Source: Balneolaceae bacterium (GTDB lineage: Bacteria > Bacteroidota > Rhodothermia > Balneolales > Balneolaceae). From it: a stretch of DNA of 64,000 nucleotides. Where the stretch lies: assembly GCA_006969905.1 (NCBI GenBank), contig CP030887.1:1470001-1534000 (forward strand), in the 5' to 3' direction. The number at the start of each line of letters is the position of its first letter. The first letter of the stretch is position 1. Positions 1-64,000 of the stretch are shown here, in pieces. A program made the translations under genes and the position numbers. Under the pieces are notes generated by a model. It worked only from the letters and a program-made list of their open reading frames with translations, searched no databases and was not told the DNA's origin.

Positions 1-1338
<1,338 letters not shown>

Positions 1339-1460
1339 TATGGCTTGCACGGGGATTCCGGCAAGCGCACTGTACTTCTTCTTTATCACGCTGCGAGGCG
1401 TGACCATGTCAAAGAACTTTTTTTACTGACATTGGGCCGACAACGGCCCGCCCCCTTTTT
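1339..1460 (+). other. 23S-5S rRNA spacer
   Basis: This is transcribed spacer between the two rRNAs. A small hairpin is formed by GCTTGC (1343-1348) and GCAAGC (1361-1366), which could be part of a processing stem. No tRNA is visible in it. Confidence 0.6.
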
Positions 1461-1569
1461 GAAGGTGGCCATTGCGCAGGGGCCCCACCCGTTCCCATCC
1501 CGAACACGGCCGTTAAGCCCTGCAGCGCCGATGGTACTGCACACGCGGTAGAGTAGGTCGCCGCCTTCA
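1461..1569 (+). rRNA. rrf: 5S ribosomal RNA
   Basis: This is a 5S rRNA of about 109 bases. The ends gaaggtggc and gccgccttc form the terminal helix. The internal block ccgttcccatcccgaac, followed by the gtagagtaggtcgcc segment, is typical of 5S. It follows the 23S gene and is closed by a hairpin terminator, so this is the end of the rRNA operon. Confidence 0.93.
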
Positions 1570-1580
1570 TCTTTCTTTAA

Positions 1581-1618
1581 AACCTCTTATCCAACCCCCA
1601 ACGATAAGAGGTTTTTTT
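1581..1618 (+). terminator. Rho-independent terminator of the rRNA operon
   Basis: A perfect 10-bp stem is formed by AACCTCTTAT (1581-1590) and ATAAGAGGTT (1604-1613). It is followed at once by a run of T. It sits just after the 5S gene. Confidence 0.88.
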
Positions 1619-1677
1619 GTATAAGTATGATATCTTTAAATGCTTCGTTAAGACCTTATTGCATAATTCAACCTTCT

Positions 1678-3993
1678 ATGAATAAAACTATTCTGACTTT
1701 ATTAGTCGTGTTTTCCTCCATGTTTGTTCAAGCACAATCTATTGGTGATTGGACGGCATATACTTCACTTAGATCAGTGTCAGGTGTATTGGAAGATTCT
1801 GAAGGAAGAATTTGGTCATTTACAAATGGAGGAATAGGGGTATTTGAAGATACCGTATTAGTTAAAAGCTTAACAACTATAGATGGATTAACAAGATTAG
1901 ATGCAACAACGGCAACTTATGATTCAGAAGGAAAAAGGATATTTGTAGGTTATCTGGATGGAACAATCGATGTTATTGATGTGGAAAGTTTTGAAATAGA
2001 TGTACTGTCTGATATAAGGAGGAATGAAAGCTTTTCACCAAGAACAATAAACAAGTTTGAAATTATTGGTAATTCTTTGTTTGCAGCAACAGATTTTGGA
2101 ATAGTTGATTATGATTTAAATACACTTTTTGTCAAAGATACTTACAGTAAGTTAGGCTCTTTTGAAAGGGGGATAAAAGTAAATGACTTAGTATTGATTG
2201 AGGACACACTTTATGCAGCCACTCAATCAGGGATTGCGACTACAATAATTGATGGCTTTTTTACCGAATCTAATTGGGAAAACTTTGATCAAAATAATGG
2301 ATTTGTAAGTGAAGATGTTATAGCAGTTGGATTTTTGAATGGTGAGATATATGCATCAACATCCAATTCAAACTACGTATATAGGGATGATAACTGGATA
2401 ACAAATAATGAATTTGGCAGTAACATAGTTATTGACTATTCAACTAAAAGTGATAGCCTTATTGCACTATCTATAAAAAATATTTTTATAAAAAAGAGCC
2501 AACAAAATATTGAAACCCGATTTTTAGGACCCGAAATAGGAACAACAATAGGAGATCCAAATAATAAGACAACTACTATTCTGTTTGGCACGCTAAACGA
2601 GAGTTTTGGGAAACTAAACGAAAGTCTTGAAATAGAGTTTATAATCCCCAATGGACCGTATCAAAACTTTTTTGATGATATTAATTTTGATAATGGTATT
2701 CTTATAGCAGGATCAACACAGAAATCTGCAAGAGACGGGAATATAGATCGTGGAAAGGGATATTATATATTTGATTCCGAATGGAAAAGCTATAACGGGG
2801 ATAATACTCCCGAACTTAGTTCATCCGGTTTTAGGCAGGTGCTTAGTAGTACAATTACCGATAGTTATTACTATTTCGGAAGTTGGGGGCGCGGAGTGGT
2901 AAGGCATCATAAAGAAACTAACGAGATAACAGTTTTTGATGAAACCAATTCTACTCTTAGGGGGTGGAGTACTGATGATCCGCTTTTTCCTGTTATTACC
3001 GGGTTGGAAACTGACTCGAATGGTGATGTTTGGATTGTAAGCAGGTTTGCAGACAATCCGCTCTACAGGCAAACTCCCGGAGATGATGACTGGGTGAGTT
3101 ACTCAAAACATACTGTAACAAGTTCGGCAGACCTCTATGAATCATTATTTATTGATTCCTTTAACCAAAAATGGATACCTCTTCAATCTTCTTCAACTGC
3201 AGGAGTAGGGCTCTTGGTAATAAATACCGGCGATATTTCGGATCCTGATGACGACAGAGGAGTGAAGCTTACTGCTGATTCTGGAAATGGAAACCTACCA
3301 GATAATAAAGTAAAATCTATTATTCAGGACAAAAACGGGGAGGTATGGATTGGTACTGAAAGAGGTATAGCCAGGTTTTTATTTCCTGAATTAATTATTG
3401 ACGGAGGGGTAGAAGAGCGGAGAGCTCAATGGCTTATCAACGAGGATACCTCAGCGGTATCAAGGCTATTATTAAGAGATGTAAACGTAAAAACTATGGC
3501 AGTGAATGCAGCCAACGAAAAATGGATAGGCAGCGAAAACCAAGGGATTTGGGTTTTAAATGAAGATGGGAGCAGGATTGAGCAAAGATTTACAACCGAT
3601 AACAGCCCCCTGTTTTCAAACAGTATAGAGTCTATTTCAATTAACCAAGAAACAGGAGAAGTATTTATTGCCACTGATCTGGGATTAATAAGCTATATGG
3701 ATGTGCCAAACTCAGGTACGGCTAAAATGAAAGATCTAAAAGTGTACCCGAATCCATTCAGCTACAAAAAAAATTCAAGAATCATAATAGAAGGCCTTGG
3801 CAGCGAGTCCGAAATCAAGATAACCGGAGTAGATGGAACAGTTGTTAATTCGCTTACTGGTTCAGCTGGCAGAATAGAATGGGATGGCTTAGACTATAAC
3901 GGTAATGAACTGGGGACAGGAGTTTATTTTATTATTGCTATTGGGAAAGATGGAAGTGGAAAAGGTATTGGAAAAGTTGTTATTGTACGATGA
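1678..3993 (+). CDS. porZ: PorZ-like T9SS protein, beta-propellers plus C-terminal sorting domain
   Basis: The start at 1678 gives a 771-residue protein with a clear signal peptide (MNKTILTLL to VQAQ). An upstream in-frame start at 1627 would spoil the signal. The mature N-terminus (IGDWTAY, NGGIGVF, IDGLT, VGYLDGTIDVID) resembles the PorZ N-terminal propeller. Propeller-type repeats with VWIGTERGIARF and KWIGSENQGIWVL follow. The last ~85 residues form a type A T9SS sorting domain beginning KVYPNPF. In Porphyromonas, PorZ is a cell-surface partner of the PorU sortase and binds anionic LPS. The stop directly abuts the next glycosyltransferase start. The family call is from memory of motifs; a generic two-component-regulator-type propeller protein is the alternative. 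Confidence 0.75.
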   Translation: MNKTILTLLVVFSSMFVQAQSIGDWTAYTSLRSVSGVLEDSEGRIWSFTNGGIGVFEDTVLVKSLTTIDGLTRLDATTATYDSEGKRIFVGYLDGTIDVIDVESFEIDVLSDIRRNESFSPRTINKFEIIGNSLFAATDFGIVDYDLNTLFVKDTYSKLGSFERGIKVNDLVLIEDTLYAATQSGIATTIIDGFFTESNWENFDQNNGFVSEDVIAVGFLNGEIYASTSNSNYVYRDDNWITNNEFGSNIVIDYSTKSDSLIALSIKNIFIKKSQQNIETRFLGPEIGTTIGDPNNKTTTILFGTLNESFGKLNESLEIEFIIPNGPYQNFFDDINFDNGILIAGSTQKSARDGNIDRGKGYYIFDSEWKSYNGDNTPELSSSGFRQVLSSTITDSYYYFGSWGRGVVRHHKETNEITVFDETNSTLRGWSTDDPLFPVITGLETDSNGDVWIVSRFADNPLYRQTPGDDDWVSYSKHTVTSSADLYESLFIDSFNQKWIPLQSSSTAGVGLLVINTGDISDPDDDRGVKLTADSGNGNLPDNKVKSIIQDKNGEVWIGTERGIARFLFPELIIDGGVEERRAQWLINEDTSAVSRLLLRDVNVKTMAVNAANEKWIGSENQGIWVLNEDGSRIEQRFTTDNSPLFSNSIESISINQETGEVFIATDLGLISYMDVPNSGTAKMKDLKVYPNPFSYKKNSRIIIEGLGSESEIKITGVDGTVVNSLTGSAGRIEWDGLDYNGNELGTGVYFIIAIGKDGSGKGIGKVVIVR

Positions 3994-4638
3994 ATGAATA
4001 TCTTAACTGTTATTATCAACTTTCAAACACCTGGTCTTTTAAAAGAAGCTGTATCTACTTTTACTAAAATCTATCCGGATCAGGATGTTTTGATAGTGGA
4101 TAATGGATCCCAGGATAATTCCAGAGAAATAATCCAAGAGATTGAAGAAACATCCAGCAGAATAAAGACGCTTTTCCTGGAAAATAACATTTTTCATGGC
4201 CCAGCGATGGATCTTGTTCTGAACAAATTCTCAAACTACGACTACTTATTTTTTCTTGATAGTGATACGGAAACCAGGAAAACCGGCTTTCTTGAAGCTA
4301 TGTACGAAATTGCTGAAAAGGACAACAATGTTTATGCCATAGGGCAAAAAGAAAGGGTAAATAAAAGAGGGTTCAAAGATGAGCAGGGTTTCCCGGTAAT
4401 TCTTACCCCTTATCTTTTTTTGCGCAGAGCTTTGTATAATTATTTCCCTCCTTTTTTTCACCACGGCCAGCCAACATTGCAAAACTTCTTTGAAGCAACA
4501 GGTAAAGGGTATAAGCTGGTTAATTTTCCTATTGAAAAGTATATTTTCCACCACTGGAGGGGAACTGCAAAAAAGTACGGTTATAAACTTGGGTTAAAAG
4601 GTAAAATCGATTATCTGTTGAATAAATTTGGTTTCTGA
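3994..4638 (+). CDS. Family 2 glycosyltransferase
   Basis: This 214-residue protein has a GT-A fold N-terminus (LTVIINFQTPGLLKEAV, VLIVDNGSQDNS) and a DSD metal/nucleotide-sugar motif at residues 89-91. No membrane segment is seen. The ATG follows the TGA of the porZ-like gene with no gap, so the two are surely cotranscribed. The product probably transfers a sugar to a surface glycan. Donor and acceptor cannot be read from the sequence. Confidence 0.85.
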   Translation: MNILTVIINFQTPGLLKEAVSTFTKIYPDQDVLIVDNGSQDNSREIIQEIEETSSRIKTLFLENNIFHGPAMDLVLNKFSNYDYLFFLDSDTETRKTGFLEAMYEIAEKDNNVYAIGQKERVNKRGFKDEQGFPVILTPYLFLRRALYNYFPPFFHHGQPTLQNFFEATGKGYKLVNFPIEKYIFHHWRGTAKKYGYKLGLKGKIDYLLNKFGF

Positions 4639-6718
4639 CTTGTCTGACAAAACTATAGACATATCTGTTGTAATAGTTAATTATAAGGTTAAGGAGTACA
4701 TTGCCAATCTGCTTAACTCACTTTACAAAGCACAACAAAACCTATCGCTTGAAATATTTGTAGTCGATAACGCATCAGGGGATGGTTCCAGAGAATTTCT
4801 TACCGAAAGATTTCCGAATATTTTCTTTATCCAGAACGATGAGAATCTTGGTTTTGGAAAAGCCAATAACCTGGCAATAAATCAGGCTTCAGGAAAGTAT
4901 ATACTTATTATCAATCCTGATACTTTGGTAAGTGAAGATACTCTTACCAAAATGGTATCCCATATGGAAAAACATCCTAATTGCGGAGCTGCGGGGTGCA
5001 AGATTTTAAATCCTGATGGTACATTTGCACCCGAATCAAGAAGAACTGTCCCATCAATTTGGTCATCTTCAGCAAAGTTACTTGGTTTAAGTTCGCTATT
5101 TCCGAAATCCAGACTTTTTGGGGCTTACTATATGAGCTGGTTAGATGAAAATGAACCTGCCCGGATTCCGGTTCTCTCTGGAGCATTTATGTTTTGGAGA
5201 GCAGAGGTTTTGAAAAGTTTGCAAGGCTTTGATGAACGCTTTTTTATGTATGGAGAGGATATTGACCTTTGCTACAGAATTCAGAAAACTGAATATCACA
5301 TTGATTATGTACCCGCAACATCTATCATTCATTATAAAGGAGAAAGCACTCAAAAAGATAATCTAAAGTATATCAAGCTTTTTAACAAAGCGATGTATCA
5401 ATTCTATGATAAGCACTACAATACAGCATATAGCTCCATTTTCAGAGTATTGATTTATTTGGCAGTAGCACTAAAAACGATTTTTTCTTTTTCAATGTCC
5501 TTTATAAGGAAGTCGAAATTACTTTTTCTTGATGTGCTTCTTTTTAATGTAGCTTTTTCATTGGTTTATATTATACGGTTCTCTATTAATCTATCCGAGA
5601 TATTTGAGCCGGAGCGATTCCGTTTCTTTGCTGTGAATTTGATTGTTTCTGTTATTTATCTTGTAGCTGCTTCATTTATAGGTTCTTTCAAAGATAAAGG
5701 CCAGTCATTATCTAATCACTTGAAATCATTGATAATCACTTTTATCGGGATCGTGATTATAAGCTTTTTTGCTAACCAATTTGCATTTTCGCGACTTGTA
5801 TTGGGTGTTGGGTTCATTCTATCTGCTGCATTAACAATATCCATTCGGTTCTTTGTTACTAACAAAGCTAATACAGGGATACAGAGGACAGGTCGAATTC
5901 GAAATGCAAAGATACTGATCGTTGGTGATGTAATGCATGTTAAAGAGGTTGTGAACAAAATTCACTCCAGGCCCGATTGGCATTATGAAGTTATAGGAAC
6001 AGTGCAAGCAGAAGAAGGTGATGTAAAGGATGAAAAAGCTATTGGTGATATTTCTCAGTTATCCGAATTGGTAAAAGCTTATAACATCGATCAGGTTTTC
6101 TTTGTTTTAGCGTCTATTTCCTATCAAAGAATGCTTCACTCGATTAATAAACTTCAGAACGAAAACATTGTTTGTAAGCTGATTCCTGAGTCAATGGATT
6201 TTATCCTGGGCAAATCAAATGTCGAATATTTAGAGTCTATTCCTTTAGTAAAAGTTGAGTTTGAATATTCAAGACCAGCGAACGTATTTATAAAGAGAGT
6301 GTTTGATATTCTTTTGTCGCTACCACTATTCCTGATCTTATTCATTACAGTAAGCGCTTCGGCAGTATTATCAAAAAAACACAAAGTCAGATTTAATGGG
6401 TTGGTTTTTTTTAAAAATGGAAAAGCTGCCAAATGGAAGAATCGGTTTCATGCAATGGCATATATTTTATCAGGTAAAATGAGTTTTGTCGGTTCTCCTT
6501 TCTATCAGGAAAAGGGCAACTATTCAAAATATAAAAAGGGAATTACCGGACTTGTCCAGGTAAATGAAAGTAAGATGTTAAGTATTGAAGACCGTGAGCA
6601 GTTTGATATTTATTATCTTCAAAATTATTCTATTTGGATGGACATTGATATACTGGCAAAAAGCCTTTTTAATAAGGTTTCATTAGCAGATCAAATTGAA
6701 AAAGCTAAGAACGTTTAA
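4628..6718 (+). CDS. GT2 glycosyltransferase fused to a degenerate polyprenyl sugar-phosphate transferase
   Basis: Residues ~10-270 form a rhamnosyltransferase-like GT2 domain (ISVVIVNYK, VVDNASGDGS, NPDT at 96-99, GEDIDLCYRI). Several membrane segments follow at ~275-420, then a Rossmann-like part (AKILIVGD). The C-terminus begins KRVFDILLSL, like the WbaP/WcaJ catalytic domain. It lacks the KFRTM...DAE catalytic segment and keeps only remnants such as GKMSFVGSP and the tail GLVQVN. The transferase half is therefore probably not catalytic. The start is a TTG at 4628 (11-base overlap with the upstream gene) or a TTG at 4640; no ATG fits. It converges on tgt, with the stops overlapping. Confidence 0.8.
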   Translation: MVSDLSDKTIDISVVIVNYKVKEYIANLLNSLYKAQQNLSLEIFVVDNASGDGSREFLTERFPNIFFIQNDENLGFGKANNLAINQASGKYILIINPDTLVSEDTLTKMVSHMEKHPNCGAAGCKILNPDGTFAPESRRTVPSIWSSSAKLLGLSSLFPKSRLFGAYYMSWLDENEPARIPVLSGAFMFWRAEVLKSLQGFDERFFMYGEDIDLCYRIQKTEYHIDYVPATSIIHYKGESTQKDNLKYIKLFNKAMYQFYDKHYNTAYSSIFRVLIYLAVALKTIFSFSMSFIRKSKLLFLDVLLFNVAFSLVYIIRFSINLSEIFEPERFRFFAVNLIVSVIYLVAASFIGSFKDKGQSLSNHLKSLIITFIGIVIISFFANQFAFSRLVLGVGFILSAALTISIRFFVTNKANTGIQRTGRIRNAKILIVGDVMHVKEVVNKIHSRPDWHYEVIGTVQAEEGDVKDEKAIGDISQLSELVKAYNIDQVFFVLASISYQRMLHSINKLQNENIVCKLIPESMDFILGKSNVEYLESIPLVKVEFEYSRPANVFIKRVFDILLSLPLFLILFITVSASAVLSKKHKVRFNGLVFFKNGKAAKWKNRFHAMAYILSGKMSFVGSPFYQEKGNYSKYKKGITGLVQVNESKMLSIEDREQFDIYYLQNYSIWMDIDILAKSLFNKVSLADQIEKAKNV

Positions 6719-7842
6719 ACCTTTCTTTCCAGTTCTTCTACCATTTCAGGATACCACGTACTAAAAGTATCACTTTCAATTCTGGATCGCACTTCATCCA
6801 TTAGCCATAAATAGAAAGTGAGATTGTGAACAGATGCCAGAACAAGCCCAAAAATTTCGTTATGCTTTATAAGGTGATGTATATATGCCATAGAATAGGA
6901 ATTGCACAATTCACTTGGAAAATCTGCGTCTAAAACCTGGTGATGATCTTTCCATTTGGCATTTCTTAAATTCACTTTACCAAACCTGGTAAAGATAGTG
7001 CCGTTTCTGGCATTTCGGGTTGGCATTACACAATCAAACATATCAATTCCCCGTGCTATCCCTTCCAGAAGGTTGGCAGGAGTTCCTACTCCCATAAGGT
7101 AGCGTGCTTTTTCTTTAGGTAAGTAATCGGTGTTTAAATCAGTCATCTCATACATCAATGGAATTGGCTCTCCTACGCTTAGCCCTCCAATTGCAATACC
7201 TTCAAAATTCATATCAGCCATAAATTTGGAAGACTCAATTCTTAAATCTTTATAAGTACCGCCTTGTACAATGCCAAACTGAAATTGTTTATGTCCATAT
7301 CTGGATTGAGTATTTAAAAATTGACTACGCCCTCTTTTTGCCCAACGATGCGTAAGCCCCATTGAGTTTTTTGCGTACTCATAACTACTTGGGTAGGGAG
7401 GGCATTCATCAAGTATCATCATAATATCAGACCCCAGAATCCTTTGAATATCAACTACATTCTCAGGTGTAAAAAGGTGACTTGAGCCATCAATGTGACT
7501 TTTAAAATGAGCCCCTTCTTCTTCCAGTTTCCTGATATCGGATAACGAAAAAATCTGGTATCCGCCTGAATCCGTTAGGATCGGAAGGTCCCAATTTATG
7601 AACTTATGTAATCCTCCGGCTTGTTCAATAACATCACAACCAGGCCTTAAATACAAGTGGTAAGTATTACCCAGTATTATTTGAGCCTTTACCTTTTGAA
7701 TAAGATCATTTTGAGAAACTGCTTTCACTGAACCCAGTGTGCCTACCGGCATAAAAATCGGAGTTTTAATTACTCCATGATCAGTTGTTAATTCACCCAT
7801 TCGGGCCTTAGTTGAAGAGCAGTTTTTTTTTAAAGAGAACAA
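6715..7842 (-). CDS. tgt: Queuine/preQ1 tRNA-ribosyltransferase
   Basis: The enzyme exchanges guanine-34 for a queuine precursor in GUN-anticodon tRNAs. The 375-residue protein has the full TIM-barrel order. Catalytic base Asp91 is in LTDSGGYQ and the nucleophile Asp270 is in MFDCVMPTRNARNG. The usual zinc site CxCxxC...H is mostly gone: only Cys313 and His339 remain, as I recall for Bacteroidota enzymes. The start appears to be TTG at 7842, because the next Met (residue 15) would cut into conserved sequence. The gene runs against the preceding glycan gene and diverges from the next one. Confidence 0.95.
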   Translation of the reverse strand: MFSLKKNCSSTKARMGELTTDHGVIKTPIFMPVGTLGSVKAVSQNDLIQKVKAQIILGNTYHLYLRPGCDVIEQAGGLHKFINWDLPILTDSGGYQIFSLSDIRKLEEEGAHFKSHIDGSSHLFTPENVVDIQRILGSDIMMILDECPPYPSSYEYAKNSMGLTHRWAKRGRSQFLNTQSRYGHKQFQFGIVQGGTYKDLRIESSKFMADMNFEGIAIGGLSVGEPIPLMYEMTDLNTDYLPKEKARYLMGVGTPANLLEGIARGIDMFDCVMPTRNARNGTIFTRFGKVNLRNAKWKDHHQVLDADFPSELCNSYSMAYIHHLIKHNEIFGLVLASVHNLTFYLWLMDEVRSRIESDTFSTWYPEMVEELERKV

Positions 7843-7871
7843 AAAAGGAATCTATTTATAATTGTGATTAA

Positions 7872-7903
7872 TTGTGCTGAGGCATTAAAAATGTGTATTT
7901 TGG
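7872..7903 (+). promoter_or_regulatory. Possible promoter for the sugar-phosphate transferase gene
   Basis: TTG at 7872-7874 is followed, after 21 bases, by TATTTTGG at 7896-7903. This matches the Bacteroidota-type -33/-7 pattern (TTG, TAnnTTTG) except for one base in the -7 element. It lies in the 92-base gap between divergent genes. Confidence 0.35.
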
Positions 7904-7934
7904 CAAAATATGAAGAATTCGTTTAAAGTATCGG

Positions 7935-9347
7935 ATGGTCAATAAGTTAAAAATATATCGGGAAGTAATTTTTACGAGTTTGCTGGATTTCCTAATTCTG
8001 CTTGCAAGTTGGTTTGTATTCCATTCTTATTTTTCAACTGATCTGAATATGCTACTGAAAGCAGTTGACCTGCATTTTGTAAAAGCTGGGGTATTCTTGA
8101 GTACTTATTGGATTGTAGTTTTTATACTCACGGGCGTTTACAAAAGGTTGTATCTCATATCCCGGTTGGATGAATTTGTAGCTGTGACCAAGTCTACTGT
8201 AATAGGTTCGTTATTCCTGTTCTTTATTATTCATATTGGGGATGCTATTGATATAGGGTACAACAATGAGTTGATGGCTTATTATTGGATTACCACTTTT
8301 GGGATGGTTGCTCTCAATCGCTTTTTAATCCGTACTATTCAGCGATTCTATGCACAACAAGGAAAAGGCTTGCATAGAACTGTAATTATAGGAACAGGGC
8401 CTACTGCGAAAACGGCCTACCAGGATCTGAATAGAAATAAAACATTAGGTATGGAGGTTTTGGGATATATTCAGGTTAACGGAAAAATGCCTCACCCGGA
8501 TACAGGAATCCTGTCAGAAGAAGTAATAGGGCATTTGGATAATATCGGGGAGTTGATTGAGGAAAAAGAAATCCAGGATATACTGGTTGCCATTGAGCCT
8601 GAGCGCAGGAAAGATTTAGTGGAAGTAATATCAAAAGTAGACTATCCCGAGGTATCGTTAAAGCTGCTGCCCGATTTTTACCAATTGGTAAGTGGCCTTA
8701 ATAAAACCAACCAGATTTTTGGTATGCCCATTATTGAGATTTCCCCCGAACCTATGCCGCTTTGGGAGAAATTTGCAAAAAGATTAATAGATATTGTAAT
8801 AGCCATTGTAGTATTAGCATTAAGCCTTCCATTTTTATTATTTATCGCATTGCTTATTAAAATAGATTCAAAAGGATCTGTGATTTACAAACAGAAAAGG
8901 GTAGGGAGAAATGGCCGTAAGTTTACCATCTACAAATTCAGAACTATGAAAGTGGATGCAGAAGATGAAAGCGGCCCCACCTGGGCGATAAAAGATGACC
9001 CAAGAATTACAAAAGTAGGTTATTGGCTACGGAAGCTGCGGTTAGATGAAATTCCGCAAATGCTTAATGTTTTAAAAGGAGACATGAGCATTGTGGGCCC
9101 CCGTCCTGAGCGTCCTCATTTTGTGGATCAATTTTCAAAACAAATTCCATTGTATACCCGCAGGCTAAGAGTACGTCCGGGAATTACAGGTTGGGCTCAG
9201 GTTAAATGGAAATATGATTCATCATTGGACGACGTAAAAGAAAAGACGAAATACGATTTATACTATATAGAGAATATCTCGTTAAAGCTGGATGCTAAAA
9301 TCCTCATCAATACCTTTATAACTATGATTAAAGGGAAAGGGCACTAG
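7935..9347 (+). CDS. Polyprenyl-phosphate glycosylphosphotransferase (WbaP/WcaJ type)
   Basis: This membrane enzyme starts surface polysaccharide synthesis by moving a sugar-1-phosphate onto undecaprenyl phosphate. The 470-residue protein has four N-terminal membrane segments (~10-135), a Rossmann-like middle domain (VIIGTGPTAK at 150-159) and a complete C-terminal catalytic domain. That domain has KRLIDI at 282, KFRTM at 334-338, the DAE acidic pair at 341-343, DEIPQ and GPRPERP. This is the intact counterpart of the degenerate domain in the gene ending at 6718. The next gene starts one base after its stop. Confidence 0.93.
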   Translation: MVNKLKIYREVIFTSLLDFLILLASWFVFHSYFSTDLNMLLKAVDLHFVKAGVFLSTYWIVVFILTGVYKRLYLISRLDEFVAVTKSTVIGSLFLFFIIHIGDAIDIGYNNELMAYYWITTFGMVALNRFLIRTIQRFYAQQGKGLHRTVIIGTGPTAKTAYQDLNRNKTLGMEVLGYIQVNGKMPHPDTGILSEEVIGHLDNIGELIEEKEIQDILVAIEPERRKDLVEVISKVDYPEVSLKLLPDFYQLVSGLNKTNQIFGMPIIEISPEPMPLWEKFAKRLIDIVIAIVVLALSLPFLLFIALLIKIDSKGSVIYKQKRVGRNGRKFTIYKFRTMKVDAEDESGPTWAIKDDPRITKVGYWLRKLRLDEIPQMLNVLKGDMSIVGPRPERPHFVDQFSKQIPLYTRRLRVRPGITGWAQVKWKYDSSLDDVKEKTKYDLYYIENISLKLDAKILINTFITMIKGKGH

Positions 9348-9348
9348 C

Positions 9349-10077
9349 ATGGCAGGAAAAGTCCTTATCATTATCCCTACTTATAACGAGGCCGCAAATA
9401 TTGTGCGCATGATCGATAGGTTAATGCAATTAAAGCATGAAGTAGATATTCTGGTGGTGGATGATGGTTCTCCGGACGGAACAGCCGCTAATGTAAAGGC
9501 CAAACAGGAAGAATATGAGAACCGGGTTTTTCTTATAGAACGGGAATCGAAGCAAGGGTTGGGAACTGCTTATGTACGTGGATTTGAATTTGCGTTGTTG
9601 AATGGCTATGAGTATATCTGCGAAATGGATGCAGACTTTTCACACCGACCTGAAGATGCTGACAAGTTAATCAAGGAAGTAAAAGCAGGTAATTGTGATA
9701 TGGCGATTGGTTCCAGGTATGCCAATGGAATAAGTATTATAAACTGGCCATTAAGCCGGTTGATTTTATCTTACTGTGCTAATATTTATGCGAGAACTAT
9801 AACGGGGTTACCTATATTTGATACCACTGCTGGTTTTAAATGCCTTAACAGAAAAGTATTGGAAGCCATCCCGTTGAAAAGGATCAAATCAAATGGATAT
9901 GCCTTTCAGATAGAGTTACATTTTAGAGCCTGGAAGGCAGGGTTTACACTAAAAGAGGTTTCCATTGTATTCAGGGAAAGGGAAGAAGGAGTTTCGAAAA
10001 TGTCAAAAGCTATAGTGAGAGAAGCAATCTGGCGTGTATGGTCATTAAAATTTAGAAGCCTGTTCCGGGCTTTATAA
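9349..10077 (+). CDS. Polyprenol/dolichol-phosphate mannosyltransferase-like GT2
   Basis: This 242-residue cytoplasmic GT2 resembles DPM1. It has [10 protein letters not shown] at ~36-45, a DAD motif at 94-96 ([13 protein letters not shown]), GSRYANG, and the C-terminal [13 protein letters not shown] block typical of dolichol-phosphate mannose synthases. It has no membrane tail. It would make polyprenyl-phosphate-linked sugar for periplasmic glycosylation. It is cotranscribed with the sugar-phosphate transferase upstream. Sugar specificity is not readable. Confidence 0.85.
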
Positions 10078-10132
10078 TCACAAACCTGTTTGGTTAATTT
10101 TAAAATTAGTAAATGAACTCAACGAAAACATC

Positions 10133-11089
10133 ATGCAATATTTAGATTTTGAACAACCAATAGTTGATCTTGAAAAGAAAATTGAGGAATTAGAAAATCT
10201 TTCTACTGTTGGAGATGGCATACTAAAAAAAGAGATAGAGGGCCTTAATAAAAGAGTAGATGAACTTCGTGAGTCTATTTTTGCAAACTTAACGAGATGG
10301 CAGCGGGTTCAGTTGGCCCGGCATCCTGACCGTCCTTATACACTGGATTACATCTACAAGTTTGTGGACGACTTTGTTGAACTACATGGTGACAGGTACC
10401 ACTCTGACGACAAAGCAGTAGTAGGAGGTTTTGGCAGGATTGACGGGCATTCGGTAATGGTAATTGGTCAGCAGAAAGGAAGGGACACAGTTAGCAGAAC
10501 ATACCGGAATTTTGGTATGGCTAACCCGGAAGGTTACAGGAAAGCATACCGGTTAATGAAGCTTGCAGAAAAGTTCAACGTGCCTATCATAACATTCTTA
10601 GACACCCCGGGTGCTTTTCCGGGCTTGGAGGCAGAAGAACGTGGACAGGCTGAAGCAATTGCCAAAAATCTGAAAATGATGGCCATGCTTAAAGTACCAT
10701 TTATTACTGTTATTATAGGTGAAGGAGCGAGTGGTGGAGCCCTGGGGATTGGTATGGGTAATGAAGTATACATGATGGAAAACACATGGTACTCGGTAAT
10801 TTCACCGGAGTCTTGCTCATCCATACTTTGGAAGACATGGGAATACAAAGAGCAGGCTGCTTCGGTATTAAAATTAACGGCTAAAGATTTGGATGAGCTT
10901 AAAATAATTGATGGAGTGATTCCCGAACCTTTAGGTGGTGCTCATCGTGACCCAAACCAAGCAGCCGAAAGTGTTAAAAAGCAAATTCTGGAAAGCCTGA
11001 AGCGTCTTAAAAAGAAAAAACCTTCTGAGCTGGTTGAGCAGCGAATTGAAAAGTATGCTTCAATCGGGGCATTTGAAGTAGTAAAGTAG
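10133..11089 (+). CDS. accA: Acetyl-CoA carboxylase carboxyltransferase subunit alpha
   Basis: AccA transfers the carboxyl group from biotin-BCCP to acetyl-CoA as a partner of AccD, in the first step of fatty acid synthesis. The 318-residue protein has the normal family length. It has the N-terminal helical LEKKIEELE region, [11 protein letters not shown], the crotonase-like core with [25 protein letters not shown], and [11 protein letters not shown]. It begins a long forward gene block. Confidence 0.97.
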
Positions 11090-11090
11090 C

Positions 11091-11534
11091 GTGATCAGGT
11101 TCCCGGAAAAAGATCTTCTTATAGAATACACCCATTTACTCAGAAGCAGGTATGGTGAGACAGACAAGATGGGGTATGTTTATTATGGAAGGTATCTTGA
11201 ATATTTCGAAGTAGCGCGAACGGAAATGATCCGTTCTTTCGGCCTTTCATATAAAGAGCTTGAAGATCACGGAATTATGCTTCCGGTTATTCATTCCGAA
11301 TTGGAATATAAGCTACCCGTTCACTATGATGTTGTAATGCAAATTACCGTGAAAGTATTTGATATGCCCGGAGTAAGGCTTCAAACCTTTTACGAAGTAC
11401 GTACGGAAAACTCTGATGCTCTTCACGTACTCGGAGAAGTATCTCTTTGTTTTATGAATGCTGAAACAAGACGCCCTTGCCGTGCCCCGGAATATTTTTT
11501 AGCAAGTATAGAAGCCAATGCTAAAAAACTATGA
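11091..11534 (+). CDS. Acyl-CoA thioesterase, 4HBT (YbgC/FadM-like)
   Basis: This 147-residue hotdog-fold protein carries the motif RYGETDKMGYVYYGRYLEYFE, in which the Asp is the catalytic residue in 4-hydroxybenzoyl-CoA thioesterase-like enzymes. The start is GTG at 11091, one base after the accA stop, so it is cotranscribed with accA. It overlaps the next gene by four bases. A role in acyl-CoA turnover near fatty acid synthesis is likely. The substrate is unknown. Confidence 0.88.
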   Translation: MIRFPEKDLLIEYTHLLRSRYGETDKMGYVYYGRYLEYFEVARTEMIRSFGLSYKELEDHGIMLPVIHSELEYKLPVHYDVVMQITVKVFDMPGVRLQTFYEVRTENSDALHVLGEVSLCFMNAETRRPCRAPEYFLASIEANAKKL

Positions 11535-12007
11535 CTTTGAATATACAAGCTCATAACCAGTCATTATATATACTGGTGGCTGTACTATCAGGGTTTATTT
11601 TTTTTGCAGCTTTAGGACCGGGTTTATATGGAGGAGAAATCATTCCCAGGGTAAGTTGGCAGCATATTATGTTCAACTTACTTTGTCATCAGGATATAGC
11701 AAGGAGTTTCTCTATAAATGGAACGGCGATGGCCGTTTGTTCACGTTGTATAGGAATTTATGGAGCTTTTGTAATAAGTTGGTTGTTAATGCCACTAATT
11801 GTATATATCGTTGGCAATCGCTCAAAAATACTTTTGAAGTTATTTGGTATTTCAATAGCATCGAATCTGATAGATGTTATTGGCAACCTTATTGGTTTTT
11901 GGGCGAATACATCCGAATCCCGTTTTATATTCGGGGTATTATTTGGAGCAAGTTCAGCTCTGTTACTTATGAATGAATTTTTTAAACGACTAAACACAGA
12001 GGTTTAA
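11531..12007 (+). CDS. DUF2085 membrane protein
   Basis: This 158-residue protein has about four hydrophobic segments. It carries the DUF2085 signature LCHQD...RSFSINGTAMAVCSRCIGIYGAF, with paired cysteines that suggest a metal or redox site. Function is unknown for the family. It overlaps the upstream thioesterase by four bases and is followed one base later by a DUF4199 gene. Confidence 0.85.
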   Translation: MTLNIQAHNQSLYILVAVLSGFIFFAALGPGLYGGEIIPRVSWQHIMFNLLCHQDIARSFSINGTAMAVCSRCIGIYGAFVISWLLMPLIVYIVGNRSKILLKLFGISIASNLIDVIGNLIGFWANTSESRFIFGVLFGASSALLLMNEFFKRLNTEV

Positions 12008-12008
12008 C

Positions 12009-12572
12009 ATGGAAAACGAACAAGTACAACCCAGTTACTGGCCGTCAGTAATGATTGGAGCAATTATTGTAAGTGTAGTTACATCTATTTTTGGTTTTGC
12101 ACTTTTATACTATGTAGCTGGCTCTGAGCCCGGAATGGGTACTTTAATGATCTCAGGATTAACCATTCCAATTACGTGTCTTGTAGGTTTAATTGGTGGT
12201 ATTATATCTACCCGCCATTATGCAAAAACTTATGATATTACGTTTCCAATTGGAAAAGGTGCTTTGATTGGTTTGTTCACTGGTATAGCTGCAGCTATTA
12301 TGGCTACCATAATTGGTCAGATTTGGAATCTGGTAGATCCTGGTTTAATGGATCGATTCGGAGAGACAATAATTGCAGCCTTTGAGCAGGCAGGTAATAT
12401 TCCAGAGGCTCAGAAAGAAGAGTCAATTGCAAGCATGATGGAAAACTTTGAGAAGCAGAAAACTCTTGGAGGCATATTACAGGGGTTGGCAATAAACATG
12501 GGTGTTCTTGGTATCGTGAACTTGATTTCAGGAATGATCGGTGCAAAAATTTTCGCTTCTGAAGAAGAGTAA
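12009..12572 (+). CDS. DUF4199 membrane protein
   Basis: This 187-residue protein has four predicted membrane segments, with a conserved polar loop between the third and fourth that contains MMENFEKQKTLGG. The layout and composition match DUF4199, a family common in Bacteroidota whose function is unknown. It is part of a tight forward gene string upstream of a CPBP protease and cdsA. Confidence 0.8.
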   Translation: MENEQVQPSYWPSVMIGAIIVSVVTSIFGFALLYYVAGSEPGMGTLMISGLTIPITCLVGLIGGIISTRHYAKTYDITFPIGKGALIGLFTGIAAAIMATIIGQIWNLVDPGLMDRFGETIIAAFEQAGNIPEAQKEESIASMMENFEKQKTLGGILQGLAINMGVLGIVNLISGMIGAKIFASEEE

Positions 12573-12577
12573 ACCGA

Positions 12578-13555
12578 ATGGAGCAAACTGGCAATACATC
12601 GGTTGAAGATAATTCCCTGTTGATTGAGCAACCAGTCTCATGGGTAGAGCGAAATGGCTTTGCCCATTGGGCGGTTGCTATTTTTTGGTTTATAGCCGCA
12701 TTTATTTTTTTCCAGCTTATAGGTACGATTGTTGGGCTTGTACTTCTTTTTCCTGAAATAATGAATGCAGTTCAAAGTGGTGGGGATATCCAGGAAATTT
12801 TATCCAATAACCTTGACAAGGTATTTATTGGTAATTCTTTAGGCCAGCTTCTAATTATAGGTATTGCATCATATTTTATTGCCAAGTTACACGCTATTCC
12901 CGGTGAACACCTTTCTTTTTTAAGGCTTCAAAAAACATCTAATACTTTGCAGGTTACAGCAATTACTGCAGTTTTAGTATTCGCATTTATGCCACTGAAT
13001 GGTTTCCTGGGTTGGTTAAACTACCTTGTATTTGATGCATTAGTAGGTGTATTTCCAGGTTTAAATTGGTTCGTTGAAACCCAGGATTCCATGGCTCAAA
13101 TGATAAAAGGATTTATCAGTTCTGAAAATGCAATGATACTTGCTTTTATCCATATCGGAATTGTTCCCTCTCTTTTTGAAGAAGTTATGTTCCGTGGTTA
13201 CATACAAAGGGCGTTAGAAAAAAGCTGGGGTATTATTGCAGCAATTATCGTTTCCGGCTTTTTGTTTGGGGCGTATCATATCCAGCCCTCCAATTTTATA
13301 CCTCTTTCCATGTTAGGTATTTTGTTTGCTTATATTACGTATGTCTCAAATAGTTTAATACCTGCTATGGTAGCCCACTTACTTAATAATGGCGGTCAGG
13401 TGATTTATGGTTCCCTTAATCCTGAATTTCTTGAAATGGAGATGTCGAAAACACTGGAGATCCCGATCTTTATGATCATTGGGAGTGCCTTTGCATCCGC
13501 AGGTTTAATTTATTTACTTCACCGTCAAAAAAACGTTTTTAGAAAAGATGTTTAA
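12578..13555 (+). CDS. CPBP (CAAX/Abi-type) intramembrane metalloprotease
   Basis: This 325-residue multi-span membrane protein has the three metal-binding motifs of the Rce1-like family: EEVMFR (Glu201, Glu202, Arg206), FGAYH (His234) and HLLNN (His267). These residues form the active site in family members. In bacteria such proteins serve in prenyl-like processing, bacteriocin immunity or membrane-protein turnover; the substrate here is unknown. It overlaps the following DUF2007 gene by eight bases. Confidence 0.9.
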   Translation: MEQTGNTSVEDNSLLIEQPVSWVERNGFAHWAVAIFWFIAAFIFFQLIGTIVGLVLLFPEIMNAVQSGGDIQEILSNNLDKVFIGNSLGQLLIIGIASYFIAKLHAIPGEHLSFLRLQKTSNTLQVTAITAVLVFAFMPLNGFLGWLNYLVFDALVGVFPGLNWFVETQDSMAQMIKGFISSENAMILAFIHIGIVPSLFEEVMFRGYIQRALEKSWGIIAAIIVSGFLFGAYHIQPSNFIPLSMLGILFAYITYVSNSLIPAMVAHLLNNGGQVIYGSLNPEFLEMEMSKTLEIPIFMIIGSAFASAGLIYLLHRQKNVFRKDV

Positions 13556-13826
13556 AGATCATAAGCCTGACGAAATCGAAAATTGGGTATGCGTACTCGA
13601 ACGCAGTACAAAACTGGAATTGGAGATGGCAAAAAACTATCTCTCCAATTTGATGATCCCATCCAATATCCTTTCAAAACAAGATTCTTCCTACAACCTT
13701 GGAGTGGGGGATATGGCCCTGGCCTATCTGTATGTTCCGATTGATTACGAGAAAAAAGCCCGAAAAGCGTTAGAAGAGTTGGAAAAATCAGACTTTGATA
13801 CAGAGGAAGGAGAAGATATTGAGTGA
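13548..13826 (+). CDS. DUF2007-type small protein
   Basis: This 92-residue protein has a ferredoxin-like pattern: VCVLERSTKLELEMAKNYLSN, then DMALAYLYVPIDYEKKARKALEEL. This fits DUF2007 (putative signal-transducing protein). The C-terminus is acidic. It overlaps the protease gene upstream and cdsA downstream, so translation is probably coupled. Function unknown. Confidence 0.75.
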   Translation: MFKDHKPDEIENWVCVLERSTKLELEMAKNYLSNLMIPSNILSKQDSSYNLGVGDMALAYLYVPIDYEKKARKALEELEKSDFDTEEGEDIE

Positions 13827-14640
13827 GTTGCTCAAACGTATTCTTTTCGCCGTTCCAGCCGCCATACTTTTTCTTGGTTCCATGTGGCTTGGTGGTTGGG
13901 TATTTAAAGGTGTTCTTATCATTATTGGTCTCTTCATTCAATTCGAAATCATAAGGCTTTTAAATAAAGCAGAAGTACCCACAGACCGCATCTTTCCATA
14001 CAGTATTGGTCTATGGGTGATGCTATTTCCTTTTGTTCCTTTTGCAGCCGAAATCGGGTTGGGGTTATTTCTTTTCTTTATTGCTATACAAACTTTCAAT
14101 ACCCGCGAACGGAGTTTTAATGAATTAACATCCACTTTTTTTGCCGGGATATACGCCCCCCTCGGATTACTCACTTTGATGCTTATCCGTGATTTCGGAA
14201 GCAATGAGCAAGGCTTTGCGCTTGCTTTAACCATTGTGCTCATGATTTGGGGAGGTGATATTTTTGCCTATATGGGAGGCAAAACATTTGGCAAAAGGCC
14301 TTTGGCTTCAGTAATAAGTCCGAAGAAAACAATCGAAGGCTTCCTTTTTGGTTTTGTTGGATGTACTGTTGGATTGGCGGCTTCTATTTATTTCATCCCT
14401 TTTGATTCTCCACTAAAAATGTTTACAGGATTACCCCTGGTTTTGGTTATTGGCATATTTGGTCCAGTTGGTGATTTAATTGAAAGTAAAATGAAAAGAA
14501 AAGCAGGGGTAAAAGACTCATCAAGTTTACTACCGGGTCACGGTGGTTTTTTTGATCGTTTTGATGCGCTAATTTTAGCTTCACCTGCAATGTTTATTTA
14601 TATAAGAGCATTGGAATATTTAGGATATGTGTCACTTTAA
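13819..14640 (+). CDS. cdsA: Phosphatidate cytidylyltransferase
   Basis: CdsA makes CDP-diacylglycerol from phosphatidate and CTP in the inner membrane. The protein has about eight membrane segments and the family signature near the end: SPKKTIEG, GDLIESKMKRKAGVKDSS, LPGHGGFFDRFDAL. I chose TTG at 13819 as the start (273 residues) because AGGAGA lies at the right distance before it; an earlier in-frame TTG at 13795 is less likely. It overlaps the DUF2007 stop by eight bases and the next gene by fourteen. Confidence 0.92.
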   Translation: MSELLKRILFAVPAAILFLGSMWLGGWVFKGVLIIIGLFIQFEIIRLLNKAEVPTDRIFPYSIGLWVMLFPFVPFAAEIGLGLFLFFIAIQTFNTRERSFNELTSTFFAGIYAPLGLLTLMLIRDFGSNEQGFALALTIVLMIWGGDIFAYMGGKTFGKRPLASVISPKKTIEGFLFGFVGCTVGLAASIYFIPFDSPLKMFTGLPLVLVIGIFGPVGDLIESKMKRKAGVKDSSSLLPGHGGFFDRFDALILASPAMFIYIRALEYLGYVSL

Positions 14641-15655
14641 AATTAGCTGGCAAACAAAAGCACTTGCCCTTAAAGATGTATTTACGATAGCCAGGGGGTC
14701 CAGAACTCATCAGCATAACGTATTTGTTCAGATTGAAAAGGATGGAGTAACCGGGGTTGGAGAGGCAAGCCCCAACAAGAGATATGATGAAACGCCTGAA
14801 ACAGTTAGTAAAGAACTGGAAGCGTTTGATCCCTCTATCTTAGGAGGACTTCAATCACCGGAAGAAGCAGAGCAGGCGCTGGATCAATTTGGTTTCAAAA
14901 ACCAATCGGCAAAAATAGCGCTGGAAATGGCCTGGTTAGATTGGTGGGCAAAGTCACAAGAACAGCCGTTATGGAAGCTATGGGGTTATCAGTCACCAAC
15001 AGGGCCGGTAAGTTCATTTACAATTGGCATAGACAGTTTTGAAGTGATGCAGAAAAAGATTCTGGATGCCAAAAAATATCCTTTGTATAAGATTAAACTG
15101 GGTACCGATCATGACCGTGAGATTATACAGGCAATTAGGGAAGTTACTGACAAACCTATTCGTGTTGATGCTAATGAAGGCTGGAAAACGGTGGATCAGG
15201 CACTTACTGAAATTGAGTTTTTGAGATCGCAAAATGTGGAACTGGTTGAACAACCCATGCATGCAACCATGATAGAGGAGTTAAAAGAGCTTAAACAAAA
15301 TGCATCGTTGCCTCTTTGTGCGGATGAAAGTTTTACAGGAAGCGAAAGCCTGGATGAAATTGCGGAATGCTTTCATATCATAAATATTAAGCTGATGAAA
15401 ATCGGCAGTATGGTAAAAGCAAGAAGAGCTATTAAGCAAGCACATCAACTTGGATTAGAAGTAATGATCGGGTGCATGATTGAAAGCTCTCTGGCTAATG
15501 CTGCCGGAGCTGTAATTGCGCTTGATGCCGAATATGCTGATCTGGATGGCCATGTTCTTATTTCAAATGATCCCTACAAAGGCCTTGAAATATTAGAAAA
15601 CGGGCATATCCGGCTTTCTTCTATGCCGGGACTTGGAGTTACCGCTTCACATTAA
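14627..15655 (+). CDS. Dipeptide epimerase (L-Ala-D/L-Glu epimerase-like, enolase superfamily)
   Basis: The enzyme probably epimerises dipeptides released from murein, feeding peptidoglycan recycling. The 342-residue protein has all enolase-superfamily catalytic marks: KIK (Lys155, Lys157), Asp181 in VDANEGW, Glu209 in VEQP, Asp233 in CADES, and Lys255/Lys258 in NIKLMKIGS. These fit AEE better than muconate cycloisomerase, though the DxD pattern for Ala-Glu specificity was not verified. It starts inside the cdsA gene. Confidence 0.88.
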   Translation: MCHFKISWQTKALALKDVFTIARGSRTHQHNVFVQIEKDGVTGVGEASPNKRYDETPETVSKELEAFDPSILGGLQSPEEAEQALDQFGFKNQSAKIALEMAWLDWWAKSQEQPLWKLWGYQSPTGPVSSFTIGIDSFEVMQKKILDAKKYPLYKIKLGTDHDREIIQAIREVTDKPIRVDANEGWKTVDQALTEIEFLRSQNVELVEQPMHATMIEELKELKQNASLPLCADESFTGSESLDEIAECFHIINIKLMKIGSMVKARRAIKQAHQLGLEVMIGCMIESSLANAAGAVIALDAEYADLDGHVLISNDPYKGLEILENGHIRLSSMPGLGVTASH

Positions 15656-15688
15656 GATATTCCGCCTTTCGGAATAAAAAATAGGGTA

Positions 15689-16435
15689 ATGCAACAAGTG
15701 TTGACGATAGAGGGGTTGTCAAAAAGGTTTGGCAAAAAAAATGTATTAACTGATGTCAATCTGACTATTGATAAAGGGGAGTGCCTGGGATTAATTGGTA
15801 AAAACGGATCGGGGAAAAGTACGCTCATCAATATAATCATTGATGTTGTAAAGCCTGATTCCGGCTCCATTTTGATTTTTGATGAATACATTAACGATGA
15901 ACAGGTTGAGGTAAAGAAAAAAATTGGTGTACTACCTGAATTCAATCCCGTGATAGAAGAATTTTCTCTCCAAGATTATCTTGAATATGTAGGGTTGATT
16001 TACCAACTGGATAAAGAACTGATTAAAACCCGGAGCGAGTACCTTATCGATTATTTTTTTGAAGAAGAGCCTGATCAAAAAAAATCGATCGGGCAATTTT
16101 CAAAAGGGATGAAAATGAAGACAGGCCTTTGTGCCGCTCTTATCCATAAACCGGAATTCCTGATCCTGGATGAGCCTTTTGATGGTATGGATATGTTTTC
16201 CAGTAAAAACTTGGTTGAATTTCTTAACGATTATCGTGAGCGAGGCAATACCATTCTGGTATCTTCCCATGACATGCTTTTTATGGAGCGCATCGTAACC
16301 AAAGTTTCTGTCATCAAAGAAGATATACTTCAAACAATTTCCAAAGAGGAGATCTTATTAAGCGGGGAAGGTTTTGAAGAGTACGTGGCAGAAAGGATGG
16401 GCTATAACCCAAAAGAGATCAAAGAATTCTCCTAA
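15689..16435 (+). CDS. ABC transporter ATP-binding protein
   Basis: This 248-residue ATPase has Walker A GKNGSGKST at ~37-45, the signature as FSKGMKMK (in place of LSGGQ), Walker B FLILDEPFDGMD and switch His in VSSHD. This is the type found in small exporters with one membrane subunit. Its TAA overlaps the ATG of the permease reading frame (TAATG at 16433-16437), so the two are translationally coupled. Confidence 0.92.
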   Translation: MQQVLTIEGLSKRFGKKNVLTDVNLTIDKGECLGLIGKNGSGKSTLINIIIDVVKPDSGSILIFDEYINDEQVEVKKKIGVLPEFNPVIEEFSLQDYLEYVGLIYQLDKELIKTRSEYLIDYFFEEEPDQKKSIGQFSKGMKMKTGLCAALIHKPEFLILDEPFDGMDMFSSKNLVEFLNDYRERGNTILVSSHDMLFMERIVTKVSVIKEDILQTISKEEILLSGEGFEEYVAERMGYNPKEIKEFS

Positions 16436-17774
16436 TGAATGGGTTGGTTTATTTCCTGATCAGGAAAAAGCTGCAAGCTATTCCAAAGTGGCCGAATATT
16501 GCCAGGTTTACACTCTATACAATTGCTGCGCTCTTCGGGGGCTTAGCAACGGGTTTGGATTGGGTGCTCTTATTGATATTGTGGCAACTTCCCCGGCTGT
16601 TCAAACTCACCAGGTACTTACTATTTATACATTGCTGTTCGGCTTTTTGCTGTTTTTAATTGATTTGTATCCCGTACCAAAACTTATAGGCGGCGAGCTT
16701 CCTAATTACTATCCTATAGAAGCTGTTACAAAGCTGAAAATAAGCATTACGTTTAGCGTACTAAGGCATTTTGTTTTCTTCATCGTATTTATGCACATAC
16801 TGGTATCGTATGTAAGTAAGGCTGTCGATTTTGCTGATGGCACACTCAGCTTTGTTCTTCTGATGAGTTTTTATCTTACCAACAGAACCTTTGTAAACCT
16901 GATTTCTTATGAAGTCAAAAATGGCTTTTTGATTACTATATCCGGGATAGCCCTGGTAAGCTTGGGGATGGTGCTCTACTGGTACAATGGCTTTTCAGAT
17001 TTGATTTTCCTGAGTTGTATGCTTGTTTTTCTTGCCCTCTTCATACTCTATGTATTGTCTGAAGTAAAGCGGAAGACAAAGATCAAAAAAAATCAAAATG
17101 CATATCGCAAAACACTATTCCTAAGAATGTTCTCAAAAAAGGAACTACGTGTTCTTATTCTTATGGGCTTCACGGTAAAGCTATTCATATTGCTTTTCCT
17201 GGGTATTACTTTAACCAAAAAAGGAGATCTGCCCTTTAGTTTGCAAGCACTGCTATATTTGGGTATTTCTCCTTTGGTTTTGTTTAACTACATGGGTCTC
17301 AATTTTTTTGGGATTAACCGGACTCATTTTTTTACTCATTTACTAAGATCAGCAAAAGCCACAACTCTCTTTAAATTGTATGGAAGGTTTATGGTCATAT
17401 TGGGAATTATTGATCTGTTTTTATTGGGCATTTTTCTGGTAGTTACAAGTACTTTTTCCTTCGAGATCATCACTTTTTACATAGCTACTTTTGCACTGCT
17501 ATTTTTTGCAGGTTTTTATCTTTCCTTAAAAACGCCTGTTGTAAGAGACAATTTCATTTCTTTCGATTTCACAAAAAATGCTTCAAGTATCAGCCTGCCG
17601 GCAATTATCTCTGGCTTTGTAATTATCAGTATTACATACAGCATTCAATTTCTACCGTATTACTATGCGATTTATGCTCTTATGATTGCCCTGAGTGCAT
17701 ATTTGATTAAAAGGTGGAAGTATAGCATGGGAGAAATCGGCCAAAAGATGATTATTAAAATGAGGAAAGCATAA
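16435..17774 (+). CDS. ABC transporter permease, apparent -1 frameshift at ~16551-16557
   Basis: The coupled ATG at 16435 reads MNGLVYFLIRKK...AALFGGLATGL, a plausible membrane-protein start, but that frame runs out at 16659. The rest of a roughly 446-residue, ~10-span permease (GALIDIVATSP...IIKMRKA) continues in the -1 frame to 17774. The frames join smoothly at GGGTTTG (16551-16557), read as G GGT TTG in the first frame. That is the X XXY YYZ form of a slippery site. Upstream of the join, the second frame encodes only out-of-frame sequence from the ATPase gene. A one-base deletion, a sequencing error in the G/T runs, or programmed frameshifting could each explain this. Confidence 0.75.
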
Positions 17775-17832
17775 GCTTTAGAATGAAGTTGCAAGTATTG
17801 TTGTTGGTTTATGCGAAACATAAAAAGATGCT

Positions 17833-18735
17833 ATGAAAACAATACTTATTACAGGCGGAACAGGGTTTATTGGAGAAGAACTTCGTGAGATGTTACTGCG
17901 GGATGGGAATAATGTAATCATAGTGACCCGCTCTCCTGAAAAATATGAAAGCATTGCTGCTAAGAATCAACGGTTTATAAGCTGGGATGATGATCTTGTA
18001 AATGCGATGAACGAGTCGGATGTAGTAGTTAACCTGGCAGGGGAAAGTATTTTTGGCGAACGCTGGACGGATGAAACAAAGAAGAGAATTTATGACAGCC
18101 GGATTGAGACTACCCGGAAATTAGTGGACGCAATTCAGGAATCAGATAATAAACCGGATGTATTCGTTTCAGCATCGGCCTCTGGGATTTATGGCAATCA
18201 GGGAGATCGTATTCTTGATGAAAGCGAAGAAGCTGCTTCCGATTTTTTGGCAGAGGTATGTGTGGATTGGGAAAAGGAATCCCAAAGAGCATCAGAATTC
18301 GGGGTTAAAGTTGTTAATCCACGCATTGGTATTGTACTGGAAGAAGGTGGAGGAGCCCTTGAAAAAATGATCCCACCATTTCGCTTTTTTATTGGTGGCC
18401 CCATTGGAGATGGGAAACAATATATGAGTTGGATTCACCGTAGCGATTTATGCCGTGCATTGATTTATCCCATTTTCAACGAGGAATTAGAGGGAGCCTA
18501 CAATGTTTGTTCACCATATCCTGCTACTATGAACGAATTTGCTGAAACACTTGGAGAAGTGATGAACCGCCCTTCATTTTTCAGGGTGCCTTTATTTGCA
18601 CTTAATATTGCATTGGGTGAAGCAGCAAAACCTATAAGTGACAGTATTCGCATGCAGCCTAAAAAACTGCAATTGTCTGATTTTGAATTTGAGTACGAAA
18701 ACCTGGAAGAAGCTTTGGCAGATATTATCGCCTAA
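17833..18735 (+). CDS. TIGR01777-family NAD(P)-dependent epimerase (YfcH-like)
   Basis: This 300-residue extended SDR protein begins with the nucleotide-binding motif GGTGFIGEEL. It contains VVNLAGESIFGERWT, SASASGIYGNQG (active-site Tyr region) and the C-terminal DUF1731-like segment PSFFRVPLFALNIALGEAA. Family members are widespread and poorly characterised. The stop codon lies within the left arm of the inverted repeat that follows. Confidence 0.9.
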   Translation: MKTILITGGTGFIGEELREMLLRDGNNVIIVTRSPEKYESIAAKNQRFISWDDDLVNAMNESDVVVNLAGESIFGERWTDETKKRIYDSRIETTRKLVDAIQESDNKPDVFVSASASGIYGNQGDRILDESEEAASDFLAEVCVDWEKESQRASEFGVKVVNPRIGIVLEEGGGALEKMIPPFRFFIGGPIGDGKQYMSWIHRSDLCRALIYPIFNEELEGAYNVCSPYPATMNEFAETLGEVMNRPSFFRVPLFALNIALGEAAKPISDSIRMQPKKLQLSDFEFEYENLEEALADIIA

Positions 18736-18927
18736 CCTGAGTTCGAGATAAGAATTAGCTAACAGAGTGCCCAAGCAAATTTTTAAGTCATTCCCGTGCA
18801 TACGGGAATCTGGATTTAGCTTTTAGCAACAGGATTTCGCCCTTTGCACAATTTCAGATTCCGGCATTCGGTGCGGAATGACCTTTTCAGGTAGATTGAG
18901 AATATTCTTATCTCGAACTCAGGTTAG
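18732..18927. repeat. 196-bp element with perfect 24-bp terminal inverted repeats (MITE-like)
   Basis: The left arm (18732-18755) and right arm (18904-18927) are exact reverse complements over 24 bases; each begins or ends with CTAACCTGAG/CTCAGGTTAG. Inside are smaller palindromes: ATTCCCG tgca ta CGGGAAT near 18791-18810, and a related ATTCCGgcattcggtgCGGAAT near 18860-18881. No reading frame fits. It lies between convergent genes and includes the stop codon of the left one. It may be a non-autonomous mobile element, a REP/BIME-like unit, or a transcription barrier. Confidence 0.75.
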
Positions 18928-18932
18928 ACAAG

Positions 18933-21572
18933 CTAGTTGTTTTCGCTTTTATTGATAGTCCAGCAGCGCAGGCCTTCTCGTGTTTGGGCAATTAACTCTT
19001 TTTGGCCGTCACCGTTAAGATCTGTTATAATAGGATATCTCATTCCTGAAGTAGGCAAATCATAAATGCGTTCATCAGTCAGAACTTCCCAGGAGAAAAG
19101 CCTGCCAAAATCTGCAAGCGTAAGAATCTCCTGTTTTCCGTCAGAGTTGATATCCTCTAACCTTGGATGAAGCGTATTGGAAGCTGGTTGCCCCAGGCTT
19201 TGGGTAATCCTTAATTCACCCCTTGGGTTGTACAAGAAAACAGAACCGTTCCGGCTTTGGGTAGTGATTAAATCCTCACGGTAGAAGCGGGTACTGTCTT
19301 TTAACAATACATTTTCTTCCACACCAACCGAAAGTAATTCATTGTTAGTTACATACAATGATTTAATAGATATAGAGTCCATTCTTACTGAAGTGGACAA
19401 GGAATCAATCAGGCTGGGGTTTTTACCAACCGCATAAATATACCCGTCAATACCGGCGCCCATAATAGAATTACCATAAACCTTAGGTTCACCGTTAAAC
19501 CCGGCATTTATGAATTGAGGATACCCGGGGCGGGTGGCTCCGCTTCGCAACCAGCTATGCAGGATATTTTGCGAAAAAACCCAGATAGACCATGTACCAT
19601 CAATACGGGCATATAATGGTTTTGAAGTAACTACGGCGTTCACAGTTTGCGGCCAGCCCAATACATTGGCTCCCCTTCCATCAATCACATGGATTTTACG
19701 ATCCTCAGTTGCAGCTATTATTTCGGGAATTCCGTTTCTGAGTACATCTGTAACCACTATAGGAGCTGTTATAGGCTCTCCAAGTTCAATCGGAAATTTT
19801 GGGAGAGGGGTTCCATTCCTGTTCCACCCAAAAACCTTACTGCCTGCAGCCAGCATTATTATGGGCTGATTGTTTCCATACCAGTCATACAAAATAGGAC
19901 TCCCGATCGGCATGCTGCCATCTGTTGAGGTTTCCATCACCACCGTTCCGTCAGATGCTACTGCAATCACCTCTCCTCTGTCAGTAGCAAAAATAATCTC
20001 ATCAGCTTTACTCCCTATAATATCACCAAGTATAGGTTCACCTGTAAGCTGTCCTCCGCTAAGAGGTGTTACCCAAAGTTCCTGGTAAGGTAAAACGGAG
20101 CCTTCTCTGTTAGCAGTACTGAGTGTAAACTCAAGATGGTTATCATCCTGTTTCTGTAATGTGATATGGGCAATATCAGATATATTCAACAGGCTGGAAG
20201 AAGAGCTTCGGGGCATAAGGTACGGCCCAATAAACTTTTCAAAATCAGAAGTGTTTGCCCATACAAATCCGCTTACTTCATCCGGCAAATTTCTTCTAAT
20301 ATTGCCATAGTCATTATTGTAATAAACTACTCTTCGGCGAGTACGGTCAGATTCAACACCTTCAGATAAACCCCTTCTTTTAGAGATGACCACCACATCA
20401 CCGGAAAAAGAAATATAGAAGTCTGAAAATGTGCATAACTCGGATCCAATGAGTTTTGCCAATACAGAACTGCTGGCATAATAAGAGTTACCTTGTTGGG
20501 TAAGATATCCCTGTGTTGACAGCTCATACAGTTTGGCACGAAGTTCTCCTTTTTTAAGAAGTCGCCTCATAAAAAGGTATTCTCCTGAAGAGAGTAATCC
20601 GGATTCAGCAAAAGCTACAAATGCAAAGGGGCTATCCATAGTAGCTGCCAGTGTCCCAAACTCATCAGGGGAACCAAGTAAAAGTGAGTCGAGCTTGGTA
20701 ATTCTTGTTTCAGGACGAATAGGCAATAATTTTGGTGCCAATCTCATAACCCCAAAAGCTGCTGCATTACTGGCAATATAGCGATCTAAATTCAAGGGCC
20801 TGTTTTCAGAAGAAATTGCATCAACAAGAGCAGAGCGGCCTGTTTGATCCAGCTCAATAGTACCTTTTATATTAAAAGATTCTGTTTCGGTATCATTGAT
20901 TTTTGAGAATTGAAGGGAAGAAGGATTGGTACCATTGAAAGACTGGTATATAGCAGGGCGGTTAGAGACCAATGAAAACTGCTCTACCCAACGGTCAAGT
21001 TTACTAGTATTCATAATTAACCGTCCCGGAACAGGTTCAGTTTGCATTTGCAAAGCAGGAGCAGTTCCCACATACGAGCGAAGGGCAAATTCCAGAGCTA
21101 CACTTGAATCCGAGAAAATAAGCCAGTTATGTATTTGGGCTGCAAATATGGTCGTACCTGCAACAGCGATCTTATGGATGGTAATACCATTGAATACATA
21201 ATAATTCTGAGCTAATGGTTCATAATATTGAGTAACCCAGTTTTCAATAGATGATGTACTTTCTGTAATCCAGATAAGCCTGGATTCTGTAGAGGTTGAC
21301 GGATAAAGAGCCAGCGCCTTTAAGTCTACTTGTGCTAACAGCTGCGGATCGAAAGTGGCTATCTGCTGTAAGCTGGTTTGTGTTATATCATCAAGAAGAT
21401 TGGCGTAATCGGTGGTAGGTAGATCTGTTATTCTAACACCTTCTTCAGGAATAATTACAAAGGTCGCGGTTTCGGGAATTAATTGTGTCCATTCCTTTTC
21501 TTCAATGGAAGAACATCCCCAAAATAACGTAACGATAAAGATTGTAATTAACGGGTACAGTACGCGTTGCAT
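18933..21572 (-). CDS. Large outer-surface/periplasmic lipoprotein with FG-GAP/VCBS-type repeats
   Basis: With the ATG at 21572 the protein has 879 residues and a lipoprotein signal (MQRVLYPLITIFIVTLFWGCSS, lipid Cys in GCSS). The upstream in-frame start at 21671 would bury this signal. The N-terminal half (PETATFVIIPEEGVRI...) loosely resembles DUF3352 proteins. The C-terminal half is a propeller with PQQ-like segments and two clear FG-GAP motifs, DINSDGKQEIL and DLNGDGQKELI, which usually bind calcium. Function is unknown. It diverges from the BatA-domain gene. Confidence 0.7.
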   Translation of the reverse strand: MQRVLYPLITIFIVTLFWGCSSIEEKEWTQLIPETATFVIIPEEGVRITDLPTTDYANLLDDITQTSLQQIATFDPQLLAQVDLKALALYPSTSTESRLIWITESTSSIENWVTQYYEPLAQNYYVFNGITIHKIAVAGTTIFAAQIHNWLIFSDSSVALEFALRSYVGTAPALQMQTEPVPGRLIMNTSKLDRWVEQFSLVSNRPAIYQSFNGTNPSSLQFSKINDTETESFNIKGTIELDQTGRSALVDAISSENRPLNLDRYIASNAAAFGVMRLAPKLLPIRPETRITKLDSLLLGSPDEFGTLAATMDSPFAFVAFAESGLLSSGEYLFMRRLLKKGELRAKLYELSTQGYLTQQGNSYYASSSVLAKLIGSELCTFSDFYISFSGDVVVISKRRGLSEGVESDRTRRRVVYYNNDYGNIRRNLPDEVSGFVWANTSDFEKFIGPYLMPRSSSSSLLNISDIAHITLQKQDDNHLEFTLSTANREGSVLPYQELWVTPLSGGQLTGEPILGDIIGSKADEIIFATDRGEVIAVASDGTVVMETSTDGSMPIGSPILYDWYGNNQPIIMLAAGSKVFGWNRNGTPLPKFPIELGEPITAPIVVTDVLRNGIPEIIAATEDRKIHVIDGRGANVLGWPQTVNAVVTSKPLYARIDGTWSIWVFSQNILHSWLRSGATRPGYPQFINAGFNGEPKVYGNSIMGAGIDGYIYAVGKNPSLIDSLSTSVRMDSISIKSLYVTNNELLSVGVEENVLLKDSTRFYREDLITTQSRNGSVFLYNPRGELRITQSLGQPASNTLHPRLEDINSDGKQEILTLADFGRLFSWEVLTDERIYDLPTSGMRYPIITDLNGDGQKELIAQTREGLRCWTINKSENN

Positions 21573-21683
21573 AAATGGATTAAGACCGCCTTTTTTTGAA
21601 TATTCACTTTCGTTCTGGCTAATCCCGTTTTGAGGAAAAAGTTCCAGCCCAATAGAAACTAAAAGTAACATTTTTTGAGCTAA

Positions 21684-23789
21684 ATGAGTTTTTTAAGCCC
21701 GTTTTTTTTATTCGCATTAATTGCAGTGGGCTTACCTTTGGTAATTCATTTGCTGAATTTGAGGAAGCCGCAGCGCATTCAGTTCTCAAATCTGTCTTTT
21801 TTTAAGGAGCTTCAAAGAACAACCATCCGCAAGATCAGGATTAAAAGGCTGATCTTACTTTTACTTCGCTTACTTGCTGTTGCCTGTTTAGCGATTGTAT
21901 TGGCCCGCCCGTTTCTTCCTCCGGTTTTCAGTTTTTCAGGTAGTTCCAATCAACCGGCGCTAAATGCGATTTTGATTGATAACAGCATAAGCATGGCAAG
22001 GGTTGGGTCGAAAGGGCCCTTGCTGAATCAGGCAAAAGAAATTGCAAAGACGATTACCGAGACATCAAAAGATGAAGACCGGTTTATAGTTCAGGTTTCC
22101 AATAACCAGGGTTTACCTCTTTCTATGGTATCTAAAGGGCAGGCAAACCGAAGATTAGATGAAATTGATATAACAGCCGGTGGCGGGTATTTAACGCAGC
22201 GTATTTCTGGTTTGATTGCTGCGTTGCAGGATGCTCCCTATGAAAACAGGAGACTCTTTTTAATAACAGATGGGAATACTTCTGAAACCGGGTTCTTTTC
22301 CGGGCTTGAAGAAAATGATATTCCTATTTCGGTGTCGGTTATTAAGGTAGAAAGTGCCTCAATTCAAAATACTTATGTAACAGACGTATCAAGCAAAACT
22401 TCTATGGTAGCCAGTGGTTCTCCTTTTTTGCTTAGTGTTGAGGTATCAAATTCAGGGAATGTGTTGGCTACAAATCAATTTCTTACACTGGAGGTAGACA
22501 ATGAAACAATCGGTCAGTATCCCATTCAGCTTGGCCCGGGTGAAACGAGATCATTTGATTTCGAACTTATCCCAGAAGCTCCCGGCTCGCTAAATGGAAA
22601 GCTGCTTGTTGAAGGGGATGATTTCCCATTGGATAACGAACACTTTTTTACCATAGAGGTGCCGGATACCCGGAACGTACTTTGGGTAAACGGAGCTGAT
22701 GAAAATATCGGAACAATTTCATATACAGGTGCAATTCTGGGTGCCCCTGATAATGCAAATACACAGCTAAGTTATACTGAAATAGAACCTCAGCTTTTGT
22801 CGGAAATAAGCATTTTTGAGTATGATGCAGTTATCTTGGATGGCCTGCAGGAAATCCCTGAATATGCATTCGATGAGCTAAGTAACTTTGTGCAAGACGG
22901 AAGAAGCCTGCTCTTTTTCCCATCGCAATCAGGTGACCTGGGTAATTACAATCGCTTTCTTGAAGTTTTTAACGCAGGTACTTTTGCCGGGGTAGTGGGA
23001 GATTACGCCTCATTTGAAAGAGTGGCAGAAGGTAGTTCAGTATTAGAAGATCATCCTGTTTTTTCGGGATTATTTGAACGCTCTGAGGATGAAGAATTAA
23101 GCTTTACGGTTCCCGATATCTACTACTATTTTAAATTACAATCATCCTCTATTAATACCGGGATTAACCTGATAGAACTAAACAATGGGGATGCTCTTGT
23201 TAAAGAAAAGAGCTTCGGGCAGGGCAAACTGATCATTTCTTCGATTGGTAACGATCCTGGGTGGTCAAACTTTCCGGTTAAAGCACTATATGCTCCGTTT
23301 TATTATCGTACCGTTTTATATGCAGCCTCGGGTCAACAGGGAGGTTTTGCAAAGCACACACTTGGCACACCGTTTGTCTGGACGGGTAAACTCGATCCAT
23401 TGGAAACTGAAATTATTGCTGGGGGAAGCTCAATTAAATTGAACAATCAAAACCTGGGAGGAAGTATTCGTGTAGAATATAATGCGGCAGATTGGTTACC
23501 CGGATGGGTTGAATTACGAGATAATCAAAGCAGCTATTCTATTGCAGTAAATCTTGCACCCGGAGAGTCAGATTTTAACTCCGATATTATCATTGAAGAA
23601 GAAAGTGCGAAATATAATGAGGTAAACTTGGTTGATGTATCAGGTTTAGGGAATAACGAAATTCCGGAAGCCATAAAATCGAGCGGATTTGGAAAAGAAG
23701 TTTGGTACTGGTTTATGTTAGCAGGATTGCTTTTTTTAATAGCTGAATCGCTGGTCTCAGTATTTTTTAAAGCAGAAACTATCAATTAA
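21684..23789 (+). CDS. BatA-domain/VWA membrane protein
   Basis: This 701-residue protein starts with the BatA N-terminal domain (MSFLSPFFLFALIAVGLPLVIHLLN, then LRKPQRIQFSNLSF). A second membrane helix follows near 50-75. A von Willebrand A domain has the metal-site motif DNSIS at ~95. The long periplasmic part ends in a final helix (WYWFMLAGLLFLIAESLV). Such proteins are common in Bacteroidota and are thought to serve envelope stress functions. The next gene starts within its stop (TAATG). Confidence 0.88.
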   Translation: MSFLSPFFLFALIAVGLPLVIHLLNLRKPQRIQFSNLSFFKELQRTTIRKIRIKRLILLLLRLLAVACLAIVLARPFLPPVFSFSGSSNQPALNAILIDNSISMARVGSKGPLLNQAKEIAKTITETSKDEDRFIVQVSNNQGLPLSMVSKGQANRRLDEIDITAGGGYLTQRISGLIAALQDAPYENRRLFLITDGNTSETGFFSGLEENDIPISVSVIKVESASIQNTYVTDVSSKTSMVASGSPFLLSVEVSNSGNVLATNQFLTLEVDNETIGQYPIQLGPGETRSFDFELIPEAPGSLNGKLLVEGDDFPLDNEHFFTIEVPDTRNVLWVNGADENIGTISYTGAILGAPDNANTQLSYTEIEPQLLSEISIFEYDAVILDGLQEIPEYAFDELSNFVQDGRSLLFFPSQSGDLGNYNRFLEVFNAGTFAGVVGDYASFERVAEGSSVLEDHPVFSGLFERSEDEELSFTVPDIYYYFKLQSSSINTGINLIELNNGDALVKEKSFGQGKLIISSIGNDPGWSNFPVKALYAPFYYRTVLYAASGQQGGFAKHTLGTPFVWTGKLDPLETEIIAGGSSIKLNNQNLGGSIRVEYNAADWLPGWVELRDNQSSYSIAVNLAPGESDFNSDIIIEEESAKYNEVNLVDVSGLGNNEIPEAIKSSGFGKEVWYWFMLAGLLFLIAESLVSVFFKAETIN

Positions 23790-24373
23790 TGAAAGAAATA
23801 CTCTCCATATTTTTTCAGGGAGTCATAGTGCTATTCACCATAGCTTCCACTTTATTGGCAGGGTATTCTGTACAGAACAAGCTTCGTTTACGAAAGGTGC
23901 GTTTAAGTTGGCGATCAGGAAGGCTGAATGGCTATCCCCTTTTTGCCACGGTTTTTCTTGGGCTTATTATAGCATTGGCCATAGTAGTATATGTAATAGA
24001 AGACCGGCTTCAGTATGCTGTGTTTACATGCTATTTATGGATTGGGTTGATGTGGTTCATATCCAGTTACCTGGCTTCGAAGCATTACATAACCGACTAC
24101 GGAATAGTTAAAAATATAAATGAGCCATCCCAAACTATCCCCTGGTTTCAGATTCTGGACCAGGTAGAGAATGAAGAAGCCAAAGGCACTGAATACACAT
24201 TTACCTATTCTGAACTGGATAAATCTTTAATTGAAGGCTATAAAACCCTCAGGATATTTGTGCCCAATAGTAAAAGGGACTCATTTCAAAAAATCGTATC
24301 TTTAAAGCTGAAAAATCGATTTGAAGGAATGGATTTACCCGAAATCGATCTAAAGAGAATTCAAAAAGACTAA
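23789..24373 (+). CDS. Uncharacterised membrane protein with C-terminal PH-like domain
   Basis: I do not recognise a named family. The 194-residue protein has an N-terminal helix (IFFQGVIVLFTIASTLLAGYS) and two more at ~50-95. A soluble part of about 90 residues follows (DYGIVKNINEPSQTIPWFQILDQVE...) whose strand pattern resembles bacterial PH domains. It is coupled by TAATG to the BatA protein and followed 11 bases later by hflX. Confidence 0.6.
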   Translation: MKEILSIFFQGVIVLFTIASTLLAGYSVQNKLRLRKVRLSWRSGRLNGYPLFATVFLGLIIALAIVVYVIEDRLQYAVFTCYLWIGLMWFISSYLASKHYITDYGIVKNINEPSQTIPWFQILDQVENEEAKGTEYTFTYSELDKSLIEGYKTLRIFVPNSKRDSFQKIVSLKLKNRFEGMDLPEIDLKRIQKD

Positions 24374-24384
24374 GAAGAGAATAT

Positions 24385-25665
24385 TTGTTAGACGACGTTA
24401 AAAACTCGGATATAGAACGGGAACGTGTAATGCTGGTCGGTTTATATGGCCCTACAACTACCCGTTTTCTTGCTGAAGAGTATCTTGAAGAATTGGAAAT
24501 GCTTGTTGATACAGCAGGTGGAATCACCATTCAAAAAGAACTTCAGAACAGGACCAACCCGGATATATCTACCTATGTTGGTAAGGGCAAGCTACAGGAA
24601 CTAAAACGGCTTAAGGGAGAGTTGCGAATTGACACTATTGTATTTGATGATGATTTAAGTCCCACACAAATTCGTAATGTAGAAGCAGGTACAGACGCAA
24701 AAATCCTGGACAGAAGTGCACTGATCCTTGATATTTTTGCCGGAAGGGCAAAAACAGCGGCAGCCAAAACCCAGGTGGAATTGGCTCAACTACAGTATTT
24801 ATTACCGAGGCTTACCCGGTACTGGACACACCTTTCCAGGCAAAAAGGGGGGATTGGAACTAAAGGCCCTGGTGAAACTCAGATTGAAACGGATAGACGC
24901 ATAATCGGGCAGCGTATAGCCACTTTAAAGGAAAAGCTAAAAAAACTGGATCAGCAAAGGGTTACGCAAAGAAAAGGTCGCGAAGGTATGAACCGGGTTT
25001 CATTGGTAGGTTATACCAATGCCGGAAAGTCAACCTTAATGAATGCGTTTACAGAAACCAATGTGCTTGCGGAAAACAGGTTATTTGCTACATTGGATTC
25101 AACGGTAAGGAGGTACGATTTGGAAAATCACTCCATCCTGCTATCAGATACGGTAGGTTTTATCCGTAAGCTGCCCCATAACCTGATAGAGAGTTTTAAG
25201 TCTACATTGGATGAAGTCCGCGAAGCAGATATTTTGTTGCATATTGTTGATGGTTCATCCAAAATGGCACAAGAGTATATCGAAGTTGTCGATTCTACCC
25301 TGGAGGAACTGAATGCCACGAACAAAAGAACCCTTATTGTTTTCAACAAAGTAGATAAAATGACGGCTGATCAAATTGCTATGCTTAGAGGCGAATACCC
25401 GGAAGCCATCTTTGTTTCAGCAGAGCAAAAAATCGGGCTGAGTGAGCTTGAATCTCAAATTGAAGAACTCATCGAAAGTGAATACGAAGAACACACTCTT
25501 CAAATTCCTGTAAGCAAGTATAAAGCAGTAGCCTTTATCCATGAGAATGCTACGGTGAATAAAGAGGTTTATGAAAACAGCGATGTGGAACTCACATTTA
25601 GCATGGCCGAAAAAGATTTTGAACAATTATCACATTTATTGAATACTATAGGAGCTGAAGGCTAA
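24385..25665 (+). CDS. hflX: GTPase HflX
   Basis: HflX is a ribosome-binding GTPase that splits stalled ribosomes. The 426-residue protein has the HflX N-terminal domain (ERERVMLVGLYG, TYVGKGKLQEL, FDDDLSPTQ), the linker GPGETQIETDRR, and G motifs GYTNAGKST (209-217), DTVGFIRKLPHNL and NKVD. The start is probably TTG at 24385. The first ATG, at 24430, would cut the protein just before a conserved block. Confidence 0.95.
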   Translation: MLDDVKNSDIERERVMLVGLYGPTTTRFLAEEYLEELEMLVDTAGGITIQKELQNRTNPDISTYVGKGKLQELKRLKGELRIDTIVFDDDLSPTQIRNVEAGTDAKILDRSALILDIFAGRAKTAAAKTQVELAQLQYLLPRLTRYWTHLSRQKGGIGTKGPGETQIETDRRIIGQRIATLKEKLKKLDQQRVTQRKGREGMNRVSLVGYTNAGKSTLMNAFTETNVLAENRLFATLDSTVRRYDLENHSILLSDTVGFIRKLPHNLIESFKSTLDEVREADILLHIVDGSSKMAQEYIEVVDSTLEELNATNKRTLIVFNKVDKMTADQIAMLRGEYPEAIFVSAEQKIGLSELESQIEELIESEYEEHTLQIPVSKYKAVAFIHENATVNKEVYENSDVELTFSMAEKDFEQLSHLLNTIGAEG

Positions 25666-25676
25666 GTTATATTGCT

Positions 25677-26342
25677 ATGCTAGTTGCCGAAATTTTAAAT
25701 AAAGATATTGCCCCGTTAAGGCTGAAAGACCCTGTTTCGTTAGCCATTACTAAGATGGATTTGATGAGGACACACAAGTTTGTTGTGATTAACGAAGAGA
25801 ACAAAGTGGAAGGCATGATTAGTATGCAAACGCTGGTTGAAGTAGCCGATGAAGAAACCAAACTCGAAGACCTGCCCCTTGATGAGCTGGTTTTTGTGCG
25901 CCAGTCGCAGCATTTGTTTGAGACTACACGCCAGATGTTTTCTCACGAATTATATGTTTTACCGGTTATAGATGGCGAAAATAACTTATTGGGTTTAGTC
26001 CGAAAACGTGAAGTATTAAATGCACTGGGCGATATGTTTAACTTGTCCAGTTTTGGTTCGGTTATTACCATAGACCTGGATGAGATGGATTATACGCTTA
26101 CCGAGATTGTAAGAATCATTGAAACAGAAGAAGCAAAGATTTTGGGAATTGCTGTTCAACAGCCTTCAATAGAATTATCGTTTTATCGTGTTTCCATCAA
26201 ACTGAATTTGGAAGATTCATCCGTGGTAAGTGCGGCTCTTAGACGATTCGGGTATGTAATAAGCTCTGAAGAACGCAGCGAATCTATGGAGCATAATTTT
26301 TCTGACCGTGCTGATGAACTTATTCGCTATCTTGATATATAA
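25677..26342 (+). CDS. CBS-pair protein with C-terminal ACT-like domain (AcuB-like)
   Basis: This 221-residue protein has two CBS motifs (residues ~5-60 and ~65-125: FVVINEENKVEGMIS and LYVLPVIDGENNLLGLVRK). An ACT-like domain (~135-205) follows. This is the AcuB layout. It probably senses an adenine nucleotide. It follows hflX after 11 bases. Confidence 0.82.
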   Translation: MLVAEILNKDIAPLRLKDPVSLAITKMDLMRTHKFVVINEENKVEGMISMQTLVEVADEETKLEDLPLDELVFVRQSQHLFETTRQMFSHELYVLPVIDGENNLLGLVRKREVLNALGDMFNLSSFGSVITIDLDEMDYTLTEIVRIIETEEAKILGIAVQQPSIELSFYRVSIKLNLEDSSVVSAALRRFGYVISSEERSESMEHNFSDRADELIRYLDI

Positions 26343-26378
26343 GAAGAAGTAACTTTAAACATATACTACAGCGAATTG

Positions 26379-29378
26379 ATGCGCTCCAACTTTTTAAGCA
26401 CTCTTCTTTTACTCTCAGTTGTTTCCATTGCACCGCTATCTCTTTCAGCCCAGAAAATTCAGGCCCCACAAACTGAATTCTATGAAAGGGGAGTAGAACT
26501 CTACGAAAAAGGTTTTTTTGAAGAGTCTGTCCAGCATTTTGAGCGTTTCAAAAATGCCAATCAAAAATCAGAGTTATTGGTTGCTTCTGACTATTACATC
26601 ACCCGTGCTAAAACAGCTTCTGATTCTTCTAAAATAGAAGTTTATTACCAGTCCTTTATCCAGAAATACCCAACTCATGAGCTTGCAACAAAACTCATGA
26701 AAGACCTTGGTCATCGTTTTATCGAGAAGCGTTCTTATGATGAAGCAATTCTCTATTATAAGCAGTCGGTGTTGACGATGACGGATAAACTTTCAGCTGC
26801 AGAAACAGAGTATTGGGTAGCTGAAGCTGCCGCTGAAAAAGGAGATCACACTGCTGCCAGGGGGTATTTTTTATCTTTAGCGGATAGCTATCCTGAAAGT
26901 GATTGGGCTCCTAAAGCATTGTATGCCCGGGGGCGTTTATACCTTACTGACAATAAATATGACTCATCCTCTATTGCATTTGAATTACTGAAAGAGCGTT
27001 ATCCGAATGATCCGAATACAAGAAGAGTGGGAACAGCGCTCGGCGAGTCTTATTACCAGCAAGGGAAGTTTGAAGAGGCGATAGAAGCGCTGCGGACTGC
27101 AATGCCGTACCTGGATGATGATTCTAAAGCGAAAGCTGTTTTTCTTATTGCAGAAAGCTACAATTACCTGGGGAATTTTGATGAGGCCTCTAAATCGTAC
27201 CTGGAATATATAAACCGTACCAAAGGTACCGGTAAAGAGCGGGTAGCCCATTACGGATTGGGGTGGTTATATCACAAAGAGAATATTTATCACTGGGCTG
27301 CCGATTCATTCGAAAAGGCAATAGCAGGTGATGATGAGATTTCGCGTAAGGCCATGTACTACCAGGCAGTAAATTTGAAACTTTCGGGTCAGTACGAGAG
27401 GTCTTTTGAAGTTTTTAGTGAGTTTGGAAATCGCTTCCGAAGCGGGATTTGGGTTGAAGAAGCTTACTACGAATGGGCGGTTTCCAGTTTTGAAGGCGGG
27501 CAGTACGGAGATGCCATAGAAATTATGCTAAGCCTGATCAGGAACCAATCGGACCTGAAAGACCCCGGCAAAGTGTACACATTTTTGGGGGAAGCATATT
27601 TCGCCAACAATGAATTTACACGTGCTACAGAAGCATTTGAAGAAGCCGAAAAAGTCATCAATATTGATCCCAATATTAAGAGGCAGGCCAGGTTCCAGAA
27701 AGCATGGATATTATACAGGAACCAGGCTTATCAACAGGCACAGCCTATTTTTGAATCGGTATATGCAGAAACTCCGGTTTCTGATATCGGGATGGAATCT
27801 CTTTTCTGGAGTGCGGATAGTTATTACAGAATGAGGCAGTATCGCCAGGCAGCACAGCGTTTTTCTATTTTTGTACAAAACTTCCCGGAAAACGAATTGA
27901 TCGGTGCTGCCCGCTACTCATTGGGATGGAGTTATTTCATGCTCGGAGAATATGAATCTGTTGTAGCTCCGCTGGAAGACTTTTTGAATAATTATAACCC
28001 TCCGCCCATTGCCCTTTTTCCTTATGATACCGATACCCAGTTACGGATAGGAGATGCCTATTATGCATTGGGGCAATACCGGGATGCCATACGTTTTTAT
28101 AACAAAGCAATTGGCGCTGAACCGGGCGGTGATTATGCAATGTTTCAGGTTGCAAACTCCTATTATCGATCAAACCGGACGTTCGAGGCAGTTACTACAT
28201 TCAGGAGGCTGTTGAGGATTTATCCGTTTAGCCGGTTACGGGAACAGGCTCAATACAACATTGCTTATATCTACCTGAACACCGACAATTATTCGCAGGC
28301 CGTTGAGGAATTCCAGGCAGTAATCAACAAGTATCCCGGAACGGAATGGGCAGCCCGCTCACAATACAATATCGGGGATGCCTACTACAATTCAGGAGAG
28401 TATGACCGGGCGATTGCAGCCTATAAGCAGGTTTTGGATGATTATCCCCGAAGCGGTTATATCATTGATGCTGTAAATGGTATCCAGTATGCGCAACTTT
28501 CCTCAACAGGGATGGACAGCAGTTCTTACGTTCTGGAAGATTTTCTCGGTGATAATCCAAACAGTAACACCGCAGACCGGCTTCGTTACCGGCAGGCTGA
28601 AAATGTATATCAATCGGGAGATTATGAAGGTGCAGTCCGTGAGTTCAGGCAATACCTGAGAATAACAAATTCTGATAACCTTGTACCTGAAGCTTATGCC
28701 AATCTGGGAGATTCTTATCGCCAAATGAACGATATAGACAAAGCCATTGAAGCTTATCAAACCATTGTTGATGAATTCCCGGATGATAACCAGGCACCCC
28801 CGGCGCTTATTTCTTTAGGCAACCTGTACTTTGAAAAAGGAGAATTTGAAGCCTCGCACCAATACTTTGTGGAATTGCTTGAAAAAGGCAACAGATACCG
28901 TCAGGAAGCTTATGTAGGAATGGGAAATGCGAGTCTCGCCCAAAATCAAACGGCGAAAGCAAAATCAGAATATGAAAGCGCACTTAATGTAAATGCTAAC
29001 AATGCCGCTGCCAGTGTAGGTTTAGGAAAAGTAGCAGTAGCAGAAGGGCGATATAGCGAAGCCCAATCCATTTTGGCTCCTATTGCAGACAGGAATACGA
29101 CAATTATAGGAGCGGAAGCACAGTACTTTTTAGGAAAAATTGAACAGGACCAGGGAAATTTTGAACAGGCCATAACCACTTATGCCAAAGTTAAGATTTT
29201 GTTTGAAGCCTTTGAAAACTGGGTTTCCCTTTCGTTGTACAACACGGCAGAATGCCAGATTCGATTGGGTAATCGTGGGGAAGCCCTGGAAATCCTGAAT
29301 GGAATTACGGAAACCTATCCTGATACGGAAGGAGCCAAACGCGCACAACAGCTGCTGGATGCAACCGGGGATTCATGA
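26379..29378 (+). CDS. Large secreted TPR-repeat protein
   Basis: From ATG at 26379 (a TTG lies one codon earlier) the protein has 999 residues. It has a signal peptide (MRSNFLSTLLLLSVVSIAPLSLSAQ). It is then built almost wholly of tetratricopeptide repeats, over twenty copies, with typical pairs such as FYERGVELYEKGFFEESVQHF and AQYNIAYIYLNTDNYSQAVEEFQ. It is probably a periplasmic or outer-membrane scaffold of the BamD/CpoB style. It overlaps aroA by four bases (ATGA). Confidence 0.85.
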   Translation: MRSNFLSTLLLLSVVSIAPLSLSAQKIQAPQTEFYERGVELYEKGFFEESVQHFERFKNANQKSELLVASDYYITRAKTASDSSKIEVYYQSFIQKYPTHELATKLMKDLGHRFIEKRSYDEAILYYKQSVLTMTDKLSAAETEYWVAEAAAEKGDHTAARGYFLSLADSYPESDWAPKALYARGRLYLTDNKYDSSSIAFELLKERYPNDPNTRRVGTALGESYYQQGKFEEAIEALRTAMPYLDDDSKAKAVFLIAESYNYLGNFDEASKSYLEYINRTKGTGKERVAHYGLGWLYHKENIYHWAADSFEKAIAGDDEISRKAMYYQAVNLKLSGQYERSFEVFSEFGNRFRSGIWVEEAYYEWAVSSFEGGQYGDAIEIMLSLIRNQSDLKDPGKVYTFLGEAYFANNEFTRATEAFEEAEKVINIDPNIKRQARFQKAWILYRNQAYQQAQPIFESVYAETPVSDIGMESLFWSADSYYRMRQYRQAAQRFSIFVQNFPENELIGAARYSLGWSYFMLGEYESVVAPLEDFLNNYNPPPIALFPYDTDTQLRIGDAYYALGQYRDAIRFYNKAIGAEPGGDYAMFQVANSYYRSNRTFEAVTTFRRLLRIYPFSRLREQAQYNIAYIYLNTDNYSQAVEEFQAVINKYPGTEWAARSQYNIGDAYYNSGEYDRAIAAYKQVLDDYPRSGYIIDAVNGIQYAQLSSTGMDSSSYVLEDFLGDNPNSNTADRLRYRQAENVYQSGDYEGAVREFRQYLRITNSDNLVPEAYANLGDSYRQMNDIDKAIEAYQTIVDEFPDDNQAPPALISLGNLYFEKGEFEASHQYFVELLEKGNRYRQEAYVGMGNASLAQNQTAKAKSEYESALNVNANNAAASVGLGKVAVAEGRYSEAQSILAPIADRNTTIIGAEAQYFLGKIEQDQGNFEQAITTYAKVKILFEAFENWVSLSLYNTAECQIRLGNRGEALEILNGITETYPDTEGAKRAQQLLDATGDS

Positions 29379-30664
29379 TTCAGAGTGTAAGCCCGGTAAA
29401 AAAACTTAAAGGAAGTATTACACCTCCCCCTGATAAATCCATTTCACAAAGAGCAGCTATTTTTGCCTTACTTCATGATGGGATTTCTGAGATTAAGAAT
29501 TATTCCCCGGCACAAGACCCGCAAAGTACACTAGCCTGTGTGGAAGATTTAGGCGCTGTTGTAACTATCAATGAAGATAAAGTTACAGTCAAGGGAAAAG
29601 GAAGAGATGGGTTGGCAGAGCCCAAAGACGCGCTGGACTGCGGTAATTCAGGAACAGCAATGCGATTACTTTCAGGAGTTTTGACAGGCTCCGGTGTTTC
29701 AGCCAAAATGATAGGGGATGCATCCTTGTGCTCACGAACCATGACAAGGATTATCAAACCATTGGAACAAATGGGAGCTCATATCCTTGCGCGGAATGGG
29801 GGTTATGCCCCTTTATATGTAAACCGGCTGGACCCGCTAAAGCCGATGGACTATGAATTACCTATTGCCAGTGCTCAGTTGAAATCCTGCATTTTATTAG
29901 CAGGGCTGTTTGGTGAAGAGCCTACCCGCGTTATCGAAACGGTGCCGAGCAGAGACCATACCGAGCGCCTGTTGGGCCTGGAGGTCGTTGAGGAAGTCGG
30001 AAAGAAAATCATATCTGCTTCCTTAAAAGATGAAATTCCTAATCAAAGCTATACGATACCCGGAGATTTTTCAGCAGCAGCCTTTTGGCTGGTGGCGGGC
30101 TGTATTGTTCCGGACTCGGAGATTCGATTAGAAGGAACAGGACTAAACCCTACACGGAATGCTCTCCTTCATCTTTTGCATGAAATGGGTGCCGATATTA
30201 CCATTGAGAATGAGCGAATGGAAGGGGCTGAACCTGTGGGTGACATTATTGTAAAGTCGTCCGAATTGAGGGCAATTAACATTCCTCAGCAAATGATTCC
30301 CAACTGTATTGATGAATTGCCCATTCTTGCTGTAGCCATGACTTTTGCTTCGGGTATATCGGTAATCTCAGGAGCAGAAGAACTGCGCCATAAAGAAACG
30401 GATCGTATTATGGCCATTGCCGAAATGCTGGGGGCAACAGGGGTGAATTTCACTGAAAAAGAAGACGGGCTGGAAATACAGGGGAATCCTGAATTCAGCT
30501 TTGGGTCTGCCACTTTCAAAAGCTTTGATGATCATCGTATTGCAATGGCTTCTGCTATTCTTGCTTTAAAAGGAAGTTCCGAATCCCAAATCCTGGATGC
30601 CGATTGTGCAGCTGTTTCTTATCCCGGGTTTTGGAAGGATTTAACAAGTTTGGCTAGTTGTTGA
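29375..30664 (+). CDS. aroA: 3-phosphoshikimate 1-carboxyvinyltransferase (EPSP synthase)
   Basis: AroA joins PEP to shikimate-3-phosphate in the aromatic amino acid pathway. The 429-residue protein has normal length. Marks are PPDKSISQRAAI, LDCGNSGTAMRLLSG, ASAQLKSCILLAG, PSRDHTERLL, CIDELPILAVA and RHKETDRI. The glycine-rich loop has the form NSGTAMR, as in standard enzymes. The ATG overlaps the stop of the TPR gene. Confidence 0.97.
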   Translation: MIQSVSPVKKLKGSITPPPDKSISQRAAIFALLHDGISEIKNYSPAQDPQSTLACVEDLGAVVTINEDKVTVKGKGRDGLAEPKDALDCGNSGTAMRLLSGVLTGSGVSAKMIGDASLCSRTMTRIIKPLEQMGAHILARNGGYAPLYVNRLDPLKPMDYELPIASAQLKSCILLAGLFGEEPTRVIETVPSRDHTERLLGLEVVEEVGKKIISASLKDEIPNQSYTIPGDFSAAAFWLVAGCIVPDSEIRLEGTGLNPTRNALLHLLHEMGADITIENERMEGAEPVGDIIVKSSELRAINIPQQMIPNCIDELPILAVAMTFASGISVISGAEELRHKETDRIMAIAEMLGATGVNFTEKEDGLEIQGNPEFSFGSATFKSFDDHRIAMASAILALKGSSESQILDADCAAVSYPGFWKDLTSLASC

Positions 30665-30691
30665 CTTATTATTAGTTGTATGGAAATAAGT

Positions 30692-30753
30692 CTCCCCTTG
30701 AGGGGAGGCGAAAGTTCAAATGAGTTCTTTGAACTTTCCGAGGGGTGTTTTAC
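30692..30753 (+). repeat. Palindromic intergenic repeat / probable aroA terminator
   Basis: Two adjacent hairpins are seen: CTCCCC/GGGGAG (30692-30707), then CGAAAGTTCAAA (30709-30720) with TTTGAACTTTCCG (30728-30740). They are followed by aggggtgtttta. The layout is like short repeats I recall from other Bacteroidota genomes. It could end aroA transcription. Confidence 0.6.
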
Positions 30754-30853
30754 TTGAGTTAATGAGTCTTAACAGTATCAGTATGCTTATTTGAATTTAT
30801 ATGGATTGATACTTTAGTAAAGATCATTTTAGACCACCGTGTTTATCTTTACA

Positions 30854-30878
30854 GATCCTGAATCAAGTTCAGGATGAC
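30854..30878. repeat. Short palindromic repeat, copy 1 (ATCCTGAA...TTCAGGAT)
   Basis: An 8-bp inverted pair (30855-30862, 30868-30875) is followed by GAC. Its reverse complement matches 43201-43226 at 24 of 26 bases, which makes this a dispersed repeat. Confidence 0.7.
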
Positions 30879-30981
30879 AACACCAAAAGAATTTAATTCA
30901 ACATTATTGATAAGTATTCATTCTGAATTCTGAGTCAGGGACGCGGGTGTCAATACGTCAGTTTCCTGATAACAGCTAAAT

Positions 30982-31010
30982 CTTGGCATTAAGCTTGCTT
31001 TATTCTCCAT
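30982..31010 (+). promoter_or_regulatory. Possible heat-shock-like promoter for hsp20
   Basis: CTTGGCA (30982-30988) and CTCCAT (31005-31010) are 16 bases apart, loosely like a sigma-32 promoter (CTTGAAA, CCCCAT). It lies 27 bases before the hsp20 ATG. Whether the organism has RpoH is not known from this window. Confidence 0.25.
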
Positions 31011-31036
31011 GAATTTAACCAACAGAGGTGAGCATC

Positions 31037-31471
31037 ATGGGAGATTTTACAGAATTCGGAATTGAAGTAGAAAAGCACTTATCCAAATTAGGAAAGGACA
31101 TCCAGCAGTTTGTAGAGAAAGTGGTTCCGCTAACCAACGAAGACAAAGACTTTGCACCCGATTGTGACATTGTGGAAAGCGATGAAGAATATAAAATCCT
31201 GATTGACCTTCCGGGATTATCTAAAAAGGAAATCGGTATTTCTCTGAAAGACAATGTGCTTACCGTGAAAGGCGAAAGGGAAATAACCGTAGCTGAAGGT
31301 GAAGAGTTTAAACGACAGGAACGCAGAAGAGGTGCTTTTGCCCGTTCGTTTGCCCTGCCTGAAAATGTGAATAAGGCAGAGGTAAATGCCAGTTTCCGAA
31401 ATGGGGTACTTACTGTGGCTATGCCGAAATCAGAAACCCTGAAAGACACAACCTCTATTCCGGTAAAGTAG
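31037..31471 (+). CDS. Small heat-shock protein, Hsp20/alpha-crystallin family
   Basis: The start ATG at 31037 has AGAGGTG as ribosome site just before it; an in-frame GTG at 31028 is part of that site. The 144-residue chaperone has the alpha-crystallin domain from ~40 to 135 (YKILIDLPGLSKKEIGISLKDNVLTVKGER, FRNGVLTVAMPK). It holds unfolding proteins for DnaK, whose gene is next. Confidence 0.93.
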   Translation: MGDFTEFGIEVEKHLSKLGKDIQQFVEKVVPLTNEDKDFAPDCDIVESDEEYKILIDLPGLSKKEIGISLKDNVLTVKGEREITVAEGEEFKRQERRRGAFARSFALPENVNKAEVNASFRNGVLTVAMPKSETLKDTTSIPVK

Positions 31472-31476
31472 TATAA

Positions 31477-31603
31477 GCCACTAAAACTCGAAAACACAAA
31501 AAAATTAAATAAACTTTCGTGATTTAGTGTTTTTGTGGCAAAACAAACAAAGATTTTAAACAAGAAAACATAAATAACTTTAGTGCTTTCGAGGTTTCGT
31601 GGC
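31477..31603. repeat. Imperfect inverted repeat between hsp20 and dnaK
   Basis: Arms 31477-31493 and 31587-31603 match as reverse complements with two mismatches in 17. Between them is AT-rich sequence with tttagtgtttttgtggc. Similar sequences (…tttgtggc) are, as I recall, scattered in Bacteroidota genomes. The dnaK promoter must lie here or upstream of hsp20. Confidence 0.5.
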
Positions 31604-31628
31604 ACGAAATTAAAACAGAATCAGACCA

Positions 31629-33545
31629 ATGGGAAAAATCATAGGAATTGATCTAGGAACAACCAACTCGTGCGTAGCCGTAATGGAAGGTAACGAACCG
31701 GTTGTAATCCAGAATGCAGAAGGTGGGCGTACAACTCCATCGGTAGTGGCATTTAGTAAAGATGGCGAGCGATTAGTAGGTGCTCCTGCAAAGCGCCAGG
31801 CTATTACCAACCCGGACAAAACGGTTGCATCCGTTAAGCGCTTTATGGGCCGTATGCACAACGAGATCGGTGAGGAATCCAAGCAGGTAGCTTACAAAGT
31901 AGTAAAAGGTGAAGACGGTACTGCCCGTGTACAAATTGATGACCGAAAGTATGCTCCGCAGGAGATTTCAGCCATGGTGCTTCAAAAAATGAAGCAAACA
32001 GCAGAAGAATATTTAGGTGAGAAAGTTACCGAAGCCGTAATCACCGTACCGGCCTACTTCAATGATGCCCAGCGTAAAGCAACCCAGGAAGCCGGGAAAA
32101 TTGCAGGCCTTGAAGTAAAGCGTATTATCAACGAGCCAACTGCAGCTGCACTGGCTTACGGGTTGGACAAAAAAGAAACAGACCAGACTATTGCCGTTTA
32201 TGATTTAGGTGGTGGTACTTTTGATATCTCCATCCTGGAATTAGGCGATGGGGTATTTGAAGTAAAATCTACCAATGGTGATACCCACTTAGGTGGTGAC
32301 GATTTCGATCAGCGCATTATCAATTTCTTAGCTGATGAATTCAAAAAAGATGAAGGCATTGATCTTCGCAAAGACCCAATGGCGATGCAGCGCCTTAAAG
32401 ATGCCGCTGAAAAAGCCAAGATCGAACTTTCAAGCTCTTCAAAAACCAATGTGAATTTGCCTTTCGTAACAGCAACTCAGGATGGCCCAAAGCACTTAAA
32501 CGTAGATTTAAGCCGTGCCAAATTTGAGCAGTTGGTAGATGATCTTGTGAAAAGATCCATTACTCCGTGTGACAAAGCATTGAAAGATGCAGGCATGAGT
32601 AAAGGCGATATTGACCAGGTAATTCTTGTAGGTGGCTCAACTCGTATTCCAAGAATCCAGGAAGCTGTAAAAGAATTTTTCGGCAAAGAGCCCGGTAAAG
32701 GCGTAAATCCTGATGAAGTAGTGGCAGTTGGTGCCGCTATCCAGGGTGGTGTACTTTCCGGTGATGTGGAAGATGTAGTACTTCTGGATGTAACCCCGCT
32801 TACTTTGGGTATCGAAACATTAGGTGGCGTTATGACTCCGCTTATTGAAGCTAACAGTACCATTCCAACCAGCAAGTCACAGGTATTCTCTACGGCTGCA
32901 GATAATCAAAGCAGTGTGGAGATTCATGTATTACAGGGTGAGCGGGCTCAAGCAGCAGCAAACCGCACGTTAGGCCGTTTCCACTTGGATGGAATCCCGC
33001 CTGCACCGCGTGGCATGCCACAAATTGAGGTAACTTTTGACCTGGATGCAAACGGTGTGATTAACATTAAAGCACTGGATAAAGGAACCGGCAAAGAGCA
33101 AACCATCCGTATTGAATCTTCTTCAGGATTATCTGATGAGGAAATTGAAAAAATGAAGCAGGCTGCTAAAGATCATGAAGAAGAAGACAAAAAGCTTCGT
33201 GAGAAAGTAGAGAAAATAAATCAGGCCGATGGATTAATATTTTCTACTAAAAAGCAACTTGATGAGTATGGCGATAAAATCTCTGAAGCGAATAAAACCG
33301 CTATTGAGGAGGCCATTACCAAACTGGAAGAAGCTCATAAAGCTGAAAGCCTCGAAGAGATTGACGCTGCTATGGAAGCTGTTAACACAGCGTGGACAGC
33401 TGCTTCTCAGGAAATCTATGCTGCTTCACAGGCAGAAGCTGAGGCTGCGGGTACCGAAGGAGCAGGCGAGCAGGCATCTTCAGAGAAAGAAGAAGCTGTG
33501 GATGCAGACTTCGAAGTAGTAGACGAAGAGGATGATAAAAAATAG
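31629..33545 (+). CDS. dnaK: Molecular chaperone DnaK (Hsp70)
   Basis: This 638-residue Hsp70 has [16 protein letters not shown] at the N-terminus, [50 protein letters not shown] and the substrate domain [14 protein letters not shown]. The C-terminus is acidic and ends EEDDKK. It folds proteins with DnaJ and GrpE, which are not in this window. It lies 157 bases after hsp20. Confidence 0.98.
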
Positions 33546-33561
33546 TATTTAGATTTTAGAT

Positions 33562-33594
33562 GTGAGATTTAAGATGTTTTTTCTTGAATCTCAC
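33562..33594 (+). terminator. Hairpin downstream of dnaK
   Basis: GTGAGATTTAAGA (33562-33574) pairs with TCTTGAATCTCAC (33582-33594) with one mismatch; the loop is TGTTTTT. It lacks a T tract after it and may protect the mRNA 3' end. Confidence 0.45.
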
Positions 33595-33615
33595 AAAATA
33601 CTTTTGAAATAAAAG

Positions 33616-33648
33616 AGCTCCGATATGAAAGTTTCGGGGCTTTTTTTA
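33616..33648 (+). terminator. Rho-independent terminator of dnaK
   Basis: AGCTCCGA (33616-33623) pairs with TCGGGGCT (33634-33641), with one G-T pair, followed by seven T. It lies before tsaD. Confidence 0.8.
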
Positions 33649-33707
33649 TTTCCGGTACTAAAAAGATCAACTCAGAACTTAATAACCCACTTCCGTATCT
33701 TCATTTC

Positions 33708-34697
33708 ATGAATATTTTAGGCATTGAATCCTCTTGTGATGATACCTCTGCATCGGTTTTGACAGATGAGGGAGTGCAATCGAATGTTATAGCATCGCAG
33801 TCTATCCATGTGAAGTTCGGAGGTGTGGTACCGGAATTAGCTTCAAGGGCTCATCACAAAACCATTGCCCAAACCGTAGAGCAGGCATTAGAAGAAAGTA
33901 GTATTGCTTTGGATGAAATAGATGTGGTAGCCGTAACACAGGGTCCCGGTTTAATGGGGTCGTTATTGGTTGGGCTTTGCTTTGCCAAAGGTCTGGTACT
34001 TTCCAGGGATATTCCCATCATCGGGGTAAACCATATGGATGCCCATATTTATGCTAATTTCATTGATGAATCCCCTGAATTTCCATTTGTGTGCTTGACG
34101 GTTTCGGGGGGGCATACGCAGCTGATCCATGTAAAAGCCCCATTTGAACATGAGATTCTTGGCCAAACAAGAGATGATGCAGCAGGAGAGGCATTTGACA
34201 AAATCGGGAAAATACTCGGGCTCGAATACCCGGCAGGCCCTATGATGGATAAACTTGCCAGAAAAGGAAATCCTGGTTTCCATAAGTTTCCACAGGCTTT
34301 ATTAAATGAAGGCCTGGATTTCAGTTTTTCCGGCCTTAAAACCAGCGCTCTATATTTTATACAGGACAAAGAAGACGGGTTTGTAGAAAATAACCTTAAC
34401 GATCTTTGTGCCAGTATTTCCGAAGCTATAACGGAAGTATTAGTTAAAAAACTGGCAAAAGCAGCTGAGCAAACCGGGGTAAAAACGATAGCCCTGGCGG
34501 GAGGAGTTTCAGCAAATTCCATGCTCAGAGAAAAAGTGGAGAAGCTGGCAAACAAAAAAGAGCTAAAGCTTCATATACCAAAAATCAGCTATTGTACAGA
34601 TAACGCAGCCATGATCGCGATCACCGGAAAGATGAAAGCGGAGCTTGGCCAGTTTGATGGAATGGAACTGAAACCATTTGCTTCTTTACAGAATTAA
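33708..34697 (+). CDS. tsaD: tRNA N6-adenosine threonylcarbamoyltransferase
   Basis: TsaD makes t6A37 in ANN-decoding tRNAs with TsaB and TsaE. The 329-residue protein has GIESSCDDTSASV, the metal-binding pair in NHMDAHIYA, VSGGHTQL, GEAFDKIGKILGL and FSGLKTSAL, plus LAGGVSANSMLRE. The length is normal. Confidence 0.96.
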   Translation: MNILGIESSCDDTSASVLTDEGVQSNVIASQSIHVKFGGVVPELASRAHHKTIAQTVEQALEESSIALDEIDVVAVTQGPGLMGSLLVGLCFAKGLVLSRDIPIIGVNHMDAHIYANFIDESPEFPFVCLTVSGGHTQLIHVKAPFEHEILGQTRDDAAGEAFDKIGKILGLEYPAGPMMDKLARKGNPGFHKFPQALLNEGLDFSFSGLKTSALYFIQDKEDGFVENNLNDLCASISEAITEVLVKKLAKAAEQTGVKTIALAGGVSANSMLREKVEKLANKKELKLHIPKISYCTDNAAMIAITGKMKAELGQFDGMELKPFASLQN

Positions 34698-34710
34698 GGA
34701 TTGAAAGATT

Positions 34711-34747
34711 AAAATGAAAAATTGAGCTCTTTCAAATTTTTCATTTT
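34711..34747. terminator. Bidirectional terminator between tsaD and rnhA
   Basis: A perfect 13-bp stem is formed by AAAATGAAAAATT (34711-34723) and AATTTTTCATTTT (34735-34747). A and T tracts on the two sides suit termination in both directions between these convergent genes. Confidence 0.65.
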
Positions 34748-35202
34748 TAATTCTGCATCTTGAATTTTAACGACTCAGCGACCGCCAATTCATCAACCCG
34801 CTCATTCAGCTCTAAACCTGAATGTCCTTTAACTTTAATCCAACTCACTTTGTGAGGTTTCATGGCCTCCAGCATGTCTTCCCAAAGCTCCCTGTTTTCT
34901 ACAGGCTTTTTGTCTGCCTTTTTCCATCCCTTTCGTTGCCAGTTTTCAATCCATCCTTTCGTCATAGCGTTAATGATTAGTGCACTATCACTGTGAATTT
35001 TTACATGGCAGGATTTCTTTAAAGCTTTTAAAGCTTCAATCACAGCCTTCATCTCCATCCGGTTATTGGTGGTTTGCGGATCGCCTCCTGACAACTCTTT
35101 CTCTTTTCCATTCCAGATCAGGATTGCTCCCCAGCCGCCCGGTCCGGGGTTTCCGCTGCAGGCTCCATCGGTATAGACGATAACTTCCGGTAAATCAGAC
35201 AT
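34747..35202 (-). CDS. rnhA: Ribonuclease HI
   Basis: RNase HI cuts the RNA strand of RNA-DNA hybrids. The 151-residue protein has the catalytic set: Asp in [11 protein letters not shown], Glu in [13 protein letters not shown], Asp in HSDSALI and Asp in ERVDELA, plus KGHSG. It overlaps the pyrF stop by eight bases; pyrF lies upstream in the same transcript. Confidence 0.95.
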
Positions 35203-36034
35203 ACTTCTCTGTAATAATATTCAGGCTCTCTTTGGTTTGTTTTGTCTTATGAGCTACATGCTCAGGCCAGTTTTCATGATTATTCCCCGCATAGATAATG
35301 CCCCGGCTTGAATTAATTAAAGGAGTGCCTGTGTGGTCAACAAGTGATTTGGCCAGTTCTTCCACCGAACCACCTTGGGCACCAATACCGGGTATTAAAA
35401 GCGAGGCTGATGTATGATGATCTGTTACTGATTTTGAAAGTTCAGCTTGGGTGGCGCCAATAACCATACCAAGATGAGTTTCAGATTCTTCAAAACGCTT
35501 TGCTAGCTCCGATGCAATATACTGTCCCATCATATCGAAGCCCTGAAAAGGTTTTTTAAGAAAATCATCTGCTCCCGGATTAGAAGTGAGAGCAAGTACA
35601 TATACTCCTTTTGAAGGGTATTTGCTGAATGCATCCAGGGTTTCAAAGCCCATCAGCGGATTTAAAGTAATTGCATCTACATGAAATTGGTCAAAAAAAG
35701 ATTTTTTATAATGCTCTGCGGTAGTGCTTATGTCCCCGCGCTTTGCATCAGCAACAATAACCTTTTCTTTAGGGATATAGTCGATTACTTCTTTAAACAC
35801 AGCCAAACCTGTGGCACCCAGTGCTTCGAAGAAAGCAAGGTTGGGTTTGTAAGCAGCACAATATTCCTGGGTACTCTCTATAATCTTTTTACAAAAAAAG
35901 GACACCTGCTCTTCCGGTTCCGAGAACTGGTTTTTTACGGAAGTTGGAATTTTGGATAGGTCCGGATCGAGCCCGATACAGAGGGTGGAATTAGTTTTTT
36001 TAACTGCTGAATGCAGTTTTTCTGTAAAGTTCAT
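35195..36034 (-). CDS. pyrF: Orotidine 5'-phosphate decarboxylase
   Basis: PyrF makes UMP in the last step of pyrimidine synthesis. The 279-residue length and motifs fit the longer type 2 enzymes: [41 protein letters not shown] with the catalytic Lys/Asp set, and the phosphate loop PGIGAQGG and SRGIIYAG. It leads a two-gene transcript with rnhA. Confidence 0.95.
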
Positions 36035-36174
36035 AAAGCAAAATTTTAAAGAAGATACAGTTTTTGATCAGGAAAAGGGTAGTAAAACAGCCATTGTTAT
36101 GTATTGTAAAACCGTTTGGGGCAGCCAGTTCAAATTATTTAGATTCTCGAACTAATCTTCACTAACTACTTATT

Positions 36175-39100
36175 ATGTCTTTTAAAGGTTTCTTTCCTTC
36201 CCTTCTTACCATGCTTTTAATAATGACTGGTTTGTCTGCTAATGCTTTAAGCCAGGATAACAAAACAGAGCCTGATACCACCAAAGAGAAAAGAGATAAT
36301 GGAGATCTTCCGTTAGGGCCGGGCAGGGAGTTTTCTTTTAACCTGGATGAAGGTTCATGGATTGCGCTGGATGTAAGCCCGGATGGAGAAAACATTGTAT
36401 TTGATTTCCTGGGGGATTTATACACTATTCCTATTACAGGTGGAGAAGCCACCCAGATAACAAGCGGCATGCAGTTCGACAGCCAACCGCGATTCAGCCC
36501 GGATGGTACCAAGGTGGTATTTATCTCAGATGCTTCAGGTGGAGAAGGCGTTTGGACAATTGACCTGAGTTCAGAAGACATGGAAAAAAAGCAGATCACC
36601 AAAGGAAAGAATAATGAATACCAATCGCCGGAGTGGGCACCGGATGGTAAGTACGTAATTGCCTCGAAACAAGCTACGGGCAATCATAAAATATGGATGT
36701 ACCATATTGACGGAGGTTCAGGCACTGCTCTTGTAAGTTCTCCCAACAATTTAAGAATGACAGAAGGAGCATTCAGCCCTGATGGACGATATGTATGGTT
36801 TTCGAGAAGGTTCGGAACCTGGAATTATAATGCACCTCTTCCGCAGTATCAGATTGCTACTTATGACAGGCACACCGGAGAAATAGCAACCCAGGGCTCC
36901 CGATACGGGTCAACATTCAGAGCAACTCCATCAAATGATGGTAAATGGCTGGCATACGGAACCCGGCATGATGAGCACACAGGAATTATACTTCGCGATC
37001 TTGAAACCGGAGACGAACGCTGGTTAGCTTACCCGATACAGCGTGATGACCAGGAATCAAGAGCTTCACGGGATGTACTGCCCGGTATGTCTTTCACGCC
37101 TGATAATAAATTTTTGGTTACCTCTTATGGTGGTAAGATATGGAAAATTCCTGTAGCAGGTGGTGAAGCCATAGAAATTCCATTTAATGTAAGCGCAACG
37201 ATTGACCTCGGGCCGGAACTCGATTTCGATTACCCGATTTCAGACAGTGAAGAATTTACTATTACCCAAATCAGGGATGCGGTTCCATCCCCTGATGGAA
37301 AAATGATCGCATTTACAGCTTTGAATGAAATATATACTATGGAGTTCCCTGGCGGTACTCCTAAAAAGCTGTTAGAGCTGGATGAAACCCAGGCGCAACC
37401 GGTTTGGTCGCCTGATGGTAAGTGGATTGCTTTTGTAACCTGGCAACCTGAAGGGGGCAAAGTGTATAAGATAAGATCGAATGGTAGGGGGTTGAAGCAG
37501 TTAAATGAAGATAATGGGGTGTACCAGCATCCGGCATGGAGCAATGACGGACAGCGTATTGTATTGGTGAATGGAGATTCAGAAGGGTTCAGGAACGCCA
37601 CCAGAAGGTTTGCATTCAGGGGAACTGCCAACCTGGTTTGGATCAGTGCGGATGGGGGCGAAGATAATTTTATTGCCTTAGCTAACGGACGCTCCAATCC
37701 CCATTTTGTAAAAGGAAATGATCGTATTTTTCTTTCCAGCTTTAATGGGTTGACTTCCATTCGATGGGACGGGACCGATGAAAAAGGGCATGTACAGGTG
37801 CAGGGAAGTCCGGCTCCGGGCTCCACGTTCAGTCCGCGAGCTTCGTGGATCAGAATGGCACCGGAAGGTGATAAAGCACTTGCCCAGCTAGGGTATGACT
37901 TATATGTAGTAACCGTTCCTAAAGTTGGTGGAGGTGCTCCGGTTATCCGGGTTGGTGGTTCCAGCGCATTTCCAACCGAAAAGCTTACCGATATAGGTGC
38001 ACAATTCCCTGCTTGGGGATGGAATGCTAAAAATATCCATTGGTCGATTGGTAATGCACATGTCCGCTATAACTTTGATGATGCAGAAGCTTATGCTGAC
38101 AGTGTGAAAGCAGCCAAAGAACTGGAGAAAAAGGAAAAAGAGAAAGATATTGTAGAAGAAGATTCAGCAAAAACGGATTCTGTAAAGACAGAAAACATTG
38201 AGGAGTCTAAAAAAGAAGAAAAGAAAAAAGACGAAGGATATAAGCCGCTTGAACTCAGGATTGAAGTAAATGCTAAGCGGGACACACCCCAGGGAACCCT
38301 GGTGCTTAGGGGTGCTACAGCCATTACTATGAACGGTAAAGAAATTATCAGAAATGCAGATATAGTTGTAGAAAATAATCGCATTACAGCAGTAGGTGCC
38401 CGTGGTTCAGTAAGTGTACGTGATGGGGCAGAAGTGATGGATATGAGTGGAAAAACTATTATTCCGGGCTTCGTGGATACACATGCACATTTTCGCCATC
38501 CGGTAAACCTGCACAGGGGACAGTTTTGGTCATATCTCACTAACCTGGCATTTGGTGTAATTACCACCCGTGATCCGCAAACTGCAACTACTGATGTATT
38601 GACCTATGGTGATTTAGTAGATGCGGGTAAACTGATTGGTCCAAGAGTTTACTCAACAGGGCCGGGGGTGTTCAGCAGCGAGCAGATTAAAAACCTTGAT
38701 CATGCAAAGGACGTACTGAAACGTTATAGCGAATACTATAACACCAAAACCATAAAAATGTATGGTGCGGGTAACAGGGAGCAACGGCAATGGATTATAG
38801 AAGCTGCACGTGAACAAAAACTAATGCCGACTACTGAGGGTTCGTTGGATTTCAAAGAAAACCTTACACAAGTTATTGATGGCTATCCGGGACATGAGCA
38901 CTCCTTCCCGGTAATTCCGCTGTATGATGATGTGGTCGATTTGGTGGCTTTCTCAAGAACAGTTTACACCCCTACTTTACTGGTAGCTTATGGAGGCCCA
39001 TGGTCAGAAAATTTTTACTACGCTACTGAGCGGCCTCATGATAATGCAAAGCTCAATTATTTTATGCCGCACGAAAACCTGGATGCACGAACACGACGTA

Positions 39101-39549
39101 GAAATGCGGGATGGTTTATGGAAGAAGAATATGTGCATGAAGAACACTCTGAATTTATAAAGGATCTTGTAGAAAACGGCGGACGGGCTGGTGTGGGAAG
39201 TCACGGTCAGCTACAAGGGCTTGGCTATCACTGGGAACTATGGGCTATGCAAAGCGGTGGATTAAGTGAGCATGATGCTTTGATAGTTGCAACTATACAG
39301 GGAGCTGAGGCAATAGGGCTTGATACAGATGTTGGAACTATTGAAGCAGGTAAACTGGCTGATTTAGTGATCCTGGATAAAGACCCTTTACAAAATATCC
39401 GGAATACCAACGAGATCAGCTATGTGATGAAAAACGGAAGATTGTATGAAGCGAATACACTAGACCAGGTTTTCCCGGAGAAGAAAAAACTGGGAACTTT
39501 CTGGTGGCAGAATACCGGGCCTGAAGGGGTGCCTGGGATTAAGGAGTAG
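36175..39549 (+). CDS. Secreted TolB-type propeller fused to amidohydrolase
   Basis: This 1124-residue protein has a signal peptide ending near LSANALSQ. A TolB/WD40-like propeller occupies ~50-640, with repeats such as SPDGKWIAFVTW and FSPDGTKVVFIS. A charged Lys/Glu linker spans ~645-690. An amidohydrolase domain runs from ~700 to the end. Metal ligands are seen in VDTHAHFRHP, and the domain ends with GTIEAGKLADLVILDKDPL. This fusion is known in Bacteroidota and related groups as a likely peptidase or imidazolonepropionase-like hydrolase. The substrate is unknown. Confidence 0.9.
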   Translation: MSFKGFFPSLLTMLLIMTGLSANALSQDNKTEPDTTKEKRDNGDLPLGPGREFSFNLDEGSWIALDVSPDGENIVFDFLGDLYTIPITGGEATQITSGMQFDSQPRFSPDGTKVVFISDASGGEGVWTIDLSSEDMEKKQITKGKNNEYQSPEWAPDGKYVIASKQATGNHKIWMYHIDGGSGTALVSSPNNLRMTEGAFSPDGRYVWFSRRFGTWNYNAPLPQYQIATYDRHTGEIATQGSRYGSTFRATPSNDGKWLAYGTRHDEHTGIILRDLETGDERWLAYPIQRDDQESRASRDVLPGMSFTPDNKFLVTSYGGKIWKIPVAGGEAIEIPFNVSATIDLGPELDFDYPISDSEEFTITQIRDAVPSPDGKMIAFTALNEIYTMEFPGGTPKKLLELDETQAQPVWSPDGKWIAFVTWQPEGGKVYKIRSNGRGLKQLNEDNGVYQHPAWSNDGQRIVLVNGDSEGFRNATRRFAFRGTANLVWISADGGEDNFIALANGRSNPHFVKGNDRIFLSSFNGLTSIRWDGTDEKGHVQVQGSPAPGSTFSPRASWIRMAPEGDKALAQLGYDLYVVTVPKVGGGAPVIRVGGSSAFPTEKLTDIGAQFPAWGWNAKNIHWSIGNAHVRYNFDDAEAYADSVKAAKELEKKEKEKDIVEEDSAKTDSVKTENIEESKKEEKKKDEGYKPLELRIEVNAKRDTPQGTLVLRGATAITMNGKEIIRNADIVVENNRITAVGARGSVSVRDGAEVMDMSGKTIIPGFVDTHAHFRHPVNLHRGQFWSYLTNLAFGVITTRDPQTATTDVLTYGDLVDAGKLIGPRVYSTGPGVFSSEQIKNLDHAKDVLKRYSEYYNTKTIKMYGAGNREQRQWIIEAAREQKLMPTTEGSLDFKENLTQVIDGYPGHEHSFPVIPLYDDVVDLVAFSRTVYTPTLLVAYGGPWSENFYYATERPHDNAKLNYFMPHENLDARTRRRNAGWFMEEEYVHEEHSEFIKDLVENGGRAGVGSHGQLQGLGYHWELWAMQSGGLSEHDALIVATIQGAEAIGLDTDVGTIEAGKLADLVILDKDPLQNIRNTNEISYVMKNGRLYEANTLDQVFPEKKKLGTFWWQNTGPEGVPGIKE

Positions 39550-39551
39550 GT

Positions 39552-39694
39552 AGTCATTGCGAAGGATGTGTTGAGCTAAGCGAAAAAACATCCTGTGGCA
39601 ATCTCCCTTTCTAACTTAAGTGTTTTTTAAGGAGATTGCTTCGTCAGGAAAATCATTGATTGAAAAAGGAGATAGTTATTCCTCGCAATGACTA
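39552..39694. repeat. 143-bp inverted-repeat element after the amidohydrolase gene
   Basis: Outer arms AGTCATTGCGAaGGA (39552-39566) and TCCTCGCAATGACT (39680-39694) are near-perfect reverse complements. Inner arms GCAATCTCC (39598-39606) and GGAGATTGC (39631-39639) are exact. A further GGATG/CATCC pair is inside. No reading frame is seen. This looks like a dispersed palindromic repeat; similar cattgcgagg...gcaatctcc sequences are, from memory, frequent in Bacteroidota genomes. Confidence 0.7.
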
Positions 39695-39744
39695 AGTTTT
39701 ACTAATACTTGGTAGATATTCAAAATAGTGTAGGCAAAGCTTAA

Positions 39745-39891
39745 TTACATACACTTACAATCGGGACCACAATGATGACCCTGTTCTACTTTTGATTTGC
39801 GAAAAGGCTTAATCACAAACCGGTTAGCTAAGTAGGCTACTACCACCAAAAGTATCCCGAATGCAACTATGGTTTGTAAATCCAGCTCCAT
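39745..39891 (-). CDS. FeoB-associated Cys-rich membrane protein
   Basis: With the ATG at 39891 (TAATG overlap with the feoB stop) this is a 48-residue protein. It has one membrane helix (TIVAFGILLVVVAYLANRF) and a cysteine-rich tail, HHCGPDCKCM. Size, position and tail match the FeoB-associated family. It probably aids ferrous iron transfer. Confidence 0.85.
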   Translation of the reverse strand: MELDLQTIVAFGILLVVVAYLANRFVIKPFRKSKVEQGHHCGPDCKCM

Positions 39892-42011
39892 TACCAGCTG
39901 CTTATAAGTTGGAAGGCTATGAACGAACAAATGTAAGCAAGCGCTGTCATATAACTAAACATGGCAACAGGCCACTTCCAGGAATTAGTTTCCCGTTTCA
40001 CTATGGCAATGGTACTCATACACTGCATGGCAAGGGCAAAGAAAATCATCAATGAAATGGCGGTAGCTATAGAGTAAACAGGTTTTCCGGTTTCAGGATT
40101 AATATCGTTAATGAGCTTTTCTTTCAACGTGACATGATCGCCATCTTCCTCTCCAATACTGTAAATAGTATTCAACGTACCTACCATAACTTCGCGTGCA
40201 GCGAAAGAGGTTAGTAAACTTATCCCGATTTTCCAGTCAAAACCTATAGGCTCAATAGCTGGTTCAATCAATTTGCCAAACTTTCCTGCAAAACTATGCC
40301 GCAATTGAAATGACTCAATGGTTTCGGTACTGCTTGCTTCTGCTTCATACTGTTCGGTGCCGGCTTTAGGAAATGAGGCCAAAAACCAAAGCACAATGGA
40401 AATCGCTACGATGATTTTCCCGGCTTCTGTCACAAAAACTTTACCCCGCTCAGCCGTATTTTGAAATACAACAGCCCAGGTTGGTATTTTATAACTTGGG
40501 AGTTCCATAATAAATGGAGTTTGCTGCCCTGTTGGGAAAATCTTCTTCATAACAGCAGCGGCTGCTACAGCCATCACGATACCAAAAATATACAAGCCAA
40601 AAAAAGTAATTCCCTGCAGCGTAAATACTCCCAGAACAGTAGTTGCGGGTATAAAAGCAGCAATAAGGAGTGCATAAACAGGCAGCCGGGCCGAACACGC
40701 CATAAATGGCAATACCATAATGGTAATAATCCGGTCACGCCAGTTTTCAATAGTCCTGGCCGCCATAATCCCCGGAATGGCACATGCAAAGCCTGACATC
40801 AATGGAACTACAGAACGCCCATGAAGGCCTACTTTGGTCATAAAACCGTCCATCACAAATGCAGCACGGGCCATATATCCTGTTCCTTCAAGAATATAGA
40901 TGAAGAAGAACAGGAATAGGATTTGAGGAATAAAAATCACTACTCCCCCAAGTCCGGCGATCACTCCCTCTACCAACAAGTCATTTAACATTCCGGGAGG
41001 CAGTGTATTGGCTATCCAGTTTCCCCCTTCAACAAAAAAGAGGTCAATCATATCCATGAAAGGGGTTGCCCAGGAAAAAATAGCCTGGAACATGAACAGG
41101 AGTATTAAAGCAAAGATTGCCGGGCCGGCTACTTTATGAGTGACTACAGCATCAATCTTATCTGTTAAAGTACGCTTCTGCTGTCCATTTTGAGACGAAG
41201 CACCTGAGGTGCAGTCGCTTATAAAGTTATAGCGTTGCAGCACTTCTAAAGCCACCGGGTTAGCACCTTCATCTTCAATATTTTTTCGGGCTTTCGCTAT
41301 GGCTTTCTTTCCAACACCGGGCTGCTCAAACTTATAAAAAGGGTCATTAAATTCGCCCTCACTGATTAAACGAAGGGCTTCAATATACCGCGCTCTCTCG
41401 GGAACCTGCGTATAAGGTTCTATCCATTCATCCAGTACTGTTTCTATGGCTTTATTAAGAGCTTTTGAGGGTACCCATTTAAGCGGATCGGGCTTAGTAA
41501 GATCAAGATCCTGTATTGCTTTTTTTAGCGTTTCAATGCCTTCCTTATTTTTGGCTGAGATTGGAACAACAGGGATTCCAAGTGCTTTTGAAATTTTTTC
41601 TGCATTGATGGTTATCCCATTTTGTTCAGCGATATCCATCATGTTTAACACAAGGACCACAGGCATGTTTAAATCCATTACCTGTGTTGCCAGGTACAGG
41701 TTCCGGTCCAGATTGCTTGCATCTGCTATTACCAGCACCAGGTCGGGCACTTCCTCATGCTCATAGCTGCCGATCAAAGTTTCATAAGCAATGCGCTCAT
41801 CCAGCTTTTTATAATTGAGGCTGTACGCACCGGGGAGGTCAATGATTTTATGCAATACCCCACCAATGATGGTGGTACCCGCTTTGCGTTCTACCGTAAT
41901 TCCCGGGTAGTTAGCGATCTTTTGACGAAGCCCGGTCAGCGCATTAAATATAGTCGACTTCCCGGTATTGGGATTTCCCACTAAAGCTATGGTTAATGGC
42001 TCACTACTCAT
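39891..42011 (-). CDS. feoB: Ferrous iron transport protein B
   Basis: FeoB is the inner-membrane Fe(II) transporter with a cytosolic GTPase domain. The 706-residue protein has G1 GNPNTGKST (12-20), DLPGAYSL, LNMMD (NxxD), a helical inhibitory domain to ~270, and then the membrane part with paired Gate regions (GTGYMARAAFVMDGFM, PLMSGFACAIPGIMAAR, PFMACSARLPVY). It follows two feoA genes and precedes the Cys-rich accessory gene. Confidence 0.97.
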   Translation of the reverse strand: MSSEPLTIALVGNPNTGKSTIFNALTGLRQKIANYPGITVERKAGTTIIGGVLHKIIDLPGAYSLNYKKLDERIAYETLIGSYEHEEVPDLVLVIADASNLDRNLYLATQVMDLNMPVVLVLNMMDIAEQNGITINAEKISKALGIPVVPISAKNKEGIETLKKAIQDLDLTKPDPLKWVPSKALNKAIETVLDEWIEPYTQVPERARYIEALRLISEGEFNDPFYKFEQPGVGKKAIAKARKNIEDEGANPVALEVLQRYNFISDCTSGASSQNGQQKRTLTDKIDAVVTHKVAGPAIFALILLFMFQAIFSWATPFMDMIDLFFVEGGNWIANTLPPGMLNDLLVEGVIAGLGGVVIFIPQILFLFFFIYILEGTGYMARAAFVMDGFMTKVGLHGRSVVPLMSGFACAIPGIMAARTIENWRDRIITIMVLPFMACSARLPVYALLIAAFIPATTVLGVFTLQGITFFGLYIFGIVMAVAAAAVMKKIFPTGQQTPFIMELPSYKIPTWAVVFQNTAERGKVFVTEAGKIIVAISIVLWFLASFPKAGTEQYEAEASSTETIESFQLRHSFAGKFGKLIEPAIEPIGFDWKIGISLLTSFAAREVMVGTLNTIYSIGEEDGDHVTLKEKLINDINPETGKPVYSIATAISLMIFFALAMQCMSTIAIVKRETNSWKWPVAMFSYMTALAYICSFIAFQLISSW

Positions 42012-42014
42012 GCT

Positions 42015-42236
42015 TTAACTTGCTACTTCAATGCATTTTGCTTCAGATTCCCGTAAAGAGAGTAAGTACCCTCTTACTTTTATTTCCATCGGGAAGCCTA
42101 ATGGAGCTTTACGAATGATTTCAATTTCCAGGCCGGGGGTTATTCCCATCTCTAGAAGACGGGTAGTATCTGTCCCGTGTATATTTATGACAGTTACTTT
42201 TTCGGGAGGCTGAATGTCTGAAAGAAATATGCCCAT
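42015..42236 (-). CDS. feoA: FeoA family protein (proximal to feoB)
   Basis: This 73-residue SH3-like protein has VTVINIHGTDTTRLLEMGITPGLEIEI and a C-terminal LSLRESEAKCIEV strand, the usual FeoA pattern. It lies three bases before feoB and probably tunes FeoB activity. Confidence 0.88.
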   Translation of the reverse strand: MGIFLSDIQPPEKVTVINIHGTDTTRLLEMGITPGLEIEIIRKAPLGFPMEIKVRGYLLSLRESEAKCIEVAS

Positions 42237-42240
42237 TAAC

Positions 42241-42462
42241 TTATGCCGGACTTACCAGGATGGATTTTGCAAGGTCTTCAGCAATAGCAAGGCGTGTTTC
42301 CCCTACTTGCAGGATAATGTTCTTCTGTTTAGAAAGGATTCTGCCGTTAGCTCCTTCCACACATCCCAGTTCGTTCAGTCTTCCGGTATCATCACAGTTA
42401 CAGTTCAAACATCTAACTACAATGTTTTCTCCTTCCTTGCTTGTATTTAGCGGGTGCATCAT
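42241..42462 (-). CDS. feoA: FeoA family protein, first gene of the feo operon
   Basis: This 73-residue FeoA-like protein (NELGCVEGANGRILSK, ILQVGETRLAIAEDLAKSILV) differs from its neighbour by a cysteine-rich stretch, CLNCNCDD, near residues 18-25. It starts with a double Met. The cysteines may bind iron or sense redox; this is inference. A palindrome lies just upstream. Confidence 0.82.
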   Translation of the reverse strand: MMHPLNTSKEGENIVVRCLNCNCDDTGRLNELGCVEGANGRILSKQKNIILQVGETRLAIAEDLAKSILVSPA

Positions 42463-42474
42463 TTACTGAAACCT

Positions 42475-42499
42475 CTTATTTAAAAATGATCTAAATAAG
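42475..42499 (-). promoter_or_regulatory. Palindrome upstream of the feo operon (possible operator)
   Basis: CTTATTTA (42475-42482) and TAAATAAG (42492-42499) are perfect inverted arms around nine bases. The right edge of the upstream untranslated region is only about 12 bases from the start codon. It could be a metal-dependent operator or an mRNA hairpin. It does not match a Fur box closely. Confidence 0.35.
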
Positions 42500-42537
42500 A
42501 TAAAGATTTATACTGTTTAAACGAATGCCTAATTCTT

Positions 42538-43194
42538 CTATAAAACAGATTCGGGGAATACCTCTTCAAATCCGTGAGGGGGGCGATCAAGTGTCCATGT
42601 TTCAAAGTAGAAATGACGCTCTGACCTGAATTTCTTTCCATTGATACTGAAGAAACGGAAAGCATCGGGCAGCATAGCCTGTAATGGATAAAAGAATTGA
42701 GTGTAGATATTCTTTTTAGAAAACAGGTGCAGGTCAAAACCATTATGAGCTTGCTCTTTATAGATAACAATAAACCCTGCTTCCAGAACTTCTTTCAACT
42801 CAGATTTAAGATGTCCCACATTTGAGTTTGTGTCTACATGCAAAGAGGATATATCAAATTCAGGAGCTTGCTTTCCAACAATACTAACATCACCAAAACC
42901 AATAGCTTCAGAAGCTTCTTTCAACGAAGTATATATGTTTGAGTGTGTATAGTATTGATTTGTTTCAAGTCCCTTTTCCAGTGCTTGCATAAAACCATCA
43001 AATTCGGAAAGTGTATTGATCCCGAACTTTTCTTTTTCAAGATCAGTGGCAGAAAAGTATAACCTTGAATAGGTGGGATCAGGCCTCATAAAATCCTCCA
43101 GGCTGGACTCAATTTTGTTATCAGATCGTTCTGTTAACTGGTCTAATCGCTGATCGTGATGAAAAATAAGCTTCAGGATTTGGGAGTTGTTCAT
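42538..43194 (-). CDS. Hypothetical protein
   Basis: I do not recognise this 218-residue protein. It has no signal peptide or membrane helix. Sequence such as RPDPTYSRLYFSATDLEKEKFG and FGDVSIVGKQAPEFDIS suggests a folded cytoplasmic protein of mixed alpha/beta type. It lies 76 bases upstream of the feo operon on the same strand. The feo palindrome between them suggests separate control. Confidence 0.6.
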   Translation of the reverse strand: MNNSQILKLIFHHDQRLDQLTERSDNKIESSLEDFMRPDPTYSRLYFSATDLEKEKFGINTLSEFDGFMQALEKGLETNQYYTHSNIYTSLKEASEAIGFGDVSIVGKQAPEFDISSLHVDTNSNVGHLKSELKEVLEAGFIVIYKEQAHNGFDLHLFSKKNIYTQFFYPLQAMLPDAFRFFSINGKKFRSERHFYFETWTLDRPPHGFEEVFPESVL

Positions 43195-43200
43195 ATTTAG

Positions 43201-43226
43201 GTCATCCTGAACTTATTTCAGGATCT
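43201..43226. repeat. Short palindromic repeat, copy 2 (ATCCTGAA...TTCAGGAT)
   Basis: Inverted arms lie at 43204-43211 and 43217-43224. This copy matches the reverse complement of the copy at 30854-30878 at nearly every base. Confidence 0.7.
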
Positions 43227-43338
43227 TTGTGGGGTTTATAAAGTTATTTAAAGATAGGATTACTTTCGAGGCGACGAAAGAACAAAAACTTTTTTAGTCT
43301 CCGTTCTGATTCCAAGGAGGCCGCGTTTTCAGAACAGA

Positions 43339-43377
43339 CAAAAAAATCCCACTCATAATTTCTTATGAGCAGGATTA
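43339..43377 (-). terminator. Rho-independent terminator of hppA
   Basis: Read on the minus strand, AATCC-tg-CTCATAA pairs with TTATGAG-tg-GGATT across a four-base loop, followed by TTTTTT. A second inverted pair (GTTCTGA/TCAGAAC) lies just beyond it, near 43304-43335. Confidence 0.82.
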
Positions 43378-43395
43378 AATTCAATCAAGCTAAGC

Positions 43396-45606
43396 TTAGA
43401 TCATGGTTGCAATAACAAGGGCAACTACTGACATCAACTTGAGAAGGATATTAAGTGACGGGCCGGAAGTATCCTTGAAAGGATCACCTACGGTATCGCC
43501 CACAACACTTGCTTTGTGAGGTTCGGAACCTTTTCCGTATTTAACACCGTCAATTTCAACGCCTTCTTCAATCATTTTCTTAGCGTTATCCCATGCACCA
43601 CCGGCATTAGACTGGAACAATGCCATTAATACACCTGCTGAGGTTACACCGGCAAGTAGCCCACCTAACATCTGAGCGCCTAAAGTGGGATCGTCACTGA
43701 TGAAGCCCGGAACAAAACCAAACAGTACAGGAACTATTACAGCAAGAAGTCCCGGTAGAACCATTTCACGAATAGATGCAGTGGTTGAAATTTCCACACA
43801 CTTTTCATATTCGGCTTTTCCGTCAGCAGCGTCAAAAGTTGCTTTGTCTTCGTCAGTCCACTCTTCGTATTCTTTTTTTCCGTTTTTGTTCATTACATCA
43901 AGAGCCGCTCTTAATTCAGGTATATCTTTGAACTGGCGACGAACCTCCTCAATCATACTCATAGCAGCACGTCCAACGGCTTGCATAGATAATGCTGAGA
44001 ACAGGAAAGGAAGCATGGCACCTACGAAAAGGGCGGCCATTACGGCTGGTGAAGTAACATCAATGCCCGGAAGGTTAACCTCATGAGTTGCATTATAAGC
44101 AGTTACAAATGCGGCAAAAAGAGCAAGTGCCGTTAAGGCAGCTGAACCAATGGCAAAGCCTTTACCAATTGCAGCAGTTGTATTACCTACGGCATCCAGT
44201 TTGTCGGTACGCTCACGAACTTCACCAGGAAGTTCAGCCATTTCAGCAATACCACCTGCGTTGTCAGAAATAGGGCCGTAAGCATCAACTGCTAATTGAA
44301 TACCAGTGTTTGCAAGCATACCTACCGCTGCAATAGCAATACCATAAAGTCCGGCAAAACTGTACGCGCCAATAATTGCTACAGCGATAATGAGAATAGG
44401 AATAGCAGTGGAAATCATACCTACGCCAAGGCCAGCAATAATGTTGGTTGCAGAACCAGTCACCGATTGCTTTACAATAGAAAGGACTGGTTTTGTACCT
44501 GTACCTGTGTAGTGCTCAGTAATAAGGCCTATTAAAAGTCCGGCAGCTAATCCGAAAATAGTAGCCCAGAAAACACCCATACTGTTGTACTCGATACCTG
44601 AGAACGTCCAGGTTTCAGGAAGCATCCACTGTATAATAAAGAAAGACGCAATCAGCATAACTCCTGCAGAAAGAAACTCACCCAGGTTCAATGCTTTCTG
44701 GGGATCGCCACCTTCTTTTACTCGTACAAAGAAAGTTCCCAGGATTGAAGCAAAAATACCGGTACCTGCAAGAACCAATGGAAGAAGAACCGCAGAAAGT
44801 CCTTCAAAATTATCAGACCAGTCCGGGATTGTCATGAAAGCAGCACCCAATACCATAGTACCTATAATAGAACCTACATAAGATTCGAAAAGGTCAGCAC
44901 CCATGCCGGCAACATCACCTACGTTATCACCTACGTTGTCTGCAATGGTTGCAGGGTTTAACGGGTGATCTTCAGGGATACCTGCTTCAACTTTACCCAC
45001 TAAGTCAGCCCCAACATCAGCTGCTTTGGTGTAAATACCACCACCAACACGAGCAAAAAGTGCAATCGAAGAAGCACCAAATGAAAAACCGGTAACAACG
45101 GCTAATACTTTATTTACTGCATCTGCTCCATCTATACCAAAAAGATTAGAGAACAGAAAAAGTAAACTTGAAAGGCCTAAAACACCAAGCCCGACTACGC
45201 CAAGCCCCATTACAGAACCCCCGGCAAAAGCTACTTCAAGTCCTTTACCAAGGCTTTCGCGAGCTGCATTTGTAGTTCTTACGTTTGCTTTGGTCGCTAC
45301 TTTCATTCCGATAAAGCCTGCCAGTCCGGAACAGATTGCACCAACCACAAAAGAAATAGCAACCATCCAACTGGAAGTTTCAGGGTTGGCACTAAAAGCC
45401 AGAATGGCAGCAACTACAAGTACAAAACCTGCAAGAACCCTGTATTCTGCTTTCAGGAAAGCCATAGCTCCGCTGGAAATACTGCCTGCAATTCGACCCA
45501 TCCGCTCTGTCCCTACTTCCTGCTTAGTAACCCAGGAAGATTTAAAAGCGGTGTATAAAAGGGCAACCACCCCGGCCGCTAATGAGAAATAAATTATGTT
45601 TAGCAT
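43396..45606 (-). CDS. hppA: Membrane-bound ion-translocating pyrophosphatase
   Basis: The enzyme couples PPi hydrolysis to H+ (or Na+) pumping. The 736-residue protein has about 16 membrane helices. It has the catalytic blocks [19 protein letters not shown] and [21 protein letters not shown], and a C-terminal [36 protein letters not shown] has Ala in the position that marks K+-dependent enzymes. The pumped ion cannot be settled by eye. Confidence 0.96.
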
Positions 45607-45648
45607 AACTCCGTTTAAGTTAGTTTAAGATCACCCAAAAATGGGTTT

Positions 45649-46206
45649 TCAATTATAAAAGTTCATTGCTCTTTCAATTCCAATACTCGCAAATGCAAGA
45701 GCAGCATCATGAGCATGTTTACGAGCCTGAGCTGCAAGCTCAAGTTCATCAACTTCAAAAGGTGCCAGTACATAGTCGACCTGGCGACCCCTCGAAAAAT
45801 TATCTCCAATACCAAATCGTAAGCGGGGAAAATCACTACTTCCAAGCTTCTCAATGATATCAGCAATTCCATTATGACCGCCCGCGCTCCCTTTTTCCTT
45901 CATCCGGTTTGTACCTAATGGAAGGTTGAGATCATCGTAAACAATAAGACAGTCTTTCTTGTCAGTTCGATATTTAGCAAGAGCTTTTTTTACAGCCGTA
46001 CCACTCAGGTTCATATAAGTAGTGGGTTTCACCAGTACTATTTTTCGGCCTTTGTGCCTTCCCTCAGCAACCACAAATGGCCCGTTGCCTGGGCCAAATG
46101 TGACAGAAAGGGTTTTTGCTATATCGTCAACAATATCAAATCCAATATTATGCCGGGTGCCGTCATATTTCGATCCAATATTTCCTAATCCAACAATAAT
46201 GGACAT
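45649..46206 (-). CDS. pth: Peptidyl-tRNA hydrolase
   Basis: Pth recycles peptidyl-tRNA dropped by ribosomes. The 185-residue protein has VGLGNIGSKYDGTRHNIGFDIVD with the catalytic His, KPTTYMNLSG, YDDLNLPLG and GSAGGHNGI. It is last in the transcript prs-rplY-pth. Confidence 0.96.
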   Translation of the reverse strand: MSIIVGLGNIGSKYDGTRHNIGFDIVDDIAKTLSVTFGPGNGPFVVAEGRHKGRKIVLVKPTTYMNLSGTAVKKALAKYRTDKKDCLIVYDDLNLPLGTNRMKEKGSAGGHNGIADIIEKLGSSDFPRLRFGIGDNFSRGRQVDYVLAPFEVDELELAAQARKHAHDAALAFASIGIERAMNFYN

Positions 46207-46237
46207 AAATGAAATATGAGTAGCCGGTTAATATTGT

Positions 46238-46930
46238 TTAATCTTCGCTTTCTTCTTCAGAAGCATCGTCCGCTTCAGTAGCATCGCTTTCAGCAGCTTC
46301 TGCTCCTTCCGCACCTTCTCCTGCTTCATCTTCGCCGGAAGCATCAGCTTCAAGGCTGGCGAGGAAGTCAGCACCTTTAGGAGGACGAATAGTCACGATT
46401 GTTCTGCCAAGTGCATCAATCGGAGTAATCCCTTCCAGGTCAAGCTCTCCAACATGAAAGGAAGAACCTACTTCCAAAGGGGAAATATCCACTACAAATT
46501 CACTCGGAATAAATTTAGGGAATACACGTATTTGAACCACTTTCATAGGCTGGAATAAACGTCCACCTGCTTCAACTACACCTTTTGCATTCCCTTCTAA
46601 GCGAATAGGAATACGAAGGGTAACTTTGTGTTTGTCAGAAAGCACGTAAAAATCGGCGTGAACCGGGCGATCTGTCACAGGATCAAATTCTACACGTTTT
46701 AAAAGTGTAGGATATTCTTTCCCGTCAACAATCAATGTTTGAAGTTTAGTTTGTTGTTTACGAAGTATCCTTTCCAGTTCAAGTTCATCAACTGAAAAGT
46801 TGATGTTTTCTTTAACTTCCGGTCCGTAGAGTATAGAAGGTACACGCTTTTGCGCACGTAATTCGCGATTAGCTTTTTTGCTGGTTTCGCGAATCGAACC
46901 TTCAATTGTTACTGATTCTTGGGTTGCCAT
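46238..46930 (-). CDS. rplY: 50S ribosomal protein bL25, general stress (CTC) form
   Basis: This 230-residue protein has the 5S-binding domain (~8-95: RELRAQKRVPSILYGPEVKE) and the TL5/CTC C-terminal domain (~100-190). A highly acidic tail of Glu, Asp, Ala and Ser follows, as is usual in Bacteroidota. It lies 20 bases after prs. Confidence 0.95.
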   Translation of the reverse strand: MATQESVTIEGSIRETSKKANRELRAQKRVPSILYGPEVKENINFSVDELELERILRKQQTKLQTLIVDGKEYPTLLKRVEFDPVTDRPVHADFYVLSDKHKVTLRIPIRLEGNAKGVVEAGGRLFQPMKVVQIRVFPKFIPSEFVVDISPLEVGSSFHVGELDLEGITPIDALGRTIVTIRPPKGADFLASLEADASGEDEAGEGAEGAEAAESDATEADDASEEESED

Positions 46931-46950
46931 GGTAAATTTACCTTATCAAA

Positions 46951-47883
46951 TTAATTATCAAAAAGTGCACTGATGGTGTCGTTAGTGTGGATACGCTGTA
47001 TGGCATCAGCAAATATAGTAGCAATACTGAGCACCTTAATTTTTTCTGAAGGTTGCCGTAGTGATACTGTATCGGTTACTAAGACTTCATCAATGGGCGA
47101 ATCTTCTATTCGCTGGTAAGCCGGGCCTGATAAAATAGGGTGTGTGCAAATGGCGGTTATACTTAAAGCACCGCGTTCTTTTAAAGCAGACGCTGCATTA
47201 GTCAAGGTTCCGGCTGTGTCAATTAAGTCATCAACTATTAACACATTCTTTCCGGCCACATCACCGATAATGTTCATTATTTCCGACTCATTAGCTTTGG
47301 GCCGGCGTTTATCGATGAAGGCCAACGTTGTTCCCAATTTTTTTGAATAGGAACGGGACGTTTTTAAGCTTCCCACATCTGGTGCAACTACCACCAGGTT
47401 ATCAATGGGATTTGCTTTAAAGTAATCAATGAAAGCCCGGCTTGCATATAAATGATCAAGTGGGATATCAAAGAATCCTTGAATTTGTGCAGCATGTAAA
47501 TCCATCGTGAGGACACGATCTGCTCCGGCTTCTACCAAAAGGTTAGCCATGAGTTTGGAGCCAATGGATACCCGGGGCTGATCTTTCCGGTCCTGGCGTG
47601 CATATCCGAAATAGGGAATAACAGCAGTTACCCGCTTAACAGAAGCCCGCTTGGCGGCATCCAGCATCAGGAGAAGCTCAATGATGTTGTCACCGGGAGG
47701 TGGCGTGGACTGGATGATGTAAATATCTTCACCGCGAATGCTTTGCTCGAATTTTACATAAAGCTCACCATCAGAGAATTCTTTAATGGTAACTTCACCC
47801 AGGGGGGCACCATAAGCTTCAGCAATGGCTCTTGATAGAGCCGGGTTGCTTCGCCCGGAAAATATTGCGAGAGGAGTATCCAA
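46951..47883 (-). CDS. prs: Ribose-phosphate pyrophosphokinase
   Basis: Prs makes PRPP from ribose-5-phosphate and ATP for nucleotide, His and Trp synthesis. The 310-residue protein has the normal length, with FSDGELYVKF, PYFGYARQDRKDQPR, MDLHAAQIQGFFDIPLDHL, and the PRPP loop VLIVDDLIDTAGT. It follows tRNA-Gln on the same strand. Confidence 0.97.
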   Translation of the reverse strand: MDTPLAIFSGRSNPALSRAIAEAYGAPLGEVTIKEFSDGELYVKFEQSIRGEDIYIIQSTPPPGDNIIELLLMLDAAKRASVKRVTAVIPYFGYARQDRKDQPRVSIGSKLMANLLVEAGADRVLTMDLHAAQIQGFFDIPLDHLYASRAFIDYFKANPIDNLVVVAPDVGSLKTSRSYSKKLGTTLAFIDKRRPKANESEIMNIIGDVAGKNVLIVDDLIDTAGTLTNAASALKERGALSITAICTHPILSGPAYQRIEDSPIDEVLVTDTVSLRQPSEKIKVLSIATIFADAIQRIHTNDTISALFDN

Positions 47884-47920
47884 AGTTAGTTTGCTAGCAC
47901 TGAATGATTCAGGATTACAT

Positions 47921-47941
47921 AAAACAAAAGGACGGCTCCTT
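47921..47941 (-). terminator. Short hairpin with T tract between tRNA-Gln and prs
   Basis: On the minus strand AAGGA-GCCG-TCCTT is followed by TTGTTTT. It could partly terminate tRNA-Gln transcription before prs. Confidence 0.5.
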
Positions 47942-47962
47942 AGTCATCCCTTTGAGTGTTAG

Positions 47963-48033
47963 TTGCCCGGGGAGGACTCGAACCCCCACATACTGGACCA
48001 AAACCAGGTGTCCTGCCATTAGACGACCGGGCA
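47963..48033 (-). tRNA. tRNA-Gln (anticodon UUG)
   Basis: The acceptor stem TGCCCGG/CCGGGCA is perfect. The anticodon loop is TTTTGGT, which gives TTG, and the T arm carries GGTTCGAGTCC. The CCA end is not encoded; the discriminator base is A. It lies upstream of prs. Confidence 0.95.
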
Positions 48034-48056
48034 AAATCTATCTTTTTGACAGACCC

Positions 48057-48087
48057 CAAAGATAGAAAGAGATCAAAAAGCAATCAA
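48057..48087 (-). promoter_or_regulatory. Promoter of tRNA-Gln, Bacteroidota type
   Basis: On the minus strand TTG (48087-48085) is followed, after exactly 20 bases, by TATCTTTG (48064-48057). This is a full match to the TTG/TAnnTTTG pattern of the main sigma factor of Bacteroidota. The predicted transcript would begin about 15 bases before the tRNA. Confidence 0.7.
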
Positions 48088-49241
48088 CCCTGGATTACTT
48101 TTTTTAGTACCATACACTCAGTACAACGCTTTTGATTGCAGTAATGATTAAACTGGTGAACTAACCCAAGTTTTTTATCCAAACCGGGAACTTCTGATAA
48201 TGTTACAGGGAGAAGGCGAATGAATTTTTGAGGTACCGGGCTTTTCATTGATTGCCATTCTTTTAACACTTTTTGTTGCAGGCTATGATGGGTAAACAAA
48301 GCGCCCAATGCATACATGGCAGGAAGAAATACCGTAGCATACAAAACCTTAAACAGATCAGAGTTTTTAAACCCCAGGGCTTTTAGGTATTGATTCCAGA
48401 CTGATTGGTAATTCAATTGTATGAAATTGTCCAAAGGCTGCTGTTGTATCAAATACAAAAGATGACAAGCCTGGGCTATTCTGTTATCAGGCTGGCTTGC
48501 CGGGCGATTGGATTTATAATTCCAGGCGAGGGAAGAGGAAACTCCAAATGCTAAGTCATAGGCATGTTCCTGGAGCTCATCAAGATTGGCAAAGGTGTGG
48601 TGAACCAAAGATCTCCCAAGTTCTTCCATTGGGCCTCTGTTATTTGAAATACCCAGCCCGTTAAATAAGGAAATAATAAGAGCGTTTTTCCAGGCGGCAG
48701 ACGGGAGCTCACCTGCTTCATAAAATTGAAAAAAATCCTGGGTCTTCTTATCAAAATATTCCTTGTGAGCCTTTTCAATTTGCCGGGTAAATACGTTGTT
48801 GTTTATGAAATGGATATTGGAGGCACAGGGTAAAGCTTCTTTATTATAAAACTCACGAATAAAAGAGTGTAGCTTTGTGTCAATATGAGGGAGGAGGCTC
48901 AGGGTGTAAGGCTTGCTTCCGTTTTGGGTAACTACAGGTACAGGATTGGAATCCAAAACCACATGCAATATTACCTGGTTATAATTTGGATCTCTATGAT
49001 GGCCATGCTGTTTCCAAGCGGATGAATGCACATGCAATTCCACAGCCCCGTACCATCGTATCCCATCAATTAAGATATGAGCCTGCGAAAAATCAGGCCC
49101 ATCAGATAGGTTCAGGATACCCTGGTCAATGATGGATATCTTTTTTCCGCAAGTGGTATAAAGTTTATGGGTTGAACAAAGCAATTCATTCCAAACCCAT
49201 TGGAGTACACTTTCAGGATATGAAAAGGCCTTTTCAGGCAT
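48084..49241 (-). CDS. DUF2851 family protein
   Basis: This 385-residue cytoplasmic protein matches DUF2851: ESVLQWVWNELLC near the start, IIDQGILNLSDGPDFSQAHILIDGIRWYGAVELHVHSSAWKQHGHHRDPNYNQVILHVV, and a Cys pair near the end (CNQKRCTECMVLK). Function is unknown. Its last bases carry the -33 element of the tRNA-Gln promoter. It overlaps the YtxH gene by eight bases. Confidence 0.88.
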   Translation of the reverse strand: MPEKAFSYPESVLQWVWNELLCSTHKLYTTCGKKISIIDQGILNLSDGPDFSQAHILIDGIRWYGAVELHVHSSAWKQHGHHRDPNYNQVILHVVLDSNPVPVVTQNGSKPYTLSLLPHIDTKLHSFIREFYNKEALPCASNIHFINNNVFTRQIEKAHKEYFDKKTQDFFQFYEAGELPSAAWKNALIISLFNGLGISNNRGPMEELGRSLVHHTFANLDELQEHAYDLAFGVSSSLAWNYKSNRPASQPDNRIAQACHLLYLIQQQPLDNFIQLNYQSVWNQYLKALGFKNSDLFKVLYATVFLPAMYALGALFTHHSLQQKVLKEWQSMKSPVPQKFIRLLPVTLSEVPGLDKKLGLVHQFNHYCNQKRCTECMVLKKVIQG

Positions 49242-49530
49242 CCTTCACATCGTCTTCCTCAAGCTTGAATGTTTTGGTAGCTTCGTAAAGATCGGGTACA
49301 TTTTCCTTGACAGTTCTTTTTATACCCTCTGATACCCTGTCAATTCTCTTTTCTCCTTCTTCGAGAATTTTATGGCTTTTATCTTCCAGCCAGGTTTTTG
49401 CTTCGTCAGATTGATCATGCAGCCACTTCCGGCTTTCCTTCCCGCTTTTAGGTGCAAGTAATAATCCCGCAATTATACCGCCTGCAAAGGCAGCTGCTCC
49501 GGTTAATAAAGTTCCTATTCCTCTGCTCAT
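49234..49530 (-). CDS. YtxH-domain protein
   Basis: This 98-residue protein has an N-terminal glycine-rich helix (GTLLTGAAAFAGGIIAGLLLAPKSGKESR), the YtxH signature. An amphipathic charged helical tail follows (DEAKTWLEDKSHKILEEGEKRIDRVSEG). It is probably a membrane-anchored general stress protein. Confidence 0.85.
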   Translation of the reverse strand: MSRGIGTLLTGAAAFAGGIIAGLLLAPKSGKESRKWLHDQSDEAKTWLEDKSHKILEEGEKRIDRVSEGIKRTVKENVPDLYEATKTFKLEEDDVKDA

Positions 49531-49627
49531 AATGTCTCACTTGTATTTTTAAAGGTTAACACTGTAAAGTTACGAAGAAGTTGGATTAAAATTATCACAA
49601 GATTCGAAGTCTACGCTATTTATTTCT

Positions 49628-49635
49628 TACTTTTG
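49628..49635 (+). promoter_or_regulatory. Possible -7 element upstream of the pyrR-like gene
   Basis: TACTTTTG matches TAnnTTTG and lies 22 bases before the start codon. No clear TTG is seen at the expected -33 distance. Confidence 0.4.
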
Positions 49636-49657
49636 GGCGAATTAATGGATTACCTGT

Positions 49658-50152
49658 ATGGCTCGCCAAATTATTTTGATGGATAAAAACCGGATTGAAC
49701 GCGCATTAAAGCGAATTGCAATTCAGATATATGAACGGTTTGAGGGTAAAGAGCTTATCCTGGTAGGGCTTAATGAAAGAGGATTCGCAACCTCCAAACA
49801 ATTGCACTCTCATTTATCCAAACTGGTTGATAAGTCATTACTGGCGTTGCATAACTACAACATACATGACGCTTCCGATAACGGGGTGCTTCCAAACTGT
49901 GCCGAGAAAAATGTATTGATCATTGATGACGTCATTTTCTCCGGCAAAACAATGTTCGATGCAATTTCGGCAGTATGTGCTACCGGTGATCCTGAAAAAA
50001 TTGAAATAGTTACCCTTGTTGACAGGGGGCATAGAAGATATCCCATTAATTCAGACCTCAAAGGTATTTCTGTGCCGACAAAATTCGGGGAGCATATTGA
50101 GGTAATGCTTCAAGATAATGCACCTGATCAGGTTATTCTATTCAAAAACTAA
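49658..50152 (+). CDS. PyrR-like phosphoribosyltransferase
   Basis: This 164-residue protein has the PRPP-binding motif VLIIDDVIFSGKTM and the PyrR-like region LVDRGHRRYPINSDLKGISVPTK. PyrR proteins regulate pyrimidine genes and have uracil phosphoribosyltransferase activity. The N-terminus is short and some PyrR residues differ, so a general type I phosphoribosyltransferase is the alternative. No pyr operon lies beside it. Confidence 0.8.
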   Translation: MARQIILMDKNRIERALKRIAIQIYERFEGKELILVGLNERGFATSKQLHSHLSKLVDKSLLALHNYNIHDASDNGVLPNCAEKNVLIIDDVIFSGKTMFDAISAVCATGDPEKIEIVTLVDRGHRRYPINSDLKGISVPTKFGEHIEVMLQDNAPDQVILFKN

Positions 50153-50190
50153 CATTCATCAATTAACACTTACTTACTCAATACAGATTT

Positions 50191-51063
50191 ATGAAGAAGA
50201 TAAAGCTACTAATACCGGCAGTTCTTGCATACTGCTTTGCCCCACAACTGGCAGCCCAAACTATTGTGGTGCCCGATACACTGAATGGCTGGGAGCGAAC
50301 CTGGGCTGCAAATATAAACGGAGCCCAGGCATCCTACGATAACTGGTCAGAGGGGGGTGTAAACACCTTAAGCGGCGCTGCATCAACCATTTTTACCACG
50401 TACTACAGGGAAGGCAGGTTTTCCTACGGCTTCAGGGTAAACCTCAGGTACGGCCAGGCTAAAGTGGAAGACGAAGGGGTACGAAAAACAGATGACCTGA
50501 TTTCCATCCGGAATCGTTTTACTTACGATTTAGCAGAAGGAAGCAAAGTTGCTACCTATGGTACCATACAGTTCAGGACCCAATTTGCAGAAGGTTTTGA
50601 TTATGGAGCCGGACCGCTTGGCGAGGATGTGTTGATTTCTAAGTTTATGGCCCCGGGATATCTCACCGAAGGTATCGGTCTTGAATATAATGCAAGCCCT
50701 AAACTGCAATTCTCGGCCGGTTTAGCATTGAAGCAAACCTTTGTTACCGATACCACACTTTCAACAAATTATGGAGTTGATGCCGGAGAGAAATTTCGAT
50801 CAGAGGGCGGTTTTGAAACCGGGATAAGTTTCCAGGATCAGGTTATGGAAAACATAAAATTTTCAAGCAGCCTGGAAACCTTCACCAATTTACTGGAAAG
50901 CTTTGACAGAACGGATGTGATTTGGTCGAATGAGCTTACCGGGCAAATTAACAATTTTATCAATGCCTCTTTCCAGTTTGAGATACGCTATGATGACGAC
51001 TTTTCATCGGAAATACAGGTTAAGCAGGTTCTTTCTGCCGGACTTACTGTTAATCTTTACTGA
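50191..51063 (+). CDS. DUF3078 outer-membrane protein
   Basis: This 290-residue protein has a signal peptide ending LAAQT and alternating aromatic strands of an outer-membrane beta barrel. It has the DUF3078 pattern AQASYDNWSEGGVNTLSG near residues 50-67. It ends in LTVNLY with an aromatic C-terminal residue, as barrel proteins do. Function unknown. Confidence 0.82.
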   Translation: MKKIKLLIPAVLAYCFAPQLAAQTIVVPDTLNGWERTWAANINGAQASYDNWSEGGVNTLSGAASTIFTTYYREGRFSYGFRVNLRYGQAKVEDEGVRKTDDLISIRNRFTYDLAEGSKVATYGTIQFRTQFAEGFDYGAGPLGEDVLISKFMAPGYLTEGIGLEYNASPKLQFSAGLALKQTFVTDTTLSTNYGVDAGEKFRSEGGFETGISFQDQVMENIKFSSSLETFTNLLESFDRTDVIWSNELTGQINNFINASFQFEIRYDDDFSSEIQVKQVLSAGLTVNLY

Positions 51064-51068
51064 TTTTT

Positions 51069-52415
51069 ATGAACAGGCAGGCACATGAGGGGTTAAACCG
51101 GGCTCTTGAAAGCCTGCAGGTTTGGAAAGAATCTTTCGGGGAATGGGAAACGGATTCCACACTTTCACTTTCTGATGAAAAGGTAAAAGCTGTATTCGAG
51201 GAACTCTCACAAAGAATGCAGGGTAATTACCCTTTTCATCACCCGGTATATGCGGGGCAAATGCTAAAACCTCCGCATCCGGTTGCATGGGCTGCCTATG
51301 CTATGGCCATGACGATCAACCCCAATAACCATGCACTAGATGGAGGGCCGCCATCTTCAGGGATGGAAAAGGAAGTAATAGCAGAACTCGCCCTTTTTTT
51401 TGGTTATGGGGACTCATTTCTTGGACACCTTACTTCAAGCGGAACCATTGCAAACCTGGAAGCGCTTTGGGTGGCAAGGCAGTCAAATCCTGGAAAAAAG
51501 ATCGCTTTTTCACAAAATTCGCATTATACCCATGAACGCATGTGCGAGGTTTTGGGAGTGGAAGGAATTAAAATTCCTGTACGGCATAGTGGCAGTTTTG
51601 ATTTTGATTCTGTTAACCCAAAAGAAATAGGAACTGTAATCGTAACTCTTGGAACTACAGGGTTGGGGGAAGTTGAACCTTTGGACCAGGTTTTAACATG
51701 GGCAAAACAACATGGGGCCAGGGTTCATATTGATGCAGCCTACGGAGGTTTTTTCAGAACGCTAAAGGATTCGGATTTAATAGATGGCACACAATGGAGG
51801 TTGATGCAGGAGGCAGATAGCATTGTGGTTGATCCCCATAAGCATGGTTTGCAGCCTTATGGATGCGGGGCAGTTTTATTTAAAGACCCTTCTGTAGGAA
51901 AATTCTATAAGCATGATTCCCCCTATACTTATTTTACCTCCGATGACCTGCATCTCGGAGAAATAAGTTTAGAATGTTCACGTGCCGGAGCTGCTGCGGT
52001 AGCTTTTTGGGCAACCTTGCAATGCTTTCCACTTCAAGAAAATGAGGGTTTCGGTCCCATTATGGCACAATGCACGCGGGCGGCCATCAAAGCTCATTCA
52101 TTAATGGAAAGCAGCGACAAGCTTAAACCCTATAAAAAACCAGAACTGGATATCCTTGGTTATTTTCCGGTAAGCGATTCAATTAAGACCACCTCCGAAG
52201 TTTCGGAATTGTCTAAAAGGGTTTTTGATACCGGAATGAAAGAACGCAGCTTTTATCTTTCTCTTTACCGGGTTCCGGCATCTGATTTTATACGATTACA
52301 TCCCGGCTATGAAGCAGATTCTGAATTTGTGACTATTCTCCGAAGTGTTTTTATGAGGCCTGAACAATTGGACTTTGTCCCGGAGTTGATCAAAAGAATG
52401 GAAAGAGCTTTTTAA
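51069..52415 (+). CDS. PLP-dependent group II decarboxylase
   Basis: This 448-residue PLP enzyme has the Asp in HIDAAYGG (Asp222) and the cofactor lysine Lys258 in VVDPHKHG. It also has TSSGTIANLEALW and SQNSHYTHERM. It is shorter than aromatic-amino-acid or glutamate decarboxylases and begins directly at the PLP domain. The product is an amine from an unknown amino acid, or it may be a lyase of this fold. It lies five bases after the DUF3078 gene and six before DUF3667. Confidence 0.85.
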   Translation: MNRQAHEGLNRALESLQVWKESFGEWETDSTLSLSDEKVKAVFEELSQRMQGNYPFHHPVYAGQMLKPPHPVAWAAYAMAMTINPNNHALDGGPPSSGMEKEVIAELALFFGYGDSFLGHLTSSGTIANLEALWVARQSNPGKKIAFSQNSHYTHERMCEVLGVEGIKIPVRHSGSFDFDSVNPKEIGTVIVTLGTTGLGEVEPLDQVLTWAKQHGARVHIDAAYGGFFRTLKDSDLIDGTQWRLMQEADSIVVDPHKHGLQPYGCGAVLFKDPSVGKFYKHDSPYTYFTSDDLHLGEISLECSRAGAAAVAFWATLQCFPLQENEGFGPIMAQCTRAAIKAHSLMESSDKLKPYKKPELDILGYFPVSDSIKTTSEVSELSKRVFDTGMKERSFYLSLYRVPASDFIRLHPGYEADSEFVTILRSVFMRPEQLDFVPELIKRMERAF

Positions 52416-52420
52416 ACTGC

Positions 52421-53284
52421 ATGCCTGAGATAACCAAAACAGGAAACTGTCCGAGTTGCGGCAAACATTTTGATACACCTTTTTGCCCAAACTGTGGAGA
52501 AAGACGGCTAACACAGAAAGATTACTCTGTCTATTCAATAGTCAGGGATTTTTTCTCTGACTTCTTTGAAACTGATAACAAGCTTCTCAGAACTCTTAAA
52601 GCTTTTGTACTCAATCCTGACAGTTATGTGAAGGAGTATATACATGGTGCGCGAAAAAAGTACATTTCTCCTATCAAACTATTCCTCTTAGCTAACGCCT
52701 TTTACTTCATCTTTCCTTTTTTCAATACATTTACTACAACGCTTGAAATTCAGCTTAACTACTTACCCTATAGTGGCGTTATAGACTCATTCATTCAAAA
52801 GATTATCACAAGCTCAGGACGTTCTTTTTCTGAATATGAAGCCATTTATAATTCTACAACTGCGTTAATTTCTAAAGCGTTGTTGATATTACTCCCGGTT
52901 TTTTTGGCGGGCATTACTTATTTGCTGCAATTAAAGAACAGAAAAGAAAAAGCACTTATACATCATCTGAATCATAGCCTGGTTCTGAACACTTTTTATA
53001 TACTTTTCGGGATTTCGATAATCCCGATGATCTATGGTGGCGCTGCCTTCTTTCTTGATATAGAATGGATGAAGAATATGATTACTGAAACATTCGTAAA
53101 TGTGTATATGATGGTACTTTTAAATATTTACGGATTCTTTTTATACCGTCGATTTCTAAAAAGCAGATGGTATTTTGCCATAGCTCAAATTGCTTTGCTA
53201 AATGTTTTATTTATCCCAATTCTCCAGTTTTACCGCTTTATTTTACTATGGGTGACTGTATTCTGGATTGAGTTATTCGGATAA
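52421..53284 (+). CDS. DUF3667 membrane protein with N-terminal zinc ribbon
   Basis: This 287-residue protein has Cys10, Cys13, Cys22 and Cys25 (CPSCG, CPNCGE) as a zinc ribbon. A conserved FETDNKLLRTLKAFVLNPDSYVKEYIHGARKKYISPIKLFLL segment follows, then several membrane helices. This matches DUF3667 of Bacteroidota. Function unknown. Confidence 0.85.
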   Translation: MPEITKTGNCPSCGKHFDTPFCPNCGERRLTQKDYSVYSIVRDFFSDFFETDNKLLRTLKAFVLNPDSYVKEYIHGARKKYISPIKLFLLANAFYFIFPFFNTFTTTLEIQLNYLPYSGVIDSFIQKIITSSGRSFSEYEAIYNSTTALISKALLILLPVFLAGITYLLQLKNRKEKALIHHLNHSLVLNTFYILFGISIIPMIYGGAAFFLDIEWMKNMITETFVNVYMMVLLNIYGFFLYRRFLKSRWYFAIAQIALLNVLFIPILQFYRFILLWVTVFWIELFG

Positions 53285-53315
53285 AAGCAGGGCACAACTA
53301 TACTGAAAGATTTCT

Positions 53316-53840
53316 TCAGTCCTCCACTTCCACGATCACTTCGATTTCAACAGCAAGATTTACAGGTAAAGAACCCATTCCTACAGAAGAGCGTGCATGT
53401 TTTCCTTTTTCCCCGAACACCTCGAACATAAAATCAGAGTACCCATTCATTACCTGTGAGTGTCCAATAAAATTCGGGGTGGCATTAACCATACCGAGAA
53501 CTTTTATCACTCTTTTCACTTTGCTTAAATCCCCGATCTCCTTTTTGATCACAGCAATGTGTTGAATAGCAATACTTTTTGCAGCCTCATAGCCCTCTTT
53601 GGTTGTTAAGTCTTTTCCCACTTTTCCAGTAATCAATGTTCCATCGGGATTCCTTGAACCCTTGCCTGCAAGAAAGAGCAGGTTTCCTGTTCGTACAACA
53701 TTCACATAATTGGCAATGGGTTCGGTTACTTCAGGTAAAACAATCCCAAGCTCTTCCAATCTTTGCTCAGGAGATTGATTTTGAGCGTATATTGAATTTG
53801 CACCAAATGGAAGCAACAAGAGGAGTAGTAAATATTTCAT
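53316..53840 (-). CDS. RidA-family protein with signal peptide
   Basis: RidA proteins remove reactive enamine/imine intermediates, normally in the cytoplasm. This 174-residue protein has a clear signal peptide (MKYLLLLLLLPFGANSIYAQ) before the RidA fold. It has AGKGSRNPDGTLITGKVG, IKVLGMVNATPNFIGHSQVMNGYSDFM and RSSVGMGSLPVNLAVEIE, the last with the conserved Arg. It is therefore probably periplasmic and related to the YjgF subgroup with a different role. Confidence 0.88.
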   Translation of the reverse strand: MKYLLLLLLLPFGANSIYAQNQSPEQRLEELGIVLPEVTEPIANYVNVVRTGNLLFLAGKGSRNPDGTLITGKVGKDLTTKEGYEAAKSIAIQHIAVIKKEIGDLSKVKRVIKVLGMVNATPNFIGHSQVMNGYSDFMFEVFGEKGKHARSSVGMGSLPVNLAVEIEVIVEVED

Positions 53841-53972
53841 AATGCTGGAATTGGATAAGATTCAGTAGGAAATATAAATGAAAGCACAAAAAACCAAAGA
53901 GGTGATGCCGAGTTTATTTGGTCTTTGATGTGGTTAGGATTTGGATATCTGTTCAAAGCCATTAAGTGTGTA

Positions 53973-54091
53973 ACTTTTGGCTTGATCCAAAAGTCACCAA
54001 AAGATCAAGAAAATTCCAAACTCCTCATTCCGATTTACTCTTGCAGACTTTGAAAAGTCTTAAAACCGGAACTCGTCAAACAAGGAATTTT
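53973..54091. repeat. Composite palindromic repeat before the DUF2513 gene
   Basis: The pairs are ACTTTTGG/CCAAAAGT (53973-53994), CTTGATC/GATCAAG (53981-54009), and GAAAATTCC/GGAATTTTC (about 54009-54018 and 54083-54091). An internal GACTTT/AAAGTC is also present. No reading frame is seen. It resembles dispersed repeats I recall from Bacteroidota. Confidence 0.6.
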
Positions 54092-54102
54092 CGTTTGGGA
54101 TG

Positions 54103-54465
54103 CTATCCTTCGAAGAGTTTTGTTGCCTGACTTTGCAGCAAATTCTGAAAGATATTAAATGAAACAGAACCTCCTTTTTCCTTGACGATTGCAATAGTTT
54201 TCTTCCAAGTAGTGTCATTTCGAGCATTATCTAAAAACTCATGGCCTTGCCAAGTAAGCCTACCAATATAGTAGGAATAAATGGTTCCTGATGTATCTTC
54301 GTGAATTTCTGTTTCTAATAGCTCAGCATCTCCTAACAAATAAACGTGATAAGCTATTTCTTCTTCAGAAAAGCCATCTATTTCGATTTCATTAATACCA
54401 GATGTATTTGGTAATGCCTCTACTTCAAGCAAGATTTTTTTAATAAGTTCAAAATCTCTTTTCAT
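54103..54465 (-). CDS. DUF2513 protein
   Basis: This 120-residue protein matches DUF2513: MKRDFELIKKILLEVE at the start, YIGRLTWQGHEFLDNARNDTTWKKTI, and KEKGGSVSFNIFQNLL near the end. It looks like a winged-helix type protein. Family members often sit in mobile or phage-linked regions. Function unknown. Confidence 0.85.
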   Translation of the reverse strand: MKRDFELIKKILLEVEALPNTSGINEIEIDGFSEEEIAYHVYLLGDAELLETEIHEDTSGTIYSYYIGRLTWQGHEFLDNARNDTTWKKTIAIVKEKGGSVSFNIFQNLLQSQATKLFEG

Positions 54466-54508
54466 ACTTCAAAATTTTGAATTCTCAATTGAACCATTGC
54501 CAATAGGA

Positions 54509-56017
54509 TTAAACATCAAAAGAAATACCCTGTGCTAACGGTAATTCCTCACTCCAGTTAATGGTATTCGTCTGCCGGCGCATATAGGCCTTCCAGGCAT
54601 CAGAACCGGATTCACGGCCACCACCGGTTTCCTTTTCTCCGCCAAAAGCCCCGCCAATTTCAGCACCGCTGGTTCCTATATTAATATTCGCAATACCGCA
54701 GTCCGAGCCGTGTGCACTCAGGAAGTTTTCAGCTTCGCGCATATTCAGTGTGAACATAGCTGAACTCAATCCCTGTTTTACTCCATTATGATAGGCCATA
54801 GCCTCATCAATGGTCTTATATTTAATCAGGTAAAGGATAGGGGCAAAGGTTTCTTCCTGAACAATCCGAAACTCGTTCTTAACCTCAGCCAAAGCCGGGC
54901 GAACGTAGTATCCTTCACGTTCCAGAACTTCACCGCCATAAATAACTTTACCGCCTTCTTTTTCAATTTCTTTTAAAGCATTCTGCATAGCATCCACGGC
55001 AAGCTCATCAATAAGCGGGCCTACCAAAGTGTCTGCATCCAGGGGATTTCCGATCGTCACATTTTCATAAATATTGATCAGGCGCTCTTTAACCTGGTCA
55101 TAAACGGATTCATGAATAATTAAGCGACGTGTACTTGTACAACGTTGCCCGCAGGTACCTACTGCTCCAAAAACTGTAGCACGGATTGCCATTTCGATAT
55201 CGGCATTTTCAGAAATAATAATGGCGTTATTACCACCCAGTTCCAGGATGGTTTTACCCAGGCGGCCTCCTACTGTTTTAGCCACTTCTTTACCCATACG
55301 GATAGAGCCCGTTGCCGAAATAAGAGGAATGCGATCATCTTCTGTCATCCATTCACCCACTTCACGGTCACCGGTAATCAGGTTAAAAATTCCTTCCGGC
55401 AGGTTATTCTCTTTAAGCACCTTGGCAACGATTTTCTGGATAGCCACCCCGCACAAAGGAGTTTTCTCTGAACCTTTCCAGATCATTACATCTCCACAAA
55501 CCGCAGCAATCATAGCATTCCAGCTCCATACAGCAACCGGAAAGTTAAAAGCTGAGATAATGCCTACGATCCCCAGCGGATGCCATTGTTCGTACATGCG
55601 GTGATTTGGGCGCTCACTATGCATGGTTAATCCATAGAGTTGCCGGCTAAGGCCTACAGAAAAATCGCAGATATCAATCATCTCCTGGACTTCACCCAAC
55701 CCTTCCTGGTAAATTTTACCCATTTCATAAGTAACCAGCTTTCCTAAAGGCTCTTTGAACTCTCTTAGTTTGTCACCAATCTGGCGAACTATTTCTCCAC
55801 GTTGTGGGGCAGGCATTTCTCTCCACACTAAAAAAGCCTCCTGTGCTTTGGCAACTACCTCTTCATATTGTTCTTTAGTAGTTACACTCACATTCGCAAT
55901 TTTTTTCCCATCAGAGGGGGTAAAACTGGTAATAATGTCTTTACTTTCTAAATGATTTTGTCCGGTACTTGTACCCGCGTTTACGCCTTCAATTCCTAAT
56001 TCTTTTAAAAAATCCAT
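54509..56017 (-). CDS. Aldehyde dehydrogenase, ALDH7 (antiquitin/AASA dehydrogenase) type
   Basis: With the ATG at 56017 this is a 502-residue protein. It has the ALDH Glu in LELGGNNA and catalytic Cys in GTCGQRCTSTRR. It also has EQWHPLGIVGIISAFNFPVAVWSWN, GGEKETGGGRESGSDAWKAYMRRQTNTINW and other blocks typical of ALDH7, which oxidises aminoadipate semialdehyde. A -7 element overlaps an upstream TTG at 56050, so the ATG is preferred. Confidence 0.92.
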   Translation of the reverse strand: MDFLKELGIEGVNAGTSTGQNHLESKDIITSFTPSDGKKIANVSVTTKEQYEEVVAKAQEAFLVWREMPAPQRGEIVRQIGDKLREFKEPLGKLVTYEMGKIYQEGLGEVQEMIDICDFSVGLSRQLYGLTMHSERPNHRMYEQWHPLGIVGIISAFNFPVAVWSWNAMIAAVCGDVMIWKGSEKTPLCGVAIQKIVAKVLKENNLPEGIFNLITGDREVGEWMTEDDRIPLISATGSIRMGKEVAKTVGGRLGKTILELGGNNAIIISENADIEMAIRATVFGAVGTCGQRCTSTRRLIIHESVYDQVKERLINIYENVTIGNPLDADTLVGPLIDELAVDAMQNALKEIEKEGGKVIYGGEVLEREGYYVRPALAEVKNEFRIVQEETFAPILYLIKYKTIDEAMAYHNGVKQGLSSAMFTLNMREAENFLSAHGSDCGIANINIGTSGAEIGGAFGGEKETGGGRESGSDAWKAYMRRQTNTINWSEELPLAQGISFDV

Positions 56018-56047
56018 GCTTATTTTTGTGGGGATGATTTGTTTGCC

Positions 56048-56055
56048 CAAAGATA
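56048..56055 (-). promoter_or_regulatory. -7 promoter element of the ALDH7 gene
   Basis: On the minus strand TATCTTTG matches TAnnTTTG. The start codon lies about 30 bases further. No clean TTG is seen 20 bases upstream. Confidence 0.5.
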
Positions 56056-56127
56056 GGTATTTGGGAATTAAGAATGTTGAATTCTGATTTTTTGAATTAC
56101 CTTAACGGCTCAATATTGAAAACCTAA

Positions 56128-56904
56128 TTGCCGCTCTTGTTACAAAAAGCCTCCAATAACCAGGTTAAATTGCTACGAAAACTCGGGCAGAAGAAATACC
56201 GTGAAAAGGAAGGTCTTTTTTTGGTGGAAGGAGAGCGGGCTGTTCAACAGTTCCTCGAAAATAAAGTAGTTCGTACGGTTGACTTTTTTGTTGTTCAGGG
56301 GAAGGAACCACCTTCTTTTCTGACTACTCAAAAATGCTATGAACTTGACAGTGAGTTTTTTAATGAGTTAACCAATACAGAAACACCACAGCGGGTACTG
56401 GCCGTTTGTAAGATTCCCGGTGAAATTTCTATTGAACTGCTGAAAGACCAGGAAGGGGTGATTATAGCTACGGATAGTATCCAGGATCCGGGCAACCTTG
56501 GTACTATTATCCGGACGGCAACCTGGTTTGGAGCCAAGGGGCTTATACTAGGAAAAGGAACGGTTGATATGTTCAATCCCAAAGTAGTGCGAAGTATGGC
56601 CGGGGCTACCGGGGTGGTTCCTTTTCTGAATAGTGAGCTAAACCCGGTCTTTGAAGTTTTGGAGCAATCCGGTTGGGAAGTCTTGTTTCTGGATGGCAAT
56701 CCCGGAGCCGAACCGCTTAACAGGGTGAAAGTACCAGGCAAAACTGTGCTGGTTGTCGGGAATGAAGCAAATGGCACCGATCCGGGCTTAATCACTGCGG
56801 ACAGAAAAAGGGTAATGATCCCTTTGCAGGGTACACAAAAGGCCGTTGAAAGCCTGAATGCTGCAATTGCACTGAGCATAGCATTGTACGCTATCCACAA
56901 TTAG
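56128..56904 (+). CDS. TrmH/SpoU-family RNA 2'-O-methyltransferase
   Basis: This 258-residue SAM-dependent methyltransferase has an N-terminal substrate domain (LRKLGQKKYREKEGLFLVEGERAV) and the SPOUT knot with QDPGNLGTIIRTA, VVGNEANGTDP and PLQGTQKAVESLNAAIALSIALY. It modifies rRNA or tRNA ribose. The start is a TTG, at 56128 or 56137; no ATG lies near. Confidence 0.92.
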   Translation: MPLLLQKASNNQVKLLRKLGQKKYREKEGLFLVEGERAVQQFLENKVVRTVDFFVVQGKEPPSFLTTQKCYELDSEFFNELTNTETPQRVLAVCKIPGEISIELLKDQEGVIIATDSIQDPGNLGTIIRTATWFGAKGLILGKGTVDMFNPKVVRSMAGATGVVPFLNSELNPVFEVLEQSGWEVLFLDGNPGAEPLNRVKVPGKTVLVVGNEANGTDPGLITADRKRVMIPLQGTQKAVESLNAAIALSIALYAIHN

Positions 56905-57070
56905 TGTGGATAACAGCACATTTCAGGCATCTTTTATTAACCCCACATTAAAATTTGAATAGTTTTCCACATCCGTTGCATCTGTTTTGATCAATGGTTT
57001 TATTCATTTAAGCCGTTCTTTAAAATCATCTACAAAGGCTGGTTTCAGTACTAAAACAAACTATTTGCCC

Positions 57071-58402
57071 ATGCCAAAGAAGAAAGCGAAGAAAATCTTC
57101 GTACTCGACACTTCTGTTCTTTTATATGACTATGAAGCAGTTAGAAACTTTGAAAAAAATGACGTAGCTATTCCAATTACAGTTCTTGAAGAGCTGGACA
57201 CTTTTAAAAAGGGAAACACGGTGATAAACCTGCATGCACGGGAGTTTATCCGTTACCTGGATGGGATTTCTGATACCAACATGTTGCAGGATTGGATACC
57301 ATTAAATGGACGTTCTCACGGTAAGCTGAAGGTAATCAGCAATGGGGGAGACCACCCGGATGCAAATAAGGTGTTTGGCTCCCATAAGAATGATCATGAG
57401 ATCATTAACTCAGCACTAAAACTCAAAGAAGACTATCCTGATACACGGGTAATCCTGGTTTCCAAAGACATCAACCTGCGCCTTAAAGCCCGGGCGCTGA
57501 ATTTAGAGTCCGAGGATTATGAAACGGTACAGGTTAAAGATATTGACCACTTATACCGGGGAAAAACAGACCTGGAATTAGAAGACCCATCCATAATCAG
57601 CCAGTTTTACGAGAAGGGAAAAATCCGACCTAAAGATTTGATGGAAGATACCCCGCCAAACAACCACTATTACATTATGAAGAGCCACGGGGCATCGGCT
57701 CTGGGTTGGTACAATCCCAAGTCGAAGTACATTGAAGTGGTTGAAAAGATGCAGGCGTATGGGATACAGCCCCGGAACGCGGAGCAAACTTTTGCGCTGC
57801 ATGCGCTCACAAACCCGAATATTTTATTGGCAACCGTTACGGGAGCAGCAGGTACAGGTAAAACCTTGCTTGCCCTGGCAAGTGCACTGGAACAACGGAG
57901 CAGCTTCAAGCAGATTTACTTAGCGCGCCCGATTGTTCCTCTGAGTAATAAAGATATTGGTTATCTACCCGGTGATGCCGAAGCGAAGATCAATCCGTAC
58001 ATGCAGCCCTTATGGGACAACTTAAGCTTCATCAAAAACCAGTTTAAAGAAAACAGCAAGCAGTACAAGAAGATCGAGGAGATGATACAGACAGAAAAAC
58101 TTCGCATTGTACCTTTAGCATATATTCGCGGAAGAAGCCTGTCTAATGTGATCTTTATTGTGGATGAAGCCCAGAACCTGACTCCCCATGAAATAAAAAC
58201 CATCATAACCCGTGCCGGAGAAAACACCAAGATTATCTTTACCGGAGACATCTTCCAGATTGATACTCCTTACCTGGATGCACAAAGTAACGGGCTTTCG
58301 TATCTTGTAGACCGAATGAACCGAACTGAGCTATATGCTCATATCAATCTTGAGAAGGGTGAGCGTTCAGAACTGGCTAACGTTGCAAGCAAATTACTTT
58401 AA
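57071..58402 (+). CDS. PhoH-like ATPase with N-terminal PIN domain
   Basis: This 443-residue protein (YlaK/PhoH2 type) starts at the ATG at 57071. The preceding 28 in-frame codons do not look coding. It has a PIN nuclease domain (~8-140: VLDTSVLLYD, VSKDINLRLKARAL) and a PhoH ATPase domain with Walker A TGAAGTGKT and Walker B VIFIVDEAQN. Family members are RNA helicase/nucleases. Confidence 0.92.
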   Translation: MPKKKAKKIFVLDTSVLLYDYEAVRNFEKNDVAIPITVLEELDTFKKGNTVINLHAREFIRYLDGISDTNMLQDWIPLNGRSHGKLKVISNGGDHPDANKVFGSHKNDHEIINSALKLKEDYPDTRVILVSKDINLRLKARALNLESEDYETVQVKDIDHLYRGKTDLELEDPSIISQFYEKGKIRPKDLMEDTPPNNHYYIMKSHGASALGWYNPKSKYIEVVEKMQAYGIQPRNAEQTFALHALTNPNILLATVTGAAGTGKTLLALASALEQRSSFKQIYLARPIVPLSNKDIGYLPGDAEAKINPYMQPLWDNLSFIKNQFKENSKQYKKIEEMIQTEKLRIVPLAYIRGRSLSNVIFIVDEAQNLTPHEIKTIITRAGENTKIIFTGDIFQIDTPYLDAQSNGLSYLVDRMNRTELYAHINLEKGERSELANVASKLL

Positions 58403-58418
58403 CTAACCGGAAGCAAAC

Positions 58419-58589
58419 ATGGCAAAAGACAACAAATTTCTGGCAATTGTAGTATCCATTTTCATTCCGCCATTAGGCGTAGTGATTCACAAAGGAGCCG
58501 ATAAAGATGCACTTATTAACCTGATACTCACTTTACTTTTTTATCTGCCGGGGCTTATTCACGCAATTTGGGTAATTACCAATAAGTAA
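58419..58589 (+). CDS. YqaE/Pmp3-family small membrane protein
   Basis: This 56-residue protein begins MAKDNKFLAIVVSIFIPPLG and has two membrane helices. PPLGVVIHKGADKDALINLIL and LPGLIHAIWVI match the Pmp3/UPF0057 pattern (PPLGVFLQ...G..INLLLTLLGW.PGIIHA). It lies 16 bases after the PhoH gene and nearly touches murI, which is on the other strand. Homologues affect membrane potential and salt tolerance. Confidence 0.88.
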   Translation: MAKDNKFLAIVVSIFIPPLGVVIHKGADKDALINLILTLLFYLPGLIHAIWVITNK

Positions 58590-58591
58590 GC

Positions 58592-59398
58592 TTAAAGGTG
58601 GATGATTTCTGCCTGTTTTAGCGGTTTTCCCAGAAAACGTTGGGCAAGTTCATGAAAGCGCTGTGGGCGGTCGCTTACAAAGCATTGGAATTCTCCTCCT
58701 TCGCTGTTCAAAAGATCGAGTTTTTCTAATTTTTCTTTTGCCATTTGTGCAATGGAATCCGCAGAGTCTATGATGTATGTTTCTTCCCGGTTCAGAATAG
58801 AGGGTATTACCTGCTTAAACAATGGGTAATGGGTACATCCCAGCACAAGGGAATCGATTTCTTTATCAGCAAAGTGTTTGAGGTAAACTGATAGTGCTTG
58901 TTTGGCAATGTCATTGTCAATCCAGCCCTCTTCCGCCAACGGGACTAATAGCGGGCAAGCTTTTTGAGTTACTGAAATGCCAGGATCTTCTTGTTGAATG
59001 GATCGGACATAAGCCTCAGAATTAACCGTTGCCAGCGTACCGATTACTCCCACATTTTTATGCTTCGGGTGATCCAGAACCGCCTGGGTTCCGGCGCTGA
59101 TTACATCCAGAACAGGAAGGGTTCCAGCTTTTTCAATAATGCGGTCTTTGGCATAAGCAGAAACGGTATTGCAGGCAACCAGGATCATTTTGACCCCTTT
59201 CTCCAAAAGAAAGCCTGTGATTTCAAGAGCATATTCACTGACGGTTTCTTTCGATTTTCCCCCGTAAGGTACACGTGCGGTATCCCCGAAATAGATGATG
59301 TCTTCGTTAGGTAAAGCTTCAGCAACAGCTTTGGCTACGGTTAATCCCCCGATACCGGAGTCAAAAATTCCTATGGCTTGTTGTTTTTTCAGGTTCAA
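58592..59398 (-). CDS. murI: Glutamate racemase
   Basis: MurI makes D-glutamate for peptidoglycan. The 268-residue protein has the catalytic set FDSGIGGLTV (Asp13, Ser14), VACNTVSA and LGCTHYPL, with GDTARVPYGGKS. It diverges from the TonB receptor gene. Length and motifs are normal. Confidence 0.95.
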   Translation of the reverse strand: MNLKKQQAIGIFDSGIGGLTVAKAVAEALPNEDIIYFGDTARVPYGGKSKETVSEYALEITGFLLEKGVKMILVACNTVSAYAKDRIIEKAGTLPVLDVISAGTQAVLDHPKHKNVGVIGTLATVNSEAYVRSIQQEDPGISVTQKACPLLVPLAEEGWIDNDIAKQALSVYLKHFADKEIDSLVLGCTHYPLFKQVIPSILNREETYIIDSADSIAQMAKEKLEKLDLLNSEGGEFQCFVSDRPQRFHELAQRFLGKPLKQAEIIHL

Positions 59399-59482
59399 AA
59401 CGGATTGTAAAAAAAGATTGTTAATCAGCAGGCAATGTATTCAATTCTCAAATCTTTATTCAAGCCTTCGTAGTTTGTTCCC

Positions 59483-61552
59483 ATGCAGCGATATTTACTT
59501 TTTTTATTATTGATTTTTCCCTTAAAAAGCAGTGCTTTTCAGCAAAGTGACAGCCTTAAAATAGCACTTGATGAAGTGATTGTGCGAGGTTTTGAAGGAG
59601 ACCGAAGCATTCTGGAATCACCCGGTTCCATTGCTTTTATAAGGGCAGAAGAGATTCGTTTGTTTGATAACCAGTCCCTGGTTACTTCAATGAATACTAT
59701 TCCCGGTGTGCGAATGGAAGAGCGTGCCCCCGGTAGTTACCGCGTTTCCATAAGGGGAAGTTCATTGCGATCTCCATTTGGGGTCAGGAATGTGAAAATA
59801 TATTGGAACGACATTCCCTTTACTGATCCTTCAGGAAGTACCCCTCTTAATTTGCTGGATGTAGCCAATATGAAAAGTGTGGAAGTAATTAAAGGCCCGG
59901 CCGGAAGTGTGTACGGAGCAGGCAATGGCGGAGCTGTATTGATAAATTCCAATCCTACTGTAAACGGAGCTGCAATATCCTCGGCTTTCACAGCAGGATC
60001 ATTCGGACTGCAAAAATACCAGGCAGACGCAGTTCAACCCTTTGAATCCGGAAATATCCATTTCAGTTATGCCAATCAGCAGTCAGACGGTTACCGGGAG
60101 CAATCCTTTTTTAACCGGGAAACAATAGAGCTTAGCGGGCGATGGGTAGTTTCTCCCCGACAATCACTAAAAGCCAGTGTATTCTATTCCGACCTGTTTT
60201 ACGGGATACCGGGAGGACTCAACCAAACCCAGTTTGATGAGGACCCTACACAGGCCAGGAAGGGCAATCCTTTTGCACTGGGCAGTGTGGAAGCCAATGC
60301 AAGTATCTTACAGGAATATGTGTTGATGGGAGTCACCCATAACTATCGTTGGGGTAAAAGGCTTTCCAACGAAACTACCATTTACGGCAACCTGAGTGAT
60401 TTCGAAAATCCCTTTAACCTCGATTATAAAAGAGAAGACAGAAGGAGCACCGGGGGGCGAACCCGTTTTGTATTTGAAGAAAAGTTCGGGGATATAAAAG
60501 CAAGAATTTCAGCAGGTGGGGAAGTGCAGTACGGTAATAATTCTGCACAGAATTTTGAGAATGACTCAAGTCGTGCAGGGGCACTTAATTTTGATGACCA
60601 ACTCAATATCCTGCAAACCACTATATTCACGAACGCGGAACTGGATCTGCCTAACGAGTGGTACCTTACCTTAGGTCTCAGCTATAACCGGTTGACCTAC
60701 GACATTGATCGTATAACGGACAACGTAAATAATGATCCCGGTTTGGTTAGCAAAACCTTCGATCCGAGCCTGATTCCCAGGATAGCCTTGCTGAAAAAAC
60801 TGGACGAGCGGAATTCTCTTTTTGCAAGTGTGGGTTTTGGGTTCTCCCCGCCTACCATTGAAGAAATACGAACCAACGAAGGTAGTATCAATTTAGGCCT
60901 GGAAGCGGAAAAAGGTATTAACTACGAAGTGGGGGCAAGAGGGAGCCTGTTATCAAATCGATTGGGATATGAAAGTGCGCTGTTTGTTTTCCGGCTGGAT
61001 GAAAGTATCGTACAAATTGCCTCACCACGCGGAACCACTTTATTTCGGAATGCAGGAGGTACCCGGCAGTATGGGCTGGAATTAAATCTGAGTTACGATA
61101 TTATTCGGAGGTCTTCAGGATTCATAAATACAATGAATATTCGCTCGGCATATACCTATCATCTTTTTGAGTATGATAATTACATCCGGGAAGGAGATGA
61201 CTTCTCGGGCAACCGGCTTCCGGGGGTGGCCCCTCATACCCTGATCACAACCCTTCAGGCGACAGGTTCTTCAGGCTGGTATGCTAATTTTTCTCATAAT
61301 TTTACTGATGAAATCCCGCTGGATGATGCCAATACCGTTAATTCGGAAGCTTATCACCTGGTAAAAACAAAGATCGGCTGGCAGGGGAATCTTACCGGGC
61401 AATTTGTCCTGGATGTACACTTTGGAATGGATAACCTGCTGGACGAACAATACAGCCTTGGCTATGACATCAATGCTTTTGGAAACCGGTATTTCCAGCC
61501 GGCCCCTGAGCGTAACTGGTTTGGTGGAATTCGCCTTAGCTACCGACTATAA
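59483..61552 (+). CDS. TonB-dependent outer-membrane receptor
   Basis: This 689-residue protein has a signal peptide (MQRYLLFLLLIFPLKSSAFQ), a plug domain (~25-150: SPGSIAFIRAEEIR, IPGVRMEERAPGSYRVSIRGSS, VEVIKGPAGSVYGAGNGGAVLI) and a 22-strand barrel. It ends with an aromatic strand, RNWFGGIRLSYRL. The carboxypeptidase-like N-terminal domain of SusC proteins is absent. The ligand is unknown; siderophore or cofactor uptake is usual. Confidence 0.92.
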   Translation: MQRYLLFLLLIFPLKSSAFQQSDSLKIALDEVIVRGFEGDRSILESPGSIAFIRAEEIRLFDNQSLVTSMNTIPGVRMEERAPGSYRVSIRGSSLRSPFGVRNVKIYWNDIPFTDPSGSTPLNLLDVANMKSVEVIKGPAGSVYGAGNGGAVLINSNPTVNGAAISSAFTAGSFGLQKYQADAVQPFESGNIHFSYANQQSDGYREQSFFNRETIELSGRWVVSPRQSLKASVFYSDLFYGIPGGLNQTQFDEDPTQARKGNPFALGSVEANASILQEYVLMGVTHNYRWGKRLSNETTIYGNLSDFENPFNLDYKREDRRSTGGRTRFVFEEKFGDIKARISAGGEVQYGNNSAQNFENDSSRAGALNFDDQLNILQTTIFTNAELDLPNEWYLTLGLSYNRLTYDIDRITDNVNNDPGLVSKTFDPSLIPRIALLKKLDERNSLFASVGFGFSPPTIEEIRTNEGSINLGLEAEKGINYEVGARGSLLSNRLGYESALFVFRLDESIVQIASPRGTTLFRNAGGTRQYGLELNLSYDIIRRSSGFINTMNIRSAYTYHLFEYDNYIREGDDFSGNRLPGVAPHTLITTLQATGSSGWYANFSHNFTDEIPLDDANTVNSEAYHLVKTKIGWQGNLTGQFVLDVHFGMDNLLDEQYSLGYDINAFGNRYFQPAPERNWFGGIRLSYRL

Positions 61553-61560
61553 GAAAATCA

Positions 61561-61986
61561 CTATTTCTTATGCCCCAGCAAAGGCAGGTGTTTTATTTTG
61601 TGATAATTCAATGCCATAGAAATACAAGTTTTCAATTCCCTTTTAGGAACTTTTTCGTTCAGTTTGAATACTATAGCCAGGTCACCCTCAAAGTTGAACG
61701 TATCATTATAGATTGTTTTAAAAGTAGGAACCAGTTTGGAGGTGCATTTGAAGTAGATGGCATATTGGTCTGGTTTTTTCTCTTTCCAGTCCATGCGTAC
61801 CGTGCTACCATGCTTGGCCAGGTAGCTGGGTTCTCCCCATTTCAGAGTTTCCTCTAATACATCAAGCCCTTCCATTTCAGAAGCAGCGCTCAATACCAGC
61901 TCCCTGAGATAAAGCATTTTAGGTTTCACCTCTTCTGGATAACCCTCTAAAACTTCTTCTACACTTGGGTGGGTGGTTAGGTTCAT
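61561..61986 (-). CDS. DUF1801 family protein
   Basis: This 141-residue protein has the DUF1801 pattern ETLKWGEPSYLAKHGSTVRMDWKEKKPDQYAIYFKCTSKLVPTF. Family members (YdhG-like) have an alpha/beta fold of uncertain function, related to phosphoribosyl/PhnB-type small-molecule binders. It ends nine bases after the TonB gene on the opposite strand. Confidence 0.85.
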   Translation of the reverse strand: MNLTTHPSVEEVLEGYPEEVKPKMLYLRELVLSAASEMEGLDVLEETLKWGEPSYLAKHGSTVRMDWKEKKPDQYAIYFKCTSKLVPTFKTIYNDTFNFEGDLAIVFKLNEKVPKRELKTCISMALNYHKIKHLPLLGHKK

Positions 61987-62124
61987 TTTCTAAAGTTCAA
62001 TTTTTCTCCAACGGTTTGACCTGTGCGGAAAGTAGGAAAAGATTCTCTAACACAACTAGAGACTGAGCCAAAACTTTGTTTTGAAATGTACATTATCTTA
62101 AACATGGAGAAACGAGGTTTTTGG

Positions 62125-62189
62125 CGGTTTAAGAACCGAGAATTAAATAGCAGCTTAATTCCTCGCATGGGTTATACCGTTTGTTAGGC
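62125..62189 (-). repeat. attC-like sequence 3' of the DUF2971 gene
   Basis: On the gene strand GCCTAAC follows the stop by seven bases (62189-62183). An imperfect palindrome of about 55 bases follows (62179-62125), with arms CGAGgAATTAA/TTAATTCTCG and outer CGGT/ACCG. The far core GTTRRRY was not found, so the site is degenerate or is not attC. Confidence 0.4.
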
Positions 62190-62196
62190 ATAGTTT

Positions 62197-63030
62197 TCAT
62201 CGTTTTGAGGTACGGATAGTATTAGTAAGTACACTTTTCTTCAAAATAGCTCTTGGACTATATTTATCAATCAAAGCTTTAACGGTAATTTCATTTCCCG
62301 GAGTGCAGTGAGGTCCTAAAGTTACTTCCATAGATTCGAATGCATGTGGGTCAATATCAATATCAAAAAAATCCAAACCTGAACCATTTCCATTGTATAA
62401 TGCGTTAACAATAAAGTTTGGAATGTCTCTTTGCCATTTTTCATCATCAATTCCACTGTTGGGAAATGATGGAAAAATCATCAGAACAAAACGAAACTCT
62501 TTTTGAAATGCCCAATCTGGTGACTTTAGTGAAGCAATTTCTCCGGGCTTATTGATATTGATTTTTACGCCGTTTCCTTCCTGAGTGAATGAGATTGCGT
62601 TGTTCTTTTTTACTTTGTAATCAGAAGTATAACTGACGACATTCTCAAACTGATTTTCATTTAAAAACATTGGTAGAATGAAATACTTGTCTGTGAAAAT
62701 CTTATCAAATGGAATGGGTGAACTCATAACCCCTGTATAAAACCTTTTTAATCTATCGGGCACTGTAATAGGTTGCCAATGAAATAGATTTCGCGGGAGT
62801 TTGATACGTACACCACGCATTGAGTCTGAATACATATGCCACTGCGGTATACTTTCCTCGGAATCCAAAGTCCAGCAACTAACAAAAAAGAATTCTTGTA
62901 AGCGCAACGTTTTGAACGAGGAGCCTTCTGAAATATCGTCTACACGATCAAGCCTGTTAAAGCGTATTGTTTGATGCTTAAGAATTAAAGAAAGAGTTTC
63001 AATATTGGTGTAGTGATAAATGTAGTCCAT
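62197..63030 (-). CDS. DUF2971 protein
   Basis: This 277-residue protein matches DUF2971: YHYTNIETLSLILKHQTIRFNRLDRVDDISEG at the start, FFVSCWTLDSEESIPQWHMYSD, then RGVRIKLP. It has no signal peptide. Genes of this family are common in genomic islands and in integron cassettes. It is flanked on both sides by attC-like cores, with no other gene between them. The function is unknown, with roles in defence suspected by some. Confidence 0.88.
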   Translation of the reverse strand: MDYIYHYTNIETLSLILKHQTIRFNRLDRVDDISEGSSFKTLRLQEFFFVSCWTLDSEESIPQWHMYSDSMRGVRIKLPRNLFHWQPITVPDRLKRFYTGVMSSPIPFDKIFTDKYFILPMFLNENQFENVVSYTSDYKVKKNNAISFTQEGNGVKININKPGEIASLKSPDWAFQKEFRFVLMIFPSFPNSGIDDEKWQRDIPNFIVNALYNGNGSGLDFFDIDIDPHAFESMEVTLGPHCTPGNEITVKALIDKYSPRAILKKSVLTNTIRTSKR

Positions 63031-63045
63031 AAATAGATTAATTAT

Positions 63046-63147
63046 GCCTAACGTGGCTGGGCTAAGTACAGTGGTTATACCATTGAATTTAGTCCAAGTT
63101 GGGATGAGTTGCTACGCAACTTTGTACTTAGCCCAGCCACGTTGGAG
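63046..63147 (-). repeat. attC-like site 5' of the DUF2971 gene
   Basis: On the gene strand the site starts CTCCAAC and ends GTTAGGC, 16 bases before the ATG. A perfect 18-bp stem is formed by the arms 63053-63070 and 63123-63140; AAC/GTT in the cores extends it to 21 bp. The 52-base spacer contains GTTGCtacGCAAC. Total length is about 102 bases. GTTAGGC fits the integron core GTTRRRY. CTCCAAC fits RYYYAAC except in its first base. Confidence 0.55.
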
Positions 63148-63176
63148 ATGAAGAGCGGAGCGAATTCATCTCCAAC
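63141..63176. repeat. 12-bp hairpin next to the attC-like site
   Basis: GTTGGAGATGAA (63141-63152) and TTCATCTCCAAC (63165-63176) are perfect inverted arms around GAGCGGAGCGAA. Its left arm shares GTTGGAG with the attC-like site. Confidence 0.7.
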
Positions 63177-63368
63177 AAAAGAATATGACGCATTAAGTTC
63201 ATCATATCCCAATTTCATGTGTGGGTTTTATTCACCTTATCCTTTATAAGAATATGATGATTACTAACAACCCTTACAGTATTATATATCCGGTTATAAA
63301 TCAATAAATAAGGAAAGTGTGCAATGGGTGAATGAGAAGGGTTTTATCCATACTTTATAATCATAAGT
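63177..63368. other. Intergenic region between the hairpin and the serine hydrolase
   Basis: This AT-rich sequence contains no reading frame, clear promoter or hairpin that I can support. Confidence 0.5.
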
Positions 63369-64000
63369 TTAATCTTTAAAAGAAGGTATTATATATCGTT
63401 CCAGAGTATTGAATGAAGATGGTTTCCTGGTATAATTGCCACCAGTGAAAACTATTACAGCATTTAATTCAGGGATTATCATAATATTTTGCCCACCCCA
63501 ACCAGAGGCATGAATAATACTGATTGCCTGATCTGAATGTGATAATTGTTTAATCCACCATGAATAAGAGTAATCATTTTTTCCTGGTTCACCCGGGATC
63601 CTGATGGAAGTATTTCCCTGAAATACAGAAGAAGATTTCTTAATCCATTCTTCAGAGATAACTCTTTCCCCATTCCATATTCCATTATTTAAAAACAGAG
63701 CCCCAACCTTTACCATATCGCGTGGTTTCATTTTTAATCCTCCGGCAGCTTCAAAAACTCCATTGTCAAATTGTAAAGACCAATCCACAGAATCTATACC
63801 CAGGGGTGTAAACAAATACTTATCGGAAAAATCATCAATGGCGAGGCTGGTAGCATTATTTATAATTTCTCCAAGTATTACCTGGCTTCCTCCATAATAG
63901 GAAAAGTGTGTTCCGGGTTCATACTCAAGTTTTCCATCCAAAATAAATGAGATTGGATCTTTATCTGAATACCATATCCCGATCATAGGATTGTCTGAAC
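63369..64000 (-). CDS. Beta-lactamase-fold serine hydrolase, partial (5' end outside window)
   Basis: About 210 C-terminal residues of a class C beta-lactamase/penicillin-binding-like hydrolase are seen. They include the second motif region FSYYGGSQVILGEII (a variant of YxN/YxSG), GGLKMKPRDMVKVGALFLNNG, EEWIKKSS, and a final SGWGGQNIMIIP that corresponds to the HxG/KTG region. The SxxK nucleophile lies beyond the window edge, and the frame stays open to base 64000. Such proteins are usually periplasmic esterases or peptidases. Confidence 0.85.
   Translation of the reverse strand, partial: SDNPMIGIWYSDKDPISFILDGKLEYEPGTHFSYYGGSQVILGEIINNATSLAIDDFSDKYLFTPLGIDSVDWSLQFDNGVFEAAGGLKMKPRDMVKVGALFLNNGIWNGERVISEEWIKKSSSVFQGNTSIRIPGEPGKNDYSYSWWIKQLSHSDQAISIIHASGWGGQNIMIIPELNAVIVFTGGNYTRKPSSFNTLERYIIPSFKD

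Follow-up and report, generated by a model that had tools for sequence, protein, structure and literature searches.

The ABC transporter gene pair and its neighborhood

The window analyzed here is a stretch of 64,000 nucleotides from Balneolaceae bacterium (GenBank assembly GCA_006969905.1, contig CP030887.1, positions 1,470,001 to 1,534,000 of the forward strand), and features are given in window coordinates. On its plus strand lies a gene for an ABC transporter ATPase of 248 amino acids (15689..16435; PF00005, E 4.4e-28), which bears out the description of this gene as intact in an earlier note on the sequence. The ATG of the following gene, at 16435, shares a base with the ATPase stop codon (TAATG), a junction found also in L019. 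This following gene encodes a multi-helix membrane protein, and the same side-by-side pairing of ATPase and membrane partner occurs in L003, L016, L019, and L020. The membrane partner has no Pfam, NCBIfam, or PDB sequence match. Its AlphaFold model is all-helical but modest (mean pLDDT 68, pTM 0.47), and a fold search with this modest model returned 51 matches up to E 10, none of them at 0.001 and the best at E 1.2. With no family, PDB sequence, or useful fold match, the protein is called an ABC permease here because it is paired with the ATPase. The other neighbors referred to below are, from their sequences, presumably a CPBP-like protein, CdsA, a dipeptide epimerase, and a short-chain-dehydrogenase-like (SDR) protein.

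The pairs most like that of the window come from Fodinibius halophilus (L089) and Balneolales MAG.339 (L090), where the two-gene order is the same and the ATPases are 61-62% identical to that of the window, a value computed on L016 and L019, which are the same sequences as L089 and L090 and in which the ATPases likewise stand beside homologous permeases. Unlike the window gene, however, the permeases of L089 and L090 read in one frame from their start codons, over 451 and 448 codons, respectively.

A break in the permease reading frame

From the ATG at 16435, frame 0 runs for only 74 codons before a TAA at 16657-16659, while frame -1 is open from 16362 to a stop ending at 17774. The permease N terminus is encoded by frame 0 for about 40 codons (16435..16557), with 39-43% identity to the N termini of L019 and L016, and the remainder, 407 amino acids without a Pfam or NCBIfam match, by frame -1 (16551..17774). 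The absence of any stop within these 407 codons agrees with the earlier observation that the rest of the permease looks intact. The frame-0 tail past the junction (16558..16659) gives weak matches to six homologues (best E 0.24).

A comparison by blastp of both frame pieces with six homologues illustrates how the two frames together account for a single protein. Residues 1-41 of frame 0 match residues 8-48 of L019 (39%, E 2.8e-9) and the N terminus of L016 (43%, E 3e-7). Frame -1, taken from 16551, matches L016, its closest homologue over the main part, with 33% identity over 368 columns (E 4e-76) and residues 47-453 of L019 with 29% over 410 columns (E 3e-59). On L019, the first piece thus ends at residue 48 and the second starts at residue 47, so that the pieces abut at the heptamer described below, within a few codons. 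The join on L016 is less exact, as the first piece ends at 61 and the second starts, with its residue 14, at position 66. Because the two pieces correspond to successive stretches of a single protein, the frame break is more than a chance juxtaposition, and the break that the earlier note had described in an ABC permease is thereby confirmed; for the same reason, an overlap of two unrelated genes was rejected. Codon usage agrees only in part and is a weak witness to the junction: the score of frame -1 overtakes that of frame 0 between windows centered at 16539 and 16554, but frame -1 is also the higher in the first two windows (16464 and 16479), where homology favors frame 0.

At the junction lies GGGTTTG (16551..16557, plus strand), which, in the phase set by the ATG at 16435, reads G_GGT_TTG and so has the X_XXY_YYZ form already pointed out for the joining site. 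Phase variation via a long repeat was rejected, the runs at the site being three G and three T.

Homologues and conservation of the break

Among 244 genomes of the class, a profile search matched 13, comprising the window's own genome, 11 homologues, and one spurious match, so that the count of 11 used throughout leaves out both the own genome and the spurious one. For the latter (G446, E 7.6e-4, two internal stops), the locus is taken up by a 575-codon frame that resembles translation factor IF-2. Within the family, the -1 piece matched 5 of 92 genomes, the own genome included, and the permease gene is therefore uncommon. Three of the relatives, L089-L091 (Fodinibius halophilus, a Balneolales MAG, and a Balneolaceae MAG), were found by a contig scan with an alignment, and their permeases have the same first residues as those of L016, L019, and L003, respectively; when only the -1 piece served as the query, the contig scan yielded no relatives. 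The names of these relatives would place the window in or near Balneolaceae. No relatives were found on plasmids, and none of 41 pattern matches on viral contigs was confirmed.

In each of the 11 homologues, one open frame of 455-552 codons (stop to stop) runs through the aligned position, although for two of them (L101 and L103), whose profile matches are confined to the C-terminal half, the N-terminal alignment is less sure. Nowhere in any of these genes does GGGTTTG occur in the shift phase. A different X_XXY_YYZ heptamer lies in the neighborhood in three of them (L096, L097, and L100), without a break, and L018, a more distant homologue, likewise has one uninterrupted frame (480 codons). 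The alignment of homologues proposed in the earlier note has thus been made, and neither the break nor the heptamer is conserved; with an identity of only about 30% over the main part, these intact homologues are not close relatives, and the part of the proposal that concerned close relatives is answered only partly.

That no homologue is split also bears on a reading in which the break marks a divided gene, the 74-residue piece and a re-started second piece both being made and assembling. The ATPase and permease genes overlap in a TAATG junction, and translational coupling has been described for ABC transporter genes; Antonov et al. 2013 (PMC3711429) read most frame transitions in ABC transporters as coupling. 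A re-start would nevertheless have to cope with a frame -1 whose first ATG comes only at residue 81 of the -1 piece, and such a divided permease is extremely improbable.

Slippery heptamer and recoding signals

The earlier note had raised programmed -1 frameshifting that could set the permease level; in the form considered here, slippage at G_GGT_TTG would keep the permease low relative to the ATPase. The position and phase of the heptamer, together with a frame -1 open for 407 codons, speak for such a mechanism. In the surrounding 464 kb, in-phase X_XXY_YYZ heptamers occupy 1007 of 129,156 positions (0.78%), a frequency that makes the heptamer weaker evidence than the homology of the two pieces. 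GGGTTTG itself is found in that phase in 11 of the 294 other ORFs with 150 codons or more, which counts against recoding. These counts exclude a 5000-base N run at contig positions 1465001-1470000, as does a further heptamer count of 109 of 1007. In simulated one-base losses, a heptamer lay within about six codons in 7.6% of cases when losses were uniform, in 7.4% when they fell in runs of at least three bases, and in 10.9% when they fell in runs of at least four. It touched the affected run in 628 of 23,686 losses (2.7%) for the former class of runs and in 452 of 7,548 (6.0%) for the latter. A random loss thus seldom leaves such a site, and the coincidence counts for recoding to a mild to moderate degree, while a low prior and the lack of conservation weigh on the other side. 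More generally, because 7-11% of simulated losses leave a heptamer within about six codons, and 3-6% leave one touching the run, finding a slippery-looking heptamer where a frame breaks speaks only moderately for recoding.

Stimulatory elements offer a second line of comparison. The RNA downstream of the site (16563-16642) is less stably folded than shuffled versions of it (199 of 200 shuffles fold at least as well; z +1.92), and folding of a longer stretch (16520-16642) is unremarkable (z +0.38), pseudoknots being outside the model used. A stimulatory structure in this place is usual for programmed -1 frameshifting, though in bacteria it is not invariable. Upstream, a Shine-Dalgarno (SD)-like GGGGG (16537..16541, plus strand) stands 10 nucleotides before the heptamer, a spacing like that for which SD-like sequences are reported as stimulatory by Sharma et al. 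2014 (PMC4066793). The motif is probably there by chance, as SD-like sequences at such spacing precede 14.1% of codon positions in the region. Such a motif is absent from all 11 other in-phase GGGTTTG sites, which favors recoding a little but is unsurprising against a 14% background. A further point against recoding is that SD-like motifs show no clear enrichment at gene starts: they precede 36 of 222 ATG starts versus 27 of 222 random positions and, in another count, 35 of 221 versus 47 of 221, with starts chosen mechanically in the surrounding 464 kb (G000:C1:1270001-1734000), although these do contain a single copy of the 16S 3'-end pattern with CCTCC (contig position 1642738).

Published shifting rules place the heptamer among the less favorable, but not the impossible, sites. 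In E. coli, according to Sharma et al. 2014 (PMC4066793), motifs with heterogeneous ZZN codons, and likewise mixed X/Z motifs, shift less; the exception to this reduced shifting is R_RRU_UUY rather than R_RRU_UUR, so that G_GGU_UUG falls outside it, and UUG is by these rules a poorer shifting codon. The same study reports that, with a strong pseudoknot, 61 of 64 heptamers are shift-prone, the three that failed not including G_GGU_UUG, and that real frameshift sites need not be efficient. The related G_GGU_UUU is listed among the shiftiest sites on mammalian ribosomes in a review (PMC5009743) that also describes low-level frameshifting that compensates for indels. Antonov et al. 2013 (PMC3711429) name an ABC transporter cluster as one of seven that may show both frameshifting and coupling.

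Established systems provide a measure of how far the window site departs from known recoding. Like the sites of IS1 and IS3 family transposases and of dnaX (PMC4066793 and PMC3711429), it has the heptamer form and the phase at the junction; unlike them, it is unconserved, ends in UUG, and has no predicted downstream structure. No sign of a mobile element was seen in the sequence examined. With the break and heptamer missing from all 11 homologues, no downstream structure, and a poorer shifting codon, programmed frameshifting as set out in the earlier note is not supported and must be considered highly unlikely. A more restricted version, in which a one-base change newly created a -1 site that is tolerated because GGGGG-aided slippage still yields some permease, a small fraction of ribosomes thus setting the transporter level in this species only, likewise appears very doubtful. 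Were recoding true, the site would be an unusual one, UUG-ending and limited to one lineage.

The gene slot in related genomes

The permease protein has no match in any of seven genomes of the same genus, all of which have the CdsA and dipeptide-epimerase genes. In the five congeners that also have the SDR gene on the stretch compared, no ATPase or permease match (E 1e-3) lies between the flanking genes. From its absence in all seven congeners, the permease looks dispensable.

A different picture comes from the Balneolales MAG (L019/L090), in which the order is CPBP-like protein, CdsA, ATPase, permease, and SDR, without a dipeptide epimerase between CdsA and the ATPase. Here, the permease, unbroken over its 448 codons, stands in the matching place. 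The simplest reading is that the ABC pair is ancestral at this position and has disappeared from most of the genus, and hence is dispensable; gain of the pair in the two lineages, those of the window and of L019/L090, is a possible alternative.

The slot between the epimerase and SDR genes (15656-17832 in the window, where it holds the ABC pair) has varied contents among relatives. In G001 and G003 it holds an ORF of 209-211 codons, presumably for a fatty-acid-hydroxylase-like protein, and in G005 an ORF of 352 codons, whereas in G002 and G004 only 66 and 34 bp separate the flanking matches. When the G005 slot was searched loosely, a single weak ATPase match (E 0.022, 22% identity) appeared inside the 352-codon ORF; this match was not counted as a remnant.

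A possible sequence error and the frequency of other frame breaks

If the permease frame is continuous in the organism, the record may simply have lost a base through a base-calling or assembly error. The continuity of the homologues, the cleanness of the rest of the gene over 407 codons, and the intact ATPase all accord with such an error, and Antonov et al. 2013 (PMC3711429) would ascribe most frame breaks that are one-off and BLASTp-validated to sequencing errors rather than to genuine indels. No other protein-coding frame break was found in the 49,850 bp of the window that are covered by congener proteins (82 of 244 ORFs matched), nor in the 141,100 bp covered in the surrounding 464 kb, where 242 ORFs were checked of 366 matched and 1057 given. 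Of the first stretches of 19 further G007 contigs, those of C3, C6, C7, C8, C9, and C12 entered the 464-kb comparison; the remaining contigs had no strong match to the region, and neither did C6 and C7. The assembly is thus not rich in indels, although a low error rate would still be compatible with these figures. The runs at the site are, in addition, short, and the missing permease in the congeners makes real decay plausible. An error in the record is the main rival explanation, less likely than a real mutation but a serious possibility.

Several candidates for additional breaks were set aside in this comparison. Two flagged frame changes at 1641.5-1643.6 kb of the contig are short ORFs at the 16S 3'-end pattern and were read as ORFs of an rRNA operon. 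Two partial rows were dropped as representing a single window gene of different architecture. In the window, a frame at 4622-6499 and beyond, of at least 626 codons, is matched by two congener proteins of 403 codons over its first part only; it presumably starts as a family-2 glycosyltransferase and continues as a polyprenyl-sugar transferase.

A recent disruption as the preferred reading

Taken together, the evidence suggests that the permease gene probably carries a recent and ordinary one-base disruption of its frame near codon 40. Ribosomes starting at the ATG at 16435 would then terminate at 16657 with a peptide of 74 residues, full permease would not be made save by low background slippage, and the intact ATPase would probably be left without a partner. 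We infer that the frame change is recent and belongs to the living organism rather than to the assembly; the disruption looks young because the -1 part has acquired no stop in 407 codons. An assembly poor in indels and a setting in which the gene seems dispensable make a real mutation somewhat likelier than an error. Against a recent indel stand the heptamer of slippery form exactly at the junction and the SD-like GGGGG at a spacing reported to be stimulatory. The other explanation raised in the earlier note, a base missing from the G or T run, therefore fares better than programmed frameshifting: a one-base loss of frame fits, the homologues being continuous, whether it came about by mutation or by an error in the record.

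The break is in these terms an ordinary, unconserved one in an uncommon transporter gene. It resembles the frameshift pseudogenes, or singleton frame transitions, treated by Antonov et al. 2013 (PMC3711429) in being a single unconserved frame change, in a gene that is otherwise intact and has continuous homologues; unlike that class, it may equally be of the sequence-error kind.

Homologous pairs in other settings

Pairs related to that of the window also occur in quite different surroundings. In a Balneolaceae MAG (L003, 1-4033; L091), the ABC pair lies beside a thioredoxin-like protein, a 738-codon frame, and a short ORF. The 738-codon frame begins like what we take to be a C39-type peptidase, and the start of the short ORF presumably resembles a Gly-Gly leader; the neighborhood suggests a bacteriocin-like export cluster. 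L018 and L020 have in common a similar membrane neighbor of 232-240 codons.
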